64,000 nucleotides of DNA from Ignavibacteriota bacterium. Its GTDB lineage: Bacteria > Bacteroidota > Ignavibacteria > Tepidaquicellales > Tepidaquicellaceae. Positions 1-64,000 of this stretch are shown here, in pieces. The notes under the pieces were generated by a model. It made no database searches. It was not told where the DNA came from and saw only the letters and a program-made list of their open reading frames with translations. The position numbers and the translations under genes were made by a program. The stretch spans positions 496,001-560,000 of the forward strand of contig JACREY010000012.1 of NCBI GenBank assembly GCA_016218085.1, given 5' to 3'. Positions within the stretch are counted from its first letter, which is position 1; each line of letters opens with the position of its first letter.

Positions 1-2
1 AA

Positions 3-332
3 GGATATAAGGTTGTTACAGCAAGCAATATGAAAGATGCAATGGATACCTTCAAAAAGGAAAAACCCGATGCCTGCGTGCTCGATCTTATAATGGAAGA
101 GCATGATGCGGGATTTGTGCTTTCGCATAAGATTAAAAGAGATGAATACGGTAAAACTATTCCGGTATTCCTTCTGACTTCGGCAACTTATGTGACAGGA
201 ATGAAATTCGGCGCCTCTACAAGCGAAGAGCAGGAATGGATTCACGCTGACGGATGGTTCGACAAGCCGATAAATATCGAACAACTTACCACAAAACTCG
301 AAGAATCATTCGAAGAATACAAGAAAAAATAA
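3..332 (+). CDS. Response regulator receiver domain, 5'-truncated by window edge
   Basis: The reading frame is open from base 3, so the ATG at base 30 is probably internal and the N-terminus lies outside the window. Visible residues cover the second half of a CheY-like fold: a hydrophobic strand ending VLDLIM with a candidate phospho-acceptor Asp, a strand with the conserved Thr (FLLTSA), and a Lys-Pro near the end (DKPIN). No output domain follows, so this is a stand-alone receiver. It sits 52 bp before a receiver-histidine kinase gene in the same direction, which suggests a shared phosphorelay. An atypical insertion (about residues 58-75 of the visible part) precedes the Lys-Pro. The identity as a receiver is firm; its partner is inferred from position. 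Confidence 0.8.
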   Translation, partial: GYKVVTASNMKDAMDTFKKEKPDACVLDLIMEEHDAGFVLSHKIKRDEYGKTIPVFLLTSATYVTGMKFGASTSEEQEWIHADGWFDKPINIEQLTTKLEESFEEYKKK

Positions 333-384
333 ATTTGACACGGTTGCATTAATTATTAATTTAGAAACAGAACAGGATAAATAA

Positions 385-1893
385 GTGGAAGAAATTAAAC
401 AGGAAGAAATTAAACAGGAAGAAATAAAACCGAAAGTGTTAATCGTGGATGACGAGCGCGGACTGAGAATCGGAACGAAGAGAATTCTTCAGAGCGAAGG
501 ATATATTGTCGACGTTGCTGAAAACGGTACGGAAGGAATCGAACTCGGAACGAAAAACGATTACGACCTTGCTATCATAGACCTGAAGATGCCTGATGTG
601 GACGGAATTGAAGTGCTGAAAACAATTAAAAAATCCAGACCGAATACAATCTGCTATATTGCAACTGCATTTGCGAGCTTCGATACTGCAATCGAGGCGA
701 CCAAACTCGGTGCGCAAAGTTACATACCAAAGCCATTCACTACCGAGGAGCTTTTAAAGCATCTCGAAACCGGATTTGAAAAAAGACTTCTGATATTGGA
801 ATCGGAAAGACTGAGAAAAGAAAGAGAAGAGAGACTTCTTGAAATTGCTTATGAAAAATCAAGACTGAATACAATTGTAAACTCCATCGCTGACGGAGTT
901 ATAGTGGTAAATAAGACAGGAGAGCTTGTGTTGTTTAATCCCGCTTCTCTGAAATTTTTCGAGCTGAATGAAATTATTATAGGTGAAAAAATTCTCGGAA
1001 TACTCCCCGGTGAAATATCGGATTTGATTAAAAAAATTCTGGAGACTGAAAAATACGAAAATAAATCATATTCATCTCAGGTCGAACTGAAACCCAACAG
1101 GGAATTGTTTGTGGATGTTACCTGTTCACCCGTTCCGCATCCCGACGGCTCACTTGCAGGCGTCGTTATAGTTATAAATAATATTACTGAACTTAAGAAA
1201 CTCGAACACGTGAAGTCGCAGTTCGTATCTATGGTAGCTCACGAACTGAAAGCCCCGATGGCAGCAGTGATGGGATTTATGAACCTGATTCTCGACGACA
1301 GCATGGGAATAAAACCTGAACAGCAGAAAGATTATATTTCCCGTTCAACCAAGCGCCTGCAGGGTCTGATTGAAATGGTGAACGATCTGCTCGATATCTC
1401 AAGAATGGAAATCAAGAAGAAGGAAAGGGAAATCAAAGAACTCAACATTGCGGAAATACTTAAGTCTAATGTTGACTTCCTCGAACTTGAACTTAAGAAA
1501 AAAGGTGTTACTGTCACTTCAAACTTCGAAGCTGACTTGCCTCCTGTCAAGGCCGATAACAACGAAATAAACAGACTGTATACAAATATTTTAAGCAATG
1601 CGTTAAAATATAATAAGGATAACGGAACGATAGATATTTCTGTATATAAATCCGGCAGCTTTGTCGTCTCGAAAATTTCAGATACGGGTATCGGTATGAA
1701 ACCTGCTGAAAAGGAAAAACTTTTTCAGGAATTTTTCAGGGTTAAAAATGACCAGACAAGAAATATTCCCGGCACGGGGCTCGGTCTTGCCATCGTGAAA
1801 AGAATTGTCGAATCATATTCGGGTAAAATCGAAGTTGAAAGCGAATTTGGCAAGGGAACAACTTTTATAATCAAATTTCCATTTAAACATTAA
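385..1893 (+). CDS. Receiver-PAS-histidine kinase
   Basis: A cytosolic signalling kinase of 502 aa. An N-terminal receiver (about residues 16-135) has the acidic pair DDE, the phospho-acceptor in IIDLKMPD and the Lys in PKPF. A PAS domain follows (about 160-265). The HisKA dimerisation box is HELKAP, and the HATPase region shows the N box (NILSNALKY), G1 (DTGIGM) and G2 (GTGLGLAIVK). No membrane segment is seen, so the input is a soluble signal or another receiver. The start is a GTG after an AGGA-type ribosome site. The first 15 residues are EEIKQ-type repeats encoded by a 15-bp direct repeat. The gene follows the stand-alone receiver and probably forms a phosphorelay with it. The signal is unknown. 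Confidence 0.9.
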   Translation: MEEIKQEEIKQEEIKPKVLIVDDERGLRIGTKRILQSEGYIVDVAENGTEGIELGTKNDYDLAIIDLKMPDVDGIEVLKTIKKSRPNTICYIATAFASFDTAIEATKLGAQSYIPKPFTTEELLKHLETGFEKRLLILESERLRKEREERLLEIAYEKSRLNTIVNSIADGVIVVNKTGELVLFNPASLKFFELNEIIIGEKILGILPGEISDLIKKILETEKYENKSYSSQVELKPNRELFVDVTCSPVPHPDGSLAGVVIVINNITELKKLEHVKSQFVSMVAHELKAPMAAVMGFMNLILDDSMGIKPEQQKDYISRSTKRLQGLIEMVNDLLDISRMEIKKKEREIKELNIAEILKSNVDFLELELKKKGVTVTSNFEADLPPVKADNNEINRLYTNILSNALKYNKDNGTIDISVYKSGSFVVSKISDTGIGMKPAEKEKLFQEFFRVKNDQTRNIPGTGLGLAIVKRIVESYSGKIEVESEFGKGTTFIIKFPFKH

Positions 1894-1900
1894 ATTTTAC

Positions 1901-1932
1901 AGACTGCCGCAGTTTTAAAACGGCGGCGGTCT
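1901..1932 (+). terminator. Hairpin after the histidine kinase gene
   Basis: Arms AGACTGCCGC and GCGGCGGTCT pair with one wobble around an AT-rich loop, 7 bp after the stop codon. There is no strong T-run directly behind it, so it may act as a terminator or an mRNA 3' end stabiliser. Confidence 0.45.
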
Positions 1933-2020
1933 AAATCATTTCTTCGCCTGCCCTAAAAATCAGTGAATTTTTATATCATTTTTATATGTTACAAAATGTA
2001 TTAAACGAATAAAGCCGAAT

Positions 2021-2725
2021 ATGACAAAAATAGCATTGATTTCACTTTTACTGCTCTCTTCAATTTTTAATTCCTGCTTTAATAAAGAAGCCGAAAAAAA
2101 TACCGTAACTCAAAAAAACCAGACCGCAAAACAAAAAAATCCCATTCCGGTTTCTTTAAACGTTATGGATGAAAGCTCCGAAATTCTGTATGCGTATCTT
2201 TTAAAAAAAGACTGGAACGCAGCTGAAAAGCAGTATCAGAAAGTACAGGAGGAGTTTTATACATTAAGTCCGTATCTTAAAAAAGATTCGATACCCAATG
2301 ATTATTTGGTATCGCTTGAAACAGCAGTAAAATTTCTTGCCAGGGATATAGAAGATAAAAATCAGGTTGCAGCACTGTCGGATGCAAACAATATTACTGC
2401 ATATATGTGTGATGTGGCGGATTATTTCGTAACGGATTATCCGAGTAACCTTAGAAGGGTTCACGTACATACAAGGAATATCGAAATTAGTATCCTTCAG
2501 GATAAATGGGAAGATGCCAGAGAAAATTTCAAAAAAGTGAATGCATACTGGCCAAAAGTAAAGGGCGTCCTTTCGCAGAAATCAGAACAGAAAGTTAAGG
2601 AGTTCGAAGACTCCTTTGTTGATTTCGAATATCTTCTGAACAAAAAGGATGAATCAAAAACTCTTAAACAGACGCAGATTATGAGAGATAAAACAGAATC
2701 TCTCGAAAAATATTACGAGAAATAA
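2021..2725 (+). CDS. Putative lipoprotein of unknown function
   Basis: A 234-aa protein with a signal peptide ending in a lipobox-like IFNSC (Cys near residue 19), so it is probably lipid-anchored in the cell envelope. The mature part is rich in Lys, Glu and aromatic residues and looks mainly helical, with repeated patterns of the kind WNAAEKQYQKV and WEDARENFKKV spaced about 100 residues apart. This suggests TPR-like helical pairs or an internal duplication. No catalytic motif is recognised. It is convergent with the following T9SS protein gene, 30 bp apart. I do not recognise a named family. Confidence 0.65.
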   Translation: MTKIALISLLLLSSIFNSCFNKEAEKNTVTQKNQTAKQKNPIPVSLNVMDESSEILYAYLLKKDWNAAEKQYQKVQEEFYTLSPYLKKDSIPNDYLVSLETAVKFLARDIEDKNQVAALSDANNITAYMCDVADYFVTDYPSNLRRVHVHTRNIEISILQDKWEDARENFKKVNAYWPKVKGVLSQKSEQKVKEFEDSFVDFEYLLNKKDESKTLKQTQIMRDKTESLEKYYEK

Positions 2726-2755
2726 ATTATCGGGATGATGTATATTATTGAAATT

Positions 2756-3988
2756 CTATTTAATATGCATCATCTTTCTTGTTTCCGAATTTACGGATGT
2801 TACTATTCTGTATAAATAAATTCCGGATGATAATGCACTGCCTTCAAATATCACTTCGTGTACTCCTGCCTTCTTTATGCCATTTACAAGAGTGGAAATT
2901 TCTTTTCCTGAAATATCGTATACTTTTATGGAGACCAAACAATTTAGATTTATTTTGTATTTGATTTTTGTAGCAGAATTGAAAGGATTCGGGTAATTCT
3001 GCATAAGTTCAGTTTTGACCGGTACACTGTTCGGTGTGGATATTCCCGAAAGTGTCGAATCAACATAAATCCAGACTCCTCCGTTGCTTGTCCCCGCTGC
3101 CGCCGTCAGTATTCTGTTCTGATAACTGATTGAGTGATTTGAACTTACGGTAAGTCCCGCATTGTAAAAACTTAATCCGTCATTAGTTGACCTGAATACT
3201 CCGCCATTGCCGCTTGTATATATGTTTTCCGCCATATCCAGGCAGGCTCCTCTCATTGCTCCGCTTAAAGATGATACTGTTGACCAGTTCAGGCCGAGGT
3301 CAGTTGACTTGCTGAATGGGTATCCCGAAGATGTTGTTACTGTATATAGGTTGTGATTGTTCTTCTGTAATATTGCCCATATGTTAAGCGGGTTCAGGTT
3401 TGCGCTGAATGTAAGTCCGGCATTTGTAGAGCGGTAAAAGCCTAGATTTGGTGCCGATGCCGATGAAGCACCTGCATAAACATAATTCGAATTGAATCTG
3501 TCAACTGTCAAAGAAACTATAGTCAGACCTGTCAAAGCAGTATCGGGAAATGTAAGACCTCCGTCCGTGCTTCTGAATATCCCTCCTGTTACGGCTCCGA
3601 CATAGACATATCCGTTCTTTCCGCAGGCAACTGACTGTACGGTCTTATTGCCGAATACGCTTCCGGGTATGTTTGTCCAGTTGTTGCCGCCGTCAGTTGA
3701 TTTCATTAAACCTCCTGAACCGTATGTAGCATATACTCCGTTTAAAGAATCACAGGCAAGGTATAGAACATTTACAGATGCTATCAGCGCAGTATCCCAC
3801 GTTTCACCCCCGTTTGTTGAACGAAAAATGCCCTTTATCGTACCGGATGCTCCTGCAAATATCTTTCCCTGCGGGCTCTTTGCCAGCGACCACATTCCGA
3901 TTCCCGCTAATTTCTGCACCCAGGTTTGTGAAAATAAAAAGTGATTAAAAAGTGAAGAAATCAAAAAGAAAAAAATTAGTTTTTTCAT
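2756..3988 (-). CDS. Secreted BNR/sortilin-type beta-propeller protein with T9SS sorting domain
   Basis: A 410-aa secreted protein. It starts with a signal peptide (KKLIFFFLIS...LFSQ) and carries repeated BNR/Asp-box motifs (RSTNGGETW, KSTDGGNNW, RSTDGGLTF, KSTDLGLNW, RSTNDGLSF), which form a beta-propeller as in sialidase-like and photosystem-stability-factor-like proteins. The last roughly 80 residues are a type A T9SS sorting domain: NYPNPFN, then VYDISGKEI, ending in the short basic tail RKMMHIK. That tail directs export by the type IX system and attachment to, or release at, the cell surface. No sialidase catalytic arginine triad is apparent, so an enzymatic role is not supported. It is similar in plan to the protein at 61355-62965. 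Confidence 0.85.
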   Translation of the reverse strand: MKKLIFFFLISSLFNHFLFSQTWVQKLAGIGMWSLAKSPQGKIFAGASGTIKGIFRSTNGGETWDTALIASVNVLYLACDSLNGVYATYGSGGLMKSTDGGNNWTNIPGSVFGNKTVQSVACGKNGYVYVGAVTGGIFRSTDGGLTFPDTALTGLTIVSLTVDRFNSNYVYAGASSASAPNLGFYRSTNAGLTFSANLNPLNIWAILQKNNHNLYTVTTSSGYPFSKSTDLGLNWSTVSSLSGAMRGACLDMAENIYTSGNGGVFRSTNDGLSFYNAGLTVSSNHSISYQNRILTAAAGTSNGGVWIYVDSTLSGISTPNSVPVKTELMQNYPNPFNSATKIKYKINLNCLVSIKVYDISGKEISTLVNGIKKAGVHEVIFEGSALSSGIYLYRIVTSVNSETRKMMHIK

Positions 3989-4215
3989 ATAAGTAAAATT
4001 AAATTAATTAAGTGAATTAATTATTATTTCCTTATAGAAAAATCATAAATCGATATGCAAAAATACCAAGGGTATTAATGAAGTCGGACTTTGTTTACTA
4101 TATCCATAATTAACGTAAAATATTTTGATGTAAATATCAAGTCTTAATATGATTACTAATTGATGTTGGAATTATTTGTTAAATCATAGTGTTACAGGAT
4201 TTAAAAAAAGGAAAT

Positions 4216-5055
4216 ATGAAAAAAACTATTTTAATAATTTCGATAATAATTGTTACAAGTATAAATTTGTATTCTCAATGTTCCGATGCAGGAATTTGTA
4301 AAGTCGGAAGCCATAACTTCAGTGATAAAAACAATAATAATAGTTTTAATAATGTTATAGGTTTGAGATATGGATATGGTAACAGTGGAAGCCCCGAAAA
4401 AATAGACTACAACGGAATAGAATTTTACGGTAATATAGCAATAAAGAAAAATTTTGCAGTTTCATTCAATCTGCCTTTTCTTGTTCAAAACAAAACTGCT
4501 GGACTTGGAGATGGAATACTGACAGGCAGTTATATCTATAATTTACGTAAAATTGATAAACTTGAATTTTCAGGCGGGATGAAATTTGCATCCTCTAAAG
4601 TCGGAAAAAACTTTACTTACCAGAACGGTTACGGGACAAATGACTTATTAGCAGGTTTAAATTATTCGGGTTCGTTTTATAGTTTAGGAGTTTCAGGTCA
4701 GATACCAATAGATTCTTACTCGGATGATAATTTAGAATTTAAAAGAGGTCCCGATTTACTTATTCAAGCAGGTTATTTCAGAACAATCGAGAATATCAGA
4801 ATAAACCTTGACGTTTTGCTGATAAAAAGACTGAAGGAATCAGAAATAAAATACGGAAATTTACCATCATCTGTAATTTCTAATAGTGATTTTACTCAAT
4901 TGAATTTAATAGGCGGAGCTTCGTTTGACCTTTCTAAAAATATTGGTATGAATATCTCCGTTGGTGTCCCGGTTTTAAAACGTGACGAAAATACCGACGG
5001 GACCAAAAGAGCACTTAGTATCAGGTTGGGTTTTGGTTATATGTTTAATATATAG
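4216..5055 (+). CDS. Putative outer-membrane beta-barrel protein
   Basis: About 279 aa. The ATG at 4216 is chosen because it follows AAAAAGGA and opens directly into a signal peptide (KKTILIISIIIV...YSQ); an upstream GTG at 4189 would put polar residues in front of it. The mature protein alternates hydrophobic and polar residues in strand-like stretches with aromatic residues (IGLRYGYG, FAVSFNLPFLV, LLAGLNYSGSFYSLGV) and ends in LGFGYMFNI, with the terminal aromatic pattern of outer-membrane barrels. Two Cys (CSDAGIC) lie just after the signal sequence. It resembles porin-like or transporter-like proteins sometimes seen with heavy-metal or aromatic-compound systems, but the substrate cannot be told. 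It appears monocistronic. Confidence 0.65.
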   Translation: MKKTILIISIIIVTSINLYSQCSDAGICKVGSHNFSDKNNNNSFNNVIGLRYGYGNSGSPEKIDYNGIEFYGNIAIKKNFAVSFNLPFLVQNKTAGLGDGILTGSYIYNLRKIDKLEFSGGMKFASSKVGKNFTYQNGYGTNDLLAGLNYSGSFYSLGVSGQIPIDSYSDDNLEFKRGPDLLIQAGYFRTIENIRINLDVLLIKRLKESEIKYGNLPSSVISNSDFTQLNLIGGASFDLSKNIGMNISVGVPVLKRDENTDGTKRALSIRLGFGYMFNI

Positions 5056-5300
5056 AATTTCTTAATTCATTTGTTTAAGAAAAAATTAATTAACATACTC
5101 AGTAAAAAAATACTATAGAAATCCAATAAATAGTTTAAAAGAAAAATAACTGAAATATTAAATTTGGCAATAAAATAAAATCTATTTTTGAGATATTAAC
5201 AAAATCACGAAAAGAAAAAATTACTTCTATTACGGTTACATTTTATTATGAATCAACAGAAATGATGCATCACTGACTATAAAACGAAATAAAATATCTT

Positions 5301-5308
5301 TATATTTG
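5301..5308 (+). promoter_or_regulatory. Bacteroidota -7 box TATATTTG, 3 bp before the ATG
   Basis: TATATTTG matches the TAnnTTTG consensus of primary sigma factor promoters in Bacteroidota. It ends 3 bp before the ATG at 5312, which would put transcription start at or beside the start codon. No clear -33 TTTG is seen at the usual spacing. Confidence 0.4.
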
Positions 5309-5311
5309 TGA

Positions 5312-5959
5312 ATGAAAATTCATAAATTTATTTTACTGCTTTCGTTTTTATATCTTTCATTTTCCGGCAGCCTGTCGGCCCAGACTTTTAATGAGCTTGT
5401 GAATCAATACCGCGAACTGCAGAAGGAATCTAAGTATGAGGAAATGATTAAGGTTCTCGATGTAATGCTAAAAAAATTCCCCGATACACAGCCTGAAATC
5501 ACTTACTATAACAGGGGAAACACCCACAGGCAGATGAAAGAATATAAAAAATCAATTGAGGATTACACAAAGGCAATTGATAAGAATCCGGAATATATCA
5601 GCGCATACAACAACCGTGCAATCAGTTACTTCGACCTAGAAGAGTATGCATTGTCTGTGAAGGATTACTCCAAGGTTATTGAATCAAAACCCGGCAATGC
5701 TGTGGCCTACTACAGCAGGGGAAATGCATATTCTCAGCTTTTTGATTATGATAATGCCGTGAAGGACTATTCTAAAGCAATCGAGATTCAACCCGATTTT
5801 GCCGACGCTTATTACAACAGGGGTAATAAATATTTCGGAATGAGTATGTATGAGGAAGCAAAATCCGACTGGGAAAAAGCGGTTAAGCTTAACAAGGAAT
5901 ATGAGAAGGAATTAAAAGATAAAATAAAGGAAGCTCAGGAAAAAATTGAGAGAAAATAA
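5312..5959 (+). CDS. Exported TPR-repeat protein
   Basis: A 215-aa protein with a signal peptide (KFILLLSFLYLSF...LSAQ) followed by at least four tetratricopeptide repeats between about residues 30 and 200. The repeats have the usual pattern YYNRGNTHRQMKEYKKSIEDYTKAI, seen here in shorter pieces such as AYNNRAISYFDLEEY and AYYSRGNAYSQLFDY. TPR proteins act as protein-protein scaffolds; in this phylum exported ones are common in the periplasm and outer membrane. The C-terminus is a charged helix. It stands alone between a barrel protein and a TonB receptor. A partner cannot be inferred. Confidence 0.85.
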   Translation: MKIHKFILLLSFLYLSFSGSLSAQTFNELVNQYRELQKESKYEEMIKVLDVMLKKFPDTQPEITYYNRGNTHRQMKEYKKSIEDYTKAIDKNPEYISAYNNRAISYFDLEEYALSVKDYSKVIESKPGNAVAYYSRGNAYSQLFDYDNAVKDYSKAIEIQPDFADAYYNRGNKYFGMSMYEEAKSDWEKAVKLNKEYEKELKDKIKEAQEKIERK

Positions 5960-6168
5960 AAATCAGCCCATTTTAGTTTTCCCTTTGCTTTTCTAAATCA
6001 TATATCATATATAATTAGGGTATTTTCTCCGGAATAAAAATAACTTTTATGTTGGAATTATTAAAAACTCTTAACCCTTTTTGATTAATTATTTAAATGA
6101 AAAATTGTGCTATTTCTGCACTTTTTAACGTAGGAATATCCCCATTATTTTTTAGAGTTGGAATAGAA

Positions 6169-6201
6169 AAACATTCCTGAGTTATTATACCCGGAATGTT
6201 T
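6169..6201. terminator. Bidirectional terminator-like hairpin
   Basis: AAACATTCC and GGAATGTTT pair perfectly over 9 bp with a 15-nt loop. It sits between the convergent TPR and TonB receptor genes and could end both transcripts. Confidence 0.6.
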
Positions 6202-6219
6202 CTAAATACATTTTTAATT

Positions 6220-8601
6220 TTAAAAATCCAGATTCAATTTGAAATAAAAATTCCTGCCCGGTTCGACTGTAATTGAACCTCTGTTTGATGCAAGATGATT
6301 CCTGTATGACTTATCTAATATATTTTCAACGCCTGCAAATAACTGGCATTTTACATATTTGAAAAAATCGAGCCGGCTTGAACTTAATCCAAGGTTGAAT
6401 GTTGCATAACCCGGAGTTGGTAATTCGCCTGCGGCGACTTTATCCTGACCGTTGAACATATGCGATGATATGTCGAAAATCAGGTAAGGTGTTACCTGAC
6501 CGCGAAGCCCCAGCCTGCCGTTAAGCGGCGGCATCTGTGGCAGGTTAAGGTTATTCTCTGTGTCTTCGCCTCTTACAAATGCGAGCGAGCCGTATACTAC
6601 CATTGTCCTGTAGAAGTTATACATGAAGTCTAAATCATATCCGTATAGTGATGCCTTTCCGACGTTGGTCTTTATGAATGCCTGCCTGCCGTCATATGTG
6701 CCCGGCGTTTCAACAACAAGATCTCTGAATGAATTCAGGAATATGTTTCCGCTGAACCTGTATTTCTGCTTCCATATTCTCAGACCGAGATCGGCAAATA
6801 ATCCCTGCTCCGGATTAAGGTTTGGATTTCCGACACGTATATAACTGCCAAGGTCGATATACTGGTATCTCTCCTCTATAGAAGGTGAGCGGAATGAGCG
6901 CGCAAAGTTTATAGTTACGTCTATATCTTTTATCACAGTATACATTGCTCCAAGGTTGCTGCTCCACGAAACTCCGTTAACTTCCGTTGCTGTCCAGATT
7001 AACTTTTGACCTACAGGATTTAAATTCAGTACTCCGTTTATTATTGTATATGCAGGATTCGGTGTATTAGAATTGTTAACATCAATCTTATCCATTCTTG
7101 CTCCGAGGTTTATCTTCAGCCTGTTATCCAGAAGCTTGATTTCATCCTGTACATAACCGCCGAAGCTCCTGTATTCTGCTACCGGCAGAGGCTTTTCGCC
7201 TGTTATCTGCGAGGTCGTGCTTAGCAGTGCTCCGGATGTAGTGTCGTACTTGTAAATTGTCTGAAATTTTTCCCTGTCGCTCGTCAGGCTTCTCTGCCAC
7301 AAGTCTGCTCCTGCAATTACATTGTTAAACCTGCCGAACTTCCAGTCTGTCTGAATCTGAATTCCGTTTGTATAGTGATTTGCAACAGGCACGATTTTGT
7401 CCACGGTTACTTTCTGTTTCAGCTTGCCGCTTGATGTTTTCTGAAGTGCTGTCTGGTACGGAAGATTCTCTACGTATCTTAAAATCGTCTGGTAAAAATA
7501 CTTTGCCGAAATATTTTTTAGCACGTGTGAAATTTCCGTTAACCTGTATTCTCCGCTGTACATCTCTCTCTTTTCTTCGGGATAGGTTACCTTTGCCGTA
7601 TTAGGAAAAAGCGATGAGCCGGGTATTCCGACATCCCTTGCATAAAATCTCTGGTAATCGAATCTGAATGTGTGATTTTTTAAAGGTCTGAAACCAAGGC
7701 TTCCGGATATGTTGTTGTCTGAAAACTGACTGTTAGGAAGTTCTCCCTGCGGGGTTTCTGTATTCTTTGCATTTCTCATTGAGCCGCTGAACTTTGCAAA
7801 CCAGAACTGAGAGCCGGTATTCAACATCAGCCTCCCGAATGCTCCCGTATTCACTGTGTTTAGTCCGCTCAGGAGCGAACCTTTAAAATATTTTAGATTG
7901 TTGAATTCGCCGCCTTTTGTGATTATGTTGATAACTCCGCCGAATGCCCCTGTCCCGTAAAGCGAAGATGAACCGCCTTTAATAACTTCTATTCTTTCAA
8001 CATCATTCAAATCTATCAAAGAAAGTCTTGCAGAAAGGTCTGTTGCTGTTTCAATCCTGTTGCCGTCCACCAGCGTTACAATGTTGCTTCTGCTCAAACC
8101 CCTGATACTGATATCGGTTGACCAGATTCCTTCACGCATAAGCGATAAGCCGGGTTTCGAATTGAGAATATCCGAAACCGTATTTGCAGGACTTCTTAAA
8201 ATCTGGTGCTCATCCACCACATCCATAGGCAACGGAATATCCTTTAGCATGTTTGCATATCTTGTGCTTGTTACTGTTATTTCACCTGTCTCTATTTCAC
8301 TTGCTTCAAGCTTTACATCCAGTGTAAGTGTGATTTTACCGGTAATAATAATATCTGCTGTTGTTGTCCTGTAGCCGGGATGAACAAATTCAACCTTGTA
8401 GTTTCCGGGTAATAATTTTTCAAAATAATATTCTCCTGCGCTGCCAGATTTGGAAGTAAGTCCGGTGTTTTGAATGCTTATACTTACTTCTGAAATTGTG
8501 ACTCCGGTATTCAAATCAAATACTTTTCCTTTAAGTGATGCCGGTTGAGAAAAAGAAATGTTTGCGGCTAAAACAAGGATTAAGAAAACGTACCTGAACA
8601 T
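6220..8601 (-). CDS. TonB-dependent outer-membrane receptor
   Basis: About 793 aa. The start at 8601 is preferred over 8637 because it opens directly into the signal peptide (FRYVFLILVLAANISFSQ) and is preceded by AAAGG on the minus strand. Domains in order are a carboxypeptidase-like regulatory domain (about residues 20-105), a plug domain (about 115-230; DIPLPMDVVDEHQI, SIRGLSRSN, GGSSSLYGTGAFGGVINI) and a beta-barrel with C-terminal FYFKLNLDF. Such receptors import siderophores, vitamins, sugars or metal complexes with TonB energy. The promoter region, shared with a divergent MFS gene, carries a perfect FNR/CRP-type palindrome nearly identical to the one at the RIC/nos locus. By analogy with the copper receptor NosA/OprC needed for N2O reductase in pseudomonads, copper is a reasonable but unproven substrate. 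Confidence 0.9.
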   Translation of the reverse strand: MFRYVFLILVLAANISFSQPASLKGKVFDLNTGVTISEVSISIQNTGLTSKSGSAGEYYFEKLLPGNYKVEFVHPGYRTTTADIIITGKITLTLDVKLEASEIETGEITVTSTRYANMLKDIPLPMDVVDEHQILRSPANTVSDILNSKPGLSLMREGIWSTDISIRGLSRSNIVTLVDGNRIETATDLSARLSLIDLNDVERIEVIKGGSSSLYGTGAFGGVINIITKGGEFNNLKYFKGSLLSGLNTVNTGAFGRLMLNTGSQFWFAKFSGSMRNAKNTETPQGELPNSQFSDNNISGSLGFRPLKNHTFRFDYQRFYARDVGIPGSSLFPNTAKVTYPEEKREMYSGEYRLTEISHVLKNISAKYFYQTILRYVENLPYQTALQKTSSGKLKQKVTVDKIVPVANHYTNGIQIQTDWKFGRFNNVIAGADLWQRSLTSDREKFQTIYKYDTTSGALLSTTSQITGEKPLPVAEYRSFGGYVQDEIKLLDNRLKINLGARMDKIDVNNSNTPNPAYTIINGVLNLNPVGQKLIWTATEVNGVSWSSNLGAMYTVIKDIDVTINFARSFRSPSIEERYQYIDLGSYIRVGNPNLNPEQGLFADLGLRIWKQKYRFSGNIFLNSFRDLVVETPGTYDGRQAFIKTNVGKASLYGYDLDFMYNFYRTMVVYGSLAFVRGEDTENNLNLPQMPPLNGRLGLRGQVTPYLIFDISSHMFNGQDKVAAGELPTPGYATFNLGLSSSRLDFFKYVKCQLFAGVENILDKSYRNHLASNRGSITVEPGRNFYFKLNLDF

Positions 8602-8680
8602 ATTGAGTAATATCCTTTCGGTTTGATTTATATGCAAATTAAAACAACTCTTTTATTTTTTAAATTCAATATTTCTGTCT

Positions 8681-8696
8681 TTTGACTTAAGTCAAA
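8681..8696. promoter_or_regulatory. FNR/CRP-type operator (perfect palindrome)
   Basis: TTTGACTTAAGTCAAA is a perfect 16-bp palindrome of the TTGAC-N4-GTCAA class bound by Crp/Fnr/Dnr-type regulators. It lies between the TonB receptor gene (minus) and the MFS gene (plus). Its centre is about 47 bp upstream of a -7 box at 8736, near the class I activator position. Confidence 0.65.
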
Positions 8697-8711
8697 TTTC
8701 ACGAAAAAGTC

Positions 8712-8743
8712 TTTGTTTTTTATGCTTTTAACTCTTATATTTG
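8712..8743 (+). promoter_or_regulatory. Bacteroidota promoter (-33 TTTG, -7 TATATTTG) of the MFS gene
   Basis: TTTG at 8712-8715 and TATATTTG at 8736-8743 are separated by 20 bp, the standard spacing for Bacteroidota sigma-A promoters. This places transcription start near 8750, which rules out the ATG at 8713 and supports the ATG at 8767 for the MFS transporter. Confidence 0.6.
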
Positions 8744-8766
8744 CTGAGTATTTGTTACAGTTAAAT

Positions 8767-10197
8767 ATGACCGAATTTATAATTACCGAAAAGAAACCCC
8801 GCTTCTGGTTTATCTTGAGCCTTTCACTTGTTCATCTGCTTCTTGGACTTGATATTAACATTGTCAGCGTTTCTCTTCCTACGATTGCAGAGCATTTTGG
8901 AGTGAGCGCAGGCGCGGTTTCACGGGTGGTCTGGATTTACTTACTGATACTGACCTGTTTTCTGCTTGGATTCGGAAAACTCGGAGACCTTAAAGGATTC
9001 AGGAAAATCTATATTGCAGGAATTTCCCTTTTTACACTTGGGTCCTTTTTGTCAGCCCTTGCATTTAATTTCAACTCGCTGATAATTTTCAGAATTATTC
9101 AGGCTCTTGGCGGAGCGGTTCTGTTCGCACTTACTCCTGCACTGATTGTCACTTATCTTCCGGCAGATATTAAGGGTAAGGTTTTTGGAATTAACTATGC
9201 CTTCACTGCGCTTGGCGGCATTATTGGCAGAGCATTGAGCGGCTACCTGATCGAATCGTTCGGATGGAATTCGATTTTTCTAATTAATTTGCCGATAGGT
9301 TTAGCTGCAGTAATAACAGGTCTGATGTATATTCCAAAGAAGCAGGTTCTGAATATCAACGCCAGGTATGATTTCAGGGGGTCGGTTTTTATCTTTATAG
9401 CGCTTCTTGCTTTTTTGTTTGTAATAAATGCCGGGCAGGAATTCGGGATGGGCTCGTCTGTTATAATATCCGCGCTTGCAACTGCAGTGATTTTTTTTAA
9501 TCTTTTCTTCTTTTACGAAAGGAAGCTTAACAGCAGCAGGATTACCGTTTCGCCCCTGCTGAATTTTTCTGTTTTAAAAGAGAAGTATATTTCTTTCCCC
9601 CTGATAGCATTCGTGCTGATATACATTATTACGAACGGGATGATATACCTTTTTCCCTTTTACCTGCAATGGGTGAGGAATCTGCCTAAAAAAGAAATCG
9701 GACTTCTGATGGCAGTGCCGTCGCTTCTGCAGATGACTTCGGGATATATCTCGGGAACGCTGTCTGATAAAAAGAGCATAAAGAAAATCTGCACTGCGGG
9801 TATAATCCTGACTATTATTTCATACTTTACATTTATATTCCTCGATGATTCCTCGAATTACTATTTTCTCCTGGCGACAATCGTGATGTACGGAATTGCA
9901 ATCGGCGTATTTATACCTGCAAACACAAACAGAATAATGTCTTTTGCTCCGTCTGACCAGAAAGGGAGTATTTCGAGTCTGATGACAACACTGATAAGAC
10001 TTGGTTCAGCATTCGGAGTGACTGCATTTGCATCTATATTCTCAGCTTACGTTCCGCAGAAAAATCCTGTTCAGGCGGGAGTATCAGTGGATACGATTCT
10101 GACGGGATTCAAATACACATTCATTTTTGGAACTTTTATTTGTATTTTAGCTTTAATAATTAATTTACTGATAAACGACAGACTGAATAAAAAATGA
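8767..10197 (+). CDS. MFS drug/solute exporter, DHA2-like family
   Basis: About 476 aa with about 14 hydrophobic segments, the number typical of the DHA2 (14-TMS) proton antiporters. The first helix carries the conserved LDINIVSVSLPTIA, and the 2-3 loop has GKLGDLKGFRK, the MFS signature. The start at 8767 is chosen because a promoter overlaps the region between 8713 and 8767 and because family members begin shortly before PRFWFILSLSLVH. It overlaps the next gene by 4 bp. Regulation probably involves the palindrome at 8681-8696, which places it in the presumed nitrogen-oxide regulon. The substrate is unknown. Confidence 0.85.
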   Translation: MTEFIITEKKPRFWFILSLSLVHLLLGLDINIVSVSLPTIAEHFGVSAGAVSRVVWIYLLILTCFLLGFGKLGDLKGFRKIYIAGISLFTLGSFLSALAFNFNSLIIFRIIQALGGAVLFALTPALIVTYLPADIKGKVFGINYAFTALGGIIGRALSGYLIESFGWNSIFLINLPIGLAAVITGLMYIPKKQVLNINARYDFRGSVFIFIALLAFLFVINAGQEFGMGSSVIISALATAVIFFNLFFFYERKLNSSRITVSPLLNFSVLKEKYISFPLIAFVLIYIITNGMIYLFPFYLQWVRNLPKKEIGLLMAVPSLLQMTSGYISGTLSDKKSIKKICTAGIILTIISYFTFIFLDDSSNYYFLLATIVMYGIAIGVFIPANTNRIMSFAPSDQKGSISSLMTTLIRLGSAFGVTAFASIFSAYVPQKNPVQAGVSVDTILTGFKYTFIFGTFICILALIINLLINDRLNKK

Positions 10198-10727
10198 AAA
10201 AGCTTTTAATAATAATATTCCTCTTTGCTTCATTTACCGCTTTTGCTCAGCAGGTATTTACGAGCAAGGACGGTAATTTCATGGTTACTTTCCCAAAAGA
10301 CTGGAATGTAAGCACTGAAAACAAAAAATATGCAGTTGAAGCATATGAAGATGACTATACGGGAGTCAGCATTTCATTTACAAATTATCCCGAACTTCCT
10401 GATTCACTTGATATCGGTTACATTCATAAGGATACGCTTAAAAGAGTAATTGAGGCGCAGTTTAATTACATATTCAAAAAATCAATGATATTAAGTTCGG
10501 GGACGGGGATTATGGATGGCATCCTTGCATATTTTTACTTCGTAAAATATGCCGATTACAAAGACGGAGTCCCTACGAAATTCATAAGCTTCCAGTACCA
10601 GTTTATTTACAGAAAAAAATTCTATTCAATATTCGGTATCTGCCCGCAAAAGCTATATGATAATTACGAAAAGACATTCAATCAAATCTATTCAACATTC
10701 AGGTTTATAAATAAACTAAAGAAGTAG
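10194..10727 (+). CDS. Exported PsbP/DUF1795-like protein
   Basis: A 177-aa protein with a clear signal peptide (KKLLIIIFLFASFTAFAQ). The mature part opens with FTSKDGNFMVTFPKDWNV, the typical first strand and turn of PsbP-like/DUF1795 domains, and continues as an alternating beta fold to the end (NQIYSTFRF). No lipobox is present, so it is probably periplasmic. The start codon overlaps the stop of the MFS gene (ATGA), so the two are translationally coupled and likely share a task or regulation. The family assignment is from pattern memory only. Confidence 0.6.
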   Translation: MKKLLIIIFLFASFTAFAQQVFTSKDGNFMVTFPKDWNVSTENKKYAVEAYEDDYTGVSISFTNYPELPDSLDIGYIHKDTLKRVIEAQFNYIFKKSMILSSGTGIMDGILAYFYFVKYADYKDGVPTKFISFQYQFIYRKKFYSIFGICPQKLYDNYEKTFNQIYSTFRFINKLKK

Positions 10728-11075
10728 CCGGAATATAGTATTACGATTAACTACACACCTTATAATATATAAAGCCTAAATGCTATATATATTATTCTTT
10801 TTGCGAAATTATTTATAATTGACAAATATATTATTCTTGCTTTTTAACTTTTGATTATATAATTTCATACTGACCTATTTCTCTATATGGCATTGCTCTG
10901 ATTCTATCAAAACAAATAATAGCAATATTTTTAAATTATTAAAAATAATATGATATATATATTTCTTCTCAATCGGTGGATTCCAAGTGCCGCCGGAGAA
11001 TTCCGGCGGCACAAACCATAAATAGAATATCATTTTAGCAAATATTATTAATTTAAAATTCAGGAGAACATCAAA
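10728..11075. other. Intergenic region holding a GC-rich palindrome
   Basis: A 348-bp AT-rich stretch. The only strong structure is the palindrome at 10987-11012. No open reading frame with coding character was found. Confidence 0.6.
10987..11012. repeat. GC-rich perfect palindrome, 11-bp arms
   Basis: Arms GTGCCGCCGGA and TCCGGCGGCAC flank a 4-nt loop (GAAT). It stands out sharply from its AT-rich surroundings and has no T-run. It could be a transcript-end hairpin or a REP-like element. Confidence 0.6.
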
Positions 11076-11468
11076 ATGAAAAAAACATCAGTGATATCTT
11101 TGGTAGTAATCAGTGTCTTATTATTTATTTTTGCTTTGATTAATTCTCAACCGACACTTGCTACAAAAACAGATACACAAACACCACAATCGGTAATAGT
11201 AGAGTTCACGGCAATCGGCTGCAACAGTGCCAACTGCAGCGGTGGTTATTGCATCAATGGTGGAACATTGCATACTGTAACCTCGTGTCAATTTAAAGAA
11301 GTATTAGAGCCGGGGACTTATACAATATGTTTTACCTGTACATATAACAGAATATGTACGCTGACTTTTACAGTGGACGGTTCGGTTGAAACACAATATG
11401 TAACATTAAAGACAAGAGATGCAAACGGTGAGGCTTGCGATTGTTCGAATTCGAAAAAGAAGAAATAA
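11076..11468 (+). CDS. Small secreted Cys-rich protein
   Basis: A 130-aa protein with an N-terminal hydrophobic export signal (SVISLVVISVLLFIFALI) and nine Cys in the mature part, grouped as C-x4-C-x4-C, a lone Cys, C-x2-C-x5-C and C-x-C near the C-terminus. The tail is SKKKK. Start follows AGGAGA at a good distance. The Cys pattern suggests disulfide bonds or metal binding outside the cytoplasm. The middle has beta-strand character (VLEPGTYTICFTC...TLTFTVDG). A clear terminator follows. I do not recognise a family; it is isolated from its neighbours. Confidence 0.7.
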   Translation: MKKTSVISLVVISVLLFIFALINSQPTLATKTDTQTPQSVIVEFTAIGCNSANCSGGYCINGGTLHTVTSCQFKEVLEPGTYTICFTCTYNRICTLTFTVDGSVETQYVTLKTRDANGEACDCSNSKKKK

Positions 11469-11482
11469 AATACTTTAGTTTG

Positions 11483-11521
11483 AAAAACCGGGGAATATTA
11501 TTAATTAATTCTCCGGTTTTT
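11483..11521 (+). terminator. Rho-independent terminator
   Basis: The AAAACCGGGGAAT arm pairs with ATTCTCCGGTTTT (one G-T wobble) and is followed by T residues, 14 bp after the stop of the Cys-rich protein gene. Confidence 0.8.
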
Positions 11522-11538
11522 ATTGAAATCTTGCCTAG

Positions 11539-11634
11539 CTGAGGAGCAAGGAGGTTGTCAGAGGTTTTCAGGTGGTATCAGAAAATACAGTTGGTGTCAG
11601 CAGTTTTCAGTACTAACCTCTTTGCTTCTCTCAG
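11539..11634. repeat. Imperfect long inverted repeat
   Basis: CTGAGGAGCAAGGAGGTT (11539-11556) pairs imperfectly with AACCTCTTTGCTTCTCTCAG (11615-11634) across a loop of about 58 nt rich in TCAG and GGTT repeats. It lies in the 220-bp gap before the end of the flx genes. Function unknown; it could be a small mobile relic or a structured RNA. Confidence 0.35.
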
Positions 11635-11707
11635 AAAGACAAAAAAAGAACATTAAAGTAAAAGCGCATACAAGATAGCTGGATTAGCTTCGCTGAACAA
11701 AGAACGT

Positions 11708-11725
11708 TTCCAGCTTTCGCTGGAA
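11708..11725. terminator. Hairpin downstream of the flx operon
   Basis: TTCCAGC-TTTC-GCTGGAA is a perfect 7-bp stem with a 4-nt loop, 16 bp beyond the stop of flxA on the minus strand. Similar short palindromes are common dispersed repeats in many genomes, so it may be a terminator-like element or a repeat. Confidence 0.45.
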
Positions 11726-11741
11726 TGACAAAATAATATTA

Positions 11742-12575
11742 TTAAAATTCTTGAGGTAATTCTTTCATCTGGGTGTAAGTGAACACCGGTCCGTCTTTGC
11801 ACACGTATACATTTCCTATATTGCATCTTCCGCATTTGCCGAGTCCGCATTTCATGCGGTTTTCCAGCGTGGTAATGATATCATCTTCCCTGAATCCGAG
11901 CTTAGTCATAACCGGGAATGTATATTTAATCATAATCGGCGGACCGCAGATTATTGCAACAGAGTTGTCACTTTTCGGTGCGGTTTTTTCCACGATAGAT
12001 GGTACGAATCCGATTTCACCTTTCCAGTCGGGTGTTTCTCCTCCCGGGTCAACTGTTACTATTGTTTTTATATCTTTTCTTTCCTGCCATTCTTTCAGGA
12101 GGTTTTTATATACCAGGTCTGCAACGCTTCTCGCGCCGTAGATAATTGTTATATCCTTGAACTGGTCTCTTAAATCCAGCACGTTATCTATTATACAGCG
12201 AACGGGAGCAAGTCCTATTCCGCCTGCTATGAAGACGACATTCTTTCCTTTCATTTCATCGATAGGGAAGTAGTTGCCGTAAGGTCCGCGTAGTCCGATT
12301 GTATCGCCTACGTTCAGGCGTGCAAGTGCGGAAGTAACTTTTCCGTATTTCTTGAATGAGCATTCGAGGTATTCCATTCTGGTCGGTGATGAAGCTATGC
12401 AGAAAGTGCATTCACCTTCGCCGAAAACGGAGTACTCGCCGAATTGTCCCGCCTTGAAATTAAATGACTTTGCAACTTCGGGGTCTTTAAATTGTAACCT
12501 GAAAGTAGTTGTGTCGGGAGTTTCTGTAATCACTTCCTTCACTTCCATTAAATAGGGTTTATATATATTTTCCAT
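11742..12575 (-). CDS. flxA: FlxA-like NAD(P)H/FAD oxidoreductase subunit
   Basis: About 277 aa, of the ferredoxin-NADP reductase-like family that includes AsrB and the gamma subunit of sulfhydrogenases. The FAD-binding barrel is at about residues 10-100 (TTTFRLQF, GQFGEYSV). The NAD(P) domain follows (VFIAGGIGLAPVRCII, IIYGARS, ICGPPIMIK). A C-terminal [2Fe-2S]-type motif C-x4-C-x2-C-x8-C (CGLGKCGRC...VC) is present. It is expected to be the NAD(P)H site of an Flx-Hdr complex. The start at 12575 (MENIYKPYL) is preferred over 12644 because the upstream codons lie in intergenic-like sequence. It is the last gene of the minus-strand operon. Confidence 0.8.
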   Translation of the reverse strand: MENIYKPYLMEVKEVITETPDTTTFRLQFKDPEVAKSFNFKAGQFGEYSVFGEGECTFCIASSPTRMEYLECSFKKYGKVTSALARLNVGDTIGLRGPYGNYFPIDEMKGKNVVFIAGGIGLAPVRCIIDNVLDLRDQFKDITIIYGARSVADLVYKNLLKEWQERKDIKTIVTVDPGGETPDWKGEIGFVPSIVEKTAPKSDNSVAIICGPPIMIKYTFPVMTKLGFREDDIITTLENRMKCGLGKCGRCNIGNVYVCKDGPVFTYTQMKELPQEF

Positions 12576-12682
12576 ATTATGATAAATAGACTTTTTTTTT
12601 AAGAGCAATTGAACACTGATTACACTGATTAAACAGATTTTCACTGTTCTTTTTTATAATAAAGAGCTTTTCTTTTTTGTTA

Positions 12683-13705
12683 TTATTTTATTGCCAATTC
12701 GTTAATTTCGGTAACAATGCCTTTTATATCAATAGTTACGGGGCATCCGCGTGAGCATCTGCCGCAGCCGGTACAAAGAATTTCCTCGAACTTATCCGGA
12801 TAATATTTGAACTTATGCGAGATTCTCTGTCTATAGCGTTTGCTCTGGTCGTCGCGGGGATTATGTCCTGATGCGTGCTTCGTGAACATATCGAATTGGC
12901 ATCCGTCCCAGTTTTTCATTCTTCTGCCTTCGTAGTAATTGTAATCTTCATCTACTATATCGAAGCAATGGCAGACGGGGCAAACGAATGCGCATTGCGC
13001 GCATCCAAGACACATCTTGCCGATTGAATTCCAATAATCATTTTCGAAATTCCCACTTATCCACTGCCTTACTTTTTCAGCATCAAAAACTTTTTCAGGC
13101 TGTTTTACTGAAGCTTCGATGGCTTTAGTCTTTTCGGAATTCCCTGCCGAAAGGTAATTTTCATACGGCTTAAGGAGGTCTGCACCTTTTTCGGTAACAA
13201 TCTTAACTCCGAAAGTATTTTCATCGTGGGGTACGAGGAATACGTCGGAGCCGTCAGAAGAAGTCGGGCTAAGATTTACCGAAGTGCAGAAGCAGAATTC
13301 ATCGGCATATTCGCACATCATTCCGATTAACACGGTATTGCGCGACCTTACGTTGAAGAATTCATCTTTATAATCCCAGTTGAAGATTTTGCTTAGTATC
13401 GAGATTGACCTGACGTCACAGGGTTTTGCACCGAAAATAACCGTGGTTTTCTCTTCAACTTTCGGTTCGATTATTTCGACATCGCTCTGATTTTTCTTAT
13501 AATAAATTATCGGTTCTGATTTCGGAAATACATATTCTTTGAACGAAGCCTTTGTATGCTTGCTTTTGCTGTTCAGAGAAATTTCACTTTCATTTTTTAT
13601 CTTTATATAACCTTTTTCGCCGGGAGTGACTATGTCTACATTGTTCTTTAGTAAATCAGAACAAAGCTTCAGAAGGTTTTCTTTTGATATTATTTTCTCT
13701 TCCAT
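12683..13705 (-). CDS. flxB: FlxB-like 4Fe-4S dicluster subunit (AsrA/sulfhydrogenase beta-type)
   Basis: About 340 aa, similar to anaerobic sulfite reductase subunit A and sulfhydrogenase subunit beta. The middle carries the family pattern FGAKPCDVRSI and FCFCTSV. The C-terminal part holds two ferredoxin clusters (CLGCAQCAFVCPVC and CTGCGRCSRGCP). It would pass electrons between the NAD(P)H-FAD subunit next to it and the rest of the complex. The start at 13705 (MEEKIISKEN) replaces a longer frame whose first 25 codons look non-coding. It is separated from flxC by 67 bp and from flxA by about 107 bp. Confidence 0.8.
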   Translation of the reverse strand: MEEKIISKENLLKLCSDLLKNNVDIVTPGEKGYIKIKNESEISLNSKSKHTKASFKEYVFPKSEPIIYYKKNQSDVEIIEPKVEEKTTVIFGAKPCDVRSISILSKIFNWDYKDEFFNVRSRNTVLIGMMCEYADEFCFCTSVNLSPTSSDGSDVFLVPHDENTFGVKIVTEKGADLLKPYENYLSAGNSEKTKAIEASVKQPEKVFDAEKVRQWISGNFENDYWNSIGKMCLGCAQCAFVCPVCHCFDIVDEDYNYYEGRRMKNWDGCQFDMFTKHASGHNPRDDQSKRYRQRISHKFKYYPDKFEEILCTGCGRCSRGCPVTIDIKGIVTEINELAIK

Positions 13706-13772
13706 AAAATTTATAAGTTTTCTTTTGTGAACGTTTTTATCTTTTATTCTGAATACTGACTTCTGAATTCTG

Positions 13773-14639
13773 CTATTCAATAAAGTCTTCGTTGTCTTTC
13801 AGGTCATAGCTGCCCACAAGCGTTGGAGCATTCATATCAGTACCTGCGTCATAGTTGAATTCATCCTTAGCTATCATTGCCATTTTTCTATTAAGCAGGG
13901 AAAGCGGAATATCCATCGGACAAGCTCTTTCGCATTCATTGCATCCAATGCATCTGCCTGCAAGATGGAAAGCCCTGATAAGGTTCCAGGAGAAATTTCC
14001 GCGTTTTGTTGCGCTACTCTCAATCCATCTCGGTATCGATTTATCTACGATGCACTGCTCGCAGTAGCAGAGCGGGCAAGCCTGTCGGCAAGCATAGCAT
14101 TTTATGCACTTGTTGAATTCATCTTCGAAGTAATCCCATCTTTCTTCGGCATTCTTTGCTTCGACGCCGCGAATCATTTTCAGCTTTAAATCTTCTCCTG
14201 AAGGTATATCTGCAAGTGCACCTACAAGTGAATCACACAGCTTCGGGGTTCTAACGTCGCAGTTCAGGCATTTGCCTGCAATATTTTCGGAGTTGAAATC
14301 TATATCGAAATCTTTTGTAACTCCGTTACAATTTATACCGATTACGTGTATGTCTTCTTTTTTTATCTGATTTTCCTGAATGAGCGCCGTTATTGCCTTT
14401 GCATCGCATCCTTTAGCGATTACGGCAACCTTGCCGAGCTTGCTTACTTCTTTTCTTGTAAGATAGACCGCAAGGTTATTGAGTATGAAATTATTAATAA
14501 CAAATTTATCAACATCTTCAGGCTTCTGAGCGATAAATGGTTTTGTTCTTTTATCATTGCCGTATCTTATATAACCGATTACGGCGTTTACTTTACCCGA
14601 AGTGAGAAGTTCCTTTGCAACTGTTTTAATATCATCCAT
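13773..14639 (-). CDS. flxC: FlxC-like 4Fe-4S electron transfer subunit
   Basis: A 288-aa protein. The first half is a coenzyme F420 hydrogenase beta-like or CoB-CoM-type region (KVAVIAKGCDAKAI, CNGVTKDF). The second half has two [4Fe-4S] ferredoxin sets: CIKCYACRQACPLCYCEQC and CIGCNECERACP. It starts 8 bp inside flxD, indicating translational coupling. In Hdr-Flx systems this subunit connects the NAD(P)H module with Hdr. The family label rests on operon position plus cluster pattern. Confidence 0.75.
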   Translation of the reverse strand: MDDIKTVAKELLTSGKVNAVIGYIRYGNDKRTKPFIAQKPEDVDKFVINNFILNNLAVYLTRKEVSKLGKVAVIAKGCDAKAITALIQENQIKKEDIHVIGINCNGVTKDFDIDFNSENIAGKCLNCDVRTPKLCDSLVGALADIPSGEDLKLKMIRGVEAKNAEERWDYFEDEFNKCIKCYACRQACPLCYCEQCIVDKSIPRWIESSATKRGNFSWNLIRAFHLAGRCIGCNECERACPMDIPLSLLNRKMAMIAKDEFNYDAGTDMNAPTLVGSYDLKDNEDFIE

Positions 14640-15078
14640 TGATTACGAACTCCTTATTTATGTTTTCGTATTTTTTAAACGGACCTTTTGCTTTAACTTT
14701 ATTCGTAAATGCATTTACAACATCTACAAATTTTTTGCCTTCCGAAGCCGAAACCCAAGAAAAATGAAGGCGGCTTTCGTCTATTCCCAAATAATCAAGA
14801 AGCTTATGGAACATTATCCATCTTCTTCTTGCGTGATAATTACCTGCATTATAGTGGCAGTCTCCGGGATGGCAACCTGAAACGAGAACTCCGTCAGCGC
14901 CTTTTTCGAATGCCTTGATTATGAAGACGGGGTCGATTCTTCCCGTGCAGGGGAGTTTAATCATCCTGACGTTCGGCTGATATTTCAGTCTTGAAGTTCC
15001 TGCTAAGTCAGCACCGGTATAGGTACACCAGTTACAGACGAAAGCAACAATTTTGGGGTCTTGATTTTTATTCTCCAT
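14632..15078 (-). CDS. flxD: MvhD/FlxD-like iron-sulfur adaptor
   Basis: A 148-aa protein of the MvhD family: CNWCTYTGADLAG near residues 15-27, LPCTGRIDP near 44-52, and GCHPGDCHYNAGN near 69-81. The five Cys bind a [2Fe-2S] cluster. In methanogens MvhD links [NiFe]-hydrogenase to HdrA; in bacterial Flx-Hdr systems the FlxD homologue is thought to do the same. It stands between hdrA and flxC, after a 138-bp gap that contains an AT-rich inverted repeat. Confidence 0.9.
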   Translation of the reverse strand: MENKNQDPKIVAFVCNWCTYTGADLAGTSRLKYQPNVRMIKLPCTGRIDPVFIIKAFEKGADGVLVSGCHPGDCHYNAGNYHARRRWIMFHKLLDYLGIDESRLHFSWVSASEGKKFVDVVNAFTNKVKAKGPFKKYENINKEFVING

Positions 15079-15087
15079 AATTTTATT

Positions 15088-15196
15088 AAATTCTAAATTC
15101 TAAATCCGAAACTCTAAACAATATCTAAATTCTAATTATCTAAAATATGCTGTATTTGTAATTTCTAATTTCGAATTTGTTTAGAATTTAGAAATT
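15088..15196. repeat. AT-rich inverted repeat between hdrA and flxD
   Basis: AAATTCTAAATTCTAAA (15088-15104) and TTTAGAATTTAGAAATT (15180-15196) are complementary over 14 consecutive bases. The stretch between consists of degenerate copies of TCTAAATT. It fills the only sizeable gap within the hdr-flx part of the operon. Confidence 0.5.
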
Positions 15197-15216
15197 AGAA
15201 TTTCGTGTTTATATTT

Positions 15217-17217
15217 TTACATTAAAGCTGCTATTTCAGCATATATCTGTTCATCCGTATAACCGATTAACTCAATTGATTTAGACGGACAAGTTGCATT
15301 ACAAGTACCGCATCCCTGGCATAATCCCGAGTTCACATAAGCCACTTCTTTTACAAAATTTCCCTGTCTGTCGAATATTTGTTTTACTTCGATTGCATTG
15401 TAAGCACAAACCTTCTTGCAATAGAAGCATCCCGCACATAGATTTTCATTAACAAGCGCAATGGTTGGTTCTCTTTCGAGCATATCGGAACCGAACAGCA
15501 CCATTGCTTTCGCCGCCGCTGCCGATGCCATAGCAACTGAATCCGGAATATCCCTTGGTGAATGGCAGGCACCTGCGAGGAATATTCCTCCGCTACTGCT
15601 TTCAACAGGTCGTAATTTCGGATGAACTTCGACAAAGTATCCGTATTTATCATACGGTATTCCAATTGTCTGTGCAAGCTTCGATGCTTCAGGCTGTGCA
15701 ATCATAGCAGTTGCAAGTACAACCATATCGGCATCGATTTCTACCGGAACGCCTGCAAGAGTGTCTTCACCCTTAACTATGTATTTTCCGTTTTCTTCAT
15801 AAATTCTGGAAACACGTCCGCGTATATATTTCACGCCGTCTTCTTCTATTGCACGTCTCACGAATTCATCATACATCTTTCCGCCTGAACGGATATCCAT
15901 ATAGAATACATAAGCTTCGCCGTCGTGTACTTTATGTTTGTAAAGCATTGCGTGTTTTGCAGTGTACATACAGCAAATCTTGCTACAGTAGGAGAATCCT
16001 TTTGATTCATCCCTCGAACCTACGCACTGTATAAATACAATTTTCTTTGGTTCTTTCCCGTCCGAAGGTCTTTTAAATTCACCTGATGTAGGACCCGATG
16101 CACTTGCGATTCTTTCGAACTGTAATCCGTCTATAACATCTTTATATTTTCCATATCCGTATTCGCCATAACCTTTTATTTCGCTGTTTTTGGGTTTCTT
16201 ATCTATTGTATATAATTTATAACCTGTTGCAACTATTATTGCACCAATTTCTTCAGTCAACATCTGGTCTTCCTGTTCAAAGAATATTGCATCTCGTCCA
16301 CAGACTTTCTTGCACATCGAGCATTTTCCGTTTTTAAAATAAGTACAGACTTCCGTATCGATAACGGGAATATTAGGAACTGCCTGCGGGAAGGGAACGT
16401 AAATCGCCGAGCGTGTTGTAAGATTTTCATCAAATTCGCTCAATGCCTTTTTCTTAATAGGACACTTCTGCATACAGTCGCCGCAGCCCGTGCATTTTGT
16501 ATCATCAACTTTTCTTGCTTTTTTTCTGATAGTTACTTTAAAGTTGCCAATAAAGCCTTCGACTTTTTCAACTTCTGAATAAGTAAGCAATTTAATTTTC
16601 GGATGCTGGTACACCTCCACCATTCGTGGTGTTAGAATACATTGCGAGCAATCAAGAGTTGGGAAAGTTTCCGAGAGTTGGCTCATATGACCGCCGATTG
16701 ACGGCTCTTTTTCCACCAGTACAACTTCATATCCTGCATTCGCAACATCGAGTGCCGCCTGAATGCCTGATATACCGCCTCCGATAACAAGTGTCCTTTT
16801 CGTTACAGGAACCTGTATTGTTTTCAGAGGAGCATTCCTTTTTACTTTTTCCACTGCAAACCTGACAAGGTCTATCGCCTTATCTGTTGCGACATCCATA
16901 TCATCGTGCACCCAGGAAACGTGCTCCCTGAGGTTTGCGATTTCGCAAAGGAAGGGATTTACACCTGCATCTGCAACTGCTTTTCTGAAAGTTTTTTCGT
17001 GCATATGCGGTGAACAGGAGCCTACAACTACACCGTCAAGCTGTAAATCTTTGATTGCCTGTTTGATAATATTCTGACCGGGGTCAGAGCACATATATTT
17101 ATAGTCAACTGAATGAACAACATTAGGAAAAAATCCTGCTGCTTTTGAAACGCGCGCGCAGTCAACTGTTCTTCCTATATTTTCTCCGCAGTGACAAATG
17201 AATACGCCTATTTTCAT
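15217..17217 (-). CDS. hdrA: HdrA, FAD-containing heterodisulfide reductase subunit
   Basis: A 666-aa cytosolic flavoprotein. It begins with a short Cys-containing region (FICHCGENIGRTVDC). The FAD-binding Rossmann motif is VIGGGISGIQAALD near residue 150. The thioredoxin-reductase-like core follows with the insertion ferredoxin-like clusters (CTGCGDCMQKCP; CSMCKKVC), and two C-terminal [4Fe-4S] sets complete it (CAGCFYCKKVC and CQGCGTCNATCP). HdrA houses the bifurcating FAD that splits electrons between a low-potential ferredoxin and the HdrB disulfide site. It overlaps hdrB by 4 bp. No in-frame stop or selenocysteine is present, and the length is the usual short type, without fused MvhD. 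Confidence 0.92.
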   Translation of the reverse strand: MKIGVFICHCGENIGRTVDCARVSKAAGFFPNVVHSVDYKYMCSDPGQNIIKQAIKDLQLDGVVVGSCSPHMHEKTFRKAVADAGVNPFLCEIANLREHVSWVHDDMDVATDKAIDLVRFAVEKVKRNAPLKTIQVPVTKRTLVIGGGISGIQAALDVANAGYEVVLVEKEPSIGGHMSQLSETFPTLDCSQCILTPRMVEVYQHPKIKLLTYSEVEKVEGFIGNFKVTIRKKARKVDDTKCTGCGDCMQKCPIKKKALSEFDENLTTRSAIYVPFPQAVPNIPVIDTEVCTYFKNGKCSMCKKVCGRDAIFFEQEDQMLTEEIGAIIVATGYKLYTIDKKPKNSEIKGYGEYGYGKYKDVIDGLQFERIASASGPTSGEFKRPSDGKEPKKIVFIQCVGSRDESKGFSYCSKICCMYTAKHAMLYKHKVHDGEAYVFYMDIRSGGKMYDEFVRRAIEEDGVKYIRGRVSRIYEENGKYIVKGEDTLAGVPVEIDADMVVLATAMIAQPEASKLAQTIGIPYDKYGYFVEVHPKLRPVESSSGGIFLAGACHSPRDIPDSVAMASAAAAKAMVLFGSDMLEREPTIALVNENLCAGCFYCKKVCAYNAIEVKQIFDRQGNFVKEVAYVNSGLCQGCGTCNATCPSKSIELIGYTDEQIYAEIAALM

Positions 17218-18092
17218 GCCGATACTTCCTCCTGTACATTATTTTTAATAGGGAGGTCAAATTCTATAAAGTGAGTATCTATTCCGAGTTCTTTTTTACT
17301 TAGTCCGAGAGCAAGTCCTATTAATTCGGACAGATACAACACGGGTATAACTTTATAATCCGAGAATTTACTTTTAATATTTTTCTGTCTCATATCCAGA
17401 TTTGAGTGGCACATAGGGCAGGCGACTATCATAACGTTTGCGCCGTGTTTTTGTGCATCATCAAGAATTTTTTTGGATAAATCAACGACTATATCTGTTC
17501 TTGCAATCGAGTGTGCGGCTCCGCAGCATTCGAGCTTGAAATTCCAGTCAACCGTCTGAGCGCCTGTTGCTTTTACGATTTCTTCCATTGAGTCGGGTTG
17601 TTCGGAATCATCTGTATTAATTCCGTTTGGCCTTACTAGGAGACATCCGTAATAGCAGGCTGCTTTCAGGTTTTTCAAATCTGTTTTTTTCTTTTCTGTG
17701 ATTTTTTCTTTACCGACTTTCTGAAAGAAGTTTACAATATTATATATTTCAGGAATATTGTTTATTTTTTCTTCTATTATTGTTTCTATTTCGTATTTCT
17801 GCTCCTGGTGATTTTGCAGTTCAGTTTTTGAAGAAGCGAGCCTGTTATAACAGGCTGCGCAGGGAGCAAAGATTTCTTTCATTCCCTGTTTTTCGGCGAG
17901 AGCAAGATTCCTTGCCGACAAAGCCAGAGAAAGTTTATGACTGGTAACGTGAGCTGAGGTTGCACCGCAGCAGGACCAATCGTCGATTTCAGTTAAGTCA
18001 ACGTTTAAAATCTTAAGGATTTCCCTTAAAGATTTATCGTATTCCTTTGCTGTTCCTTCCTGGGAACAGCCCGGGTAATATCCTATTTGCAT
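17214..18092 (-). CDS. hdrB: HdrB, CCG-domain subunit
   Basis: A 292-aa subunit with two cysteine-rich CCG domains: WSCCGATSAH plus CAACYNR in the first half and LECCGAAHS plus CPMCHSN in the second. In characterised HdrB these bind two noncubane [4Fe-4S] clusters that reduce a disulfide such as CoM-S-S-CoB. An Ignavibacteria-like bacterium would not have these cofactors, so the natural disulfide is unknown (DsrC or a small thiol are common proposals; neither is encoded in this window). It overlaps hdrC by 10 bp and hdrA by 4 bp, so the three are co-translated. Confidence 0.92.
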   Translation of the reverse strand: MQIGYYPGCSQEGTAKEYDKSLREILKILNVDLTEIDDWSCCGATSAHVTSHKLSLALSARNLALAEKQGMKEIFAPCAACYNRLASSKTELQNHQEQKYEIETIIEEKINNIPEIYNIVNFFQKVGKEKITEKKKTDLKNLKAACYYGCLLVRPNGINTDDSEQPDSMEEIVKATGAQTVDWNFKLECCGAAHSIARTDIVVDLSKKILDDAQKHGANVMIVACPMCHSNLDMRQKNIKSKFSDYKVIPVLYLSELIGLALGLSKKELGIDTHFIEFDLPIKNNVQEEVSA

Positions 18093-18640
18093 TTTTTCAC
18101 CTCTGTTTTTTCGAAAATGCTTTTAATTTTGTCTTTTCCTTTTACGTTGTGCGGGAATATATTTAATTTCCCGTCGAGTAACATCTTTGGAGAGTTCTCC
18201 ACGTCGGAAAATAAATCGAATGAAGTCATTTTATAATCTTTTACCAGACCCATTTCCCAGCTTCTACCGTGATTTTTTATTTGCCTTAAAAAAGCTTTAT
18301 GGAATTTCAGTATGTTTTTATCTTTTACTTTGATTCCGTTTCTTAATGCAATTTCCCTTACCGCATCCATAAATTTTGCCAGGTCGAAATTTTTCGGACA
18401 TCTCGATGAGCATGTAAGGCATCCTGCGCAAAGCCATATTGTAGCTGAGTTCAGGGCTTTTTCATAAAGTCCGAGCTGAATATACCTGACAACTACGTTC
18501 GGAGCTTCATCCATATAATTCCTTAAAGGGCAGCCTGCCGAACATTTTCCGCATTGATAGCATAATTCAGGATTTTGGGAAGTAATATCCGAAATATCAT
18601 CGGATATTGTTCTTACATGTGTAGTATTATGATGTGACAT
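18083..18640 (-). CDS. hdrC: HdrC, 2x[4Fe-4S] subunit
   Basis: A 185-aa subunit with two [4Fe-4S] motifs, CYQCGKCSAGCP near residue 27 and CAGCLTCSSRCP near residue 71, which wire HdrA to HdrB. Length and layout match bacterial HdrC. Genes hdrC, hdrB and hdrA overlap and lie downstream of the hydrogenase genes on the same strand. Confidence 0.92.
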   Translation of the reverse strand: MSHHNTTHVRTISDDISDITSQNPELCYQCGKCSAGCPLRNYMDEAPNVVVRYIQLGLYEKALNSATIWLCAGCLTCSSRCPKNFDLAKFMDAVREIALRNGIKVKDKNILKFHKAFLRQIKNHGRSWEMGLVKDYKMTSFDLFSDVENSPKMLLDGKLNIFPHNVKGKDKIKSIFEKTEVKKCK

Positions 18641-18710
18641 AATGTCTAAGTTTTTATTTCGTGCTTTTAACCCTTAAATAATTTTATAACCTGCTGTAAG
18701 GGCTAATATT

Positions 18711-18959
18711 TTATGCAGGTGAATTGTATGTTTCTGTTAAAGGCGGTTCTTCTTGTTTTTTCTGTAAAGCATTTTTAGTGTCTTTAACTAAGGTAACACA
18801 TTTGTTTAAAACCATATAAACATTATCCAGATAAAGTCTCATTCCTTCGATATCGTTTGAATCGGGTTTTGATGCAATTGCCTCGAAAAGTTCGCTCTGA
18901 GCTTTATCGAGTAATGTAATTTCGAGTTTAAAGTCCAAGTTGTTTTTTTTGTCTGACAT
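18711..18959 (-). CDS. Small helical protein between hydA and hdrC
   Basis: An 82-aa protein with no Cys, no signal sequence and mostly charged, helix-favouring residues (LLDKAQSELFEAIASKP, MRLYLDNVYMVLNKCVTLVK with one Cys at about 55). It sits in the operon between the hydrogenase and hdr blocks, 70 bp before hdrC. It could be an assembly or docking factor, or a small subunit. Composition matches the neighbours rather than a chance frame: it has its own start, and the whole interval is otherwise noncoding. I do not recognise a family. Confidence 0.6.
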   Translation of the reverse strand: MSDKKNNLDFKLEITLLDKAQSELFEAIASKPDSNDIEGMRLYLDNVYMVLNKCVTLVKDTKNALQKKQEEPPLTETYNSPA

Positions 18960-19006
18960 GTTTTATTTCGTTTAATTGCGTTTTACTTACAGATTTTATT
19001 TCATTC

Positions 19007-19034
19007 CCGTTCCCGCATTTTGAAGCGGGAACGG
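19007..19034. terminator. Strong intra-operon hairpin after hydA
   Basis: CCGTTCCCGC and GCGGGAACGG form a perfect 10-bp stem with an 8-nt loop. It lies 16 bp downstream of the hydA stop on the minus strand and has no T-run. It may be an attenuator, or a processing or stability element that sets hydBA apart from hdr-flx expression. Confidence 0.55.
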
Positions 19035-19049
19035 AAAACAAAATAAGTA

Positions 19050-20966
19050 TTAAGCTATAAACTTACCTCTTTTTGTATAATGAGTGTGCAGGAGTTTATG
19101 TGAAAGATGTCCGCACGGGCCTTCTTTAAAGAATTCTTCATATATCTTTATTACATGCGGATTATCGTGAGATTTCCTCATAACAAGCGATTCGTCTTCA
19201 GCATAGATTGCTTCCGCACGCTTTTTCCTGATTTCCGGTGTAGTCGGGATTGGCTGACCGCCGCCGCCGATACATCCGCCCGGGCATGCCATAAATTCGA
19301 TGAAGTGGCATTCGCTGAATTTACCGCCGGCCTTAATGTCTTCCATAATTTTCTTTGCATTTGCAGTTCCATGCGCAACTGCAACTTTTAATGTAGCACC
19401 TTTTAAGAAGTCCCAGCTTGGCACCAGGTGTTTCAGGATTTCCGGAACAGGACCTACCGCCGCAATCGGAAGTTCGACATACTTAACACCTTCAAATCCT
19501 CTTACGGGCATAATGTTTGCGTTTGCAAATATATCTTCGGTTTTATTTCCTGTTACAAATTCAATGACTGACCTTAATGCCGCTTCCATAACACCTCCTG
19601 TTGCTCCGAATATTAAACCTGCGCCCGATGCGTCACCGAACGGACTGTCAAAATGAGATTTTGGCATTTCGGGTAAATTGATACCGGCTTCTTTAATCAT
19701 CTTCGCAAGTTCGCGGGTTGTTAGTCCGTAATCAACATCTTTATATCCTGATGATGCCATTTCAGGTCTGTTGCACTCGAATTTTTTTGCCGAGCAAGGC
19801 ATTACCGCTACGGATACTATATCTTTCGGGTCAATTCCTTTTTGCTGGGCATAAAATGTTTTGAATATTGCGCCGAACATCTGCTGCGGTGACTTTGCAG
19901 TTGATAAATTATCGAGGTATTCTGGATAGAAATGCTCGATATATTTTACCCAGCCAGGTGAGCAGGAAGTGAACTGCGGTAATTTAACGCTTGTATCTTT
20001 ATCGACTAAAGCTTTTTTAAGTCTTATAATTAATTCAGTACCTTCTTCAAATATGGTAAGGTCAGCAGTAAAGTTAGTATCGAATACACCGTCGAAACCA
20101 ATTCTTTTTAATGCTGTATTTAATTCCATTGTCATCGATTGTCCGGGGGCCAGTCCAAAACACTCGCCGATTGCAGCTCTTGGTGAGGGAGCAGTCTGTA
20201 TCACTACATGTTTTTTGGGATCATCGATTGCATTCCAGATTTCATCCGAAGGGTCATTTGCGTGTAAAGCTGCCGTGGGGCATCTGTTAATGCACTGTCC
20301 GCAATTTATACATACAACATCTGAGAGCGGTTTTTCCATAAATGTGCTGATGTGAGTTTTATCACCTCTGTCTATTGCTTCCAGAACTCCTACTTCCTGA
20401 AGGTCTATACAGGTTCTTACGCATCTTTTGCAAAGAACACATTTACTCATATCTCTTATTACCGAATATGATGAAGTATCTTTTTCATAAGTTGGCTTTG
20501 TTACGTGACCGAATGTATATCCGTCAACTCCGTATTCCTGAGCTAAATCCTGAAGTTCGCAATTTTGATTTCTTATGCACGAATAACATTCTCCATAATG
20601 TTCGCTGAGCATCAAATCAATAATATGTCTTCTTGCTTTTCTTACAAGAGGTGTAGAAGTTTTAATCTTAATAGGAGAAGTGATAGGGAAAGCGCAAGCT
20701 GCCTGGAGGGTTCTGAAACCTTCAACTTCCACTGAACAGACTCTGCAAACACCTGCCACGCATAAATCTTCATGATGGCAGAGTGTAGGGATATGTATGT
20801 TTTTTTGTTTACAGGCATCCAGAATTGTTGTTCCAAGCGGAACAATAGTTTTTTCTCCGTTAATTTCTATTGTAATAGTGCCTCCGATTGTGTTTGTATC
20901 AGTCGGTTTTTCCACTTCAAAAGCTCGCTGGCTGACAGGTGTTCTTGATGTTTTATCTTTTTTCAT
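19050..20966 (-). CDS. hydA: [FeFe]-hydrogenase catalytic subunit
   Basis: A 638-aa group A (M3-type) [FeFe]-hydrogenase. N-terminal [2Fe-2S] domain with C-x11-C-x5-[DLCVAGVC]RVC, then the His-Cys [4Fe-4S] motif (HYGECYSC...C), then two [4Fe-4S] sets (CVLCKRCVRTC, CINCGQCINRCP). The H-cluster motifs are TSCSPGW (L1, about residue 334), MPCSAKK (L2, about 389) and ACPGGCIGGGGQP (L3, about 559). The Ser after the first Cys in L1 replaces the proton-transfer Cys (TSCC in clostridial CpI), a common variant in sensory or bifurcating groups. A C-terminal extension (CGHLSHKLLHTHY) is typical of HydA of bifurcating trimers. It overlaps hydB by 4 bp. Maturation genes hydEFG are not in the window. Confidence 0.95.
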   Translation of the reverse strand: MKKDKTSRTPVSQRAFEVEKPTDTNTIGGTITIEINGEKTIVPLGTTILDACKQKNIHIPTLCHHEDLCVAGVCRVCSVEVEGFRTLQAACAFPITSPIKIKTSTPLVRKARRHIIDLMLSEHYGECYSCIRNQNCELQDLAQEYGVDGYTFGHVTKPTYEKDTSSYSVIRDMSKCVLCKRCVRTCIDLQEVGVLEAIDRGDKTHISTFMEKPLSDVVCINCGQCINRCPTAALHANDPSDEIWNAIDDPKKHVVIQTAPSPRAAIGECFGLAPGQSMTMELNTALKRIGFDGVFDTNFTADLTIFEEGTELIIRLKKALVDKDTSVKLPQFTSCSPGWVKYIEHFYPEYLDNLSTAKSPQQMFGAIFKTFYAQQKGIDPKDIVSVAVMPCSAKKFECNRPEMASSGYKDVDYGLTTRELAKMIKEAGINLPEMPKSHFDSPFGDASGAGLIFGATGGVMEAALRSVIEFVTGNKTEDIFANANIMPVRGFEGVKYVELPIAAVGPVPEILKHLVPSWDFLKGATLKVAVAHGTANAKKIMEDIKAGGKFSECHFIEFMACPGGCIGGGGQPIPTTPEIRKKRAEAIYAEDESLVMRKSHDNPHVIKIYEEFFKEGPCGHLSHKLLHTHYTKRGKFIA

Positions 20967-22174
20967 ATTTCAACTCCAATTCCTCTTTTGTTTAAGATTT
21001 CATCTTTAAAGTTTTCCAGTATGGTAATAAATGAATTCGGGCTTGATTGTCCGAGTCCGCATTTTGAGGAAATCTGCATTGTCTTGCCAAGTTCAATAAG
21101 TTTTTCAATATACTCGAAAGTGAATTCGCCTTTTTCCAGCATTTCCACTCCTTCGAGTAATTTTACGTTTCCAATTCTGCATGGTGTGCATTGTCCGCAG
21201 GATTCCTCAACAAAGAATTCCATAAAGTTTTTCAAAATATGAAGCATATCCCTATTTTTATTGAATATCATAATCGAACCGCCGGTTGCAATATCTTCAT
21301 AACCAAGCTTTCTATCAAACTGGGAAACAGGAACGCAAACTCCTGAAGCGCCTCCAATTTGAACTGCTTTTGAATCTTCAGCATCAACGATTTTAAGAAC
21401 TTCTCTTACAGTCGTTCCCCAGGGTAATTCATATACTCCGGGTTTTTTGCAGTCTCCCGAAATGGATAATAATTTGGAACCTGATGATTTATCTGTACCG
21501 TGTTTCGTATACCAGTCACCGCCTTTGATTACTATATGGGGGACTGATGCAAGTGTCTCCACGTTGTTGACTGATGTAGGTCTGTCGTTATAACCTGTAT
21601 TTACGGGGTAGGGGGGTCTGTTTCTTGATTCCCCTCTGCAGCCTTCGAGTGATTCTATCAAAGCAGTTTCTTCGCCGCAAACATATGCTCCTGCCCCGAG
21701 TCTTATTTTTATATCGAAATTGAAGTCACTTATACCGAGAATTTTATCGCCTAAAAGCTTGTCCTTCCTCATTTGTTCAAGGTAATCTTCCAGTGTCTTC
21801 AGCATATATTCATATTCGCCCCTCAGATACACAATACCTTCTTTAGCTCCAATAGTATAACCCCCGATTACCATCCCATCAAAAACGAGTTCCGGATATT
21901 CCATTAATAAAACTCTGTCCTTAAATGTTCCAGGTTCGCCTTCGTCCGCATTGCAGACAAGGAATTTTTCTTCCGATATTGCGGCGGCTGTCAGCATCCA
22001 TTTGGTTGCTGTCGGAAAACCCGCCCCTCCTCTTCCTTTCAGCTTGGAAGACTTTAATTCAAACAGTATATTTTCCCTTCCAATTTCAAGGGCTCTTTTG
22101 ATACCATCTCCTCTTTTATATCCGGAAAATAATACCAAGCCTTTCCTGTCCTTTTTCATATTTGTTGATTCCAT
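20963..22174 (-). CDS. hydB: NuoF/HydB-like NADH-binding FMN subunit
   Basis: A 403-aa homologue of NuoF/HydB. The NADH/FMN site is visible as GRGGAGFPTATKW (about residues 48-60), CNADEGEPGTFKDR and GAGAYVCGEETALI. The C-terminal cluster motif is SCGQCTPCR...C. It lacks the N-terminal thioredoxin-like [2Fe-2S] domain and the C-terminal ferredoxin domain found in HydB of Thermotoga-type hydrogenases, and no NuoE/HydC gene is nearby. It would give the hydrogenase an NAD(H) site. It is the first gene of the operon. Confidence 0.92.
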   Translation of the reverse strand: MESTNMKKDRKGLVLFSGYKRGDGIKRALEIGRENILFELKSSKLKGRGGAGFPTATKWMLTAAAISEEKFLVCNADEGEPGTFKDRVLLMEYPELVFDGMVIGGYTIGAKEGIVYLRGEYEYMLKTLEDYLEQMRKDKLLGDKILGISDFNFDIKIRLGAGAYVCGEETALIESLEGCRGESRNRPPYPVNTGYNDRPTSVNNVETLASVPHIVIKGGDWYTKHGTDKSSGSKLLSISGDCKKPGVYELPWGTTVREVLKIVDAEDSKAVQIGGASGVCVPVSQFDRKLGYEDIATGGSIMIFNKNRDMLHILKNFMEFFVEESCGQCTPCRIGNVKLLEGVEMLEKGEFTFEYIEKLIELGKTMQISSKCGLGQSSPNSFITILENFKDEILNKRGIGVEI

Positions 22175-22461
22175 TTTTTAAGATAAGTTATTTTTATGTT
22201 TTGATTTTCTGATATAGACAATCATAAAAAGATAAATAGGTCTTATTATCCTAAATTAGCTATTTTAAAAATTTTCTTCAATGTATTTTTCCGTCTACAA
22301 ATAGAGTTTTTTGCATGTCAAGGGAAAAGATTAGTATTATTTAATTATTTAAAATTCAGCATTTAAATGACGTTTTTTCTTCCGGTATATTAAGTAAATA
22401 ATAATTCTTTCGGATTTTTTTTAGATTTTTATTATGTTAATTTGTAAAAAAGCAAAAAAAA

Positions 22462-23130
22462 TTGAGTTTATATAGTTCATCGGCGAAAATATTCAGAAAA
22501 GATTTTAAGTCAGAATTACGGAACAGGTACGTTATTAATTCGCTTTTAATGTTTGTTCTGGTAACCATATCCATAATAAAATTTTCAATAGGGAATGAAA
22601 GGGTAGAAGGTGAAATATTATCAGGCTTGCTCTGGATTGTTATCTTCTTTGCTGCAATAAACGGACTGGCGAGGGTATTTATAAAAGAGGAGGAAAAGGA
22701 AACATCATTTGCCCTTAAATTAAGTATTGACCCGGTAAGCATTTTTATAGGAAAGCTATTTTTTAATCTTTCCCTTACTTTCTTTGTTAATATATTCATA
22801 ATAGTTTTATTTATATTAATAACAAGTTTTGAAATTAAGAATTTTTCAGCTTTCGTTGTTATAATATTACTAGGAAATTTCGGAATGGTATCGGCATCTA
22901 CAATCATAGCGGCAATAATTTCAAAAGCCAATACCAAGGGAACGCTTTATCCTGTGCTTGCTTTTCCTGTAATGCTGCCTTTACTGATTACGGTCATCAA
23001 TGCAACAAAGCTGGCAAGTTCGGGAGCAGATACATCTGAATTAATGAGCGAGTACCAGATACTTTTTTCATATGCGGTAGTTGTTACGACCGTTTCCCTG
23101 ATGTTGTTCAAACACGTGTGGGAAGATTAA
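22462..23130 (+). CDS. ccmB: CcmB heme exporter permease
   Basis: A 222-aa membrane protein with about six hydrophobic segments and the family opening (FRKDFKSELRNRYVINSLLMFV), FIKEEEKETSFALKLS and FGMVSASTIIAAI. CcmB is the permease of the CcmABC heme-handling system for c-type cytochromes. It starts at TTG. No ccmA is seen next to it. The 3' end, including the stop codon, is the attachment core of the integrative element, and the element keeps the reading frame intact. Before insertion the gene was followed after about 36 bp by the crp/fnr gene now at 52967. Its product would serve the cytochrome c of the nos region. Confidence 0.88.
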   Translation: MSLYSSSAKIFRKDFKSELRNRYVINSLLMFVLVTISIIKFSIGNERVEGEILSGLLWIVIFFAAINGLARVFIKEEEKETSFALKLSIDPVSIFIGKLFFNLSLTFFVNIFIIVLFILITSFEIKNFSAFVVIILLGNFGMVSASTIIAAIISKANTKGTLYPVLAFPVMLPLLITVINATKLASSGADTSELMSEYQILFSYAVVVTTVSLMLFKHVWED

Positions 23131-23131
23131 A
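23115..23131 (+). repeat. attL, 17-bp direct repeat in ccmB 3' end
   Basis: cgtgtgggaagattaaa. It contains the last codons and stop of ccmB, so the gene is restored on integration. The second copy is at 52934-52950. Confidence 0.85.
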
Positions 23132-23133
23132 TA

Positions 23134-23148
23134 TGACAAATACTGTCA
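23134..23148. promoter_or_regulatory. Palindrome TGACA-N5-TGTCA at the element's left end
   Basis: TGACAAATACTGTCA is a perfect inverted repeat 3 bp inside attL and 142 bp before the integrase start. It could be a regulator-binding site or an integrase core/arm element. Confidence 0.4.
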
Positions 23149-23237
23149 AAACAAAGGAAGAAAAAACCATATAAATCAAGCATATAGGGCGTTTTAGCAA
23201 TTCCTTAGTTTTCCTATTTTTTCCCTTTATTTACAAT

Positions 23238-23260
23238 ATTTTTACAACTAATTTACAACT
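23238..23260 (+). repeat. Left paired TTTACAACT arm repeat
   Basis: Two copies of TTTACAACT 11 bp apart, in a 23-bp block repeated identically at 52848-52870 near the right end and in similar form at 45582-45601. Likely arm-type integrase-binding sites. Confidence 0.7.
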
Positions 23261-23290
23261 CGAATATTTAATTTAATTTGGAAGACTAAA

Positions 23291-24415
23291 ATGAAGATTA
23301 AATTACGGAGTAAAAAAGTTTCTAATGGAAATGAAAGTCTTTATTTGGAATATTATAAAGGCTACACAAAAACTCCCGAGGGTAAAATCAAACATAATAG
23401 AGAATTCGAATTTCTAAATCTCTATTTCAAATCAAAGCCTAAAAACCCTATTGAGAAAGTCGAAAACAAAAACACTCTTGCGTTTGCTAATAAAATTCTT
23501 ATTCAAAGACAAGCAGATATTAATTCAGGGAAGTATGGTATTCCAAGCACATTAAAATTAAATGTCAATTTCTTAGAATATTTTAATAGTTTAATTACAA
23601 AAAGAAATTTTCATAGAAACTGGATTACTACTTATAAATACTTGCAAGATTATTGTAATTCTGAAACCACTTTTAAAGATATTGATGAAAAATTTTGTGA
23701 AGGATTTTTAGAATACCTATATCACGTAATAACGAAGATGGGAAATAATTTATCCAAAAATACTGTCTATGCTTATTTCAGTAAATTTAATGCGTGTCTA
23801 AATAAAGCATATAAAGAAAAGTTGATTTTGCAAAATCCCATAAAATTCATAGAGTCAGTAAAAAAGCAAGAAACAAGAAGAGAATACTTAACTTTTGACG
23901 AAATTAAAAGTTTAGCTCAAACTGAATGCACCAATGATATATTAAAAAGAGCATTTTTATTTAGCTGCTTGACAGGGTTAAGGTGGTCAGATATTAATAA
24001 GCTAACGTGGTCTGACATACAAAATTTTAATGGAGGTTACAGAATAATATTCACTCAGAAAAAAACTAAAGGAATTGAATATCTTGATATTTCAAATCAG
24101 GCATACGATTTACTTGGAACTTCTGAATCTGATAATCAACGGATATTTGAAGGTTTAAATTACAGCATTTTTATGAATAGGTTGTTAAGAAAATGGTGTG
24201 AAAAAGCCAAAATAAATAAATATATTTCATATCATACTTCAAGACACACATTTGCGGTTTTGCAACTAACATTGGGGACCGACATTTATACAGTATCAAA
24301 ATTACTTGGGCATAGAGATTTAACAAGCACACAAGTATATGCTAAAATTGTAGATGAAAAAAAGAAAGAAGCAATAAATAGAATACCGGAAATAAAAATA
24401 AATTTTAATAAATAA
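23291..24415 (+). CDS. Tyrosine recombinase (element integrase)
   Basis: A 374-aa Bacteroidota-type phage integrase family protein. An N-terminal arm-binding region (about 1-90) is followed by a SAM-like core-binding domain (about 95-195) and the catalytic domain. Catalytic residues are visible: R231 (TGLRWSD), H315-x2-R318 (HTSRH), H341 (GHRD) and Y350. It lies 160 bp inside attL, the position expected for the enzyme that inserted this element into the ccmB 3' end. The following gene starts 4 bp after its stop. Confidence in the family is high. Confidence 0.92.
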   Translation: MKIKLRSKKVSNGNESLYLEYYKGYTKTPEGKIKHNREFEFLNLYFKSKPKNPIEKVENKNTLAFANKILIQRQADINSGKYGIPSTLKLNVNFLEYFNSLITKRNFHRNWITTYKYLQDYCNSETTFKDIDEKFCEGFLEYLYHVITKMGNNLSKNTVYAYFSKFNACLNKAYKEKLILQNPIKFIESVKKQETRREYLTFDEIKSLAQTECTNDILKRAFLFSCLTGLRWSDINKLTWSDIQNFNGGYRIIFTQKKTKGIEYLDISNQAYDLLGTSESDNQRIFEGLNYSIFMNRLLRKWCEKAKINKYISYHTSRHTFAVLQLTLGTDIYTVSKLLGHRDLTSTQVYAKIVDEKKKEAINRIPEIKINFNK

Positions 24416-24419
24416 TAAA

Positions 24420-25469
24420 ATGGATGGCGAAACAATTAGGGATGTATTCATCCAATTGTATGAAAAGGATTTACTTTATGAATTAAGAAACGATTCTATA
24501 AAACTATTTAATAAGCCATTTATAGATGAAAATTCTTATGTAATTAGTTTGGAGTATATAAAAAAATTCCCTGAGCCATTTATTTTGTATCTATTTTTCT
24601 ATCGTTTTTGCTTTATGCATTCGTATGAAAATAAAATTGACAATCAAACCTCTATAATGGGAAGTTTTGAAAAATCTGACATTGGAGCAATAAATGAATT
24701 TATCGCTTTTATAAAAAAGAATCATTTAGAAGAAAATATTACTATTGATTTTCTTATTAATTTAAAACAATATTATGAAAAGTGTGTTAATGATTATAAG
24801 GAAATTAAACAAAATATGTATAAAGATATAAAGCCTTATAAAAGAATAATTAGTTTTAAGGATAATACAATATTAAATCTTACCAATAATTTTTTTGATA
24901 GTTGTTTATATGAATTAATTTTAGAATATAGATTATATAATAAAAAAATAATTAGAAGAAATGATTTGAAAAAATTCATAAAGAATAGATACTGTGCTAT
25001 CGAAGACAATTTGTTTTACGTTAAAAAGCTATTAAAAAATATAGGTTATCAAATTCCAGAATTTGAATTATTGAAGCAAAAGAAAAATATCGAAGATATT
25101 GAAAGTGAAAGCTTGAAAATTAAATGGTATAGTAATGATAGTGATTTATATTATCTAATAAAAAAATTTAAAAAGATAAGTGATGTATGTAAAGAAAACG
25201 TTAAAGAATTTGTAAGAATTAATTTTATAAGTTGGAAAAATATTCCGTATAGAGACAAGAATATTACACAAGGAATTAATAACTTACTTAATAATGCAAA
25301 AAGTAATCAGAAATCTAAAAAAGGGAAATTAATTGATGAAATATTCGATGATGCATTTTCTGATAAAAAAATTAATATTGAAAAATTAACCGAAGGATTA
25401 ATTAAAGAATCGTTTATATCAAAAGAACAAAAGGATCTATTTTTGACTCTTAAAAATAGTATTCCTTGA
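24420..25469 (+). CDS. Hypothetical protein of the integrative element
   Basis: A 349-aa protein, soluble, with no signal peptide or membrane helix, rich in Lys, Ile, Asn and Tyr. Middle and C-terminal regions look helical (DLKKFIKNRYCAIEDNLFYVKKL, DLYYLIKKFKKISDVCKENVKEF). No catalytic motif is recognised. It starts 4 bp after the integrase stop and is probably cotranscribed with it, a position often held by small element-maintenance or host-interaction genes. The stop lies inside a run of 10-bp tandem repeats. Function unknown. Confidence 0.65.
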   Translation: MDGETIRDVFIQLYEKDLLYELRNDSIKLFNKPFIDENSYVISLEYIKKFPEPFILYLFFYRFCFMHSYENKIDNQTSIMGSFEKSDIGAINEFIAFIKKNHLEENITIDFLINLKQYYEKCVNDYKEIKQNMYKDIKPYKRIISFKDNTILNLTNNFFDSCLYELILEYRLYNKKIIRRNDLKKFIKNRYCAIEDNLFYVKKLLKNIGYQIPEFELLKQKKNIEDIESESLKIKWYSNDSDLYYLIKKFKKISDVCKENVKEFVRINFISWKNIPYRDKNITQGINNLLNNAKSNQKSKKGKLIDEIFDDAFSDKKINIEKLTEGLIKESFISKEQKDLFLTLKNSIP

Positions 25470-25499
25470 TATTCCTTGAAAGTCTTTGAAAACCTTTGA
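25460..25499 (+). repeat. Four 10-bp tandem repeats (iteron-like)
   Basis: TATTCCTTGA twice, then AAGTCTTTGA and AAACCTTTGA, in phase with one DNA helical turn. They overlap the stop of the preceding gene and lie upstream of the small HTH gene. Confidence 0.55.
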
Positions 25500-25543
25500 A
25501 ATCAAAAGGTGTCAATTTACAATTTTCCTTTATCTTCCGATTT

Positions 25544-25579
25544 TTGTATTAAGTATTAATTAAATTAAACTTGATACAA
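25544..25579. promoter_or_regulatory. Inverted repeat at the start of the HTH gene
   Basis: TTGTATTAAG and CTTGATACAA match in 9 of 10 positions around a 16-bp AT-only spacer and end 1 bp before the ATG at 25581. A likely operator, perhaps bound by the HTH protein itself. Confidence 0.5.
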
Positions 25580-25580
25580 A

Positions 25581-25859
25581 ATGACAAAACAGCAAATTCA
25601 AACAGAGCTTACAGAGATTAAACAACTCTTATCAAACCAAAACGAAAAACCCCTAAATTTTGATGAGGCTGCAAAATACCTCAGCATAACAAAAAGCTAT
25701 TTATACAAACTCTGCTGTTGGAAGCAGATTAGTTACTTCAAGCCGGGTGGAAAAAAGAACTTCTTTAAAAAATCCGACTTGGATAAATGGTTATTTAGGA
25801 ATAAAGTAAAATCGAATTCCCAGCTTGAAGAAGAGGCCATAAATAAATCGGAAGATTAA
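25581..25859 (+). CDS. Excisionase/MerR-like HTH protein
   Basis: A 92-aa DNA-binding protein. Residues about 23-70 form the winged HTH of the excisionase (HTH_17) family: LNFDEAAKYLSITKSYLYKLC, then YFKPGGKKNFFKKSDLDKWL. Such proteins direct excision or regulate element genes. It lies 110 bp after a run of tandem repeats, and its start is flanked by an inverted repeat, suggesting autoregulation. It probably serves the integrase at the left end. Alternative: a small repressor unrelated to excision. Confidence 0.75.
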   Translation: MTKQQIQTELTEIKQLLSNQNEKPLNFDEAAKYLSITKSYLYKLCCWKQISYFKPGGKKNFFKKSDLDKWLFRNKVKSNSQLEEEAINKSED

Positions 25860-25908
25860 TAAATTAGAAAAAACGATTCCCTTAATCGATATTATTTTAT
25901 TTAATCTT

Positions 25909-26469
25909 TTGATTATTTTTGTGAATAAGAAAAGAAAATATTATCCCAATTCAGTTAAATCCAGAAGGTCCTATACCTTAAAAGAAATTGCTGAGATTTA
26001 TAATCTTCATATTAGAACAGTTCAGAATTGGATAAAACAAGGTTTAAAGATAATTGATATGTCACATTCGCCTTATCTCGTTCTTGGTCAAGAAGTAAGG
26101 GACTTCTTAAAAGCAAAAAAACGAAATAGGAAACGAAGTCTAAAACCAGGAGAATTCTATTGCACAAGATGCCATGAACCCCGGAGAAGTATTCCAAAAC
26201 ATATTTCATTTAATAAGACTAATAAGCTATTGGGAAAAAATGAAAAGCAGATTATTGTAATAGGAGTATGTATGGTTTGTGGAAATAAATTATTTTTGTT
26301 TTCTTCTCAAAAAAAAGTAGCTGAAATGAAGAAAAAAGGAATGAAATTAATAGAAAAAGATAAGATATTAATTGGTAATGAGGGTTGTTCCTTAAAGACT
26401 GACAAAAAGAATGTCAAAGATAGCGAAAAAAACGAATTTAAAATTTGGGCTCAGGGTAGTTTATTTTGA
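25909..26469 (+). CDS. HTH protein with zinc-ribbon, partner of recombinase
   Basis: About 186 aa (TTG start at 25909; a GTG at 25921 is equally possible). Residues about 23-60 form an HTH (YTLKEIAEIYNLHIRTVQNWIKQGLK). A zinc-ribbon follows: CTRCHEPRR, then VCMVCGNK, giving two CxxC knuckles about 42 residues apart. The C-terminus is charged. It is followed at 53 bp by a tyrosine recombinase gene. I recall similar HTH/zinc-ribbon plus recombinase pairs beside type I restriction genes. Its DNA target and role (directionality or regulation) are not known. Confidence 0.7.
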   Translation: MIIFVNKKRKYYPNSVKSRRSYTLKEIAEIYNLHIRTVQNWIKQGLKIIDMSHSPYLVLGQEVRDFLKAKKRNRKRSLKPGEFYCTRCHEPRRSIPKHISFNKTNKLLGKNEKQIIVIGVCMVCGNKLFLFSSQKKVAEMKKKGMKLIEKDKILIGNEGCSLKTDKKNVKDSEKNEFKIWAQGSLF

Positions 26470-26522
26470 TGATTTTATAAGAAACAAATTTATTAAAAAT
26501 TTTTAAAATAAAATAAATAAAA

Positions 26523-27614
26523 ATGCCGGACGTAAATTATAAAAATGAACTTGCGAAACGAAATTTTTTTAGATGGTTAAAAGAAGCTAAAGGTCTTTGT
26601 GATGCATCGGTAAATTGTTATGAAAAAGCAATATTGTTATATGAGGATTTTTCTGATCATTCTGACTTTTCAAGATTTTCTTCAGATAAAGCTATTGAAT
26701 TTAAGAAATGGCTATTAAGAAAAAAAAATAAAGGGAAAACAATTTCTGTTTCGACTTATCACACGTATTTAAGATATTTAAAGGTTTTCTTTTCTTGGTT
26801 GTGTATGCAAGATGATTATAAGAATAAGATTTCATTGGATTCTGTATCCTATTTAAATGCAAGTGAAAAGGATGTACGAATAGCAACTCACTATGTTCCA
26901 AGGAAATACCCGACTTTGGAAGATGTCTTTAAAGTTGTGACTAATATTAAAATTGAGTCTGAAATTGATTTGCGAGATAGGGCTATGATTTCTTTTACTC
27001 TACTTAGTGGGATGAGGGATAAGGCAATAATTACATTACCGATAGGTTGTTTTGATGTAGAAAATCTTATTATTAACCAGAATCCAAAACGAGGAGTTCA
27101 AACAAAATTTTCGAAATATATTTCTTCAGTTTTGTTTAGATTTGATGAAAGATTAGTGGAATACGTATTGGAATGGGTCAAACACTTAAAAGAAAAGAAT
27201 TTCGGATTAAATGACCCGCTTTTTCCAAAAAATAAAACTAATAAAGGAAATGACAATTTAAGTTATGTAAAATCTGATTCAATCGAACCGGAATATTGGA
27301 AAGAGGCAGGTCAAATCAGGCAAATATTCAAAAAGCGTTTTAAAGATGCACATTTACCATATTATCCGCCTCATACGTTTAGACATTTAGCAATAGATTT
27401 ATCATTTAAACTCTGCAAAAATGGGGAAGAGTTAAAAGCAGTGAGTCAAAATTTTGGTCATGATAATATTGCAACCACCTTTCGTTCTTACGCAAATTAT
27501 GGGCCTCAAAAACTTGCAGAAATTCTAACAAAAATGAATTTCTCAGAGAAACAAACCGATCTTGCAAGTTCCAAGCTTGAACAAATAAAAGAAATAATCA
27601 ATAATGTTGTATAA
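26523..27614 (+). CDS. Second tyrosine recombinase
   Basis: A 363-aa phage integrase family recombinase with a SAM-like N-terminal domain (about 8-110) and a catalytic domain with R165 (SGMRDKA), H284-x2-R287 (HTFRH), H313 (GHDN) and Y323. It differs in sequence from the integrase at 23291. It lies inside the element, next to an HTH/zinc-ribbon gene and upstream of hsdR, not at an element end. Recombinases beside hsd genes may shuffle hsdS, but no inverted hsdS copies are present here, so its substrate is unknown. It could also be the integrase of a nested island. Confidence 0.88.
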   Translation: MPDVNYKNELAKRNFFRWLKEAKGLCDASVNCYEKAILLYEDFSDHSDFSRFSSDKAIEFKKWLLRKKNKGKTISVSTYHTYLRYLKVFFSWLCMQDDYKNKISLDSVSYLNASEKDVRIATHYVPRKYPTLEDVFKVVTNIKIESEIDLRDRAMISFTLLSGMRDKAIITLPIGCFDVENLIINQNPKRGVQTKFSKYISSVLFRFDERLVEYVLEWVKHLKEKNFGLNDPLFPKNKTNKGNDNLSYVKSDSIEPEYWKEAGQIRQIFKKRFKDAHLPYYPPHTFRHLAIDLSFKLCKNGEELKAVSQNFGHDNIATTFRSYANYGPQKLAEILTKMNFSEKQTDLASSKLEQIKEIINNVV

Positions 27615-27950
27615 AAATTGATTTATGTATGTATTTAATCTCATTTGTAGTGAATATACGGAGCCAAAGTAAGTGTTTTACGGGTTGAGTTGTGTAATTT
27701 GATTTAATTCTAAAAATTACCATTCCTGCCTCATCCAGAAAACAAAGGAAGAGAAAGGAAATAGGATAAAAATGAACCGCAAATATTTATCTCTAAAATA
27801 ATATAGAAATCCAAATATTGAATAACAGTTCCAATAAATAAACCTTCCGTAAACTACTTAATAAGCAATGAAATAAAGCAATTTTATTTTTAATATAATA
27901 ATTGTAAATTACGGCGAAGGATATTAGTAGTATAAACTGGACTAATACGA
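27615..27950. other. Intergenic region before hsdR
   Basis: 336 bp of AT-rich DNA with no plausible ORF, no strong hairpin and no clear Bacteroidota promoter box. It must contain the hsdR promoter or the end of the recombinase transcript. Confidence 0.5.
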
Positions 27951-30737
27951 ATGTCTCCAAACATTAACCAAAATCCCGAACAAAGAGCAAGAGATAAAAT
28001 AGATAGTTTGCTTGAACAGAGTGGATGGTTTGTGCAAGACAAAAAATCTATTGACCTTAATGCAAATTACGGTATTGCTGTTAAAGAATACCAGACTGAT
28101 ATCGGACCTGCCGACTATGTCCTTTTTGCTAACCGCATACCTTTGGGTATAATTGAAGCAAAAAAGGAAGAAGAAGGACACCATTTATTAATTCATGAAG
28201 AACAATCCTATGAATACGCGAAAAGCAAATTAAAGTATTTAAAAAACGAACCTCTACCATTTGTTTACGAAAGCACAGGAACTATTACTCGTTTCACAAA
28301 TTACAATGATCCAAAACCTCGTTCCAGGGAAGTATTTACATTTCATCGCCCCGAAACACTTTTTAAAATTTTCAATAAAAAGAAGACATTAAGAGAGAAT
28401 TTACTGAATCTTCCATCTCTGCCTACGGAAAATCTCAGAGAATGTCAAAAAAATGCTATTATAAATCTTGAGAAGTCTTTAAAAGAAAACCGACCCCGGG
28501 CGTTAATTCAAATGGCCACCGGATCCGGTAAAACATTCACAGCTATTACGAGTGTATATCGCCTTTTAAAGCATGCAGGGGCAAATAAGGTATTATTCCT
28601 TGTTGATACGAAAAATTTAGGTGAACAGGCTGAACAGGAATTTCTGAAATATTTGCCAACAGATGATAATAGAAAATTTTCCGAGTTGTATAATGTAAAA
28701 AGATTAAGTTCCTCATATATTCCTCCTGATTGCCAGGTTTATATAAGCACGATACAAAGATTATATTCGATTTTAAAAGGAGAGGAACTTGATGAATCAA
28801 CTGAAGATATTAATCCTGCTGAAATATCATGGAAAATTAAACAGCCGGTTCCTGTCGTTTATGATTCAAAAATTCCTATTGAATTTTTTGATTTCATCGT
28901 AATAGATGAGTGTCATCGTTCAATTTACAATTTATGGAAACAAGTCCTTGATTATTTCGACTCCTTCTTGATAGGTCTTACAGCTACTCCTGATAACAGG
29001 ACTTTTGGCTTCTTCAATAAAAATATCGTTAGTGAATATACCCACGAACAAGCAGTAGCAGATGGAGTGAATGTTGGTTATGATGTTTTCTTGATTGACA
29101 CAAAAGTATCAAAAAAAGGCGGAAAAATTCCTTTCGGTGAATATATTGACAAAAGAGATAGACTGACAAGAAAGAGAAGATGGGAACAGGTAGATGAAGA
29201 AATTGAATACACCAATAAAGAACTCGATGATAAAGTTGTTAATCCCGACCAGATAAGGACTATTATAATAACGTTCAGGGATAATATCAAAAATATTTAT
29301 CCTGAAAGAATTAACGAAAAAGGTGAATATGAACTGCCAAAAACATTAATTTTCGCTAAAACAGATAGCCACGCTGATGATATTATTCAAATTGTCCGGG
29401 AAGAATTTGCAGAAGAAAACAAGTTTTGTAAAAAACTGACTTATAAAACGGAAGAAGATCCGAAATCTATTCTTGCTCAGTTCAGGAATGAATATTATCC
29501 AAGGATTGCAGTAACTGTCGATATGGTAGCCACAGGAACAGATGTAAAGCCATTGGAAATTCTTTTATTTATGCGTGATGTGAAATCGAAAAACTATTTT
29601 GAACAGATGAAAGGAAGGGGAACAAGGGTAATTTCTCTCGATGACCTGCGAAAAGTTTCACCCTCGGCGAAGATTATAAAAGATCATTTTGTAATTGTTG
29701 ATGCAATAGGCGTTACAAAATCCCTTAAAACAGATAGTCGTCCTCTGGAAAGAAAGCCTACGGTTCCTCTCAAATCCTTGCTTGATGCAATTGCAGTAGG
29801 AGCAAAAGATGAAGATTTGTTCCTTTCATTATCAAATCGGCTTGCACGTTTATCGAAACAGGTTACTGAAAAAGAGAATAAGCAATTTGAAGAAAAAACC
29901 AAAGGGAAAACATTAAATACAGTAGTTAATGAATTATTAAACGCATACAATCCTGATGTCATTGAAGATACTGCAAGGAAAAAGTTCAAAGTTCCGGATG
30001 GAGATGAAATTGACGAAAAACAATTAAATGAAGTTCAGGAAGAATTGCAGGTTAAGGCAGCTTCGACATTTAATGGAGATTTAAATGAATTTATTGATAA
30101 CGTCAGGAAAAACCACGAACAGATTTTAGATACACTTAATCCTGATAAAGTTATTTTTGTGGGATGGGATGAGACTCAGAAAGAAAACGCTAAAGAAATA
30201 TTAAAATCTTTCAGGCAGTATATTGAAGATAATAAAAATGAAATTATCGCACTTCAGATATTTTACAGCCAGCCTTTCAGAAGGCGCGAACTTACATTTG
30301 AGATAATCTCAGAACTTCTCGATAAAATCAAAAGCGAAAAACCAATCCTTTTGCCAAACAATGTATGGAGAGCATATGAAGCTCTGGGTAAGACAAAATA
30401 TGAAAAACCGGAAAAAGAACTTGTAACACTTGTATCTTTAGTCAGAAACGTAATCGGAATTGATAAAAGTCTAACGCCATTCGATAATATTGTAGATAAA
30501 AACTTCCAGACCTGGGTAATGAATATGCATAAGGGAAATGCTCCGAAGTTTAATGAGGAACAAATGACCTGGCTGCATATGATTCGGGATCACATTAAAA
30601 CATCGTTTCATATAGAAAAAAATGATTTTGAATATTCTCCTTTTGATTCAATCGGAGGATTGGGTAAAATGTGGCAGTTATTCGGTATTAAAACAGATGA
30701 AATAATAAATCAGTTAAACGAAACATTAGCGGCGTAA
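27951..30737 (+). CDS. hsdR: Type I restriction enzyme subunit R
   Basis: A 928-aa HsdR. N-terminal nuclease domain with the PD-(D/E)XK core (DYVLF about residue 48, E69-A-K71). An SF2 helicase motor follows: Walker A MATGSGKT (about 188-195), DECH box (319-322), TATP (about 344-347) and the C-terminal helicase half with TGTDVKP and QMKGRGTR. The C-terminal third is a coupling domain. It should cut unmodified foreign DNA after ATP-driven translocation together with the HsdM and HsdS subunits encoded at 44077 and 34307. Codon use is AT-rich but less so than that of the following genes. Confidence 0.95.
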   Translation: MSPNINQNPEQRARDKIDSLLEQSGWFVQDKKSIDLNANYGIAVKEYQTDIGPADYVLFANRIPLGIIEAKKEEEGHHLLIHEEQSYEYAKSKLKYLKNEPLPFVYESTGTITRFTNYNDPKPRSREVFTFHRPETLFKIFNKKKTLRENLLNLPSLPTENLRECQKNAIINLEKSLKENRPRALIQMATGSGKTFTAITSVYRLLKHAGANKVLFLVDTKNLGEQAEQEFLKYLPTDDNRKFSELYNVKRLSSSYIPPDCQVYISTIQRLYSILKGEELDESTEDINPAEISWKIKQPVPVVYDSKIPIEFFDFIVIDECHRSIYNLWKQVLDYFDSFLIGLTATPDNRTFGFFNKNIVSEYTHEQAVADGVNVGYDVFLIDTKVSKKGGKIPFGEYIDKRDRLTRKRRWEQVDEEIEYTNKELDDKVVNPDQIRTIIITFRDNIKNIYPERINEKGEYELPKTLIFAKTDSHADDIIQIVREEFAEENKFCKKLTYKTEEDPKSILAQFRNEYYPRIAVTVDMVATGTDVKPLEILLFMRDVKSKNYFEQMKGRGTRVISLDDLRKVSPSAKIIKDHFVIVDAIGVTKSLKTDSRPLERKPTVPLKSLLDAIAVGAKDEDLFLSLSNRLARLSKQVTEKENKQFEEKTKGKTLNTVVNELLNAYNPDVIEDTARKKFKVPDGDEIDEKQLNEVQEELQVKAASTFNGDLNEFIDNVRKNHEQILDTLNPDKVIFVGWDETQKENAKEILKSFRQYIEDNKNEIIALQIFYSQPFRRRELTFEIISELLDKIKSEKPILLPNNVWRAYEALGKTKYEKPEKELVTLVSLVRNVIGIDKSLTPFDNIVDKNFQTWVMNMHKGNAPKFNEEQMTWLHMIRDHIKTSFHIEKNDFEYSPFDSIGGLGKMWQLFGIKTDEIINQLNETLAA

Positions 30738-30803
30738 AAAAGAGGCTTACATAAAAGTAATTTCCTTTTAAAACTAATATTACTTAATTCAATAAATTTT
30801 TTT

Positions 30804-32897
30804 ATGAAAACTGTATTACCTTTCAAATTTATTAGTGTAGAATCCCGAAAAGGCGGTGTCGGAAAAACAACTGCCGCTTTAAATTTAGCAAAAATATTTA
30901 AAAATAGCGGGTATGTTGTATTATTAATTGATATAGATATTACAGGAACAAATATAATTTACGATTTAAGGTTTTCTTCTTTTTGGAAAGATGAAACAAA
31001 CAGTTTAGAGTTGATTGAAGATGATATTATATTAGATAAATATTTAAAGGAAGGAGAATCTGATAAATACAAAGCAAATCTACTTGATATTTATGAAAGA
31101 TTTTTTATGTGCGGAAAGGCATTGCCAGATTGGAAAATATCGGATAAAGTTGAAAAAAAAACTTTTTCAATAAAATTGAATAAAATAAATGTAATTGGGT
31201 CAGAAATATATAATGTTAATAATTCCGTTAATCCTAACAGGTTGATTTGTAATCCAAGTATTTTATTTGACGAATTACATTCATTTTGGTTTGTGGAGTT
31301 TTTAAAAGATATTTGCAAATCGTTTATAAATGTAACAAAAGGTGAAAAAACAGTTATTATTTTTGATAACTCACCTGGCTTTGTTGGTGTAAATCCAACA
31401 ATCCAAGAATGGCTTACTGATGTTGGTCCTGAAATCAGTAAATTTTTAACAGTGACTTCTTTGGATAAACAAGATTTAATTTCTTGTGAAAAAGCCATTG
31501 AGGAATTACAATTTATATATGAGTCAAAATATAATGCTGCAAAAGAATTTAGAAAAGCTAAATTAAACAAGAATCAAGATATTGATATTAAAAAGAATGA
31601 AGAAAATTTTTTTATTAGAATTGCATCTGATAGTTTGACAGATGAAATGAATTATTATGAGCATGATGACAATAAAAAATTTATTAATGATCTTAATAAA
31701 TATCAAGATTTTATCATTAATAAAGTTCCAAAATATTGGGGAAATTTAATAAATTATGATTACGACATAACTAAAGCTACATTAGGTAACTCAAAAATTA
31801 TTAACAAAATATTGAATAATGATTTTAAAAAAATATCAAAAAAATATGTCTATTTTGATAATTATATCAGTAATCAATTTATAGAATCATCGTTAACAAA
31901 GTCAACAAAACGAGGAGATAATTCAAAAAGATTAAGTTTGGCAATTACTAAAATTGAAAATGATATAAAAAGAAAAACGTCAATTGAAGAATACAATTGG
32001 GAATACATTGATAAGTCCAAAAAATATTATCTTATTAATAATAAGATTAATTTTTTACAAGTAAAATTAACCGAAGTAATTGAAAAACTAAATTTATATA
32101 ATTATCCTGAAATATCGGGATTAATAGAAAATGATTGGTATCCTAAGGCTCCTTTCGAAACTGTAAAACAATATTTATCGGAATTGTCATTTGACAGAGA
32201 ATATTATTATGAAGATATCGAATTAAATGAAATGGATAGTGAAAGAATGTATAATCAATTTATTAATATCGAAAATATTATTAATGAAAGAATAAGCATT
32301 AAATCGAGAAATATTTTTCTTAATAATTTTGAATATTTATTCTCTTTTAAAACTTTAATATTTATATTCTTAGCTCCTATTGGTCGAAGATACCCTATTT
32401 ATGAGGAATTTATTGAATTATTTACAGTCTTATTATCGTATCAAATTAATAAATTTATTAAATTAACTGAGAGTGAAAAAAAGATTGTATCATTGCAGAA
32501 ATTTCTCGCAAACGAAATAATGAAAGATGATGATATTAAGAATTATGAATTAAAGTTTCTATTCCATGGATATCGCAATTATTCTGGAGATAAAGAATCA
32601 TTTATTTCTGAATTTTATAATGCATTTTGTAAAGCTCAATCAAGATTAATAGATTTAGATAATGATTTTGGCTTTTTAATTTATGTTATAAGAAAAGCAA
32701 CATTTGAAAATAAAAACGAAGAACTAAAGATCTTTCCTTATATAAGAGATATTTTAAATGCTGTTATTATTAATAAGACAGTTTCTCGTTCAGAAGCAAG
32801 AAAATCAGTAGAAAAAGGATTTGCAAGTGCCAAATATATGGCTAATTTTGAGGATGTTTTAAAAGATATTCTTAAACGATGGGAGGTAAAATTATGA
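30804..32897 (+). CDS. ParA/MinD-like ATPase with large C-terminal extension
   Basis: A 697-aa protein. The N-terminal domain is a ParA/MinD-type NTPase with the deviant Walker A KGGVGKTT (residues 16-23), VLLIDIDITGTN and a Walker B-like VIIFDNSPGFVG. The remaining roughly 400 residues are helical, very AT-coded and not recognised. The protein is much longer than plasmid ParA (about 250-400 aa), and no ParB gene or centromere-like repeats are seen, so partitioning is unlikely. It overlaps the next (HD-domain) gene by 4 bp (ATGA) and stands between hsdR and hsdS. A role as an ATP-dependent sensor or switch of a defense unit is an inference. Confidence 0.75.
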   Translation: MKTVLPFKFISVESRKGGVGKTTAALNLAKIFKNSGYVVLLIDIDITGTNIIYDLRFSSFWKDETNSLELIEDDIILDKYLKEGESDKYKANLLDIYERFFMCGKALPDWKISDKVEKKTFSIKLNKINVIGSEIYNVNNSVNPNRLICNPSILFDELHSFWFVEFLKDICKSFINVTKGEKTVIIFDNSPGFVGVNPTIQEWLTDVGPEISKFLTVTSLDKQDLISCEKAIEELQFIYESKYNAAKEFRKAKLNKNQDIDIKKNEENFFIRIASDSLTDEMNYYEHDDNKKFINDLNKYQDFIINKVPKYWGNLINYDYDITKATLGNSKIINKILNNDFKKISKKYVYFDNYISNQFIESSLTKSTKRGDNSKRLSLAITKIENDIKRKTSIEEYNWEYIDKSKKYYLINNKINFLQVKLTEVIEKLNLYNYPEISGLIENDWYPKAPFETVKQYLSELSFDREYYYEDIELNEMDSERMYNQFINIENIINERISIKSRNIFLNNFEYLFSFKTLIFIFLAPIGRRYPIYEEFIELFTVLLSYQINKFIKLTESEKKIVSLQKFLANEIMKDDDIKNYELKFLFHGYRNYSGDKESFISEFYNAFCKAQSRLIDLDNDFGFLIYVIRKATFENKNEELKIFPYIRDILNAVIINKTVSRSEARKSVEKGFASAKYMANFEDVLKDILKRWEVKL

Positions 32898-34255
32898 AGT
32901 CGAAACTATTATCATTTTGTTATGATGATTTTGTTGATCTTGAATCAATAAAAAATATTTATCCACATAATTTTTTCCCATATATTTCAATTAATCATGT
33001 TAACTATAGAAGATTAGAGGATATTTATTATAAAAAAGGCTCTTTAAATCTTATTCAGAGTGCATTTTATGAATTACATAAAAGAGTTGGGGATAAATAC
33101 TATAAGATGGTGTATCCGAAACAAAGTTCAGCATTAAATTTTTCAATACGGTCATTTCCCTCTTATAAATTTCTTTTACCTCAGGTATTAGCTGATGATT
33201 GGCTTGCAATTGTAGGATGGCATAAAAAATTTAATAGAGACCATGCCCTCCATCAACCCATGACAGCTTATATAGTATATCAATTATTAGGTGGTGGTAA
33301 TGAGAATATTTCGATTCAAATTGGCGAGAAAACATTGTTAGAATGGTGTGTTGATAAATTATTGGATTGGGATAAAACAAAATATTTAAAGGAATATTTA
33401 ATAAACATTGGAGTAGAAAGGAAGAATATTTTTTTAAGTAATGATAAAGATAATCTTTTGAATAAGTTTTTTTGGAGGTCTTTATTTTTTGAAGTAGCAA
33501 TGGTTACAGCCATTTTTCACGATATTGGGTATCCCTGGCAATATATAAACAGTTTAAATAATAAATTAAGCCCTGCAGATTTTTCTTCTGATAATTCATT
33601 TGCAAACGCAGAGCATATATTCAAAAATTTCAGGAATCGTTTAATCTTATATCCTTTAAACGGATATAAATCATTAAAAAACGACGTTCCATCTAATTAT
33701 TATGATAAGTTGTTAAAACTTATTTCTAAAGCCCTATCAGAAACTCATGGTTTTCCTGGCGCACTTGGATTTCTTTATTTAAATGACATTATTAGAGAAT
33801 ATCCTAATAATAGAGAATTACCATTCCATCAGTTTTGTGTCGAATGGGCAGCAGTTGGTATCATGATGCATGATTTGTGTAAAATTTATCATGGCAAAAA
33901 TGAGGAAGAAATACCGGAGAACTATCATATGCGATTGGAGTTTGACAAAGATCCTCTATCTTGTATTATTACGTTAGCGGATATTATTGAAGAGTTTCAA
34001 AGACCTAATGTGACTTTTAAAACAAATTATGATCATAGTATATTTAAATATCCCTCTTTATGCAAAAAATCGGAGATTTTCTGTGATAATGATAACTTAA
34101 ATATCACATTTAAATATGAAGATGAAAAAGCTGCCAGTCTAAAAAAATTGTATTTAAAAAAAGAAGCAAAAGAATATTTTGATAATAACTATGGATATAT
34201 AGATTTATCAAGTATAGGAATAAAAAATGTAATTGTAAATGCTGTTGTTGATTAA
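32894..34255 (+). CDS. HD-domain protein coupled to the ParA-like ATPase
   Basis: About 453 aa. The ATG at 32894 is chosen because it follows GGGAGGT and forms ATGA with the previous stop. Candidate metal ligands of an HD phosphohydrolase are visible: H117 and H120 (DHALHQPM), H209-D210 (FHDIGYPW), H285 (ETHGFPG) and D363 (LADIIEEF), with a further HD pair at 326-327 (MHDLCKIY). HD enzymes hydrolyse nucleotides, cyclic nucleotides or phosphoesters; dNTP depletion and signal degradation are known defense uses of the fold. No other domain is recognised. Pairing with a P-loop ATPase suggests a two-gene unit. Substrate unknown. Confidence 0.7.
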   Translation: MKSKLLSFCYDDFVDLESIKNIYPHNFFPYISINHVNYRRLEDIYYKKGSLNLIQSAFYELHKRVGDKYYKMVYPKQSSALNFSIRSFPSYKFLLPQVLADDWLAIVGWHKKFNRDHALHQPMTAYIVYQLLGGGNENISIQIGEKTLLEWCVDKLLDWDKTKYLKEYLINIGVERKNIFLSNDKDNLLNKFFWRSLFFEVAMVTAIFHDIGYPWQYINSLNNKLSPADFSSDNSFANAEHIFKNFRNRLILYPLNGYKSLKNDVPSNYYDKLLKLISKALSETHGFPGALGFLYLNDIIREYPNNRELPFHQFCVEWAAVGIMMHDLCKIYHGKNEEEIPENYHMRLEFDKDPLSCIITLADIIEEFQRPNVTFKTNYDHSIFKYPSLCKKSEIFCDNDNLNITFKYEDEKAASLKKLYLKKEAKEYFDNNYGYIDLSSIGIKNVIVNAVVD

Positions 34256-34306
34256 ACAAAGGATTCAAAAACATTTATACCGATTATATAAAAAAGTATT
34301 AAAAAT

Positions 34307-35503
34307 ATGGAACTGAAGATTTTAGAACAGGTATGTTTATTTTCTAAAGGAAAAAAACCAAAAAAACTTTCAAAAGAAAAGAGTAAAGATTTGTGCGTTC
34401 CTTATATAAATATTAAAGCATTTGAGAAAGGGATTATTGACGAATATACCGATGGTGAAAAATGTAACTTATGCAATAATGGCGATTTATTAATGGTTTG
34501 GGATGGGGCAAGAGCCGGATTGACAGGGAAAGCAAAAAAAGGAGCAATAGGTTCAACACTTATGAAAATTGAACCTAAAGAAGGTTTGTCTAAAGAATAT
34601 CTTTTTTATTTTCTTAAATCTTTATATGAAAAAATAAATTCAAATCCTCGCGGAGTTGGCATTCCTCATGTCGAACCATCTTTGCTTTGGAGTTCAAAAA
34701 TAGTTATACCATCAATTTCATTGCAAAACAAAATCGTAGAAAAAATAGAAGAACTTTTTAGTGAGCTTGATAATGGAATAGAAGAACTGAAAAAAGTTAA
34801 GGAACAATTAAAAGTCTACCGCCAGTCCGTCCTCTCTGCCGCCTTCTCTGGAAAATTGACAAATACAAATTTGAAAAATGGAGAATTACAGAAAGAAATG
34901 ATAGAAGTAAAATTAGGAGATCATGCTTTTATAACAAAACTTGCTGGTTTTGAATTCACTAAGTATGTTAAATATAAGGAAAAAGGTGATATACCTGTTA
35001 TTAGAGCCCAAAATGTTTCTAAAATCGGATTTATAGAAAGGAATTTTATCTATGTAGATAGAGGTATTATGGAAAAACTTCCGAGATCGAGAGTTTATGG
35101 CGGTGAGATATTAATGGTATTTGTTGGTGCTGGTTTAGGAAATGTAGGTATAGTTCCATTTAATAAGGAGTATTTTTTAGGACCTAATGTTGCCAAAATA
35201 GTTTTGAGGAATGAATATTATAATAAGTTTATACTTTATTACTTATCTTCTATTGTGGGTTTTGGGAATGTATTAAAAAAGTCAAAGGCCACAGCTCAAG
35301 GTTCAATTTCAATGGCAAATATTAGGGAGGTATATGTTCCATTTGTTTCGTTTGAAGATCAACAAAAAATCGTAAAAGAAATCGAAAAACGGCTCTCGGT
35401 ATGCGATAAAATGGAAGAAACAATAAAAACCTCTTTAGCACAATCCGAATCTCTCCGCCAGAGCATCTTAAAACAAGCCTTCGAAGGGAAATTAATAAGA
35501 TAA
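34307..35503 (+). CDS. hsdS: Type I restriction specificity subunit
   Basis: A 398-aa HsdS with two target-recognition domains (about residues 1-140 and 195-350), each followed by a conserved helical spacer: ELDNGIEELKKVKEQLKVYRQSVLSAAFSGKL after the first, and EIEKRLSVCDKMEETI...LRQSILKQAFEGKL at the C-terminus, quoted here in part. It determines the DNA site of the R/M complex. The last roughly 120 bp are duplicated at 38943-39062, after the next gene. It lies between the HD-domain gene and the NERD-helicase gene rather than beside hsdM. Confidence 0.93.
   Translation: MELKILEQVCLFSKGKKPKKLSKEKSKDLCVPYINIKAFEKGIIDEYTDGEKCNLCNNGDLLMVWDGARAGLTGKAKKGAIGSTLMKIEPKEGLSKEYLFYFLKSLYEKINSNPRGVGIPHVEPSLLWSSKIVIPSISLQNKIVEKIEELFSELDNGIEELKKVKEQLKVYRQSVLSAAFSGKLTNTNLKNGELQKEMIEVKLGDHAFITKLAGFEFTKYVKYKEKGDIPVIRAQNVSKIGFIERNFIYVDRGIMEKLPRSRVYGGEILMVFVGAGLGNVGIVPFNKEYFLGPNVAKIVLRNEYYNKFILYYLSSIVGFGNVLKKSKATAQGSISMANIREVYVPFVSFEDQQKIVKEIEKRLSVCDKMEETIKTSLAQSESLRQSILKQAFEGKLIR
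35374..35493 (+). repeat. hsdS 3'-end repeat, copy 1
   Basis: The region encoding EIEKRLSVC...LRQSILKQAFEGK at the hsdS end. A diverged direct copy lies at 38943-39062 with the same frame and strong nucleotide identity. Confidence 0.85.
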
Positions 35504-35513
35504 TACATAAATT

Positions 35514-38500
35514 ATGCTAAAATCTATTTTACAAAATGATTTTTCCAGAACTCAGGAGAACGAAATGTTTCGTGAGTTTAAAAATATTCTGCAAAACGAA
35601 TATGGAAAAAAAGAAGACTATATATATTTAATAGGTAATATTATAATAAAAAACGGTCCCTTCAGAAGCGAAATAGATGCCATCTTATTGAAAAAAAATG
35701 CAGTAATTATTATCGATTTTAAGGATAATGGAGGAAAGTTGAATTTTAGTTTAGATGAAGATTGGAAGATGGAAGATAACATTGTAAAAGGAGGAAGTCA
35801 TAAAAACCCATTTCATCAAATAAGGTCTTATAAGGCAAATTTATATCATTATCTGGATGATAATAAAGAAAATTTTTTAAACAAAGGTAATGTTCAGGAT
35901 TTCACACATATTAATGGATTAGTTTTATTTAGAAGAAATATTGTTTTTGACAGGAATGAATTACCGGGTAAAATAAGACCATGGTTTCATATTTGTGATA
36001 TGAATACTGTCATTGGGAAAATAAATGATATCGCCTCACCGAAAATAAACATAGAAAAATCTGAATATGAAAATCTACTAAGTTTATCGAAAATTGACTT
36101 AAAAGTAGAAGAATCTAAACCACCTGTGGTTTTAACTCCGGTTTACGAGCAAAAAAATGTAAAAAACACAACTGAAGAAAAAATTCTGGATTACTATATG
36201 AGCTGTCTTGAGCAAGAGCAATTAAAGCAGCTTCAGTTAATCGCTAAAAAAGATGGGAATGGTGTATTTGAGAAATCAAATAATTTTCGATATTTAAATG
36301 GTAATATTTATGAATTATTTTCCGGAGTTGAAACTGAACTAAATGCAATATTAAATGATGATTTAAAGAATTTTATTGATAGAGAAAATCAAAAGGCAAA
36401 TCCGAGATCGTTATTCTGCGGATATTCCATTTTCTCAAAAAGTAATAATGGGAATGAATATATATATCCGGCTTTTTATTGCCAATTAAAATATAATACC
36501 CAAACAAATAAATACGAAAGATCTTCGTTAGGTGATTGTTTTTTTAATAAAGCTCTGTTATTAAATCTTGGTTATAATGATAGAGAAGAAATTGAAAGTA
36601 TTAGTAACTTAATTGATTCTTTGGGTTTATTTGAAGATAAAATTAAAAAGTTGAAAGAAATAATTTCATCTTCTCAAAATGTAAGCATTACTTTAAATTC
36701 TGATTCGATATTGTTTTTTAGTGAGACATCTTCGACAATATACAATTTACTTAAAGAGCTTGGAGAAAATGGATTATCGAGAGATTTTGTAATTAATAGG
36801 CTAATAATGGAAACACCTGCGAAATATTTAACAGGTAACTTAAAACCAATTAATAATAAAAGTATTAACTCTCCTTTTCCTATTTTAGAGATTTTTAGAT
36901 TAAATAACTCGCAGGAGGAGGCTGTTTCAAAATGTTTAAATAATGATTTTACTGTCATAACCGGGCCCCCGGGAACTGGAAAATCGCAGGTGATTTTGAA
37001 TATAATAGCAAACGCTGTTTATGAGAATAAAACAGTTTTGTTTGCAAGTAAAAATAACAAGGCCGTAGATGTTGTAATTGAAAGAATGTTAAATGAAGTA
37101 TTAATAGAGTCAAATTTGCGGAATACAATTATAAGGTTAGGGAATAAGGAAGTAATTAGAGAGGAAATTGATAAATTGGTTGCTTTGTCAAACCAATTAA
37201 ACGACCAAAATATATCATATGAATCAGAAACAATTAATGGCTTAAATATTCTCCTTAAAAAGGTAAATGAGGAAATAAATATAATTAATAACAATATTGC
37301 TGATTCACATAATTATTTAGACAAAATAGATTACCTTCTTACTTTAGAGAATGTCATTTACTCTGCATTTTTTAACAGGGAAAAATATGAATTAGGAATT
37401 GAAGAAATAGAATTTGTAATTGAAGAAATTAAGAAACTTATTGATAGTAATTCGGGCTTATTGAAAAAAATATTAATAAAATTATTCAAATTCTGTTTTA
37501 AGAAAAAATATTTTAATAAATATATTTTATTTAAATCAAAACTACCTGTTAGCATTAGAGATTATTACGAACGCGAAAAATCCATGAATATGCGTTTTTC
37601 GTTTCAAGATTTATTAGAAAGAATAGATTATCTGAAAGTCGTCAAGCAAACCGAAATTGAAATAAAAAAGATAATAAATTTCATTTTAGAAAAGATTATT
37701 GTTGAAGATGAAAAATTATTTAATATTAATGAAGCAAAAAATTTAATAATTAACTACATAGAAAATCAAAAAACGAATCTTTTCGATAAACATTCTGAGA
37801 AAATTAAATTATCGAGAAATATATTTGCTGAGAAAATTAAAGAAAAAATTAGTAGTAATAATTTTAATAATATCATTACTAAGTATATAAGCAATATAAG
37901 AAAATTTAACAGAATAGATGGGGAAGATATACCAAATGATCAATTTAGCCAGTTCATGACTCAGTGGGAGGAAAACGCTGAAAACCTGGTTAAGAATCTT
38001 CCGGTTTGGACTGTTACAAGCCTTTCAGCGCGTAATGGTATTCCACTTAAAGATAAAATATTTGATTTACTTGTAATTGACGAAGCATCTCAGTGTGACA
38101 TACCCTCAGCAATTCCATTATTTTATCGGGCAAAAAAAATATGCATTCTGGGAGATGATATGCAATTAAGACATATACCGGGAATAAAAGAGTCAGAAGA
38201 TAAAGAAATAGCAGTAAGTTGTGGAATATCTGCAATTGGTGGTAGATATACAAAATACTCATTATATGATATTAGTGAAATTTTAATGAAAAAATCAAAT
38301 GAGAGGATTTATTTCTTAGATGAGCATTTCAGAAGCCATGAAAATATAATGAAATTCTCAAATGAATATTTTTATTTACCTAAAAAAGGGAGAGAAATGG
38401 TAAATAAAACTATTCCATCAACATTAATATATCCAAAGCAGGGCATATTTTGGGTCGATGTAATCGGGGGGGATGAAGTAATTGACAAATACAATAAAAA

Positions 38501-38906
38501 CGAAATTGATAAGTGCATAGAGCTTTATAAACATTTGAAAAAAAATCAGATAAATGATGAGACTACTTATGGAATTGCAACCCCTTTTAGAAACCAGGCA
38601 AATAAAATAGCGAAAAAACTAATAGACGTCAGAATTAATACAAAAGATACAATTAATGTTCTTGGTAATACAGTTCATGTATTCCAGGGAGATGAAAGAG
38701 ATCTAATTTTACTTTCCTTAGTTGTATCCAACAATGCCACCTTAAGTATGGTCAATTTTATTAATTATGTTTCTATACAATTATTAAATGTAGGAATATC
38801 AAGGGGCCGAAGTGCTGTATTTGTTGTTGGAGATAAAAAATTCTGTAAAAAGTCGGGGGGATTATTGAAAAATTTGGCGGATTATACCGAGGATTATAGT
38901 TTTTAA
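35514..38906 (+). CDS. NERD-domain superfamily 1 helicase
   Basis: A 1130-aa protein. The N-terminal roughly 170 residues resemble the NERD nuclease-related domain (RSEIDAILLKKNAVIIIDFKD gives D...DxK; quoted region about 43-63). The helicase core is DNA2/UPF1-like: Walker A GPPGTGKS (484-491), Walker B DEASQ (856-860), ILGDDMQLRHIP and a C-terminal VFQGDERDLI / GISRGRSAVFVVGD. A long helical insertion (about 540-820) separates the two parts. Nuclease-helicase proteins of this plan are found in phage defense loci. The gene starts 10 bp after hsdS and is followed by a copy of the hsdS tail, so it seems to have been inserted at the hsdS 3' end. Confidence 0.85.
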   Translation: MLKSILQNDFSRTQENEMFREFKNILQNEYGKKEDYIYLIGNIIIKNGPFRSEIDAILLKKNAVIIIDFKDNGGKLNFSLDEDWKMEDNIVKGGSHKNPFHQIRSYKANLYHYLDDNKENFLNKGNVQDFTHINGLVLFRRNIVFDRNELPGKIRPWFHICDMNTVIGKINDIASPKINIEKSEYENLLSLSKIDLKVEESKPPVVLTPVYEQKNVKNTTEEKILDYYMSCLEQEQLKQLQLIAKKDGNGVFEKSNNFRYLNGNIYELFSGVETELNAILNDDLKNFIDRENQKANPRSLFCGYSIFSKSNNGNEYIYPAFYCQLKYNTQTNKYERSSLGDCFFNKALLLNLGYNDREEIESISNLIDSLGLFEDKIKKLKEIISSSQNVSITLNSDSILFFSETSSTIYNLLKELGENGLSRDFVINRLIMETPAKYLTGNLKPINNKSINSPFPILEIFRLNNSQEEAVSKCLNNDFTVITGPPGTGKSQVILNIIANAVYENKTVLFASKNNKAVDVVIERMLNEVLIESNLRNTIIRLGNKEVIREEIDKLVALSNQLNDQNISYESETINGLNILLKKVNEEINIINNNIADSHNYLDKIDYLLTLENVIYSAFFNREKYELGIEEIEFVIEEIKKLIDSNSGLLKKILIKLFKFCFKKKYFNKYILFKSKLPVSIRDYYEREKSMNMRFSFQDLLERIDYLKVVKQTEIEIKKIINFILEKIIVEDEKLFNINEAKNLIINYIENQKTNLFDKHSEKIKLSRNIFAEKIKEKISSNNFNNIITKYISNIRKFNRIDGEDIPNDQFSQFMTQWEENAENLVKNLPVWTVTSLSARNGIPLKDKIFDLLVIDEASQCDIPSAIPLFYRAKKICILGDDMQLRHIPGIKESEDKEIAVSCGISAIGGRYTKYSLYDISEILMKKSNERIYFLDEHFRSHENIMKFSNEYFYLPKKGREMVNKTIPSTLIYPKQGIFWVDVIGGDEVIDKYNKNEIDKCIELYKHLKKNQINDETTYGIATPFRNQANKIAKKLIDVRINTKDTINVLGNTVHVFQGDERDLILLSLVVSNNATLSMVNFINYVSIQLLNVGISRGRSAVFVVGDKKFCKKSGGLLKNLADYTEDYSF

Positions 38907-38920
38907 TAAATTTCAAATAT

Positions 38921-39070
38921 ATGGTATCTAAAATAAAAATAAAAGAAGAAATCGAAAAGCGTTTATCGGTATGCCACAAAATGGAAGAACCAATAGTAAA
39001 ATCTTTGGCTGGATCCGAATCCCTCCGCCAAAGCATCTTAAAACAAGCCTTTGAAGGAAAAATAAAATGA
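38921..39070 (+). pseudogene. hsdS C-terminal fragment (duplicated tail)
   Basis: A 49-codon ORF whose residues from about 9 on match the last roughly 44 residues of HsdS: EEIEKRLSVCHKMEEP, then ESLRQSILKQAFEGK. There is no target-recognition domain. It ends in TGA overlapping the ATG of the next gene (ATGA), so translation of the fragment could feed the membrane protein. It is best read as the leftover of the original hsdS end, or of a second hsdS gene, after insertion of the NERD-helicase gene. Confidence 0.85.
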
Positions 39071-39702
39071 TAAAAAATTTAAAAACTGTTTATAATTTTA
39101 CTAAGAAATATATATGGATAATTACTTCGTGTTTTGCTGTTTCAGCATTTTTAATAAAAGAAGAAACAAGAAACTTTGTATGGAACAATGGAATCACGAT
39201 TTTATTAATATTACAGTCAATTATTATAATTTTATTATTAATTGTAATCATTATTGGCAAACTTAAAATTCCTCACAATGATGTAAGTGTTTATAATAGA
39301 TTAATGAACATTTTGAATTTGCATTCAACAGAATATATTCTAAGGGATATGCAAAATAATTTACCAATTGCACTTGCTGATTTAAGAATATTAAATGACT
39401 TTGTTTTTGAAATCGCTCATGTGAATAACAGAATATTGAATAAAAAACTAAATAGACTTATGATGAATTTTAGCAATTCCTTATCGCAATATTTAAAGAG
39501 ACATGCAAGTTGTACTGTCCCAATTAGGGGGAACTCTACACATGTTTCATTTGATCCTGAATTTAAACAAAACAATCATGAATTATATGAAAGTAGAGTA
39601 AAAGAATTAGATGACCTGGCTTCGGAAGCATTTAGGCATCTCGGAATACTGATGAATTATGCGGCTAAAAAAAATATTAATAGGAATCAAATATCTACTT
39701 AA
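39067..39702 (+). CDS. Two-TM membrane protein in the RM island
   Basis: A 211-aa protein with two N-terminal transmembrane helices (about residues 15-33 and 42-66; IWIITSCFAVSAFLI, ITILLILQSIIIILLLIVIII) and a cytosolic helical domain of about 140 residues. This layout is like SLATT-type and other membrane effectors that work next to a cytosolic sensor, but no signature was recognised. It is translationally coupled to the hsdS fragment (ATGA) and followed 9 bp later by a nuclease-like gene. Function unknown; toxicity by membrane damage is one hypothesis. Confidence 0.65.
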   Translation: MIKNLKTVYNFTKKYIWIITSCFAVSAFLIKEETRNFVWNNGITILLILQSIIIILLLIVIIIGKLKIPHNDVSVYNRLMNILNLHSTEYILRDMQNNLPIALADLRILNDFVFEIAHVNNRILNKKLNRLMMNFSNSLSQYLKRHASCTVPIRGNSTHVSFDPEFKQNNHELYESRVKELDDLASEAFRHLGILMNYAAKKNINRNQIST

Positions 39703-39711
39703 ATAAATAAT

Positions 39712-40611
39712 ATGGAAAACATTCACATTCACGAAGACACCTCTAAACCAGAAAATAGGGTTAATCTTACACTATTTCATCTTCTAATGATTGATGAAGT
39801 TAATGGCTTTATTAAAAAAAGGTTAGGCATTCCATCGGAATCTTTATTATATCCTTCGCCTAATTTATCTGTTGAGGAATTTGATGTTTGCGGCAGACCG
39901 GACTTTGTAATTAATTTAAATAATCAGACTATAGGATATATAGAAGTTGAATTAGGAAGAGAAGATATTGAACAAATTACAAGATACAGAAAGATTGAAA
40001 CCGCAAAGGTTTTCTCTGTAGTGGGAAAAAAAGATTATAACGAAGGAAATCTTGCTCTCGATGAAATATATAATCATCTTCAAATGATTAAAGAGAAATA
40101 TGAAAATACACAGAAGTATTATAGCATCCGGCTTTTTGAAAAATTGATAGAATATTATATTATTCAAAATAATTTTAAAATCAATTCAAAGTCGGTAAAT
40201 TTATCCGATAAAATGAGAAATTCTTTTATAGTAGATTATTTTTACAAATATTTTGGAGAAGAAAGGATTCTTGAAAACGAAAAAGCGGAATCTGGTAAAG
40301 TAATGTTTAACACAAGGGGTGAAAATGGATTTTCGTTAAGAATATATTCGAGAGAGTCAAAGGTAGATAAAAGTTTAAGCTTAATGAATAGGTCCGGGGG
40401 ACGGCATGAAATAAATTTTCCATCGAAAATTAAATTATATAAATACCTTCCTTATGATAAAGCTGGAGTTGATAGTTATGTGAATTTTATTGCTTCACTT
40501 GGAGCAAAGGATATTTTGGTAAACGGAGAAAAAGGATTTGTCCATTTGCCATTAAACATTGTAGAAAAAAACATCGATAAATTTTGCGAATTAATAAGCA
40601 AATTGATGTAA
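39712..40611 (+). CDS. PD-(D/E)XK nuclease-like protein 1
   Basis: A 299-aa soluble protein. The candidate nuclease core is GRPDFVINLNNQTIGYIEVELGRED (about residues 62-87, seen as D...ExE), where the usual Lys of ExK is replaced by Glu-Leu, so activity is uncertain. The C-terminal part (YKYLPYDKAGVDSYVNFI) is not recognised. It is the first of four consecutive genes with the nuclease-like pattern, in the same direction as hsdM. A role in restriction of foreign DNA is inferred from context. Confidence 0.6.
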   Translation: MENIHIHEDTSKPENRVNLTLFHLLMIDEVNGFIKKRLGIPSESLLYPSPNLSVEEFDVCGRPDFVINLNNQTIGYIEVELGREDIEQITRYRKIETAKVFSVVGKKDYNEGNLALDEIYNHLQMIKEKYENTQKYYSIRLFEKLIEYYIIQNNFKINSKSVNLSDKMRNSFIVDYFYKYFGEERILENEKAESGKVMFNTRGENGFSLRIYSRESKVDKSLSLMNRSGGRHEINFPSKIKLYKYLPYDKAGVDSYVNFIASLGAKDILVNGEKGFVHLPLNIVEKNIDKFCELISKLM

Positions 40612-40641
40612 TCATAAAAAACCTTATGTAAAGGGAAATAA

Positions 40642-41598
40642 ATGAAAGATTTATTAATAAATATTGCCGGGTTATCTTCGGAGGATCTGACAACAGAGGT
40701 ATTAAGAATAATTCTCACAGATGAAAATTATGCTGTTTATCAGAGGTTGTTTTACAATTATTTTTTTGGAGATAATATAAATAAATCTACTAAGGAACTG
40801 AAATATGAAATAATAACACAAAAGTCTTTTTTTGAGGGAAGGCCTGATATTATAATTGAAGGGGGAAACGAGATTTATATTATTGAAAATAAATTCTACG
40901 CAGGTTTTAGTCAAGGTGACCAAATAAAACGTTACAAAGATATTATCAATAGATACTATAAGGAATTCCAGAGAAAGGAAGTTTTATTATTGACTACTGA
41001 TGGACGGAAAAAGTTTTATGAAGAGCTTTTAAATAATGATGGAATTTCAATAAGGTTTCTATCCTGGAACTTTTTATTAGATTTATTTTATTCAAATGAT
41101 TTTCTTATTTCAGCATTATCTAATTATATATATTATAATTTTATTTTACAAATTGAATTTTCTAAAAAGGAGTTAGAAATGTTAAATACTACGGAAATCC
41201 CAAATACCATTGACAAATTATTGAAAGTTGTAGATAAAATAAAGACTCAATTGCAAGATATTGGATTTAAAGTTGGAAGGACTTCTCAATCTATTAATTT
41301 TTATGGATACTTTGTAGAAAATGATGTTATGAAAATATGGTTTGGTTATGGCTTATTATGGTGGCAAGAATGCACAAAGGTTATTTCTCCATTATTTATT
41401 CAGATAAGAGAGGATTTTAGTCCGGTTTATAAATTCGATGATAATTTTATTAGTGTCCTATTGAAGATGGGTTTTTTTGAGTCTGGGAAAAATAATTGGA
41501 TTAAACCGATAGATTCAAATCTATATAAAGATGAAACAGAAATGGCAAAGGAAATTAAAAAATACTTTGATGAATTAATAAAGCATATTATAAAATAA
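40642..41598 (+). CDS. PD-(D/E)XK nuclease superfamily protein 2
   Basis: A 318-aa protein with the PDDEXK_4-like pattern: FFEGRPDIIIEGG, then EIYIIENKFYAGFSQGDQIKRY (about residues 70-98; D-x(n)-ExK with downstream Gln). The ExK is intact (ENK). The C-terminal domain contains DIGFKVGRTSQSINFYGYF and WFGYGLLWW, typical of C-terminal parts of DUF-type nuclease proteins. It follows gene 1 by 30 bp. Probably an active endonuclease-fold protein; target unknown. Confidence 0.72.
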   Translation: MKDLLINIAGLSSEDLTTEVLRIILTDENYAVYQRLFYNYFFGDNINKSTKELKYEIITQKSFFEGRPDIIIEGGNEIYIIENKFYAGFSQGDQIKRYKDIINRYYKEFQRKEVLLLTTDGRKKFYEELLNNDGISIRFLSWNFLLDLFYSNDFLISALSNYIYYNFILQIEFSKKELEMLNTTEIPNTIDKLLKVVDKIKTQLQDIGFKVGRTSQSINFYGYFVENDVMKIWFGYGLLWWQECTKVISPLFIQIREDFSPVYKFDDNFISVLLKMGFFESGKNNWIKPIDSNLYKDETEMAKEIKKYFDELIKHIIK

Positions 41599-41626
41599 TA
41601 ATTTTATAAAGTCTAAAAATAATTAT

Positions 41627-43120
41627 ATGAAACTTTGGAGATTTGGTCAAATTAAAATAAAAGATGGTTGGGAGATATTTTATAAAGAAAATATTTTAAC
41701 TTTTAATTGGCTCAAAGCTAATATTAATTATAAAAATATAAAGAATCTAAAGAAAATTAACGGTTGGACTTGCATTACACCATGGGTTAAAGAGCTAAAA
41801 AAAGGAGATTTAATATTTTTGTTTAGTAGAAATTCTTACGCAGGTGTTGCAATTGCGGAAGAATCGTATAAATATAATATTAATGACTTTAAAATATTGG
41901 GAAAGGAAAGACCCGGAATAAAAGTAAAGTTTCTACATAAACTGAAAACACCAGTTGAACATGGAATTGAAATATCGCATAAAAATCCAAAGGTTTTTAC
42001 AAGAGTTGGTGATTTAAAGTTTTCTTCTTTTATGATATTAAATTTTATTAAAAAAAAATATAAGGATAAATATAACATTATTATTGATTATATTAAAAAT
42101 AATTTTAATTCGGAATCCGAAAAAATATCAAGAATTTGCTGGAATACCAATCGATGGAGATTCCCAAGTGGACCGGAAGGAAAAACTAAAACGAAAAACA
42201 CATATGAATCAAAATATAACTACGGTCACGAAGAATGGCTATCAAACAATACCAGACCAATTAGTGGGTATAATTATGGATTTTTACAGACTTTAAATAT
42301 GATTAGCAATAGACATATCGATAAAAGTTACAGAATTTATTTATATACAATTAATGATGCGAACGAACGATTATTAGTCGGAGAAATAAGAAATGGCTGG
42401 TGTATTAGTAAAGCTGAATCAGTTTTTGTATATAATATTTATAAGAGAAAGAAATGGATTGATGAAATGGTAATAGACTTAAATAATTATGACATTAATT
42501 TGAAGCCTTTTTTAAAGACCTCACCAAAAATCTTTTTTAATTTAAAGTATAAAAAAGAAGATATTATAATTTATGAAATACCTATAAATATTATTTCATT
42601 TAATAAAAACATATCTTCATCACGATACAAATTGTTAGATAAAATTACTGATTTTAAAATTATATCTACTGAAGCTTCTGATAATAAAGGAACTTCTAAT
42701 GATAAAAGCACAAAAAAGGTGACAAGAAAATTAAAAGGTGGTAAAGTTACTTATGACCCTGTGCATAATAAAATTCAAAATATTTTACATAGTTATTTAG
42801 AATCAAAAGGAGAATATAAAAAGGTAAAGAAAGAGGTGGATGGTGTTGATGTCTGGGCAAAAACAAATCAAAATAAATTACATTTTTATGAAGTTAAAAC
42901 AAACAATTCAAAATTATCCATTAGGAATGCATTGGGACAAGTATTAGAATATTCCTGTTGGCCGGAACTGAACAAAGCTGAAAAGCTGATTATAGTTTCC
43001 GATAGTGAAGAAGATGAAGAAACGAAAAAGTATATGAAACATATACGAAATAAATATAATATACCCATATTTTATATGTCATATTCATTTGAAAAGAATA
43101 AATTCGGAGGATTAATATAA
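41627..43120 (+). CDS. Two-domain protein with C-terminal PD-(D/E)XK nuclease fold
   Basis: A 497-aa protein. The N-terminal roughly 150 residues look like a modified-base or EVE/PUA-like reader (WTCITPWVKELKKGDLIFLFSRNSYAGVAIA), which would recognise modified DNA or nucleotides; this is a guess from pattern. A basic, low-complexity linker follows (about 345-375). The C-terminal domain has the nuclease core VDVWAKTNQNKLHFYEVKT (D...EVK; about 408-427) and GQVLEYSCWPE. It overlaps the next gene by 1 bp. This plan suits a type IV-like restriction enzyme working beside the type I system. Confidence 0.65.
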   Translation: MKLWRFGQIKIKDGWEIFYKENILTFNWLKANINYKNIKNLKKINGWTCITPWVKELKKGDLIFLFSRNSYAGVAIAEESYKYNINDFKILGKERPGIKVKFLHKLKTPVEHGIEISHKNPKVFTRVGDLKFSSFMILNFIKKKYKDKYNIIIDYIKNNFNSESEKISRICWNTNRWRFPSGPEGKTKTKNTYESKYNYGHEEWLSNNTRPISGYNYGFLQTLNMISNRHIDKSYRIYLYTINDANERLLVGEIRNGWCISKAESVFVYNIYKRKKWIDEMVIDLNNYDINLKPFLKTSPKIFFNLKYKKEDIIIYEIPINIISFNKNISSSRYKLLDKITDFKIISTEASDNKGTSNDKSTKKVTRKLKGGKVTYDPVHNKIQNILHSYLESKGEYKKVKKEVDGVDVWAKTNQNKLHFYEVKTNNSKLSIRNALGQVLEYSCWPELNKAEKLIIVSDSEEDEETKKYMKHIRNKYNIPIFYMSYSFEKNKFGGLI

Positions 43121-44052
43121 TGCAACTCGGGAAATTAGAAAAAGTCGATTTAAGGAAACAATGGAAATTTGAGGAAAACTTTTCGGAGTGGCTTGCAGGG
43201 GAAGAGAATATCTCACTGCTTAGCGAAGAAATTGGTATTGAATTTTATGTTGTGAATCAGGAAGAACATGTAGGACCATTTAGAGCAGATATATTGTGCA
43301 AAGATGAAAATAACCATTTTGTATTAATTGAAAATCAGATAGAAAAAACAGACCATAAGCATTTAGGACAGTTGATGACATATGCGGCTGGATTGGAAGC
43401 TGTTACGATAATATGGATATCAAAAAATTTTACAGATGAACATAGAGCTGCAATAGATTGGCTTAACGGAATTACATCCAGCGGGTTTAATTTTTTTGCA
43501 ATTGAAATAGAATTATACAAAATAGGAGATAGTCTTGCTGCTCCTAAGTTTAATATAGTAGCCCAACCAAACGATTGGTCTAAAACACTAAGAAGCTCTG
43601 CAAAAGGAGAAATGTCTGAAACCAAGACGTTACAATTGGAATTCTGGAAAGCGTTTTGCGAATACCTTGAAAATTCAAAATCTAAAATAAGAGCAGGAAA
43701 ACCACAGCCACAGCACTGGCTTTCTTTTTTTGGATTTGGTAAAAGCGGTTTCCACGTTGATGCTTTTGCAAACACGTGGGATAAAAGAATCGGTGTTATT
43801 TTTTTGATGACTGGAGACAAAGCAAAGGAAAATTATTTTAAACTTAAAGAAAAATATGAAATAGAAATAAATAAAAAATTCAATAATGAACTAATATGGA
43901 AACAATCTGAAGATGTTAAAGAATGTAAATTAGCTTTAAGACATTCTGCTGATATTAGGGATAGAAATGATTGGAATAAACAACATAAATACTTAAAGGA
44001 AAAAATCGAAGATTTCTTTGAGTTTTTTGTACCATTAATAAAGCAAATTTGA
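43120..44052 (+). CDS. DUF4268-type PD-(D/E)XK protein
   Basis: A 310-aa protein with the layout I remember for DUF4268 proteins: LEKVDLRKQWKFEENFSEWLA at the start, the nuclease-like core FRADILCKD...VLIENQIEKTDHKHLGQL (about 49-85; ExQ in place of ExK) and AVTIIWISKNFTDEHRAAIDWLN. The catalytic Lys is replaced by Gln, a change also seen in active Holliday-junction-type relatives. It is the fourth nuclease-like gene in a row and lies 24 bp before hsdM. Such proteins are frequent in RM and mobile-element contexts; the exact role is unknown. Confidence 0.78.
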   Translation: MQLGKLEKVDLRKQWKFEENFSEWLAGEENISLLSEEIGIEFYVVNQEEHVGPFRADILCKDENNHFVLIENQIEKTDHKHLGQLMTYAAGLEAVTIIWISKNFTDEHRAAIDWLNGITSSGFNFFAIEIELYKIGDSLAAPKFNIVAQPNDWSKTLRSSAKGEMSETKTLQLEFWKAFCEYLENSKSKIRAGKPQPQHWLSFFGFGKSGFHVDAFANTWDKRIGVIFLMTGDKAKENYFKLKEKYEIEINKKFNNELIWKQSEDVKECKLALRHSADIRDRNDWNKQHKYLKEKIEDFFEFFVPLIKQI

Positions 44053-44076
44053 AATAAAATAAAATTAAGAATTTAT

Positions 44077-45564
44077 ATGTCAGAAAATACTTCATCGATT
44101 GTTTCTAAGGTCTGGAATTTCTGCCACACACTTCGTGATGATGGTGTAGGATATGGGGATTATCTTGAACAGCTTACTTATTTACTATTTTTAAAGATGG
44201 CAGATGAGTTTTCAAAGCCTCCTTATAATAGAAATTTGCAAATCCCCAAAAAATATAATTGGGAAAGTTTAACAGAACTAAAAGGTGCTGAACTGGAATT
44301 GCATTATTCAACTTTACTTAGAGAACTTAGCAATCAAAAGGGTATTCTTGGGCAAATATTTACTAAATCTCAGAATAAAATTCAGGATCCGGCAAAACTA
44401 TATAGACTTATAGAGTTGATTGATAATGAAGAATGGAATATGATGGCAACTGATGTTAAAGGAGAAATTTATGAAGGTCTTCTTGAAAAAAACGCCGAAG
44501 ATACAAAAAGCGGCGCAGGTCAATATTTTACCCCTCGCGCACTTATAAGAACGATGGTAGAATGTTTAAGGCCTGAGCCGATGAAAACAATTGCTGATCC
44601 TGCCTGCGGAACAGGTGGCTTTTTTCTGTCTTCGTATGAATTTATTAGCAAAAGTTATAAACTTGATAAAAAACAAAAAGAGTTTTTAAAATTTAAAACT
44701 TTCGCAGGAAATGAAATTGTTGCAAACACAAGGAGATTGTGTCTTATGAATTTATTCCTGCACAATATTGGTGATATTGAAAGCGACAACTATATTTCTC
44801 CTGCAGATTCACTTGTAGCTGATTCAGGAGCAAGATTTGATTATGTGTTAACTAATCCTCCTTTCGGAAAAAAAAGCAGTATGACTTTTACAAACGAAGA
44901 AGGGGAACAGGAAAAAGAGGATTTAACTTATAACAGGCAGGATTTTTGGGCGACAACAAGCAACAAACAGCTGAATTTTGTTCAGCATATTAAGACCATG
45001 CTTAAAACAACGGGTAAAGCAGCCGTAGTTGTTCCAGATAATGTTTTATTTGAAGGTGGAGCTGGGGAGACAGTCAGAAAAAAGCTTCTCGAGACAATTG
45101 ATTTACACACAATATTAAGACTTCCAACAGGTATATTTTATGCTCAGGGAGTAAAAGCAAATGTAATTTTCTTTGATTCAAAACCTGCATCTAAAGAAAA
45201 TCAGACTAAGGAAATTTGGTATTATGATTATAGGACCAATATTCATCATACGCTAAAGAAAAATCAGCTAAAAAAAGATGATCTTGAAGAATTTATTAAA
45301 TGTTACAATCCTGAAAATCGTTTTAAAAGAAAAGAATCATATCATCCGGAGAAAAATCCCGAAGGGAGATGGAGAAAGTTTGCGTTTGATGAAATTATTG
45401 CAAGAGATAAAACAAGTCTTGATATATTTTGGTTAAAAGACAAAAGCCTTGCCGATTTGGATAATCTTCCGGATCCGGATGAACTCGCATTAGATATCGT
45501 AGAAAATTTAGAAGCTGGACTTGAGAATTTCAGAGAAATAATAAAGAAGTTGAATAGTAAATAA
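44077..45564 (+). CDS. hsdM: Type I restriction DNA methyltransferase subunit
   Basis: A 495-aa HsdM. The N-terminal helical domain (about 1-150) is followed by the N6-adenine methylase core: GQYFTPRALIRTM, the SAM motif IADPACGTGGFF (about 172-183) and the catalytic NPPF (260-263). The C-terminal helices interact with HsdS. It methylates host DNA at the site chosen by HsdS and is needed for restriction. It is the last gene of the RM block and is separated from hsdS by about 8.6 kb, an unusual distance. A paired TTTACAACT repeat lies 18 bp after its stop. Confidence 0.95.
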   Translation: MSENTSSIVSKVWNFCHTLRDDGVGYGDYLEQLTYLLFLKMADEFSKPPYNRNLQIPKKYNWESLTELKGAELELHYSTLLRELSNQKGILGQIFTKSQNKIQDPAKLYRLIELIDNEEWNMMATDVKGEIYEGLLEKNAEDTKSGAGQYFTPRALIRTMVECLRPEPMKTIADPACGTGGFFLSSYEFISKSYKLDKKQKEFLKFKTFAGNEIVANTRRLCLMNLFLHNIGDIESDNYISPADSLVADSGARFDYVLTNPPFGKKSSMTFTNEEGEQEKEDLTYNRQDFWATTSNKQLNFVQHIKTMLKTTGKAAVVVPDNVLFEGGAGETVRKKLLETIDLHTILRLPTGIFYAQGVKANVIFFDSKPASKENQTKEIWYYDYRTNIHHTLKKNQLKKDDLEEFIKCYNPENRFKRKESYHPEKNPEGRWRKFAFDEIIARDKTSLDIFWLKDKSLADLDNLPDPDELALDIVENLEAGLENFREIIKKLNSK

Positions 45565-46021
45565 TTCATTTTTTTTTATCATTTACAACTACTTTACAAC
45601 TTTCAGTTCTTGTTCAATCTTTATTTTATTGATATTACAACGAATTATAAATTTAGATTATATTCCTATTAGAAATCAAAGGACTATTACTGACCGTATA
45701 TTCATATTAGATTTATTAAGCCTTTGTTTTACTTAACGTTTTGAAGTAGCGCAAGAACTTAGCAGGTCTAATAAATGCTTTAGAAAACAAAACGAAAATC
45801 AAATAAGCAGGAGATGCAGAACTTATACATAGGTAACTGACGCAACCATGAGGTGGGGGAATAAAAACGATAGAAAATTCAGTGAATGTTAAATATTCTC
45901 CAATGTTAGTTGTAGGATATTTATAGAATTATTATTATAACTTATCACAATTTGGCATCAAGAGAATATAAAATATTATTATATTTCCATTTTACTAAAT
46001 TATTGTTATTTTAAAATTAGT
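45565..46021. other. Junction between RM block and Liv/rSAM block
   Basis: A 457-bp AT-rich stretch containing the internal TTTACAACT arm-like repeat (45582-45601). Only very short ORFs are present (for example 14 codons at 45848), without good ribosome sites. No copy of the 17-bp att core was found. It must contain the promoter of the Liv operon, but no Bacteroidota -7 box was recognised. Confidence 0.6.
45582..45601 (+). repeat. Internal paired TTTACAACT arm-like repeat
   Basis: TTTACAACTACTTTACAACT has the same paired structure, spacing and orientation as the repeats at both element ends (23238-23260, 52848-52870), with one changed base between units. Confidence 0.65.
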
Positions 46022-46771
46022 ATGATATTAAATTTAAAAAATATCAGCTTTACTTTTCCCGGAAAGAACCACCTCATTAATAATATAAATTTGGAGTTAG
46101 AAGAAAACAATATTTATTCATTAATGGGAGCAAATGGTTCCGGTAAAACAACTTTGTTTAATATTATAAGTGGTTTTATCAAACCTCAATCCGGAGAAAT
46201 ATTTTTTAAAGATAAAAATATTACACACTTCCCACCTTATAAAATAAATCGAACAGGGATTGGAAGAACATTTCAGGACTTAAGAATAATAAATAAACTC
46301 TCTGTTAAGGAAAATGTTATACTTTCTATGCAAAATAATCCTGAAGATAATTGGTATAATGCAATTTTACACGGGTGTTTCTTTGATAAAGCAAACAAGG
46401 AACTGAATAATAAAGCTGATGAAATAATAGAACAGTTTTTCCTGGAAGATGTTAAAAACTCTTTTGCAGGGGAAATCAGTTACGGACAACAGAAACTTCT
46501 CACTCTTGCCGCTTGCGTTTCTAATGGTGCTTCATTACTACTGATTGATGAAGCCGTAGCAGGTGTACAGCCCGAATACAGGAATAAATTATCTTTAATT
46601 TTAAAAAATCTTAAAGAGCAGGGAAAAACAATTTTAGTAATCGAACATAATACGGATTTCATCGGAGATATTTCGGATAAAATATTTTTTTTGTATGAAG
46701 GAAAAATTTCCGAATTCTATAATATTGATGCTTTAAGAAATGATAAACATGTAATGGAGGCTTATATTTGA
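46022..46771 (+). CDS. livG: Liv-type ABC transporter ATPase 1
   Basis: A 249-aa ABC ATPase of the branched-chain amino acid/urea (HAAT) family: Walker A GANGSGKTT (about 36-44), the LivG-like GIGRTFQDLRI region, signature SYGQQK (in place of LSGGQ), Walker B LLIDEAVAGV and a switch His (VIEHNTD). It drives uptake together with the second ATPase 4 bp downstream. In typical Liv operons LivG precedes LivF as here. The name reflects family layout, not known substrate. Confidence 0.85.
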   Translation: MILNLKNISFTFPGKNHLINNINLELEENNIYSLMGANGSGKTTLFNIISGFIKPQSGEIFFKDKNITHFPPYKINRTGIGRTFQDLRIINKLSVKENVILSMQNNPEDNWYNAILHGCFFDKANKELNNKADEIIEQFFLEDVKNSFAGEISYGQQKLLTLAACVSNGASLLLIDEAVAGVQPEYRNKLSLILKNLKEQGKTILVIEHNTDFIGDISDKIFFLYEGKISEFYNIDALRNDKHVMEAYI

Positions 46772-47499
46772 GCAGTCCTATACTAAAAGTAGAGAATTTA
46801 TCTACAGGTTATGGAAAGAAGCAAGTTCTTTATAATATATCATTTGAAATAAATGATGGCGAAATTGTATTACTGGCAGGGAGTAACGGAAGCGGAAAAT
46901 CTACACTTCTTAAGGCAATTTACGGAATCCTGCCGATTTGGAAAAATTCTGAAACAGGAATTTTTGGAAATGTCAAATACTATGATGAGGATTTACCCGG
47001 ATTGCCAACATCCAGTCTTATTAAAAAAGGTTTACTATATATTCCACAAAAAGATTACTTGTTTGAAAATTTAACTGTGAAAGAAAATCTTGAAATGGCT
47101 GGTTTAAATATCGATAAAAGAATATTAAAGCAAAGAATCGATTATTCACTCTCAGTTTTTACGGAACTTATACCGAGACTAAATAATATCAGTATTAAAC
47201 TAAGCGGAGGAGAAAAAAGATTATTAACTCTTGCAATGGCTCTTTTACACGATCCTAAAATAATGATGATTGACGAACCATTTGCGGGGTTAACCCCTAA
47301 AAACATTAATTTTGTATCCAATATTTTGAAGAATTTAAATAAAACAAGTAAAGTAGTCTTATTAATTATAGAACATCGCATTAAAGAAGCCTTACATTTT
47401 TCTAACAAAATAATTGGGCTAAAAACAGGTGTAGTTCATATAATTGCTCAAATTGATAACTTGTTCAAAATAGAAAATATAAATTCAATTTTTATATAA
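46768..47499 (+). CDS. livF: Liv-type ABC transporter ATPase 2
   Basis: A 243-aa ABC ATPase: Walker A GSNGSGKST (about 37-45), Q-loop in YIPQKDYLF, signature LSGGEKR, Walker B MMIDEPFAG and IEHR. It starts at a TTG overlapping the stop of livG (TTGA) and is thus translationally coupled. Sequence layout fits LivF/UrtE-like subunits. It is followed 16 bp later by the binding-protein gene. Confidence 0.85.
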   Translation: MSSPILKVENLSTGYGKKQVLYNISFEINDGEIVLLAGSNGSGKSTLLKAIYGILPIWKNSETGIFGNVKYYDEDLPGLPTSSLIKKGLLYIPQKDYLFENLTVKENLEMAGLNIDKRILKQRIDYSLSVFTELIPRLNNISIKLSGGEKRLLTLAMALLHDPKIMMIDEPFAGLTPKNINFVSNILKNLNKTSKVVLLIIEHRIKEALHFSNKIIGLKTGVVHIIAQIDNLFKIENINSIFI

Positions 47500-47515
47500 C
47501 TTTAACATTATAATA

Positions 47516-48613
47516 ATGAAAAAAATAAGTATGTATTTATTCTGCATTATCTGCTTTTTACTAATATTAAGTATGAACTCTTGCACAAATGGTAAGCGTT
47601 CAAACGAGAAAATATTAGTTGGTGTAGTTGCTCCCTTATCCGGACCAAATGCTCATTACGGAGAAATATTAAAAAACGGTTTTGATTTAGCCTTTTCAAA
47701 GGATTCTTTATATGGATTGAAGTACGAGGATTCGAAATTTGAATCAAATTCTTCAATTTCGGCAATAAACAAATTGATATCGGTTGACAAAGTTAAAATA
47801 GTATTGGGAGAAGTATCTTCTGATAATACTCTTGCAATTGCACCAATTGCCGAGAAGAATAAAGTAATTTTATTTTCCACAATTGCTTCAACTGATAAAT
47901 TACAGTATGCAGGTGAATATATTTTTAGAAATATACCGCGAAATAAAATTCAAGGAATTACTGCTGCAGAGTTTATTATTAATAAATTAAATATAAAGTC
48001 TGTAGCTGTTTTTGGTCAAAATAGTGAATATGGGGTAAATATAACAAGTAGCTTCAAAGAACACTTTGTAAATCTTGGGGGAGAAATAAAATTCGAGGGT
48101 TCTTTCTTAGAAGGAAATAAAGATTTTAGAACTCAACTAATAAAGATAAAGGAATCAGGAGCAAGAGCACTTTTTATTCCTGGTAATGAAAACGAACCAG
48201 CTATTATCTTGAAACAAGCAAAAGAACTAAATTTAAATATTCCTATCATGGGTGGTGACGGATCCTCAACAGATAATCTGATAAAAATGGCTGGAAATAG
48301 TTCGGAAGGATTTTATTGTACAAACGTACTTGTGGATAAGTCATTAGATTTTTATGTGAAATATAGAGATGAGTTTTTTAAAAAATATAATAAAGAACCT
48401 GGGGCATATGATGCATATGCATATGAAGGGGCAATGATTATTCTTGAAGCATTAAAAAATGTAGGTAATGATGCGGATAAGGTAAAAGAATATTTATATA
48501 CCCATACTTTTAAATCGATGACAGGTGATTTGAAGTTTGATAAAGACGGAGAAGTAAATAGATTGTGGGGTGTATATCAAATATTAAACGGTAAATTTGT
48601 CGAGGTTAAATAA
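47516..48613 (+). CDS. livK: Liv-type periplasmic ligand-binding lipoprotein
   Basis: A 365-aa periplasmic binding protein of the Leu/Ile/Val-binding type I fold. The signal peptide ends in a lipobox-like SMNSC (Cys at about 23), so the protein is lipid-anchored. The family start is VGVVAPLSGPNAHYGEILKNGFDLAF; it continues with IVLGEVSSDNTLAIAPIAE, the second-domain opening SVAVFGQNSEYG and PIMGGDGS. It would capture the substrate for the LivHM permease. Binding residues cannot be assigned, so the ligand could be an amino acid, a small peptide or an unusual metabolite. Confidence 0.88.
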   Translation: MKKISMYLFCIICFLLILSMNSCTNGKRSNEKILVGVVAPLSGPNAHYGEILKNGFDLAFSKDSLYGLKYEDSKFESNSSISAINKLISVDKVKIVLGEVSSDNTLAIAPIAEKNKVILFSTIASTDKLQYAGEYIFRNIPRNKIQGITAAEFIINKLNIKSVAVFGQNSEYGVNITSSFKEHFVNLGGEIKFEGSFLEGNKDFRTQLIKIKESGARALFIPGNENEPAIILKQAKELNLNIPIMGGDGSSTDNLIKMAGNSSEGFYCTNVLVDKSLDFYVKYRDEFFKKYNKEPGAYDAYAYEGAMIILEALKNVGNDADKVKEYLYTHTFKSMTGDLKFDKDGEVNRLWGVYQILNGKFVEVK

Positions 48614-48617
48614 GAAT

Positions 48618-49754
48618 ATGAAAGTAATACCTGATATACCGGTCGTATTTGAAAAATTTCCACTAAACTATGTTAATGATGTTAATGGATGGTCATTTGA
48701 CAAGACTATTATTGATAAAAACAAAGGAAAATTATTAACATTAGATATCGACTATGGTTCGAATTGTAGTCTAAATTGTCCCTATTGTTTTAGAAAGAAA
48801 AATTCCGTTGATAGTGTTGTACACGAACTAAAATATGAAAAACTTGTGGATTTAATTCACCAAGCTAAAAAATTAGGTTTGCGTAGTGTAAAATTTTTAG
48901 GAGCTGGTGAACCTTTAGAAAATTTTGGTTTCTTGAATATTTTGAGATTTCTTAAAAAACAAAATATAATCCCATTAATATTTACTAAAGGACATGTAAT
49001 TGGAAACGACAAAAAAGTTTCTAAATATTTTGGAGAATATGGTATATTTACTGGTAAAGATTTGGTTAAAGAGTTAAATAATTGTAATGCAAGTATATTA
49101 TTAAGTTTTAATTCATTTGATAATAAAATTCAATCTAAGCTATCTGGATCAAATGCAAAATATACATACTATAGGAATAGGGCATTAAAGTTAATGGTTG
49201 AAGAGGGATTTAATAAGATAATTCCTACGCGATTAGCACTTATTAATAGTCCTATTACTATTTGGACAATCAATGAAGCACTTGAAATATATAAATGGGG
49301 AAGATTAAGAAATTTGTATACAGTTATTACCACTTCAATGATTAGCGGAAAAGCAAAAAATGACATGTGGAAAAAAATAACACCTAAAGAGAATAAATTA
49401 ATTGAATTATATTTGGAAATATACAAGTTTAATATTGAAACTAATCTGCAGTCTTTTAATCAAATTATCGAAGAGGGTATTTCTGCATATGCCGGTTGTC
49501 ATCCATGTAATCAAGTTTCTACAGGGTTATATGTTACATTAAACGGTAAGGTTTTAAGTTGTCCCGGTTCTGAAACATTTGTCGAGGGAAATATTTGGGA
49601 AAATTCATTGAAGGAAATTTGGCTGAGCTCAAGTAATTTTAAGCGTTCTGGAACTTTTAATTGCTATTGTAATGCAAAAGCAGAAAAATCTTTGCCAATT
49701 AATTTTTATTCTAAAATATTTAATTCTTTAATTTTATGGAAAAAGAAAAGATAA
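48618..49754 (+). CDS. Radical SAM protein with SPASM-like C-terminus
   Basis: About 378 aa. The ATG at 48618 is chosen because an upstream TTG at 48597 lies inside the binding-protein gene. The radical SAM cluster motif is C50-x3-C54-x2-C57 (CSLNCPYC), with the GGE-like motif GAGEPL (near 94-99). The C-terminal region has further Cys (CHPCNQ, LSCPGSE, NCYCNA) typical of an auxiliary [4Fe-4S] SPASM/twitch domain, as in enzymes that modify peptides or small molecules. It stands in the middle of a Liv-type transporter operon, between binding protein and permeases, and overlaps the next gene by 19 bp. The substrate is unknown; no precursor peptide gene was found near. Confidence 0.85.
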   Translation: MKVIPDIPVVFEKFPLNYVNDVNGWSFDKTIIDKNKGKLLTLDIDYGSNCSLNCPYCFRKKNSVDSVVHELKYEKLVDLIHQAKKLGLRSVKFLGAGEPLENFGFLNILRFLKKQNIIPLIFTKGHVIGNDKKVSKYFGEYGIFTGKDLVKELNNCNASILLSFNSFDNKIQSKLSGSNAKYTYYRNRALKLMVEEGFNKIIPTRLALINSPITIWTINEALEIYKWGRLRNLYTVITTSMISGKAKNDMWKKITPKENKLIELYLEIYKFNIETNLQSFNQIIEEGISAYAGCHPCNQVSTGLYVTLNGKVLSCPGSETFVEGNIWENSLKEIWLSSSNFKRSGTFNCYCNAKAEKSLPINFYSKIFNSLILWKKKR

Positions 49755-50854
49755 ATAAAGAAAAGAAAAGAAAAGAAATATTGAAAATAGTATTTCAAAA
49801 GTTTGTTTCCGCTTTTTTGGCCTTTTTAGGAGATTATTACGTTAGTCATTTGTTAGGGGTCGACGGAACATTATCAGAGAACCTAAGATTTACTGTCTTA
49901 ATTTTCTTTTTCTTGGTTTTTTACCATTTTACAGAATGGGTAATATTCTTTTTCTTCGAATGGAATGCCTTTGAAAAGGATTTTGATAAATTAAAACAGA
50001 ATCATGAAGAATTTTACGAGGCATGGAAACAGACATTAATAAAAATTGAAGAAAATAAAAAAATATTACTTGATATACAAAAATCTAAATCAAGAACTGG
50101 CTTAATTCTTGATAAGTTTGCAAAATCAAATATTCTTGTAGAATCACTATCTACGAATTTAAAAAATGATTTAGAATTAGACGATATGCTTACAAGGGAA
50201 AAGGAAAAAGAACAGAAAGATTTTCATGATTTTATTGCATCTTTGAAGTATGATGAGTTTTTAGCCAGCCATTTTATTCATGATGCTAAAAAGAAAGAAG
50301 TATTGCAGATTCCATCGTATTATTTTAAAAATAGAATATGGGAAGAGTTTGTTGACAAAGCTTATTGTTATTACAGTATCCAATTCTTAGATAAAAAGCA
50401 ATACAAGGTTTATATTGAGGATCCTAATCGTAAACAAGAGGAAATTAATATCTTAGATGGAAAAACAAAAGGTTCAAACCAAACGGAAATTAAGAAACTT
50501 TTCGTTATAGAGGATGAATATCTTGATGAAAAATTAAAAATAAAGGACGACGGAATTAAAGATTATTTAAAAGATTGGGATTTCAAATTCAGAAAAAAAT
50601 ATGATAAAATACCAGTAAAAGTGATGAAGAAATCAGATGCGATTGGTTTAGTACGGAATCAAGGTGATCGCGTAGATGATATTGGTATTTTTGGTGATAT
50701 ATATGGAATCCAATCTATAAATAGAAATGATGGTAAATTTTATACTGATGAATTAAAAATTGATTTTCATTTTGACAAAATTAAAACTAATAAGCAAAAA
50801 GAAAATTTTAATAAATTATTTAAAAACGCAAAAATGCTTAATGAGGTTCTTTAA
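49736..50854 (+). CDS. Two-TM membrane-anchored protein of the Liv/rSAM operon
   Basis: A 372-aa protein. A basic N-terminus is followed by two transmembrane helices (about residues 18-41 and 49-76; the second is very Phe-rich: LIFFFLVFYHF...FFFFEW) and a coiled-coil-like segment (about 80-165). A soluble C-terminal domain of about 200 residues contains DDIGIFGDIYGIQ. No family is recognised. It overlaps the radical SAM gene by 19 bp and is 11 bp from the permease gene, so it is part of the operon. It may act as a membrane-bound sensor, or as an effector acting on the transported compound or its modification. Confidence 0.65.
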   Translation: MEKEKINKEKKRKEILKIVFQKFVSAFLAFLGDYYVSHLLGVDGTLSENLRFTVLIFFFLVFYHFTEWVIFFFFEWNAFEKDFDKLKQNHEEFYEAWKQTLIKIEENKKILLDIQKSKSRTGLILDKFAKSNILVESLSTNLKNDLELDDMLTREKEKEQKDFHDFIASLKYDEFLASHFIHDAKKKEVLQIPSYYFKNRIWEEFVDKAYCYYSIQFLDKKQYKVYIEDPNRKQEEINILDGKTKGSNQTEIKKLFVIEDEYLDEKLKIKDDGIKDYLKDWDFKFRKKYDKIPVKVMKKSDAIGLVRNQGDRVDDIGIFGDIYGIQSINRNDGKFYTDELKIDFHFDKIKTNKQKENFNKLFKNAKMLNEVL

Positions 50855-50865
50855 TATCGAATTTT

Positions 50866-51741
50866 ATGCAGCAGATAATTTTAAATATTCTAATTTCTTC
50901 ATCTTTGTATTTACTGGTTGCGCTTTCCTTTTCTTTAATCTATTATACAACAAAATTTTTTAACATAGCGCTTGCCGCCTTGATTGTATTTGGTTCTTAT
51001 TTTGTTTATTTATTTTCTGTTCAGCTTAATTTCCCGTTTCTTTTCGCTGTGATTTTATCTGTCCTTATTGTAATTATTTTGGGAATACTAAATGAATTAT
51101 TAGTTTTTTATCATTTAAGAAAGAAAAGCGTTTCGTCGTTAAAATATTTTATCGCATCATTAGGGTTATATGTTATATTACAAAATTGTGTCTCTTTATA
51201 TTTTGGTGATGATAGTAAAGTGATTAACAATACAGAAGTACTTGTTGGAAATAAGATATTTAGTGTTTATATAACCAATATTCAATTGTTAACTTTGTTC
51301 ATCTCATCAGTACTTTTTATTTCGATTAATCTTGTTTTGCAAAAAACCAAAATTGGCAAATCAATTAGAGCAGTTGAAAGCAATGTAAATCTTTGCAAAA
51401 TATATGGCATTAATGAAGAAAGGATAATTTTAATTTCAGTTTGTTTGAGCTCTTTTTTAGCAGCTATCGTAGGTATTTTATCTGCATTTGATACAAATAT
51501 GTCACCAACATTTGGATTTAATTTATTACTTTATGGCTTGGTAGTTATAATAATTGGCGGAATTGGGAGCACAAAAGGACTTATTTCAGGTTCCCTACTA
51601 ATTTCTTCGGTCCAACATTTTTCGGCTTATTATATTGATTCAAAGTGGATGGATTTGGTGACATATATAATTCTTATATCTTTTTTGATTTTGAAACCGC
51701 TTGGATTTAGCGGAAAACGATTAAGAAAAGTGGAGATATAA
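50866..51741 (+). CDS. livH: Liv-type ABC transporter permease 1
   Basis: A 291-aa membrane protein with about eight hydrophobic segments. Family features are ALSFSLIYYTTKFFNIALAALIVFGSY near the start and GIGKSIRAVESNVNLCKIYGINEERI (coupling loop, quoted in part), with IIIGGIGSTKGLISGSLLI near the end. It pairs with the LivM-like permease that starts 1 bp after its stop. Length and order match LivH. Confidence 0.9.
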   Translation: MQQIILNILISSSLYLLVALSFSLIYYTTKFFNIALAALIVFGSYFVYLFSVQLNFPFLFAVILSVLIVIILGILNELLVFYHLRKKSVSSLKYFIASLGLYVILQNCVSLYFGDDSKVINNTEVLVGNKIFSVYITNIQLLTLFISSVLFISINLVLQKTKIGKSIRAVESNVNLCKIYGINEERIILISVCLSSFLAAIVGILSAFDTNMSPTFGFNLLLYGLVVIIIGGIGSTKGLISGSLLISSVQHFSAYYIDSKWMDLVTYIILISFLILKPLGFSGKRLRKVEI

Positions 51742-52620
51742 ATGGAATATATATTACATCTTATTATTTTTATTTGTTTTTATACAATACTTGCTCAAAG
51801 CCTTAATCTTGCCGCAGGAAAAGCAGGTCTGATTTCATTGGCACATGCTGGATTTTATGGAATTGGGGCTTATACAACTGCGATCCTTTCTGTTAAGTTA
51901 GGGTTAAGTTTTTGGATAAATCTTCCCTTTGCGATGATTATAAGTGGATTAATTGCATTTGTAGTCTCCTTAATTGCATTAAGAACGATTGATGATTATT
52001 TTATAATATGTACACTTGGTATTCAGATTATTATTTTCTCTATTATGAATAACTGGATGGACTTGACAAGAGGACCGCTTGGTATTCCGGGTATTCCGTC
52101 AATAAATCTATTTGGCTTCCCAGTTGACGAGAAAATACCTTTTCTCGTTCTATCTATAGTCATTGTTGCTTTAATTTGGTTGGTTTTAAAAAATATTTAT
52201 AATTCGGGTTTCGGAAAAATATTGGTAGCAATAAGTGAGGATGAGATTTACATTCAAAGTGTAGGAAAAAATGTCTATAAGGCAAAAATTATTTCTTTTA
52301 CAATTAGTGCAATACTTGCCTCGATTCCCGGAGTTTTATATGCACATTACATTACTTATATTGACCCGACAAGTTTTACCGTTAACGAATCTATTTTCAT
52401 ATTATCTATAGTAATTATAGGTGGATTAGGAAATCTTTCCGGTAGTTTTTTTGCAGCAGCTTTTATGGTGCTTTTACCCGAAGCACTTAGATTCGTCGGT
52501 ATGCCGGATAGCATAGCAGCTAATATGAGACAGATTATTTACGGATTAATTTTAGTTGCAGTGATGATGACAGGTAAAAACGGAGTCAAAGAATTATTTT
52601 TAAAAAAGCATTCATTCTAA
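51742..52620 (+). CDS. livM: Liv-type ABC transporter permease 2
   Basis: A 292-aa membrane protein with about eight to ten hydrophobic segments. The LivM pattern is visible: LNLAAGKAGLISLAHAGFYGIGAYTTA at the start, then AISEDEIYIQSVGKNVYKAKIISF as the coupling loop, and IIGGLGNLSGSFFAAAFMVLLPEAL. It lies directly after livH and completes the transporter. It is the last gene before the element's right end. Confidence 0.9.
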   Translation: MEYILHLIIFICFYTILAQSLNLAAGKAGLISLAHAGFYGIGAYTTAILSVKLGLSFWINLPFAMIISGLIAFVVSLIALRTIDDYFIICTLGIQIIIFSIMNNWMDLTRGPLGIPGIPSINLFGFPVDEKIPFLVLSIVIVALIWLVLKNIYNSGFGKILVAISEDEIYIQSVGKNVYKAKIISFTISAILASIPGVLYAHYITYIDPTSFTVNESIFILSIVIIGGLGNLSGSFFAAAFMVLLPEALRFVGMPDSIAANMRQIIYGLILVAVMMTGKNGVKELFLKKHSF

Positions 52621-52847
52621 CAAATATCACATTGAATATAAAAGAACTTTAACGTAATTTAGGTAAAAAGAAGATTGAGGGAACGTAAATTCAGCCTTTT
52701 AATAAAGCGAATTATAGTATTTAAAATATTAAAATTAAAAGAGTAATTTGTTGATTATTGATTAAAAATATTTAAGAAAAACTTTTTTTTAAATAAAATA
52801 AAGCTCGTAACAGCTATGTTTTATTAGTAATTATGTGATTTTTGAAG

Positions 52848-52870
52848 ATTTTTACAACTAATTTACAACT
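52848..52870 (+). repeat. Right paired TTTACAACT arm repeat
   Basis: Identical over 23 bp to 23238-23260 and in the same orientation. It ends 63 bp before attR. The remaining part of the 346-bp gap between livM and crp shows no ORF. Confidence 0.7.
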
Positions 52871-52933
52871 TTATAACTCGGTCAAGGTTATAAAACATTA
52901 ATAATACATCATATTAGTAAAAAATTTTATAAT

Positions 52934-52950
52934 CGTGTGGGAAGATTAAA
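52934..52950 (+). repeat. attR, 17-bp direct repeat before crp
   Basis: cgtgtgggaagattaaa, identical to the ccmB 3' end at 23115-23131. The crp start codon (TTG) lies 16 bp downstream. Confidence 0.85.
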
Positions 52951-52966
52951 AGATATTTAAAGTTTT

Positions 52967-53731
52967 TTGGAGAAGAACATATTGCAGAAGAAATTAACTA
53001 CAGATGATTTAAGAAAGATTCATCTTTTCTCGGATTTAACTGAAGAAGAGTTAACAAAAATTCTTTCATTTTCGAGGCATAAGAAAGCCGGAAAAGGTGA
53101 TATTTTGTTTTTTGATACCGAGCCATATTTTGGTTTTCACTGTGTGCTGGAAGGAAGTGTGAAGCTATATAAAATTTCCGGGGAAGGTCGGGAACATATT
53201 GTTCACATAATGTGTCCATACAGCACTTTTGGAGAGGTTCCGGTGTTTGAGAGTTTTGAGGATGTAATTAACGATAAAGCTGTTTATCCGATTAATGCAG
53301 CTTCCATAGAAGATGATACAGAAGTATTAATAGTCTCTGCAAAACCGTTTCTGTCTTTCATGAAAGAGAATACAAGCATTTGTTTTAAATTTTTATCTAC
53401 ATTATCAAAAAGGCTGAAAGTACTTAATAACCACATTGAAGGCATTACGCTTCATGATATTAAGCGCAGGCTTGCAAAATATATTTTCGAGGAATTCGAA
53501 AATTCAAAAAAAAGAAAAGCCGAGATTGAAAGAGCAAAGAAAATCAAGCTTAAATCAACGGACAGCTTTGAACTCCCCATCTCAAAATACGATCTTGCAG
53601 CACATCTGGGTACAATTATAGAAACGCTCTCCCGTACATTCAAGAAACTTCAGGATGAAAACTTGATAGATGTGAGCGGAAAAAAAATCACAGTACTCGA
53701 CCTTAAAGAGTTAAAAAAATATTCCCAATAA
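52967..53731 (+). CDS. Crp/Fnr-family transcription regulator
   Basis: A 254-aa regulator. N-terminal cNMP-binding-like beta-roll (about 20-135; GDILFFDTEPYFGFHCVLEGSVKLYK), dimer helix with FLSTLSKRLKVLNNHI and a C-terminal winged HTH (about 205-240; SKYDLAAHLGTIIETLSRTFKKL). An unusual Lys/Glu-rich insertion (about 170-190) sits before the HTH. No Cys cluster for an FNR [4Fe-4S] site is apparent, which favours an NO- or small-molecule-sensing Dnr/NnrR/HcpR type. Start is TTG at 52967 after GGAG-like spacing. It is the probable binder of the TTGAC-N4-GTCAA palindromes at 53780 and 8681. The element's right end lies 16 bp upstream. Confidence 0.85.
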   Translation: MEKNILQKKLTTDDLRKIHLFSDLTEEELTKILSFSRHKKAGKGDILFFDTEPYFGFHCVLEGSVKLYKISGEGREHIVHIMCPYSTFGEVPVFESFEDVINDKAVYPINAASIEDDTEVLIVSAKPFLSFMKENTSICFKFLSTLSKRLKVLNNHIEGITLHDIKRRLAKYIFEEFENSKKRKAEIERAKKIKLKSTDSFELPISKYDLAAHLGTIIETLSRTFKKLQDENLIDVSGKKITVLDLKELKKYSQ

Positions 53732-53779
53732 ACAGGTTTTCCCTGACGAAACAATCGTTTTTCATTTTAAAATTGATAA

Positions 53780-53795
53780 TTTGACTTATGTCAAA
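53780..53795. promoter_or_regulatory. FNR/CRP-type operator upstream of the RIC/nos genes
   Basis: TTTGACTTATGTCAAA, identical to the palindrome at 8681-8696 except for the centre. Its centre lies about 30 bp before the -7 box at 53817, near the -41.5 position of class II activation. Confidence 0.7.
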
Positions 53796-53816
53796 TTATT
53801 TCTTTTTCCTCTGATT

Positions 53817-53824
53817 TAAATTTG
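53817..53824 (+). promoter_or_regulatory. Bacteroidota -7 box TAAATTTG
   Basis: TAAATTTG matches TAnnTTTG and starts about 29 bp after the operator centre. The -33 position falls inside the right half of the operator, as expected for a class II activator-dependent promoter. Confidence 0.6.
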
Positions 53825-53847
53825 TAATAAAAAAGAAGGAAACTGAA

Positions 53848-54576
53848 ATGAATATTTCAAAAAAAAGTATATTAGGGGATGTTGTGAGAGGGAATTTCAA
53901 AACGGCGGAAATTTTTGAATCATATGGAATTGACTTCTGCTGCGGAGGTTCAAGAACTATCGAATCAGCATGTGCGGAAAAAAATATTGATGCAGGTGAA
54001 CTTATAAAAGAGTTAGAGATTGCTTATATCAACAAGAACGGTAACGGCATTTTCGATTTGATGTCCCTCGATGAACTGATTGAACATATTGTTAACGTTC
54101 ATCATTCATTTGTCAGTAAAATGATACCTGTTATCAGTAATCACTCCCTGAAGGTTTTAAATGCACACGGAAAAAATCATTACGAGCTTGAAGAAATCAA
54201 TATTATATGGAAGGAAATAAGTGAAGAGCTTTCGAATCATCTTGTGAAAGAAGAAAAAATGCTTTTCCCGTATATTAAAACACTAGTTAAAACAAAGACC
54301 GATTCATTAGCTATTCCGATTGCTCCATTTGGCGCAGTTGGAAATCCAATCAGCGTAATGGAAAAAGAGCATGCTTCAGCCGGAGATGCTTTCAATAAAT
54401 TACGAACAGTCACAAACAATTATAATTTACCTTCGGATACCTGTGCTACATTTGCGGTTTTTTATGACGAGCTTAAAGAATTCGAAAAAGATTTGCACAT
54501 GCACATACATCTTGAGAATAATATACTGCACCCGAAAGCTATTATGCTTGAATATGAATTAACCAGTAAAAAGTAG
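53848..54576 (+). CDS. ric: RIC iron-sulfur cluster repair protein (ScdA/YtfE family)
   Basis: A 242-aa di-iron protein. N-terminal ScdA_N/DUF542 domain (about 1-55) with the DFCCGG motif (about 31-36). A hemerythrin-like domain follows with metal-ligand His (VNVHHSFV, HGKNHYELEEI, HLVKEEKMLFPY, EKEHASAG, HMHIHLENNILHP). It repairs NO- and peroxide-damaged Fe-S clusters in the cytoplasm. Its position first in the nos operon, behind an FNR-type operator, fits NO protection during denitrification. Confidence 0.93.
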   Translation: MNISKKSILGDVVRGNFKTAEIFESYGIDFCCGGSRTIESACAEKNIDAGELIKELEIAYINKNGNGIFDLMSLDELIEHIVNVHHSFVSKMIPVISNHSLKVLNAHGKNHYELEEINIIWKEISEELSNHLVKEEKMLFPYIKTLVKTKTDSLAIPIAPFGAVGNPISVMEKEHASAGDAFNKLRTVTNNYNLPSDTCATFAVFYDELKEFEKDLHMHIHLENNILHPKAIMLEYELTSKK

Positions 54577-54601
54577 TATTTATAAAAATAATAAAACAAA
54601 A

Positions 54602-55009
54602 ATGAGAAGAACAAAATATTTGGTTTTAATCGCAGCATTTGCTTTATCTTTATTAACAACAGGATGCGGAGAGAATACAGAAGAAATCGGAATAGGACCT
54701 GTAAAAAGTGTTACACTTGGACCTGTCGATAAAAATCTTGCGGATAAAGGAAAAGAAATATTTGATGCAAAATGTATTGCCTGCCATAAATTCGATTACA
54801 AACTTGTAGGACCTCCACTTAAAGATGTAACAAAAAGAAGGAAACCGGAATGGATAATGAATATGATTTTGAATCCGGAGCAGATGACAAAAGAAAATAC
54901 TGCTGCCAAACAGCTGTTCGGTCAGTATCTGACACAAATGACTTTTCAGAATGTCACTCAGGATGATGCAAGAGCGGTACTTGAGTACTTCCGCATGTTA
55001 GACAATTAA
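54602..55009 (+). CDS. Lipoprotein cytochrome c of the nos operon
   Basis: A 135-aa monoheme cytochrome c. The signal peptide ends in the lipobox TTGC (Cys at about 21), so it is anchored in the periplasmic membrane leaflet. The heme-binding motif is C58-x2-C61-H62 (CIACHKF), with Met ligand candidates near 80-100 (EQMTKEN, YLTQMTF). It is probably the electron donor to NosZ, like NosC cytochromes of clade II clusters. It lies 37 bp before nosZ. Confidence 0.88.
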   Translation: MRRTKYLVLIAAFALSLLTTGCGENTEEIGIGPVKSVTLGPVDKNLADKGKEIFDAKCIACHKFDYKLVGPPLKDVTKRRKPEWIMNMILNPEQMTKENTAAKQLFGQYLTQMTFQNVTQDDARAVLEYFRMLDN

Positions 55010-55046
55010 GGGAATAAAACTTTTTATTAACCAACAATAAAAAATT

Positions 55047-57020
55047 ATGAAAACAAGAATGCAAACAATGGCAACAATGCTTTTATCCCTGGTTGTTATT
55101 GCGGGTGGTTTTTCAATGTACTCAGGCTGCGGTTCAAAAAAAGGAAAGGGACCACTTATGGAAAGCAATGCCCCTTCAAAAGTTTATGTAGAGCCGGGAA
55201 AGTTTGATGAGTTTTACAGTTTTGTATCGGGAGGTTTCAGCGGCCAGATGGCTGTTTACGGTCTGCCTTCAGGAAGATTGCTTAAAGTGATACCTGTTTT
55301 TTCACAGAATCCCGAAAACGGATACGGTTATTCTGAAGAAACAAAGCCAATGCTTAACACATCGCACGGATTTATTCCCTGGGATGACTCACACCATTCG
55401 GAACTTTCTATGAAAGATGGAGTTCCTGACGGAAGGTGGGTATTTATAAACGGAAACAATACACCGCGAGTGGCAAGAATAGATTTGAAATCCTTCAGAA
55501 CAGTAGAAATAATTGAAATACCTAACAGTGCCGGGAACCACTCTTCACCGTTTACCACTCCAAATTCAGAATATGTAGTTGCAGGAACACGGTTCAGCAT
55601 TCCTGTGGATAACAAAGATGTGCCCATAAGTACTTACAAGGAAAATTTTAAAGGTGCATTGTCATTTATCAGGGTCGATCAAAATTCAGGAGAAATGAGC
55701 ATTGCATTTCAGCTTATAACACCCCCGTTCGATTATGATTTAAGTCATTCAGGCAAGGGGCCTTCGGACGGCTGGTTTTTCTTTTCCTGCTATAATAGTG
55801 AACAGGCGCATTCACTTTTAGAAGTTAATGCAAGCCAGAAAGACAAGGATTTCATATTGGCAGTAAACTGGAAAAAAATAGAAGAGCTTATAAAGCAGGG
55901 AAAAGGTACTGATAAAGCCGTGAATTATGCACACAATAAATGGAATGAATCGACTCATTCCGCTGAATCTGAAATCATAAAGACCGTGAAAACACTAACT
56001 CCTGCAGATGTATCAGGTACAATGTTTTACATCCCTTGTCCGAAATCACCGCACGGAGCCGATGTTGACCCTTCGGGTGAATACATAGTTGGCGGAGGAA
56101 AACTTGCAACGGTAATTCCAGTGTTTTCATTTTCGAAAATGATTAAAGCTATTGAATCGAAGCAGTTTGATGGTGAAATTGAAAGCATTCCCGTTTTAAA
56201 ATACGAGTCGGTTTTATCCGGTGAAGTTCAGAATCCCGGACTTGGACCGCTTCATACAGAATTTGATGACAAGGGATTTGCTTATACATCAATGTTTGTA
56301 TCGTCAGAAATAATAAAATGGAAACTTGATACTAAGGAAGTTGTTGACAGAATGCCTGCATTTTATTCTGTGGGACATATAATGATTCCCGGAGGTGACA
56401 GCAAAAAACCCTGGGGAAAATATTTACTTATAATGAATAAAATTACAAAGGACAGATTTTTACCAACAGGACCTGAGTTAAATCAGTCCGCACAACTTAT
56501 TGATATATCCGGTGATAAGATGAAACTTCTGCTTGACTTCCCGACTGTAGGGGAGCCGCATTATGCACAGGCTTTACCGGGTGATATGATTTCAAAAAAT
56601 CAGGTCAGAATTTTTAAAATTGAAGACAACAAACATCCTTATGCATTGAAGAGTGAAAAGGATGCCCGAGTTGAGAGAAAAGGAAACGAGGTTCATGTTT
56701 ACCTGAGTGCGATACGCTCGCATCTTACACCCGATAATATTGAGGGTATTAAGGTAAATGATGTCGTTTATTTCCACGTTACCAATCTTGAGCAAGATTG
56801 GGATATTCCTCATGGATTTGCGATTAAAGGTAACGATAATTCCGAACTTCTTGTTATGCCGGGTGAAACCTGCACTATTAAATGGACTCCAAAGGAAGCA
56901 GGAATATATCCATACTACTGCACTGATTTTTGTTCGGCTCTTCATCAGGAAATGCAGGGATATCTGCGTGTATCACCGAAAGATTCAAATGTGCCTTTGA
57001 CATTTAATTCAAACAAATAA
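55047..57020 (+). CDS. nosZ: Nitrous oxide reductase, clade II
   Basis: A 657-aa periplasmic N2O reductase reducing N2O to N2. The CuZ-binding beta-propeller region shows the His motifs DDSHHSE, SPHGADV, HTEF, GHIM and EPHYAQ. The C-terminal cupredoxin domain holds the CuA site C625-x3-C629-x3-H633-x2-M636 (CTDFCSALHQEM). The N-terminus is a Sec-type signal (no twin Arg), followed by YSGCG, a possible lipobox at Cys about 28; Sec export and the EPHY variant fit clade II. Operon neighbours supply the copper and electron functions. No nosR is present, in line with clade II clusters. Confidence 0.97.
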   Translation: MKTRMQTMATMLLSLVVIAGGFSMYSGCGSKKGKGPLMESNAPSKVYVEPGKFDEFYSFVSGGFSGQMAVYGLPSGRLLKVIPVFSQNPENGYGYSEETKPMLNTSHGFIPWDDSHHSELSMKDGVPDGRWVFINGNNTPRVARIDLKSFRTVEIIEIPNSAGNHSSPFTTPNSEYVVAGTRFSIPVDNKDVPISTYKENFKGALSFIRVDQNSGEMSIAFQLITPPFDYDLSHSGKGPSDGWFFFSCYNSEQAHSLLEVNASQKDKDFILAVNWKKIEELIKQGKGTDKAVNYAHNKWNESTHSAESEIIKTVKTLTPADVSGTMFYIPCPKSPHGADVDPSGEYIVGGGKLATVIPVFSFSKMIKAIESKQFDGEIESIPVLKYESVLSGEVQNPGLGPLHTEFDDKGFAYTSMFVSSEIIKWKLDTKEVVDRMPAFYSVGHIMIPGGDSKKPWGKYLLIMNKITKDRFLPTGPELNQSAQLIDISGDKMKLLLDFPTVGEPHYAQALPGDMISKNQVRIFKIEDNKHPYALKSEKDARVERKGNEVHVYLSAIRSHLTPDNIEGIKVNDVVYFHVTNLEQDWDIPHGFAIKGNDNSELLVMPGETCTIKWTPKEAGIYPYYCTDFCSALHQEMQGYLRVSPKDSNVPLTFNSNK

Positions 57021-57032
57021 TAAAATTAATAA

Positions 57033-57056
57033 ATCCGTCCGCTTCGGTGGACGGAT
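57033..57056. terminator. UUCG-loop hairpin after nosZ
   Basis: ATCCGTCCGC and GTGGACGGAT form a 10-bp stem (one G-U) closed by a TTCG loop, 12 bp after the nosZ stop and 7 bp before the next ATG. There is no T-run. It may stabilise nosZ mRNA or limit downstream translation. Confidence 0.6.
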
Positions 57057-57063
57057 AATTATA

Positions 57064-57645
57064 ATGAAAAATTCAACAAGAATATTAATACTGATTGTAT
57101 CATTAAGCATGTTAGCCGTATACTTCACTCCTATCTGGGAAATTAATCTGGATGCCCCTCAATATCCTGAAGGACTCGGATTTGAAATATGGATTAACAG
57201 AATGACCGGTGATTTAAAGACAGTGAACGGGCTTAATCATTATATAGGGATGAAAACAATCGAACCTGATTCAATCAAAGAACTTCAGATTATGCCTTAT
57301 ATTGTTGGATTTCTAATTCTGGGCGGAGTACTTGTTTCTGTTATAAGGAAAAGAAAACTTTTTATTACCTGGATTATTTTTTATGCAATTTCTGGTATTG
57401 TTGGTGCAGTTGATTTCTATTTGTGGGAATATGATTACGGACATAATCTGAATCCTGATGCTGCCATTAAAATTCCCGGTATGAGCTATCAGCCGCCGCT
57501 TATCGGGGAAAAGGTACTTCTAAATTTTACTGCATATTCATACCCCTCGACAGGCGGAATAATATTAATTTCAGGAATACTAATTGCAATAATTGCTCTT
57601 ATTTATGATTTCAGAAATTATGAAAACAAAGAAAAAAACATTTAA
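57064..57645 (+). CDS. Nos operon membrane protein (NosB-like)
   Basis: A 193-aa integral membrane protein with about four hydrophobic segments and a large external loop (about 25-75) holding RMTGDLKTVNGLNHYIGMKTI. A further loop has WEYDYGHNLNPDAAIKIPGMSYQPP. The conserved His and Met in these loops could bind copper. Membrane proteins of this kind, sometimes called NosB in clade II clusters, lie next to nosZ; I am not certain the name applies. The start lies 7 bp after a hairpin, so the ribosome site is within the stem region. Confidence 0.65.
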   Translation: MKNSTRILILIVSLSMLAVYFTPIWEINLDAPQYPEGLGFEIWINRMTGDLKTVNGLNHYIGMKTIEPDSIKELQIMPYIVGFLILGGVLVSVIRKRKLFITWIIFYAISGIVGAVDFYLWEYDYGHNLNPDAAIKIPGMSYQPPLIGEKVLLNFTAYSYPSTGGIILISGILIAIIALIYDFRNYENKEKNI

Positions 57646-57655
57646 TAATATAAAA

Positions 57656-58099
57656 ATGGAAAAAACGATGTTATTCTTAATTTTGATTTTGTCGGTTTTT
57701 AATTTCGGTTGCTCAAATGAGCCTGAGCCGATTAATTTCAATTCAGACCAGTGTGTTCACTGCAAAATGACGATAGAGGACACGAGGTTCGGTGCAGAGA
57801 TTGTAACTATGAAGGGAAAAGTGTTGAAGTTCGATGCAGCGGAATGCATGGTTAATTATCTTAATAAAGGAAAAATTTCCGAATCCGATGTGAACAAATA
57901 TTATGTGATAGATTTTTCGCAGCCCTCAACACTCGTTGATGCATCAAAATCGACTTTCTTAATCAGCCAAAATCTTCCAAGCCCGATGGGTGCGAATCTC
58001 TCTGCATTTATAAGCAGAAATACTGCAGAAAATCAAAAATCAACAAGCGGTGGAGAACTTTACACTTGGTCGGAATTAAAACAAAAATTAAAAAGATAA
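57656..58099 (+). CDS. nosL: NosL copper chaperone lipoprotein
   Basis: About 147 aa. The ATG at 57656 is chosen because it lies 10 bp after the previous stop and opens into the signal peptide MEKTMLFLILILSVFNFGC (lipobox FNFGC). The NosL motif QCVHCKM (CxxCxM) binds Cu(I) for the CuZ site of NosZ. The protein is an outer- or inner-membrane lipoprotein facing the periplasm. It is followed 1 bp later by nosD. Confidence 0.92.
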   Translation: MEKTMLFLILILSVFNFGCSNEPEPINFNSDQCVHCKMTIEDTRFGAEIVTMKGKVLKFDAAECMVNYLNKGKISESDVNKYYVIDFSQPSTLVDASKSTFLISQNLPSPMGANLSAFISRNTAENQKSTSGGELYTWSELKQKLKR

Positions 58100-58100
58100 A

Positions 58101-59363
58101 TTGATTAAAAGAGTTTTTAATATTTCCTTATTTTCTCTTTTTTGTTTCATTTTTTCCCCGCCTGCACTATACTCCGGGGTAATTTATGTAGGCGGAGAAA
58201 GTAATATTATCAGCATCAGGCAAGCACTTGAAACCGCTTCGGACGGAGATATTATAATTATTAAAGAAGGTATTTATAAGGAATATAATTTAATTGTTTC
58301 AAAAAAACTTCAGATCATCGGTGAAAATTATCCTGTTATAGATGGTGACGGCAAGGATGAAATTTTCACGGTAAGAGCTGACGGATGCGTGTTTAAAAAT
58401 TTAGTAATAAAAAACACGGGTATTAGTTTCCTTAAAGACATTGCCGGAATAAAGGTAGAAAACTGCAAAAACGTTTTGATTGAAAACAATATTTTTGATA
58501 ACACATTTTTTGCAGTATATCTTTCTGGAACGGATTCTTGTAAGATAATATCGAATAATGTAATTGGTAGTGCTACTTCCGAATCCTTTTCAGGCAACGG
58601 AATACATCTCTGGAAATGCAGGAATATTTTAATAGAAAATAACCAGGTCAGCGGTCAAAGAGACGGTATATATATTGAATTTTCAACATACTGTAAAATC
58701 AATAAAAATTTCAGTTACAAGAACTTAAGATATGGATTACACTTCATGTTTTCCGAAGGAAACTCATATGTGAAAAACACTTTCAGGCAGAATGGCGCAG
58801 GAGTTGCAGTGATGTACACAAAAAATATTGAAATGATTAACAACAGTTTTGAAGATAACTGGGGACCGAATTCCTACGGGCTGCTATTAAAGGATATTGA
58901 TAAAAGCTATATATCAGGAAATAGTTTCAGAAGGAATACTACGGGAATATACATGGAAGGTTCCAACGGGACTACCATAAATGGGAACAGCTTTTTTTCA
59001 AACGGCTGGGCAATAAAAATCCTTGGCAACTGTTATGAAGACAGCGTAAAGAATAACAATTTTCTAAATAATACTTTTGATGTATCCACGAACAGTTCAC
59101 AGAATTCGAATTTATTCGATTCAAATTACTGGGATAAATATTACGGATACGACCTTGATAAAGACAGCTTTGGCGATGTACCGTATCGACCGGTCAGTTT
59201 GTTCTCGACAGTTGCGGAAAACAGTCCCGATGCAATGCTTCTACTCAGGAGTTTTCTGGTAGATTTGCTTGATGTAACGGAAAAAGTTTTTCCTGTATTC
59301 ATACCCGAGACACTTGTAGATAATAAACCTCAAATGAAAATGATATATTATGATAAAAATTAG
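58101..59363 (+). CDS. nosD: NosD copper-insertion protein
   Basis: A 420-aa periplasmic protein starting at TTG, with a signal peptide (FNISLFSLFCFIFSPPALYSG) and a right-handed parallel beta-helix built from repeated turns (ENCKNVLIENNIFDN, CRNILIENNQVSG, YTKNIEMINNSFEDN, NGTTINGNSFFSN). NosD works with NosF and NosY to deliver copper or sulfide for CuZ assembly. It overlaps nosF by 14 bp. Length is typical. Confidence 0.93.
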   Translation: MIKRVFNISLFSLFCFIFSPPALYSGVIYVGGESNIISIRQALETASDGDIIIIKEGIYKEYNLIVSKKLQIIGENYPVIDGDGKDEIFTVRADGCVFKNLVIKNTGISFLKDIAGIKVENCKNVLIENNIFDNTFFAVYLSGTDSCKIISNNVIGSATSESFSGNGIHLWKCRNILIENNQVSGQRDGIYIEFSTYCKINKNFSYKNLRYGLHFMFSEGNSYVKNTFRQNGAGVAVMYTKNIEMINNSFEDNWGPNSYGLLLKDIDKSYISGNSFRRNTTGIYMEGSNGTTINGNSFFSNGWAIKILGNCYEDSVKNNNFLNNTFDVSTNSSQNSNLFDSNYWDKYYGYDLDKDSFGDVPYRPVSLFSTVAENSPDAMLLLRSFLVDLLDVTEKVFPVFIPETLVDNKPQMKMIYYDKN

Positions 59364-60054
59364 CAGACTGAATAAAACATACAATAAACTTAAAGCTCTC
59401 GATAATGTGGATTTATTTTTCGAAAAAGGTGAGATTGTTGCATTGCTCGGTCCGAACGGTTCCGGGAAAACCACACTTCTTAAATCTATACTTGGTCTAG
59501 TTTTGCCGGAAAGCGGAGATATTTTCGTAAACGGCAAGAATATAAAAAGAGATTTTAGATACAGGGAAATGATAGGCTATATGCCGCAGACAGCATCATA
59601 TCCCGAAAATCTTAAAGTAGAAGAAGTTTTAAAAATAATTAAGGATATCAGGAATAAAAAAGAATATGAAGATGAGCTGATGAAAGAATTAAAAATTGAG
59701 GAAATGTACTGTAAAAAAATCAATGCTCTATCACAGGGAATGAAGCAGCGGCTGAGTGCTGCACTGACATTTCTTTTTGACAGTGACATTATTATTCTGG
59801 ACGAGCCTACGGCTGGACTGGATCCTGCGTCGGCAGATTACCTTAAAATGAAAATATTAAAGGAGAAAACCAAAGGAAAACTGATTATTGTTACAACACA
59901 TATAATCAGCGAAGTTGAGGAATTGGCAGACAGGTTTATATTTATGCACGAGGGCAGAGTAAAAATCGAAGATGGAATTGATAAGCTGAAAGTGCAGAAT
60001 AACGGTTTCAGGAAGTCTATTTCAAATTTATTCAAAGAATATGAATGGTCATAG
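59350..60054 (+). CDS. nosF: NosF ABC transporter ATPase
   Basis: A 234-aa ABC ATPase: Walker A GPNGSGKTT (about 35-43), Q-loop GYMPQTASYPENL, signature LSQGMKQR, Walker B IILDEPTAGLDP and the switch His (TTHIIS). It is the energy subunit of the NosDFY complex. It overlaps nosD and nosY by 14 bp each, giving tight translational coupling. Confidence 0.92.
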   Translation: MIKISRLNKTYNKLKALDNVDLFFEKGEIVALLGPNGSGKTTLLKSILGLVLPESGDIFVNGKNIKRDFRYREMIGYMPQTASYPENLKVEEVLKIIKDIRNKKEYEDELMKELKIEEMYCKKINALSQGMKQRLSAALTFLFDSDIIILDEPTAGLDPASADYLKMKILKEKTKGKLIIVTTHIISEVEELADRFIFMHEGRVKIEDGIDKLKVQNNGFRKSISNLFKEYEWS

Positions 60055-60814
60055 TATTTTAAAATATGTTTTTTTTGATATTATCAGAAACAAATGGTTA
60101 GTAATATATACAGCGGTGCTTTTCGCCCTGTGCTCGGGAATAATTTATCTCAGCAGGGACGAGACAAAATCCATTGCTAGCATTTTAAATATAGTATTAA
60201 TTATTGTTCCGCTTGTAAGTATCATATTCGGATCCATGCATTTTTACAATTCCAAGGAGTTTATTCAGATGTTGCTGACTCAACCCGTTAAACGCTCTGC
60301 GATTTTCAAAGCAGAATACACAGGTATAGCAATTTCGTTATCCTTTGGATTTATTATTGGAGCTGTAACGCCTCTTCTATTTACCGGAATTTCAAAAGCT
60401 ATATTTCTTTTACTGTTTGCCGGTATATTTCTTTCTCTAATATTCTCTGCAATTGCATTTTATTTCTCGATTTCAATTGATGAAAAAGTGAAGGGAATAG
60501 GTATTCTATTATTCCTGTGGCTATTCTTTTCGGTTTTATTTGACGGAATTATACTATTGTTTTATTTAATGTTCAGCGATTATCCGCTTGAGAAATTCAC
60601 AATATTTTTTACTCTTCTTAATCCTGTGGATATATCCAGAATTATGATTATTCTTAATCTGGATTTGTCAGCGCTTCTCGGTTATACAGGTGCAACATTC
60701 CTGAAATTTTTCGGAAGTGCATCTGGCCTGATAATAACAATTGTTTCATTATGTCTATGGGTAATAATTCCTGTATTTCTTGCAAACAAAAAATTTAAAA
60801 GAAAGAATTTCTGA
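60041..60814 (+). CDS. nosY: NosY ABC transporter permease
   Basis: A 257-aa membrane protein with about six hydrophobic segments, of the ABC-2 permease kind. A short cytosolic start (SILKYVFFDIIRNKW) is followed by TM1. It also shows the family loop IMHF-like IFGSMHFYNSKEFIQMLLTQPVKRS (in part) and LNPVDISRIMIILNLD near the end. With NosF and NosD it forms the copper-site maturation transporter. It ends 1 bp into the next gene. Confidence 0.9.
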   Translation: MNGHSILKYVFFDIIRNKWLVIYTAVLFALCSGIIYLSRDETKSIASILNIVLIIVPLVSIIFGSMHFYNSKEFIQMLLTQPVKRSAIFKAEYTGIAISLSFGFIIGAVTPLLFTGISKAIFLLLFAGIFLSLIFSAIAFYFSISIDEKVKGIGILLFLWLFFSVLFDGIILLFYLMFSDYPLEKFTIFFTLLNPVDISRIMIILNLDLSALLGYTGATFLKFFGSASGLIITIVSLCLWVIIPVFLANKKFKRKNF

Positions 60815-61269
60815 TGTTTACTGCGGTTAGATACTTTGTAAAAACAAGTCTTGCCTTCTTGATTATTGGAATCCTGTCGGGTTTTTTTATGATGATAAGC
60901 AGAAGAATTTTTAATCTCGGTTACGGCCCGAGAATGCTTTCCGCACATACACATATTGTACTTGTAGGATTTATGCTGATGCTGATAATGGGGATTGCCG
61001 TTTGGTTTTTTCCGAAGGCGGATAAAGCCGATACCAGGTACAGTCCTAAAAGAATAATGGTTGTATACTGGCTGATGCTTTCGGGTACGGTCCTCAGGTT
61101 TATTTTCGAAGTTACGGATGCATACATTACAATAGCTTTTCTAAATTTTGTGATTGTTGCAGCATCTTCGTTACAGATAACCGCTGTAATTATTTATGCT
61201 TACACAATGTGGGGCAGGATACGGCCGCTTGGAAGCCAGTTCAGGGAGGCTAAAGGGGAGAAATTTTAA
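60814..61269 (+). CDS. Short heme-copper-oxidase subunit I-like membrane protein
   Basis: A 151-aa protein with four transmembrane helices. The second helix holds SAHTHIVLVGFMLMLIMGIAVWFFP (about 43-67, in part), similar to the His-bearing helix of cbb3 oxidases and NO reductases. It lacks the other helices needed for a complete oxidase. It overlaps nosY by 1 bp and is the last gene of the operon. Similar small proteins are found in clade II nos clusters; a role as a heme-binding quinol or NO-handling subunit is an inference. Confidence 0.6.
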   Translation: MFTAVRYFVKTSLAFLIIGILSGFFMMISRRIFNLGYGPRMLSAHTHIVLVGFMLMLIMGIAVWFFPKADKADTRYSPKRIMVVYWLMLSGTVLRFIFEVTDAYITIAFLNFVIVAASSLQITAVIIYAYTMWGRIRPLGSQFREAKGEKF

Positions 61270-61354
61270 AACAGTTATTTTTTATGCATAAAAAAGTGGA
61301 TTTTATTATTGCTCCATAGTTGCAAATTTACGGTACTTAAATTAAAATAACTGT

Positions 61355-62965
61355 ATGAGGAAGACATTTACCCTGCTTTTTTTCGCGTTACTGATATTTT
61401 GTAATGCTTATCCGCAATATACCAACGTTACAATTTTTACTCCCGGACTATCTATGCCTCCGGAAGAACCTTCGATTTGCATAAATCCGAAAAATATAAA
61501 TTTTCTGGTTGCCGGTGCAAATATCAACTATGTTTCATATTCTACAAACGGAGGAGTTAACTGGGCCACTCAGTATGGATTATCAAATAGTCAGTATGGA
61601 GTCTGGGGAGACCCTTGTATCATTTGTGATACAAACGGCGTATTTTATTATTTCCATTTATCAAATTCGGTTTCTCCGGGATACTGGATAGACAGGATAG
61701 TATGTCAGAAGTCAACAAACAACGGTGTTTCATGGAATAATCCGGGTTCTTTTACCTATTACAATTCACCCAAAGAACAGGATAAGGAGTGGGCGGTAGT
61801 TGACCCGAGGAATAATCATATTTATGTAACGTGGACTCAGTTTGATAATTACGGCACATCAAATCAATCAGACAGCTCGAATATATTATTTTCAAAATCC
61901 ACTGACGGGGGAAATACCTGGGTAAACTTTGGTTCATCAGGAACCGCAAAAAGAATTAATCTGCTCGGAGGTGACTGCTATGACGAAGACAATACAGTAG
62001 AAGGTGCTGTTCCTTCAGTCGGACCTAACGGAGAAGTTTATGTAGGCTGGTCTGGACCGAAAATCAGAAATTCCCAGTATGGTATATTTTTCAATAAATC
62101 TACAGACGGAGGAAACACCTGGCTTTCAACACCTCAATATGTCGCAGATCAGCCGGGAGGTTGGGATTACATAATTTCAGGATTACAGCGCTGCAACGGA
62201 ATGCCCATCACTTGTTGTGATATTAGCAATAGTCCATACAGGGGTTATATTTATATTAACTATTCAGATAGTGCAGGACCTAACGATCATGATATTAAGT
62301 TAATTAAGTCAACTAACGGAGGTTTAAACTGGAGCACTCCATTACGGGTCAATAATGATGCCGCGGGAAAAGAGCAGTTTATGTCCTGGATGACAGTTGA
62401 CCAGAAAAACGGACACATATATATTGTATTTTATGACAGAAGGAATTATTCTAACACAGCAACGGATGTATATATTGCGCGCTCGATTGACGGCGGAAAT
62501 ACATTTACAAATTTCATTGTAAGTTCTTCGTCATTTACACCTACCAGCACTACATTTTTCGGTGATTACACAAATATAACAGCATATAACGGCAGGGTAA
62601 GGCCGATATGGGCCAGACTACAAGGGACACTGTCTGTGATGACAGCATTGGTTGATTTCACTACGGGTGAAAATACTAATTCGGAAAACTTACCGGATGA
62701 ATTCAAACTTGTTCAGAACTATCCGAATCCGTTTAATCCTTCGACCACTATTAATTATTCCATCAAGGAAAACACTTTTGTAAGTTTAAAAGTATATAAT
62801 CTTATGGGTCAGGAAATTACAACACTGGTAAATATGAACAAGCCGGCAGGATATTACAGTATTAATTTCGATTCAAAGGAATACGGACTATCCAGCGGAG
62901 TATATTTTTATAAACTCACGGCAGGAAATTTCTCAGATACAAAGAAAATGATTATTACAAAATAA
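61355..62965 (+). CDS. Secreted BNR-repeat protein with T9SS sorting domain
   Basis: A 536-aa secreted protein with a signal peptide (RKTFTLLFFALLIFCNAYPQ) and BNR/Asp-box repeats (SYSTNGGVNW, KSTDGGNTW twice, KSTNGGLNW, RSIDGGNTF) forming a sialidase-like beta-propeller. The C-terminal roughly 80 residues are a type A T9SS sorting domain (NYPNPFNPSTTINYSI, VYNLMGQEITTL, KKMIITK). No complete sialidase arginine triad was identified. It is separate from the nos operon and ends at a good terminator. Confidence 0.88.
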   Translation: MRKTFTLLFFALLIFCNAYPQYTNVTIFTPGLSMPPEEPSICINPKNINFLVAGANINYVSYSTNGGVNWATQYGLSNSQYGVWGDPCIICDTNGVFYYFHLSNSVSPGYWIDRIVCQKSTNNGVSWNNPGSFTYYNSPKEQDKEWAVVDPRNNHIYVTWTQFDNYGTSNQSDSSNILFSKSTDGGNTWVNFGSSGTAKRINLLGGDCYDEDNTVEGAVPSVGPNGEVYVGWSGPKIRNSQYGIFFNKSTDGGNTWLSTPQYVADQPGGWDYIISGLQRCNGMPITCCDISNSPYRGYIYINYSDSAGPNDHDIKLIKSTNGGLNWSTPLRVNNDAAGKEQFMSWMTVDQKNGHIYIVFYDRRNYSNTATDVYIARSIDGGNTFTNFIVSSSSFTPTSTTFFGDYTNITAYNGRVRPIWARLQGTLSVMTALVDFTTGENTNSENLPDEFKLVQNYPNPFNPSTTINYSIKENTFVSLKVYNLMGQEITTLVNMNKPAGYYSINFDSKEYGLSSGVYFYKLTAGNFSDTKKMIITK

Positions 62966-62985
62966 TCAAGTTCTATTAATAAAAG

Positions 62986-63020
62986 AAAAGGCTGGTAAAA
63001 TAAGATTATCAGCCTTTTTT
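62986..63020. terminator. Bidirectional rho-independent terminator
   Basis: AAAAGGCTGGTAA pairs with TTATCAGCCTTTT (one G-T wobble), with A- and T-runs on both sides. It serves the convergent T9SS and TrmB genes. Confidence 0.85.
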
Positions 63021-63034
63021 ATATTTAATTTTTC

Positions 63035-63868
63035 TTAGATTTTCAGTGGTTCTGAATTACCCCATAAATAATTGAATAATATCTTGCATGCAGCTACCAT
63101 TTCCTTATGTTCAATCAGGATTATTGTGAGTTCATCGGGATTTTTAATAATGTCCTGAAGCGGAAATATCACGAGCCTGTCATCATAAACAACCATTTTG
63201 ATAGGGATTGTTTCTGTCATTCTCAACTGCGAGCCAAGCTTTGCAAGTGGCTTGAACTGTTCAATAAGAGAAACCTGTTTCATCAATTCCGTGGATTCGT
63301 AAATTTTCTTGCAGGTAACTCCTCTTTTGAGCATATTTTTTTCTTCTTTAATCTGCTGATTTACCCTCGAAGAAGTATCGCAGACATAAGGTCCTTTTAT
63401 CAGGTATAGTACTTCTGATTTTGCGTTCTGGAAAGCAGTTAAAATTCTTTTTTGTGCGTGATCTTTATCCTTGATTACTTCAACAAATTCGAGTGGATTA
63501 ATAAAATTCTTATTCTTTGAATAAATAGGGTTAAATACTTCCGCAAGGGTATCGGTAATATCCTTTTTCTTATCGAGTTCGTAATGAAAATTGTTTTTAT
63601 AGTCTTCCAGTATTTTATGAAGTGCTTTCTTAGGCTCTACTGCTTCATAGTATTTGATTTTCCCGATCCTTCTTTCTATGCAGATACCCCTGTCAATCAT
63701 TTTTAAGAGAACCTCGTAAATTTTAGTTCTCGGTATATTTGCAGATTTCTGAAGTTCGGAGCTTGTAAAACTTCTTTTCGAAAGCAGAGTAATGTAAACT
63801 TTAGTTTCTCTTTCTGTTAATCCCAGGTCTATAAATTTCTGAAGGTATTTATTAAATTCATTTTTCAT
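63035..63868 (-). CDS. TrmB-family transcription regulator
   Basis: A 277-aa protein. The N-terminal winged HTH (about 12-80) has the TrmB pattern LGLTERETKVYITLLSKRSFTSSELQ (in part), IPRTKIYEVLLKMIDRGI and a wing ending YYEAVEP. A coiled segment (about 85-115) and a C-terminal regulatory domain follow (about 120-270; TAFQNAKSEVLYLIKG, MVVYDDRLVIFPL). TrmB proteins often sense sugars or other small molecules in archaea and also occur in bacteria of this group. No operon partner is seen in the window; targets unknown. Confidence 0.85.
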   Translation of the reverse strand: MKNEFNKYLQKFIDLGLTERETKVYITLLSKRSFTSSELQKSANIPRTKIYEVLLKMIDRGICIERRIGKIKYYEAVEPKKALHKILEDYKNNFHYELDKKKDITDTLAEVFNPIYSKNKNFINPLEFVEVIKDKDHAQKRILTAFQNAKSEVLYLIKGPYVCDTSSRVNQQIKEEKNMLKRGVTCKKIYESTELMKQVSLIEQFKPLAKLGSQLRMTETIPIKMVVYDDRLVIFPLQDIIKNPDELTIILIEHKEMVAACKILFNYLWGNSEPLKI

Positions 63869-64000
63869 AGCATAATTTTATATTGATTACCACTCACTAG
63901 GGTAACATAAAATATAATTATTGCATGTTTTATTCAAGTAGAAAGGAAGGCAGTTTTAATAGCTATTTTAATTTAATAAATTTACAAATCTTATGGTTCT

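Follow-up and report, generated by a model that had tools for sequence, protein, structure and literature searches.

One of the described systems closest to the locus reported here is Clover, in which the HD dGTPase CloA is joined by the nucleotidyltransferase CloB; its example makes clear that defence can be built on an HD effector with a partner that regulates it (PMC12265719). The dGTPases that act in prokaryotic defence (Tal et al. 2022, cited in PMC12265719) and SAMHD1, HD metalloenzymes as well, deprive phage or virus of nucleotides, and as a rule they carry H...HD...D. This is the usual mononuclear ligand set, whereas H...HD...H...H...D marks a dinuclear site and is shared by YqeK, HD-GYP, PgpH, the HD domains of Cas3/Cas10 and MIOX/PhnZ (reviewed in PMC8177086).

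The pair of genes described here (Table 1) combines a ParA-type ATPase with an HD protein showing H...HD...H...H...D, and lies in a stretch of 64,000 nucleotides, called the window, from an Ignavibacteriota bacterium (GCA_016218085.1, contig JACREY010000012.1, positions 496,001 to 560,000). It shares with Clover the two-gene build of an HD enzyme and a putative regulatory partner as well as the defence neighbourhood (PMC12265719). However, the partner is a ParA ATPase and not a nucleotidyltransferase, the HD protein has two ligand histidines more than CloA, and no invariant His or Glu is found within 40 residues after D210, while CloA has the pair H126/E129 near its HD motif (PMC12265719); on partner type and on these His/Glu features, assignment of the pair to Clover was rejected. 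A described ParA and HD defence pair was found neither in PADLOC 2023, NCBIfam 2026 or Pfam nor in the literature, preprints being mostly outside the scope of the search, which agrees with the sequence-only reading that had drawn attention to the locus. The pair is probably a previously undescribed two-part defence module.

Table 1. Features of the gene pair and of the type I restriction locus around it (window coordinates).
Feature	Position	Strand	Support or remark
Gene 1, ParA/MinD-like (SIMIBI-type) ATPase, 697 aa	30804..32897	+	ORF, Pfam, homologues upstream of HD in L046-L051, model
Gene 1 domain layout: residues of about 1-310 form the ATPase core and about 330-697 a helical C-terminal region			C-terminal region without family match
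Deviant Walker A with signature lysine, KGGVGKTT, residues 16-23	30849..30872	+	invariant 7/7
D43-x-D45, Walker A' aspartates of ParA-type ATPases	30930..30938	+	invariant 7/7
Walker B region IFDNSPG, residues 186-192	31359..31379	+	I186, D188, N189, P191, G192 invariant 7/7
Translational coupling by ATGA, shared by the ParA stop and the HD start	32894..32897	+	sequence; homologue junctions
Gene 2, HD-domain metalloenzyme, 453 aa	32894..34255	+	ORF, sub-threshold Pfam HD, alignment
RDHxxHQ (R115-Q121), with H117 and first metal ligand H120	33236..33256	+	alignment
HD dyad H209-D210 within FHDIGYP	33518..33523	+	alignment
H285, third ligand position	33746..33748	+	alignment
H326, fourth ligand position	33869..33871	+	alignment
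D363, last ligand position	33980..33982	+	alignment
HsdR, type I restriction subunit, directly upstream of the pair	27951..30737	+	Pfam, PADLOC
HsdS, type I specificity subunit, 51 bp downstream of HD gene	34307..35503	+	only HsdS gene of the genome
HsdM, type I methylase, same interrupted locus	44077..45564	+	TIGR00497 and MADS2 below cut-off, sequence order

The first protein belongs to the ParA-type SIMIBI ATPases, as KGGVGKT(T/S) with its signature lysine, D-x-D and Walker B are present in all seven homologues, among which K16, GGVGKTT, D43, D45, G48-T49, D188-N189, P191-G192, D221 and D224 are invariant. The Pfam models CbiA, AAA_31 and ParA match above their cut-offs and cover the P-loop part only, and PADLOC gave a weak P-loop match to PDC-M28B and nothing else. 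In the predicted model (pLDDT 63) confidence is good for the ATPase core and low for the C-terminal helices; the best matches of its N-terminal part in a fold search are ParA, MinD and Get3 structures. The likeness to ParA, MinD, Soj and Get3 thus extends over the deviant Walker A, D-x-D, Walker B and the N-terminal fold, but unlike them the window protein has 697 residues, a long helical C-terminal region outside any known family and an HD partner, and it stands without ParB, MinE or Get partner. The unmatched C-terminal part of this KGGVGKTT protein, already pointed out in the sequence-only reading, is borne out by the family searches: the C-terminal two thirds match no Pfam, NCBIfam, PADLOC or PHROG model, and they diverge fast, with a mean column conservation of 0.35-0.48 in the seven members. 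A whole-length search of 296 genomes returned, besides the window itself, ordinary P-loop matches only. As a separate observation, the last helix (last 20 codons of 30804-32897) is strongly amphipathic, with L686 and W693 invariant, and possibly serves as a docking or membrane helix; it ranks first or near first in some members only, so no membrane claim is made.

In the HD protein, all seven homologues keep R115, D116, H117, H120, Q121, H209, D210, H285, H326, D327, D363, E367 and R370 without exception. These homologues share 27-56% pairwise identity, and eleven invariant His/Asp positions among them exceed what chance would leave. The residues H117, H120, H209-D210, H285 and D363 had been placed correctly before, and each is invariant (7/7), but H326 had been missed. 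The superfamily set H...HD...D (H120, H209, D210, D363) is kept in the seven close and in four distant members; apart from D327 and E367, all the invariant residues are also invariant in the alignment of the distant relatives, with R115, D116, H117, H120, H209, D210, H285, H326 and D363 as nine of the key positions retained in 4/4. Because H120, H209-D210, H285, H326 and D363 together fit the six-residue H...HD...H...H...D pattern, we infer a dinuclear HD enzyme, either a phosphohydrolase or a phosphodiesterase, acting on a nucleotide-type phosphoester, whether nucleotide, cyclic nucleotide or nucleic acid. Compared with the dinuclear enzymes mentioned above, there is no match to any solved chain in PDB searches with the protein or its profile and no conserved GYP motif in the alignment, and H326 is followed by D327 and not by the second His of HH; an assignment to HD-GYP was rejected on the latter two grounds. 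An HD dNTPase was rejected as well, on the residues after D210 noted above. The Pfam HD model stays below its cut-off on the window protein, yet it is touched in 7/7 members, while as a family the protein has no Pfam, NCBIfam, PADLOC or PHROG model, PADLOC being blank in every member; nor was a DNA-binding domain matched. The predicted model, built from the seven-row alignment, is mostly helical (pLDDT 72, pTM 0.83), and a fold search against PDB and viral libraries gave no significant match, the weak ones including exopolyphosphatase and PDE10; since the model matches no solved HD structure significantly, the fold assignment rests on sequence motifs.

The two genes are joined at AAAATTATGAAG, where the ParA stop TGA (32895-32897) overlaps the HD ATG at 32894, which bears out the ATGA coupling proposed earlier. 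In a mechanical listing the HD reading frame begins at 32879, but the ParA stop overlaps ATG 32894 and the coupled protein is therefore 453 aa long. A scan of about 85,000 genomes with RDHxxHQ and FHDIxY, motifs common to distant HD relatives, recovered six further close HD loci (L046-L051) with 30-56% identity over the HD protein, hosted by Candidatus Tenebribacter and another Cloacimonadota bacterium, two Bacteroidales, one Aminicenantes and one unclassified bacterium. A long ParA homologue stands directly upstream of the HD gene in all six, with the genes overlapping or abutting, so that the pairing expected from the window holds in each of the seven close HD relatives, whose genomes are unrelated. 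The ParA homologues match nearly end to end in five loci and over the ATPase part only in L051, the most distant. ParA and HD diverge in strong correlation (r = 0.95, a value reached by 2 of 5040 label permutations), to which shared species history would add, though the species come from different phyla. There is one copy of the pair in the window genome, and it occurs in 1 of 395 genomes of the phylum (the window's own), in 2 of 125 of the phylum Cloacimonadota and in 1 of 295 of the order Bacteroidales. Three HD members found no match by tblastn in 72,556 plasmids, nor did the window HD protein in phages; pattern scans of viral contigs found no pair members, and the single plasmid match of the window ParA is an ordinary ParA adjoining ParB. 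The pair is best read as a rare, mobile two-gene unit.

The surroundings of the pair point to defence, as had been anticipated: five of the seven pairs have known or candidate defence genes as neighbours, in two cases those of type I restriction and otherwise BREX, AbiL or a candidate ATPase. In the window the pair interrupts a type I restriction locus within an island of 25-35% G+C, against mostly 39-41% upstream, and the AT-rich stretch around it carries two tyrosine recombinases (integrases). Upstream of the pair in L049 are type I M and S genes (hsdM and hsdS, at about 5 kb), together with a PDC-S11 protein and a HEPN AbiU2 protein; in L047 the pair is preceded by AbiLi/AbiLii and followed by an HSDR_N protein and two TPR proteins, of which one matches NB-ARC. 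BrxL and a SIR2 protein of the ThsA type lie within 10 kb of the pair in L050, and a PDC-M29A-like ATPase follows 21 bp downstream in L048. Little is added by L051, where a large pentapeptide/WD40 protein overlaps the HD stop, and by L046, a short contig. Two of the seven genomes (window and L049), each with a single HsdS gene, have this gene less than 10 kb away from the pair, against about 0.05 such cases expected by hand arithmetic from gene counts and genome sizes; the window locus was picked by a reader already looking for defence, and without it one is observed against about 0.04.

A profile search of the phylum genomes also yielded distant HD relatives without a ParA partner. One (L004/L052) is a receiver-HD (REC-HD) protein adjoining a GAF-containing kinase, and three (L043-L045) have a GAF-like N-terminal region, a label assigned by eye from the sequence, Pfam being blank for the one scanned. 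The HD protein of the pair is homologous to these REC- and GAF-associated domains (BLASTP E = 4e-9; hhalign probability 97%), and the relatives share its invariant ligands and a position near defence genes (AbiL, AbiD and type II restriction genes), but their inputs are fused or two-component. At 5519-9349 of L004 (Chlorobiaceae), a GAF-GAF kinase with receiver is followed by the receiver-HD protein, a Fic-like protein and an AbiLi/AbiLii pair; here the same HD enzyme takes a two-component form and again has defence genes around it. In L045 (7609-11027) an AbiD gene stands just downstream of the GAF-like-HD protein, and in L053 (9425-18205, Oscillospiraceae) the genes after an HD relative encode a DUF4231-type protein and large proteins with leucine-rich repeats, which looks like another conflict cluster.

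Taken with a probability of roughly 0.52, the pair is a horizontally moving two-gene conflict or defence module in which the ATPase controls a dinuclear HD enzyme and a nucleotide-type substrate is destroyed on infection. Judged from its relatives, the HD domain would be an output enzyme under changing controllers, and the ATP-switched ParA-type partner would, through its helical C-terminal region, take the controlling place held elsewhere by GAF-like or receiver inputs. Genomic context suggests that on infection the ATPase might change its nucleotide state or release its partner; the HD enzyme would then become active and destroy its substrate, and phage growth, or the cell, would stop. The HD protein is placed as output and ParA as controller mainly because HD relatives controlled by GAF-like and receiver domains exist. 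A more specific proposal, which we advance tentatively, is that the pair represents a new class of immune module, with a ParA-type ATPase as infection sensor or switch of a dinuclear HD effector, and forms one branch of an HD-effector superfamily with interchangeable inputs (ParA ATPase, GAF-like domain, two-component receiver). If this is right, bacterial immunity counts ParA-type ATPases among its switch proteins and a class of dinuclear HD enzymes among its effectors. The homologous HD enzymes under other controllers are a ready comparison set, and with two genes, obvious catalytic residues and six diverse homologues the proposal is directly testable.

The main rival, in our view unlikely, reverses the roles: the HD subunit would degrade a signal or act as a restraint, by removing a small nucleotide signal, and ParA with its helical region would be the effector on DNA, membrane or another target. 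Fast divergence of the C-terminal two thirds, as in many effectors or sensors, would suit such a role of ParA, as would its amphipathic last helix with the invariant Leu and Trp, and HD enzymes are often signal phosphodiesterases (PMC8177086); against this, sensory or receiver domains are found on the distant HD relatives, which have no ParA, and this is the build of output enzymes. Metabolism or signalling could also be the whole function, the operon, for instance one of a cyclic-dinucleotide phosphodiesterase and an ATPase that regulates it, being a mere passenger of islands. The GAF-like and receiver domains of the relatives are common in ordinary signalling, but the sparse spread over several phyla, at the frequencies given above, and the recurrence of defence neighbours, also for the distant relatives, make this improbable.

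Two further readings start from the surroundings of the window pair. Its place between hsdR and hsdS, the hsdM and hsdS genes upstream in L049 and the HSDR_N protein downstream in L047 would suit an accessory of type I restriction, acting for instance in the control of restriction activity or target choice. We regard such a role as improbable too, however, as no type I specificity gene stands beside the pair in L048, L050 or L051, of which L050 adjoins BREX, and the window type I locus holds other, unrelated cargo. Much the least credible is a partition or maintenance cassette of an integrated element, formed by ParA and a divergent partner, despite the ParA-type ATPase and the nearby integrases. 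ParB_N genes are present in all seven genomes (one match in the window genome), always on other contigs and never beside the pair, and because of this partition was rejected, in line with the initial view; moreover, the plasmids and the viral-contig scans hold no member, and the protein paired with ParA has an intact metalloenzyme site and matches no DNA-binding domain.

With the preferred reading of a mobile defence module set against these alternatives, the remainder of the interrupted type I locus can be described briefly. A direct repeat of 144 nt (81%) of the hsdS 3' end, at 35365-35508 and 38935-39078, brackets a gene at 35514-38906, as if cargo were turned over by recombination at the hsdS end. 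This gene encodes a 1130-aa protein with NERD and superfamily 1 helicase parts, its best PADLOC matches being PDC-M16A and MkoC/MkoA, and is a second candidate defence cargo of the same locus. Between the helicase and hsdM (39067-44052) follow five more genes, uncharacterised or nuclease-like, one matching PDC-S26 and one touching NucS, which are probably more defence cargo.
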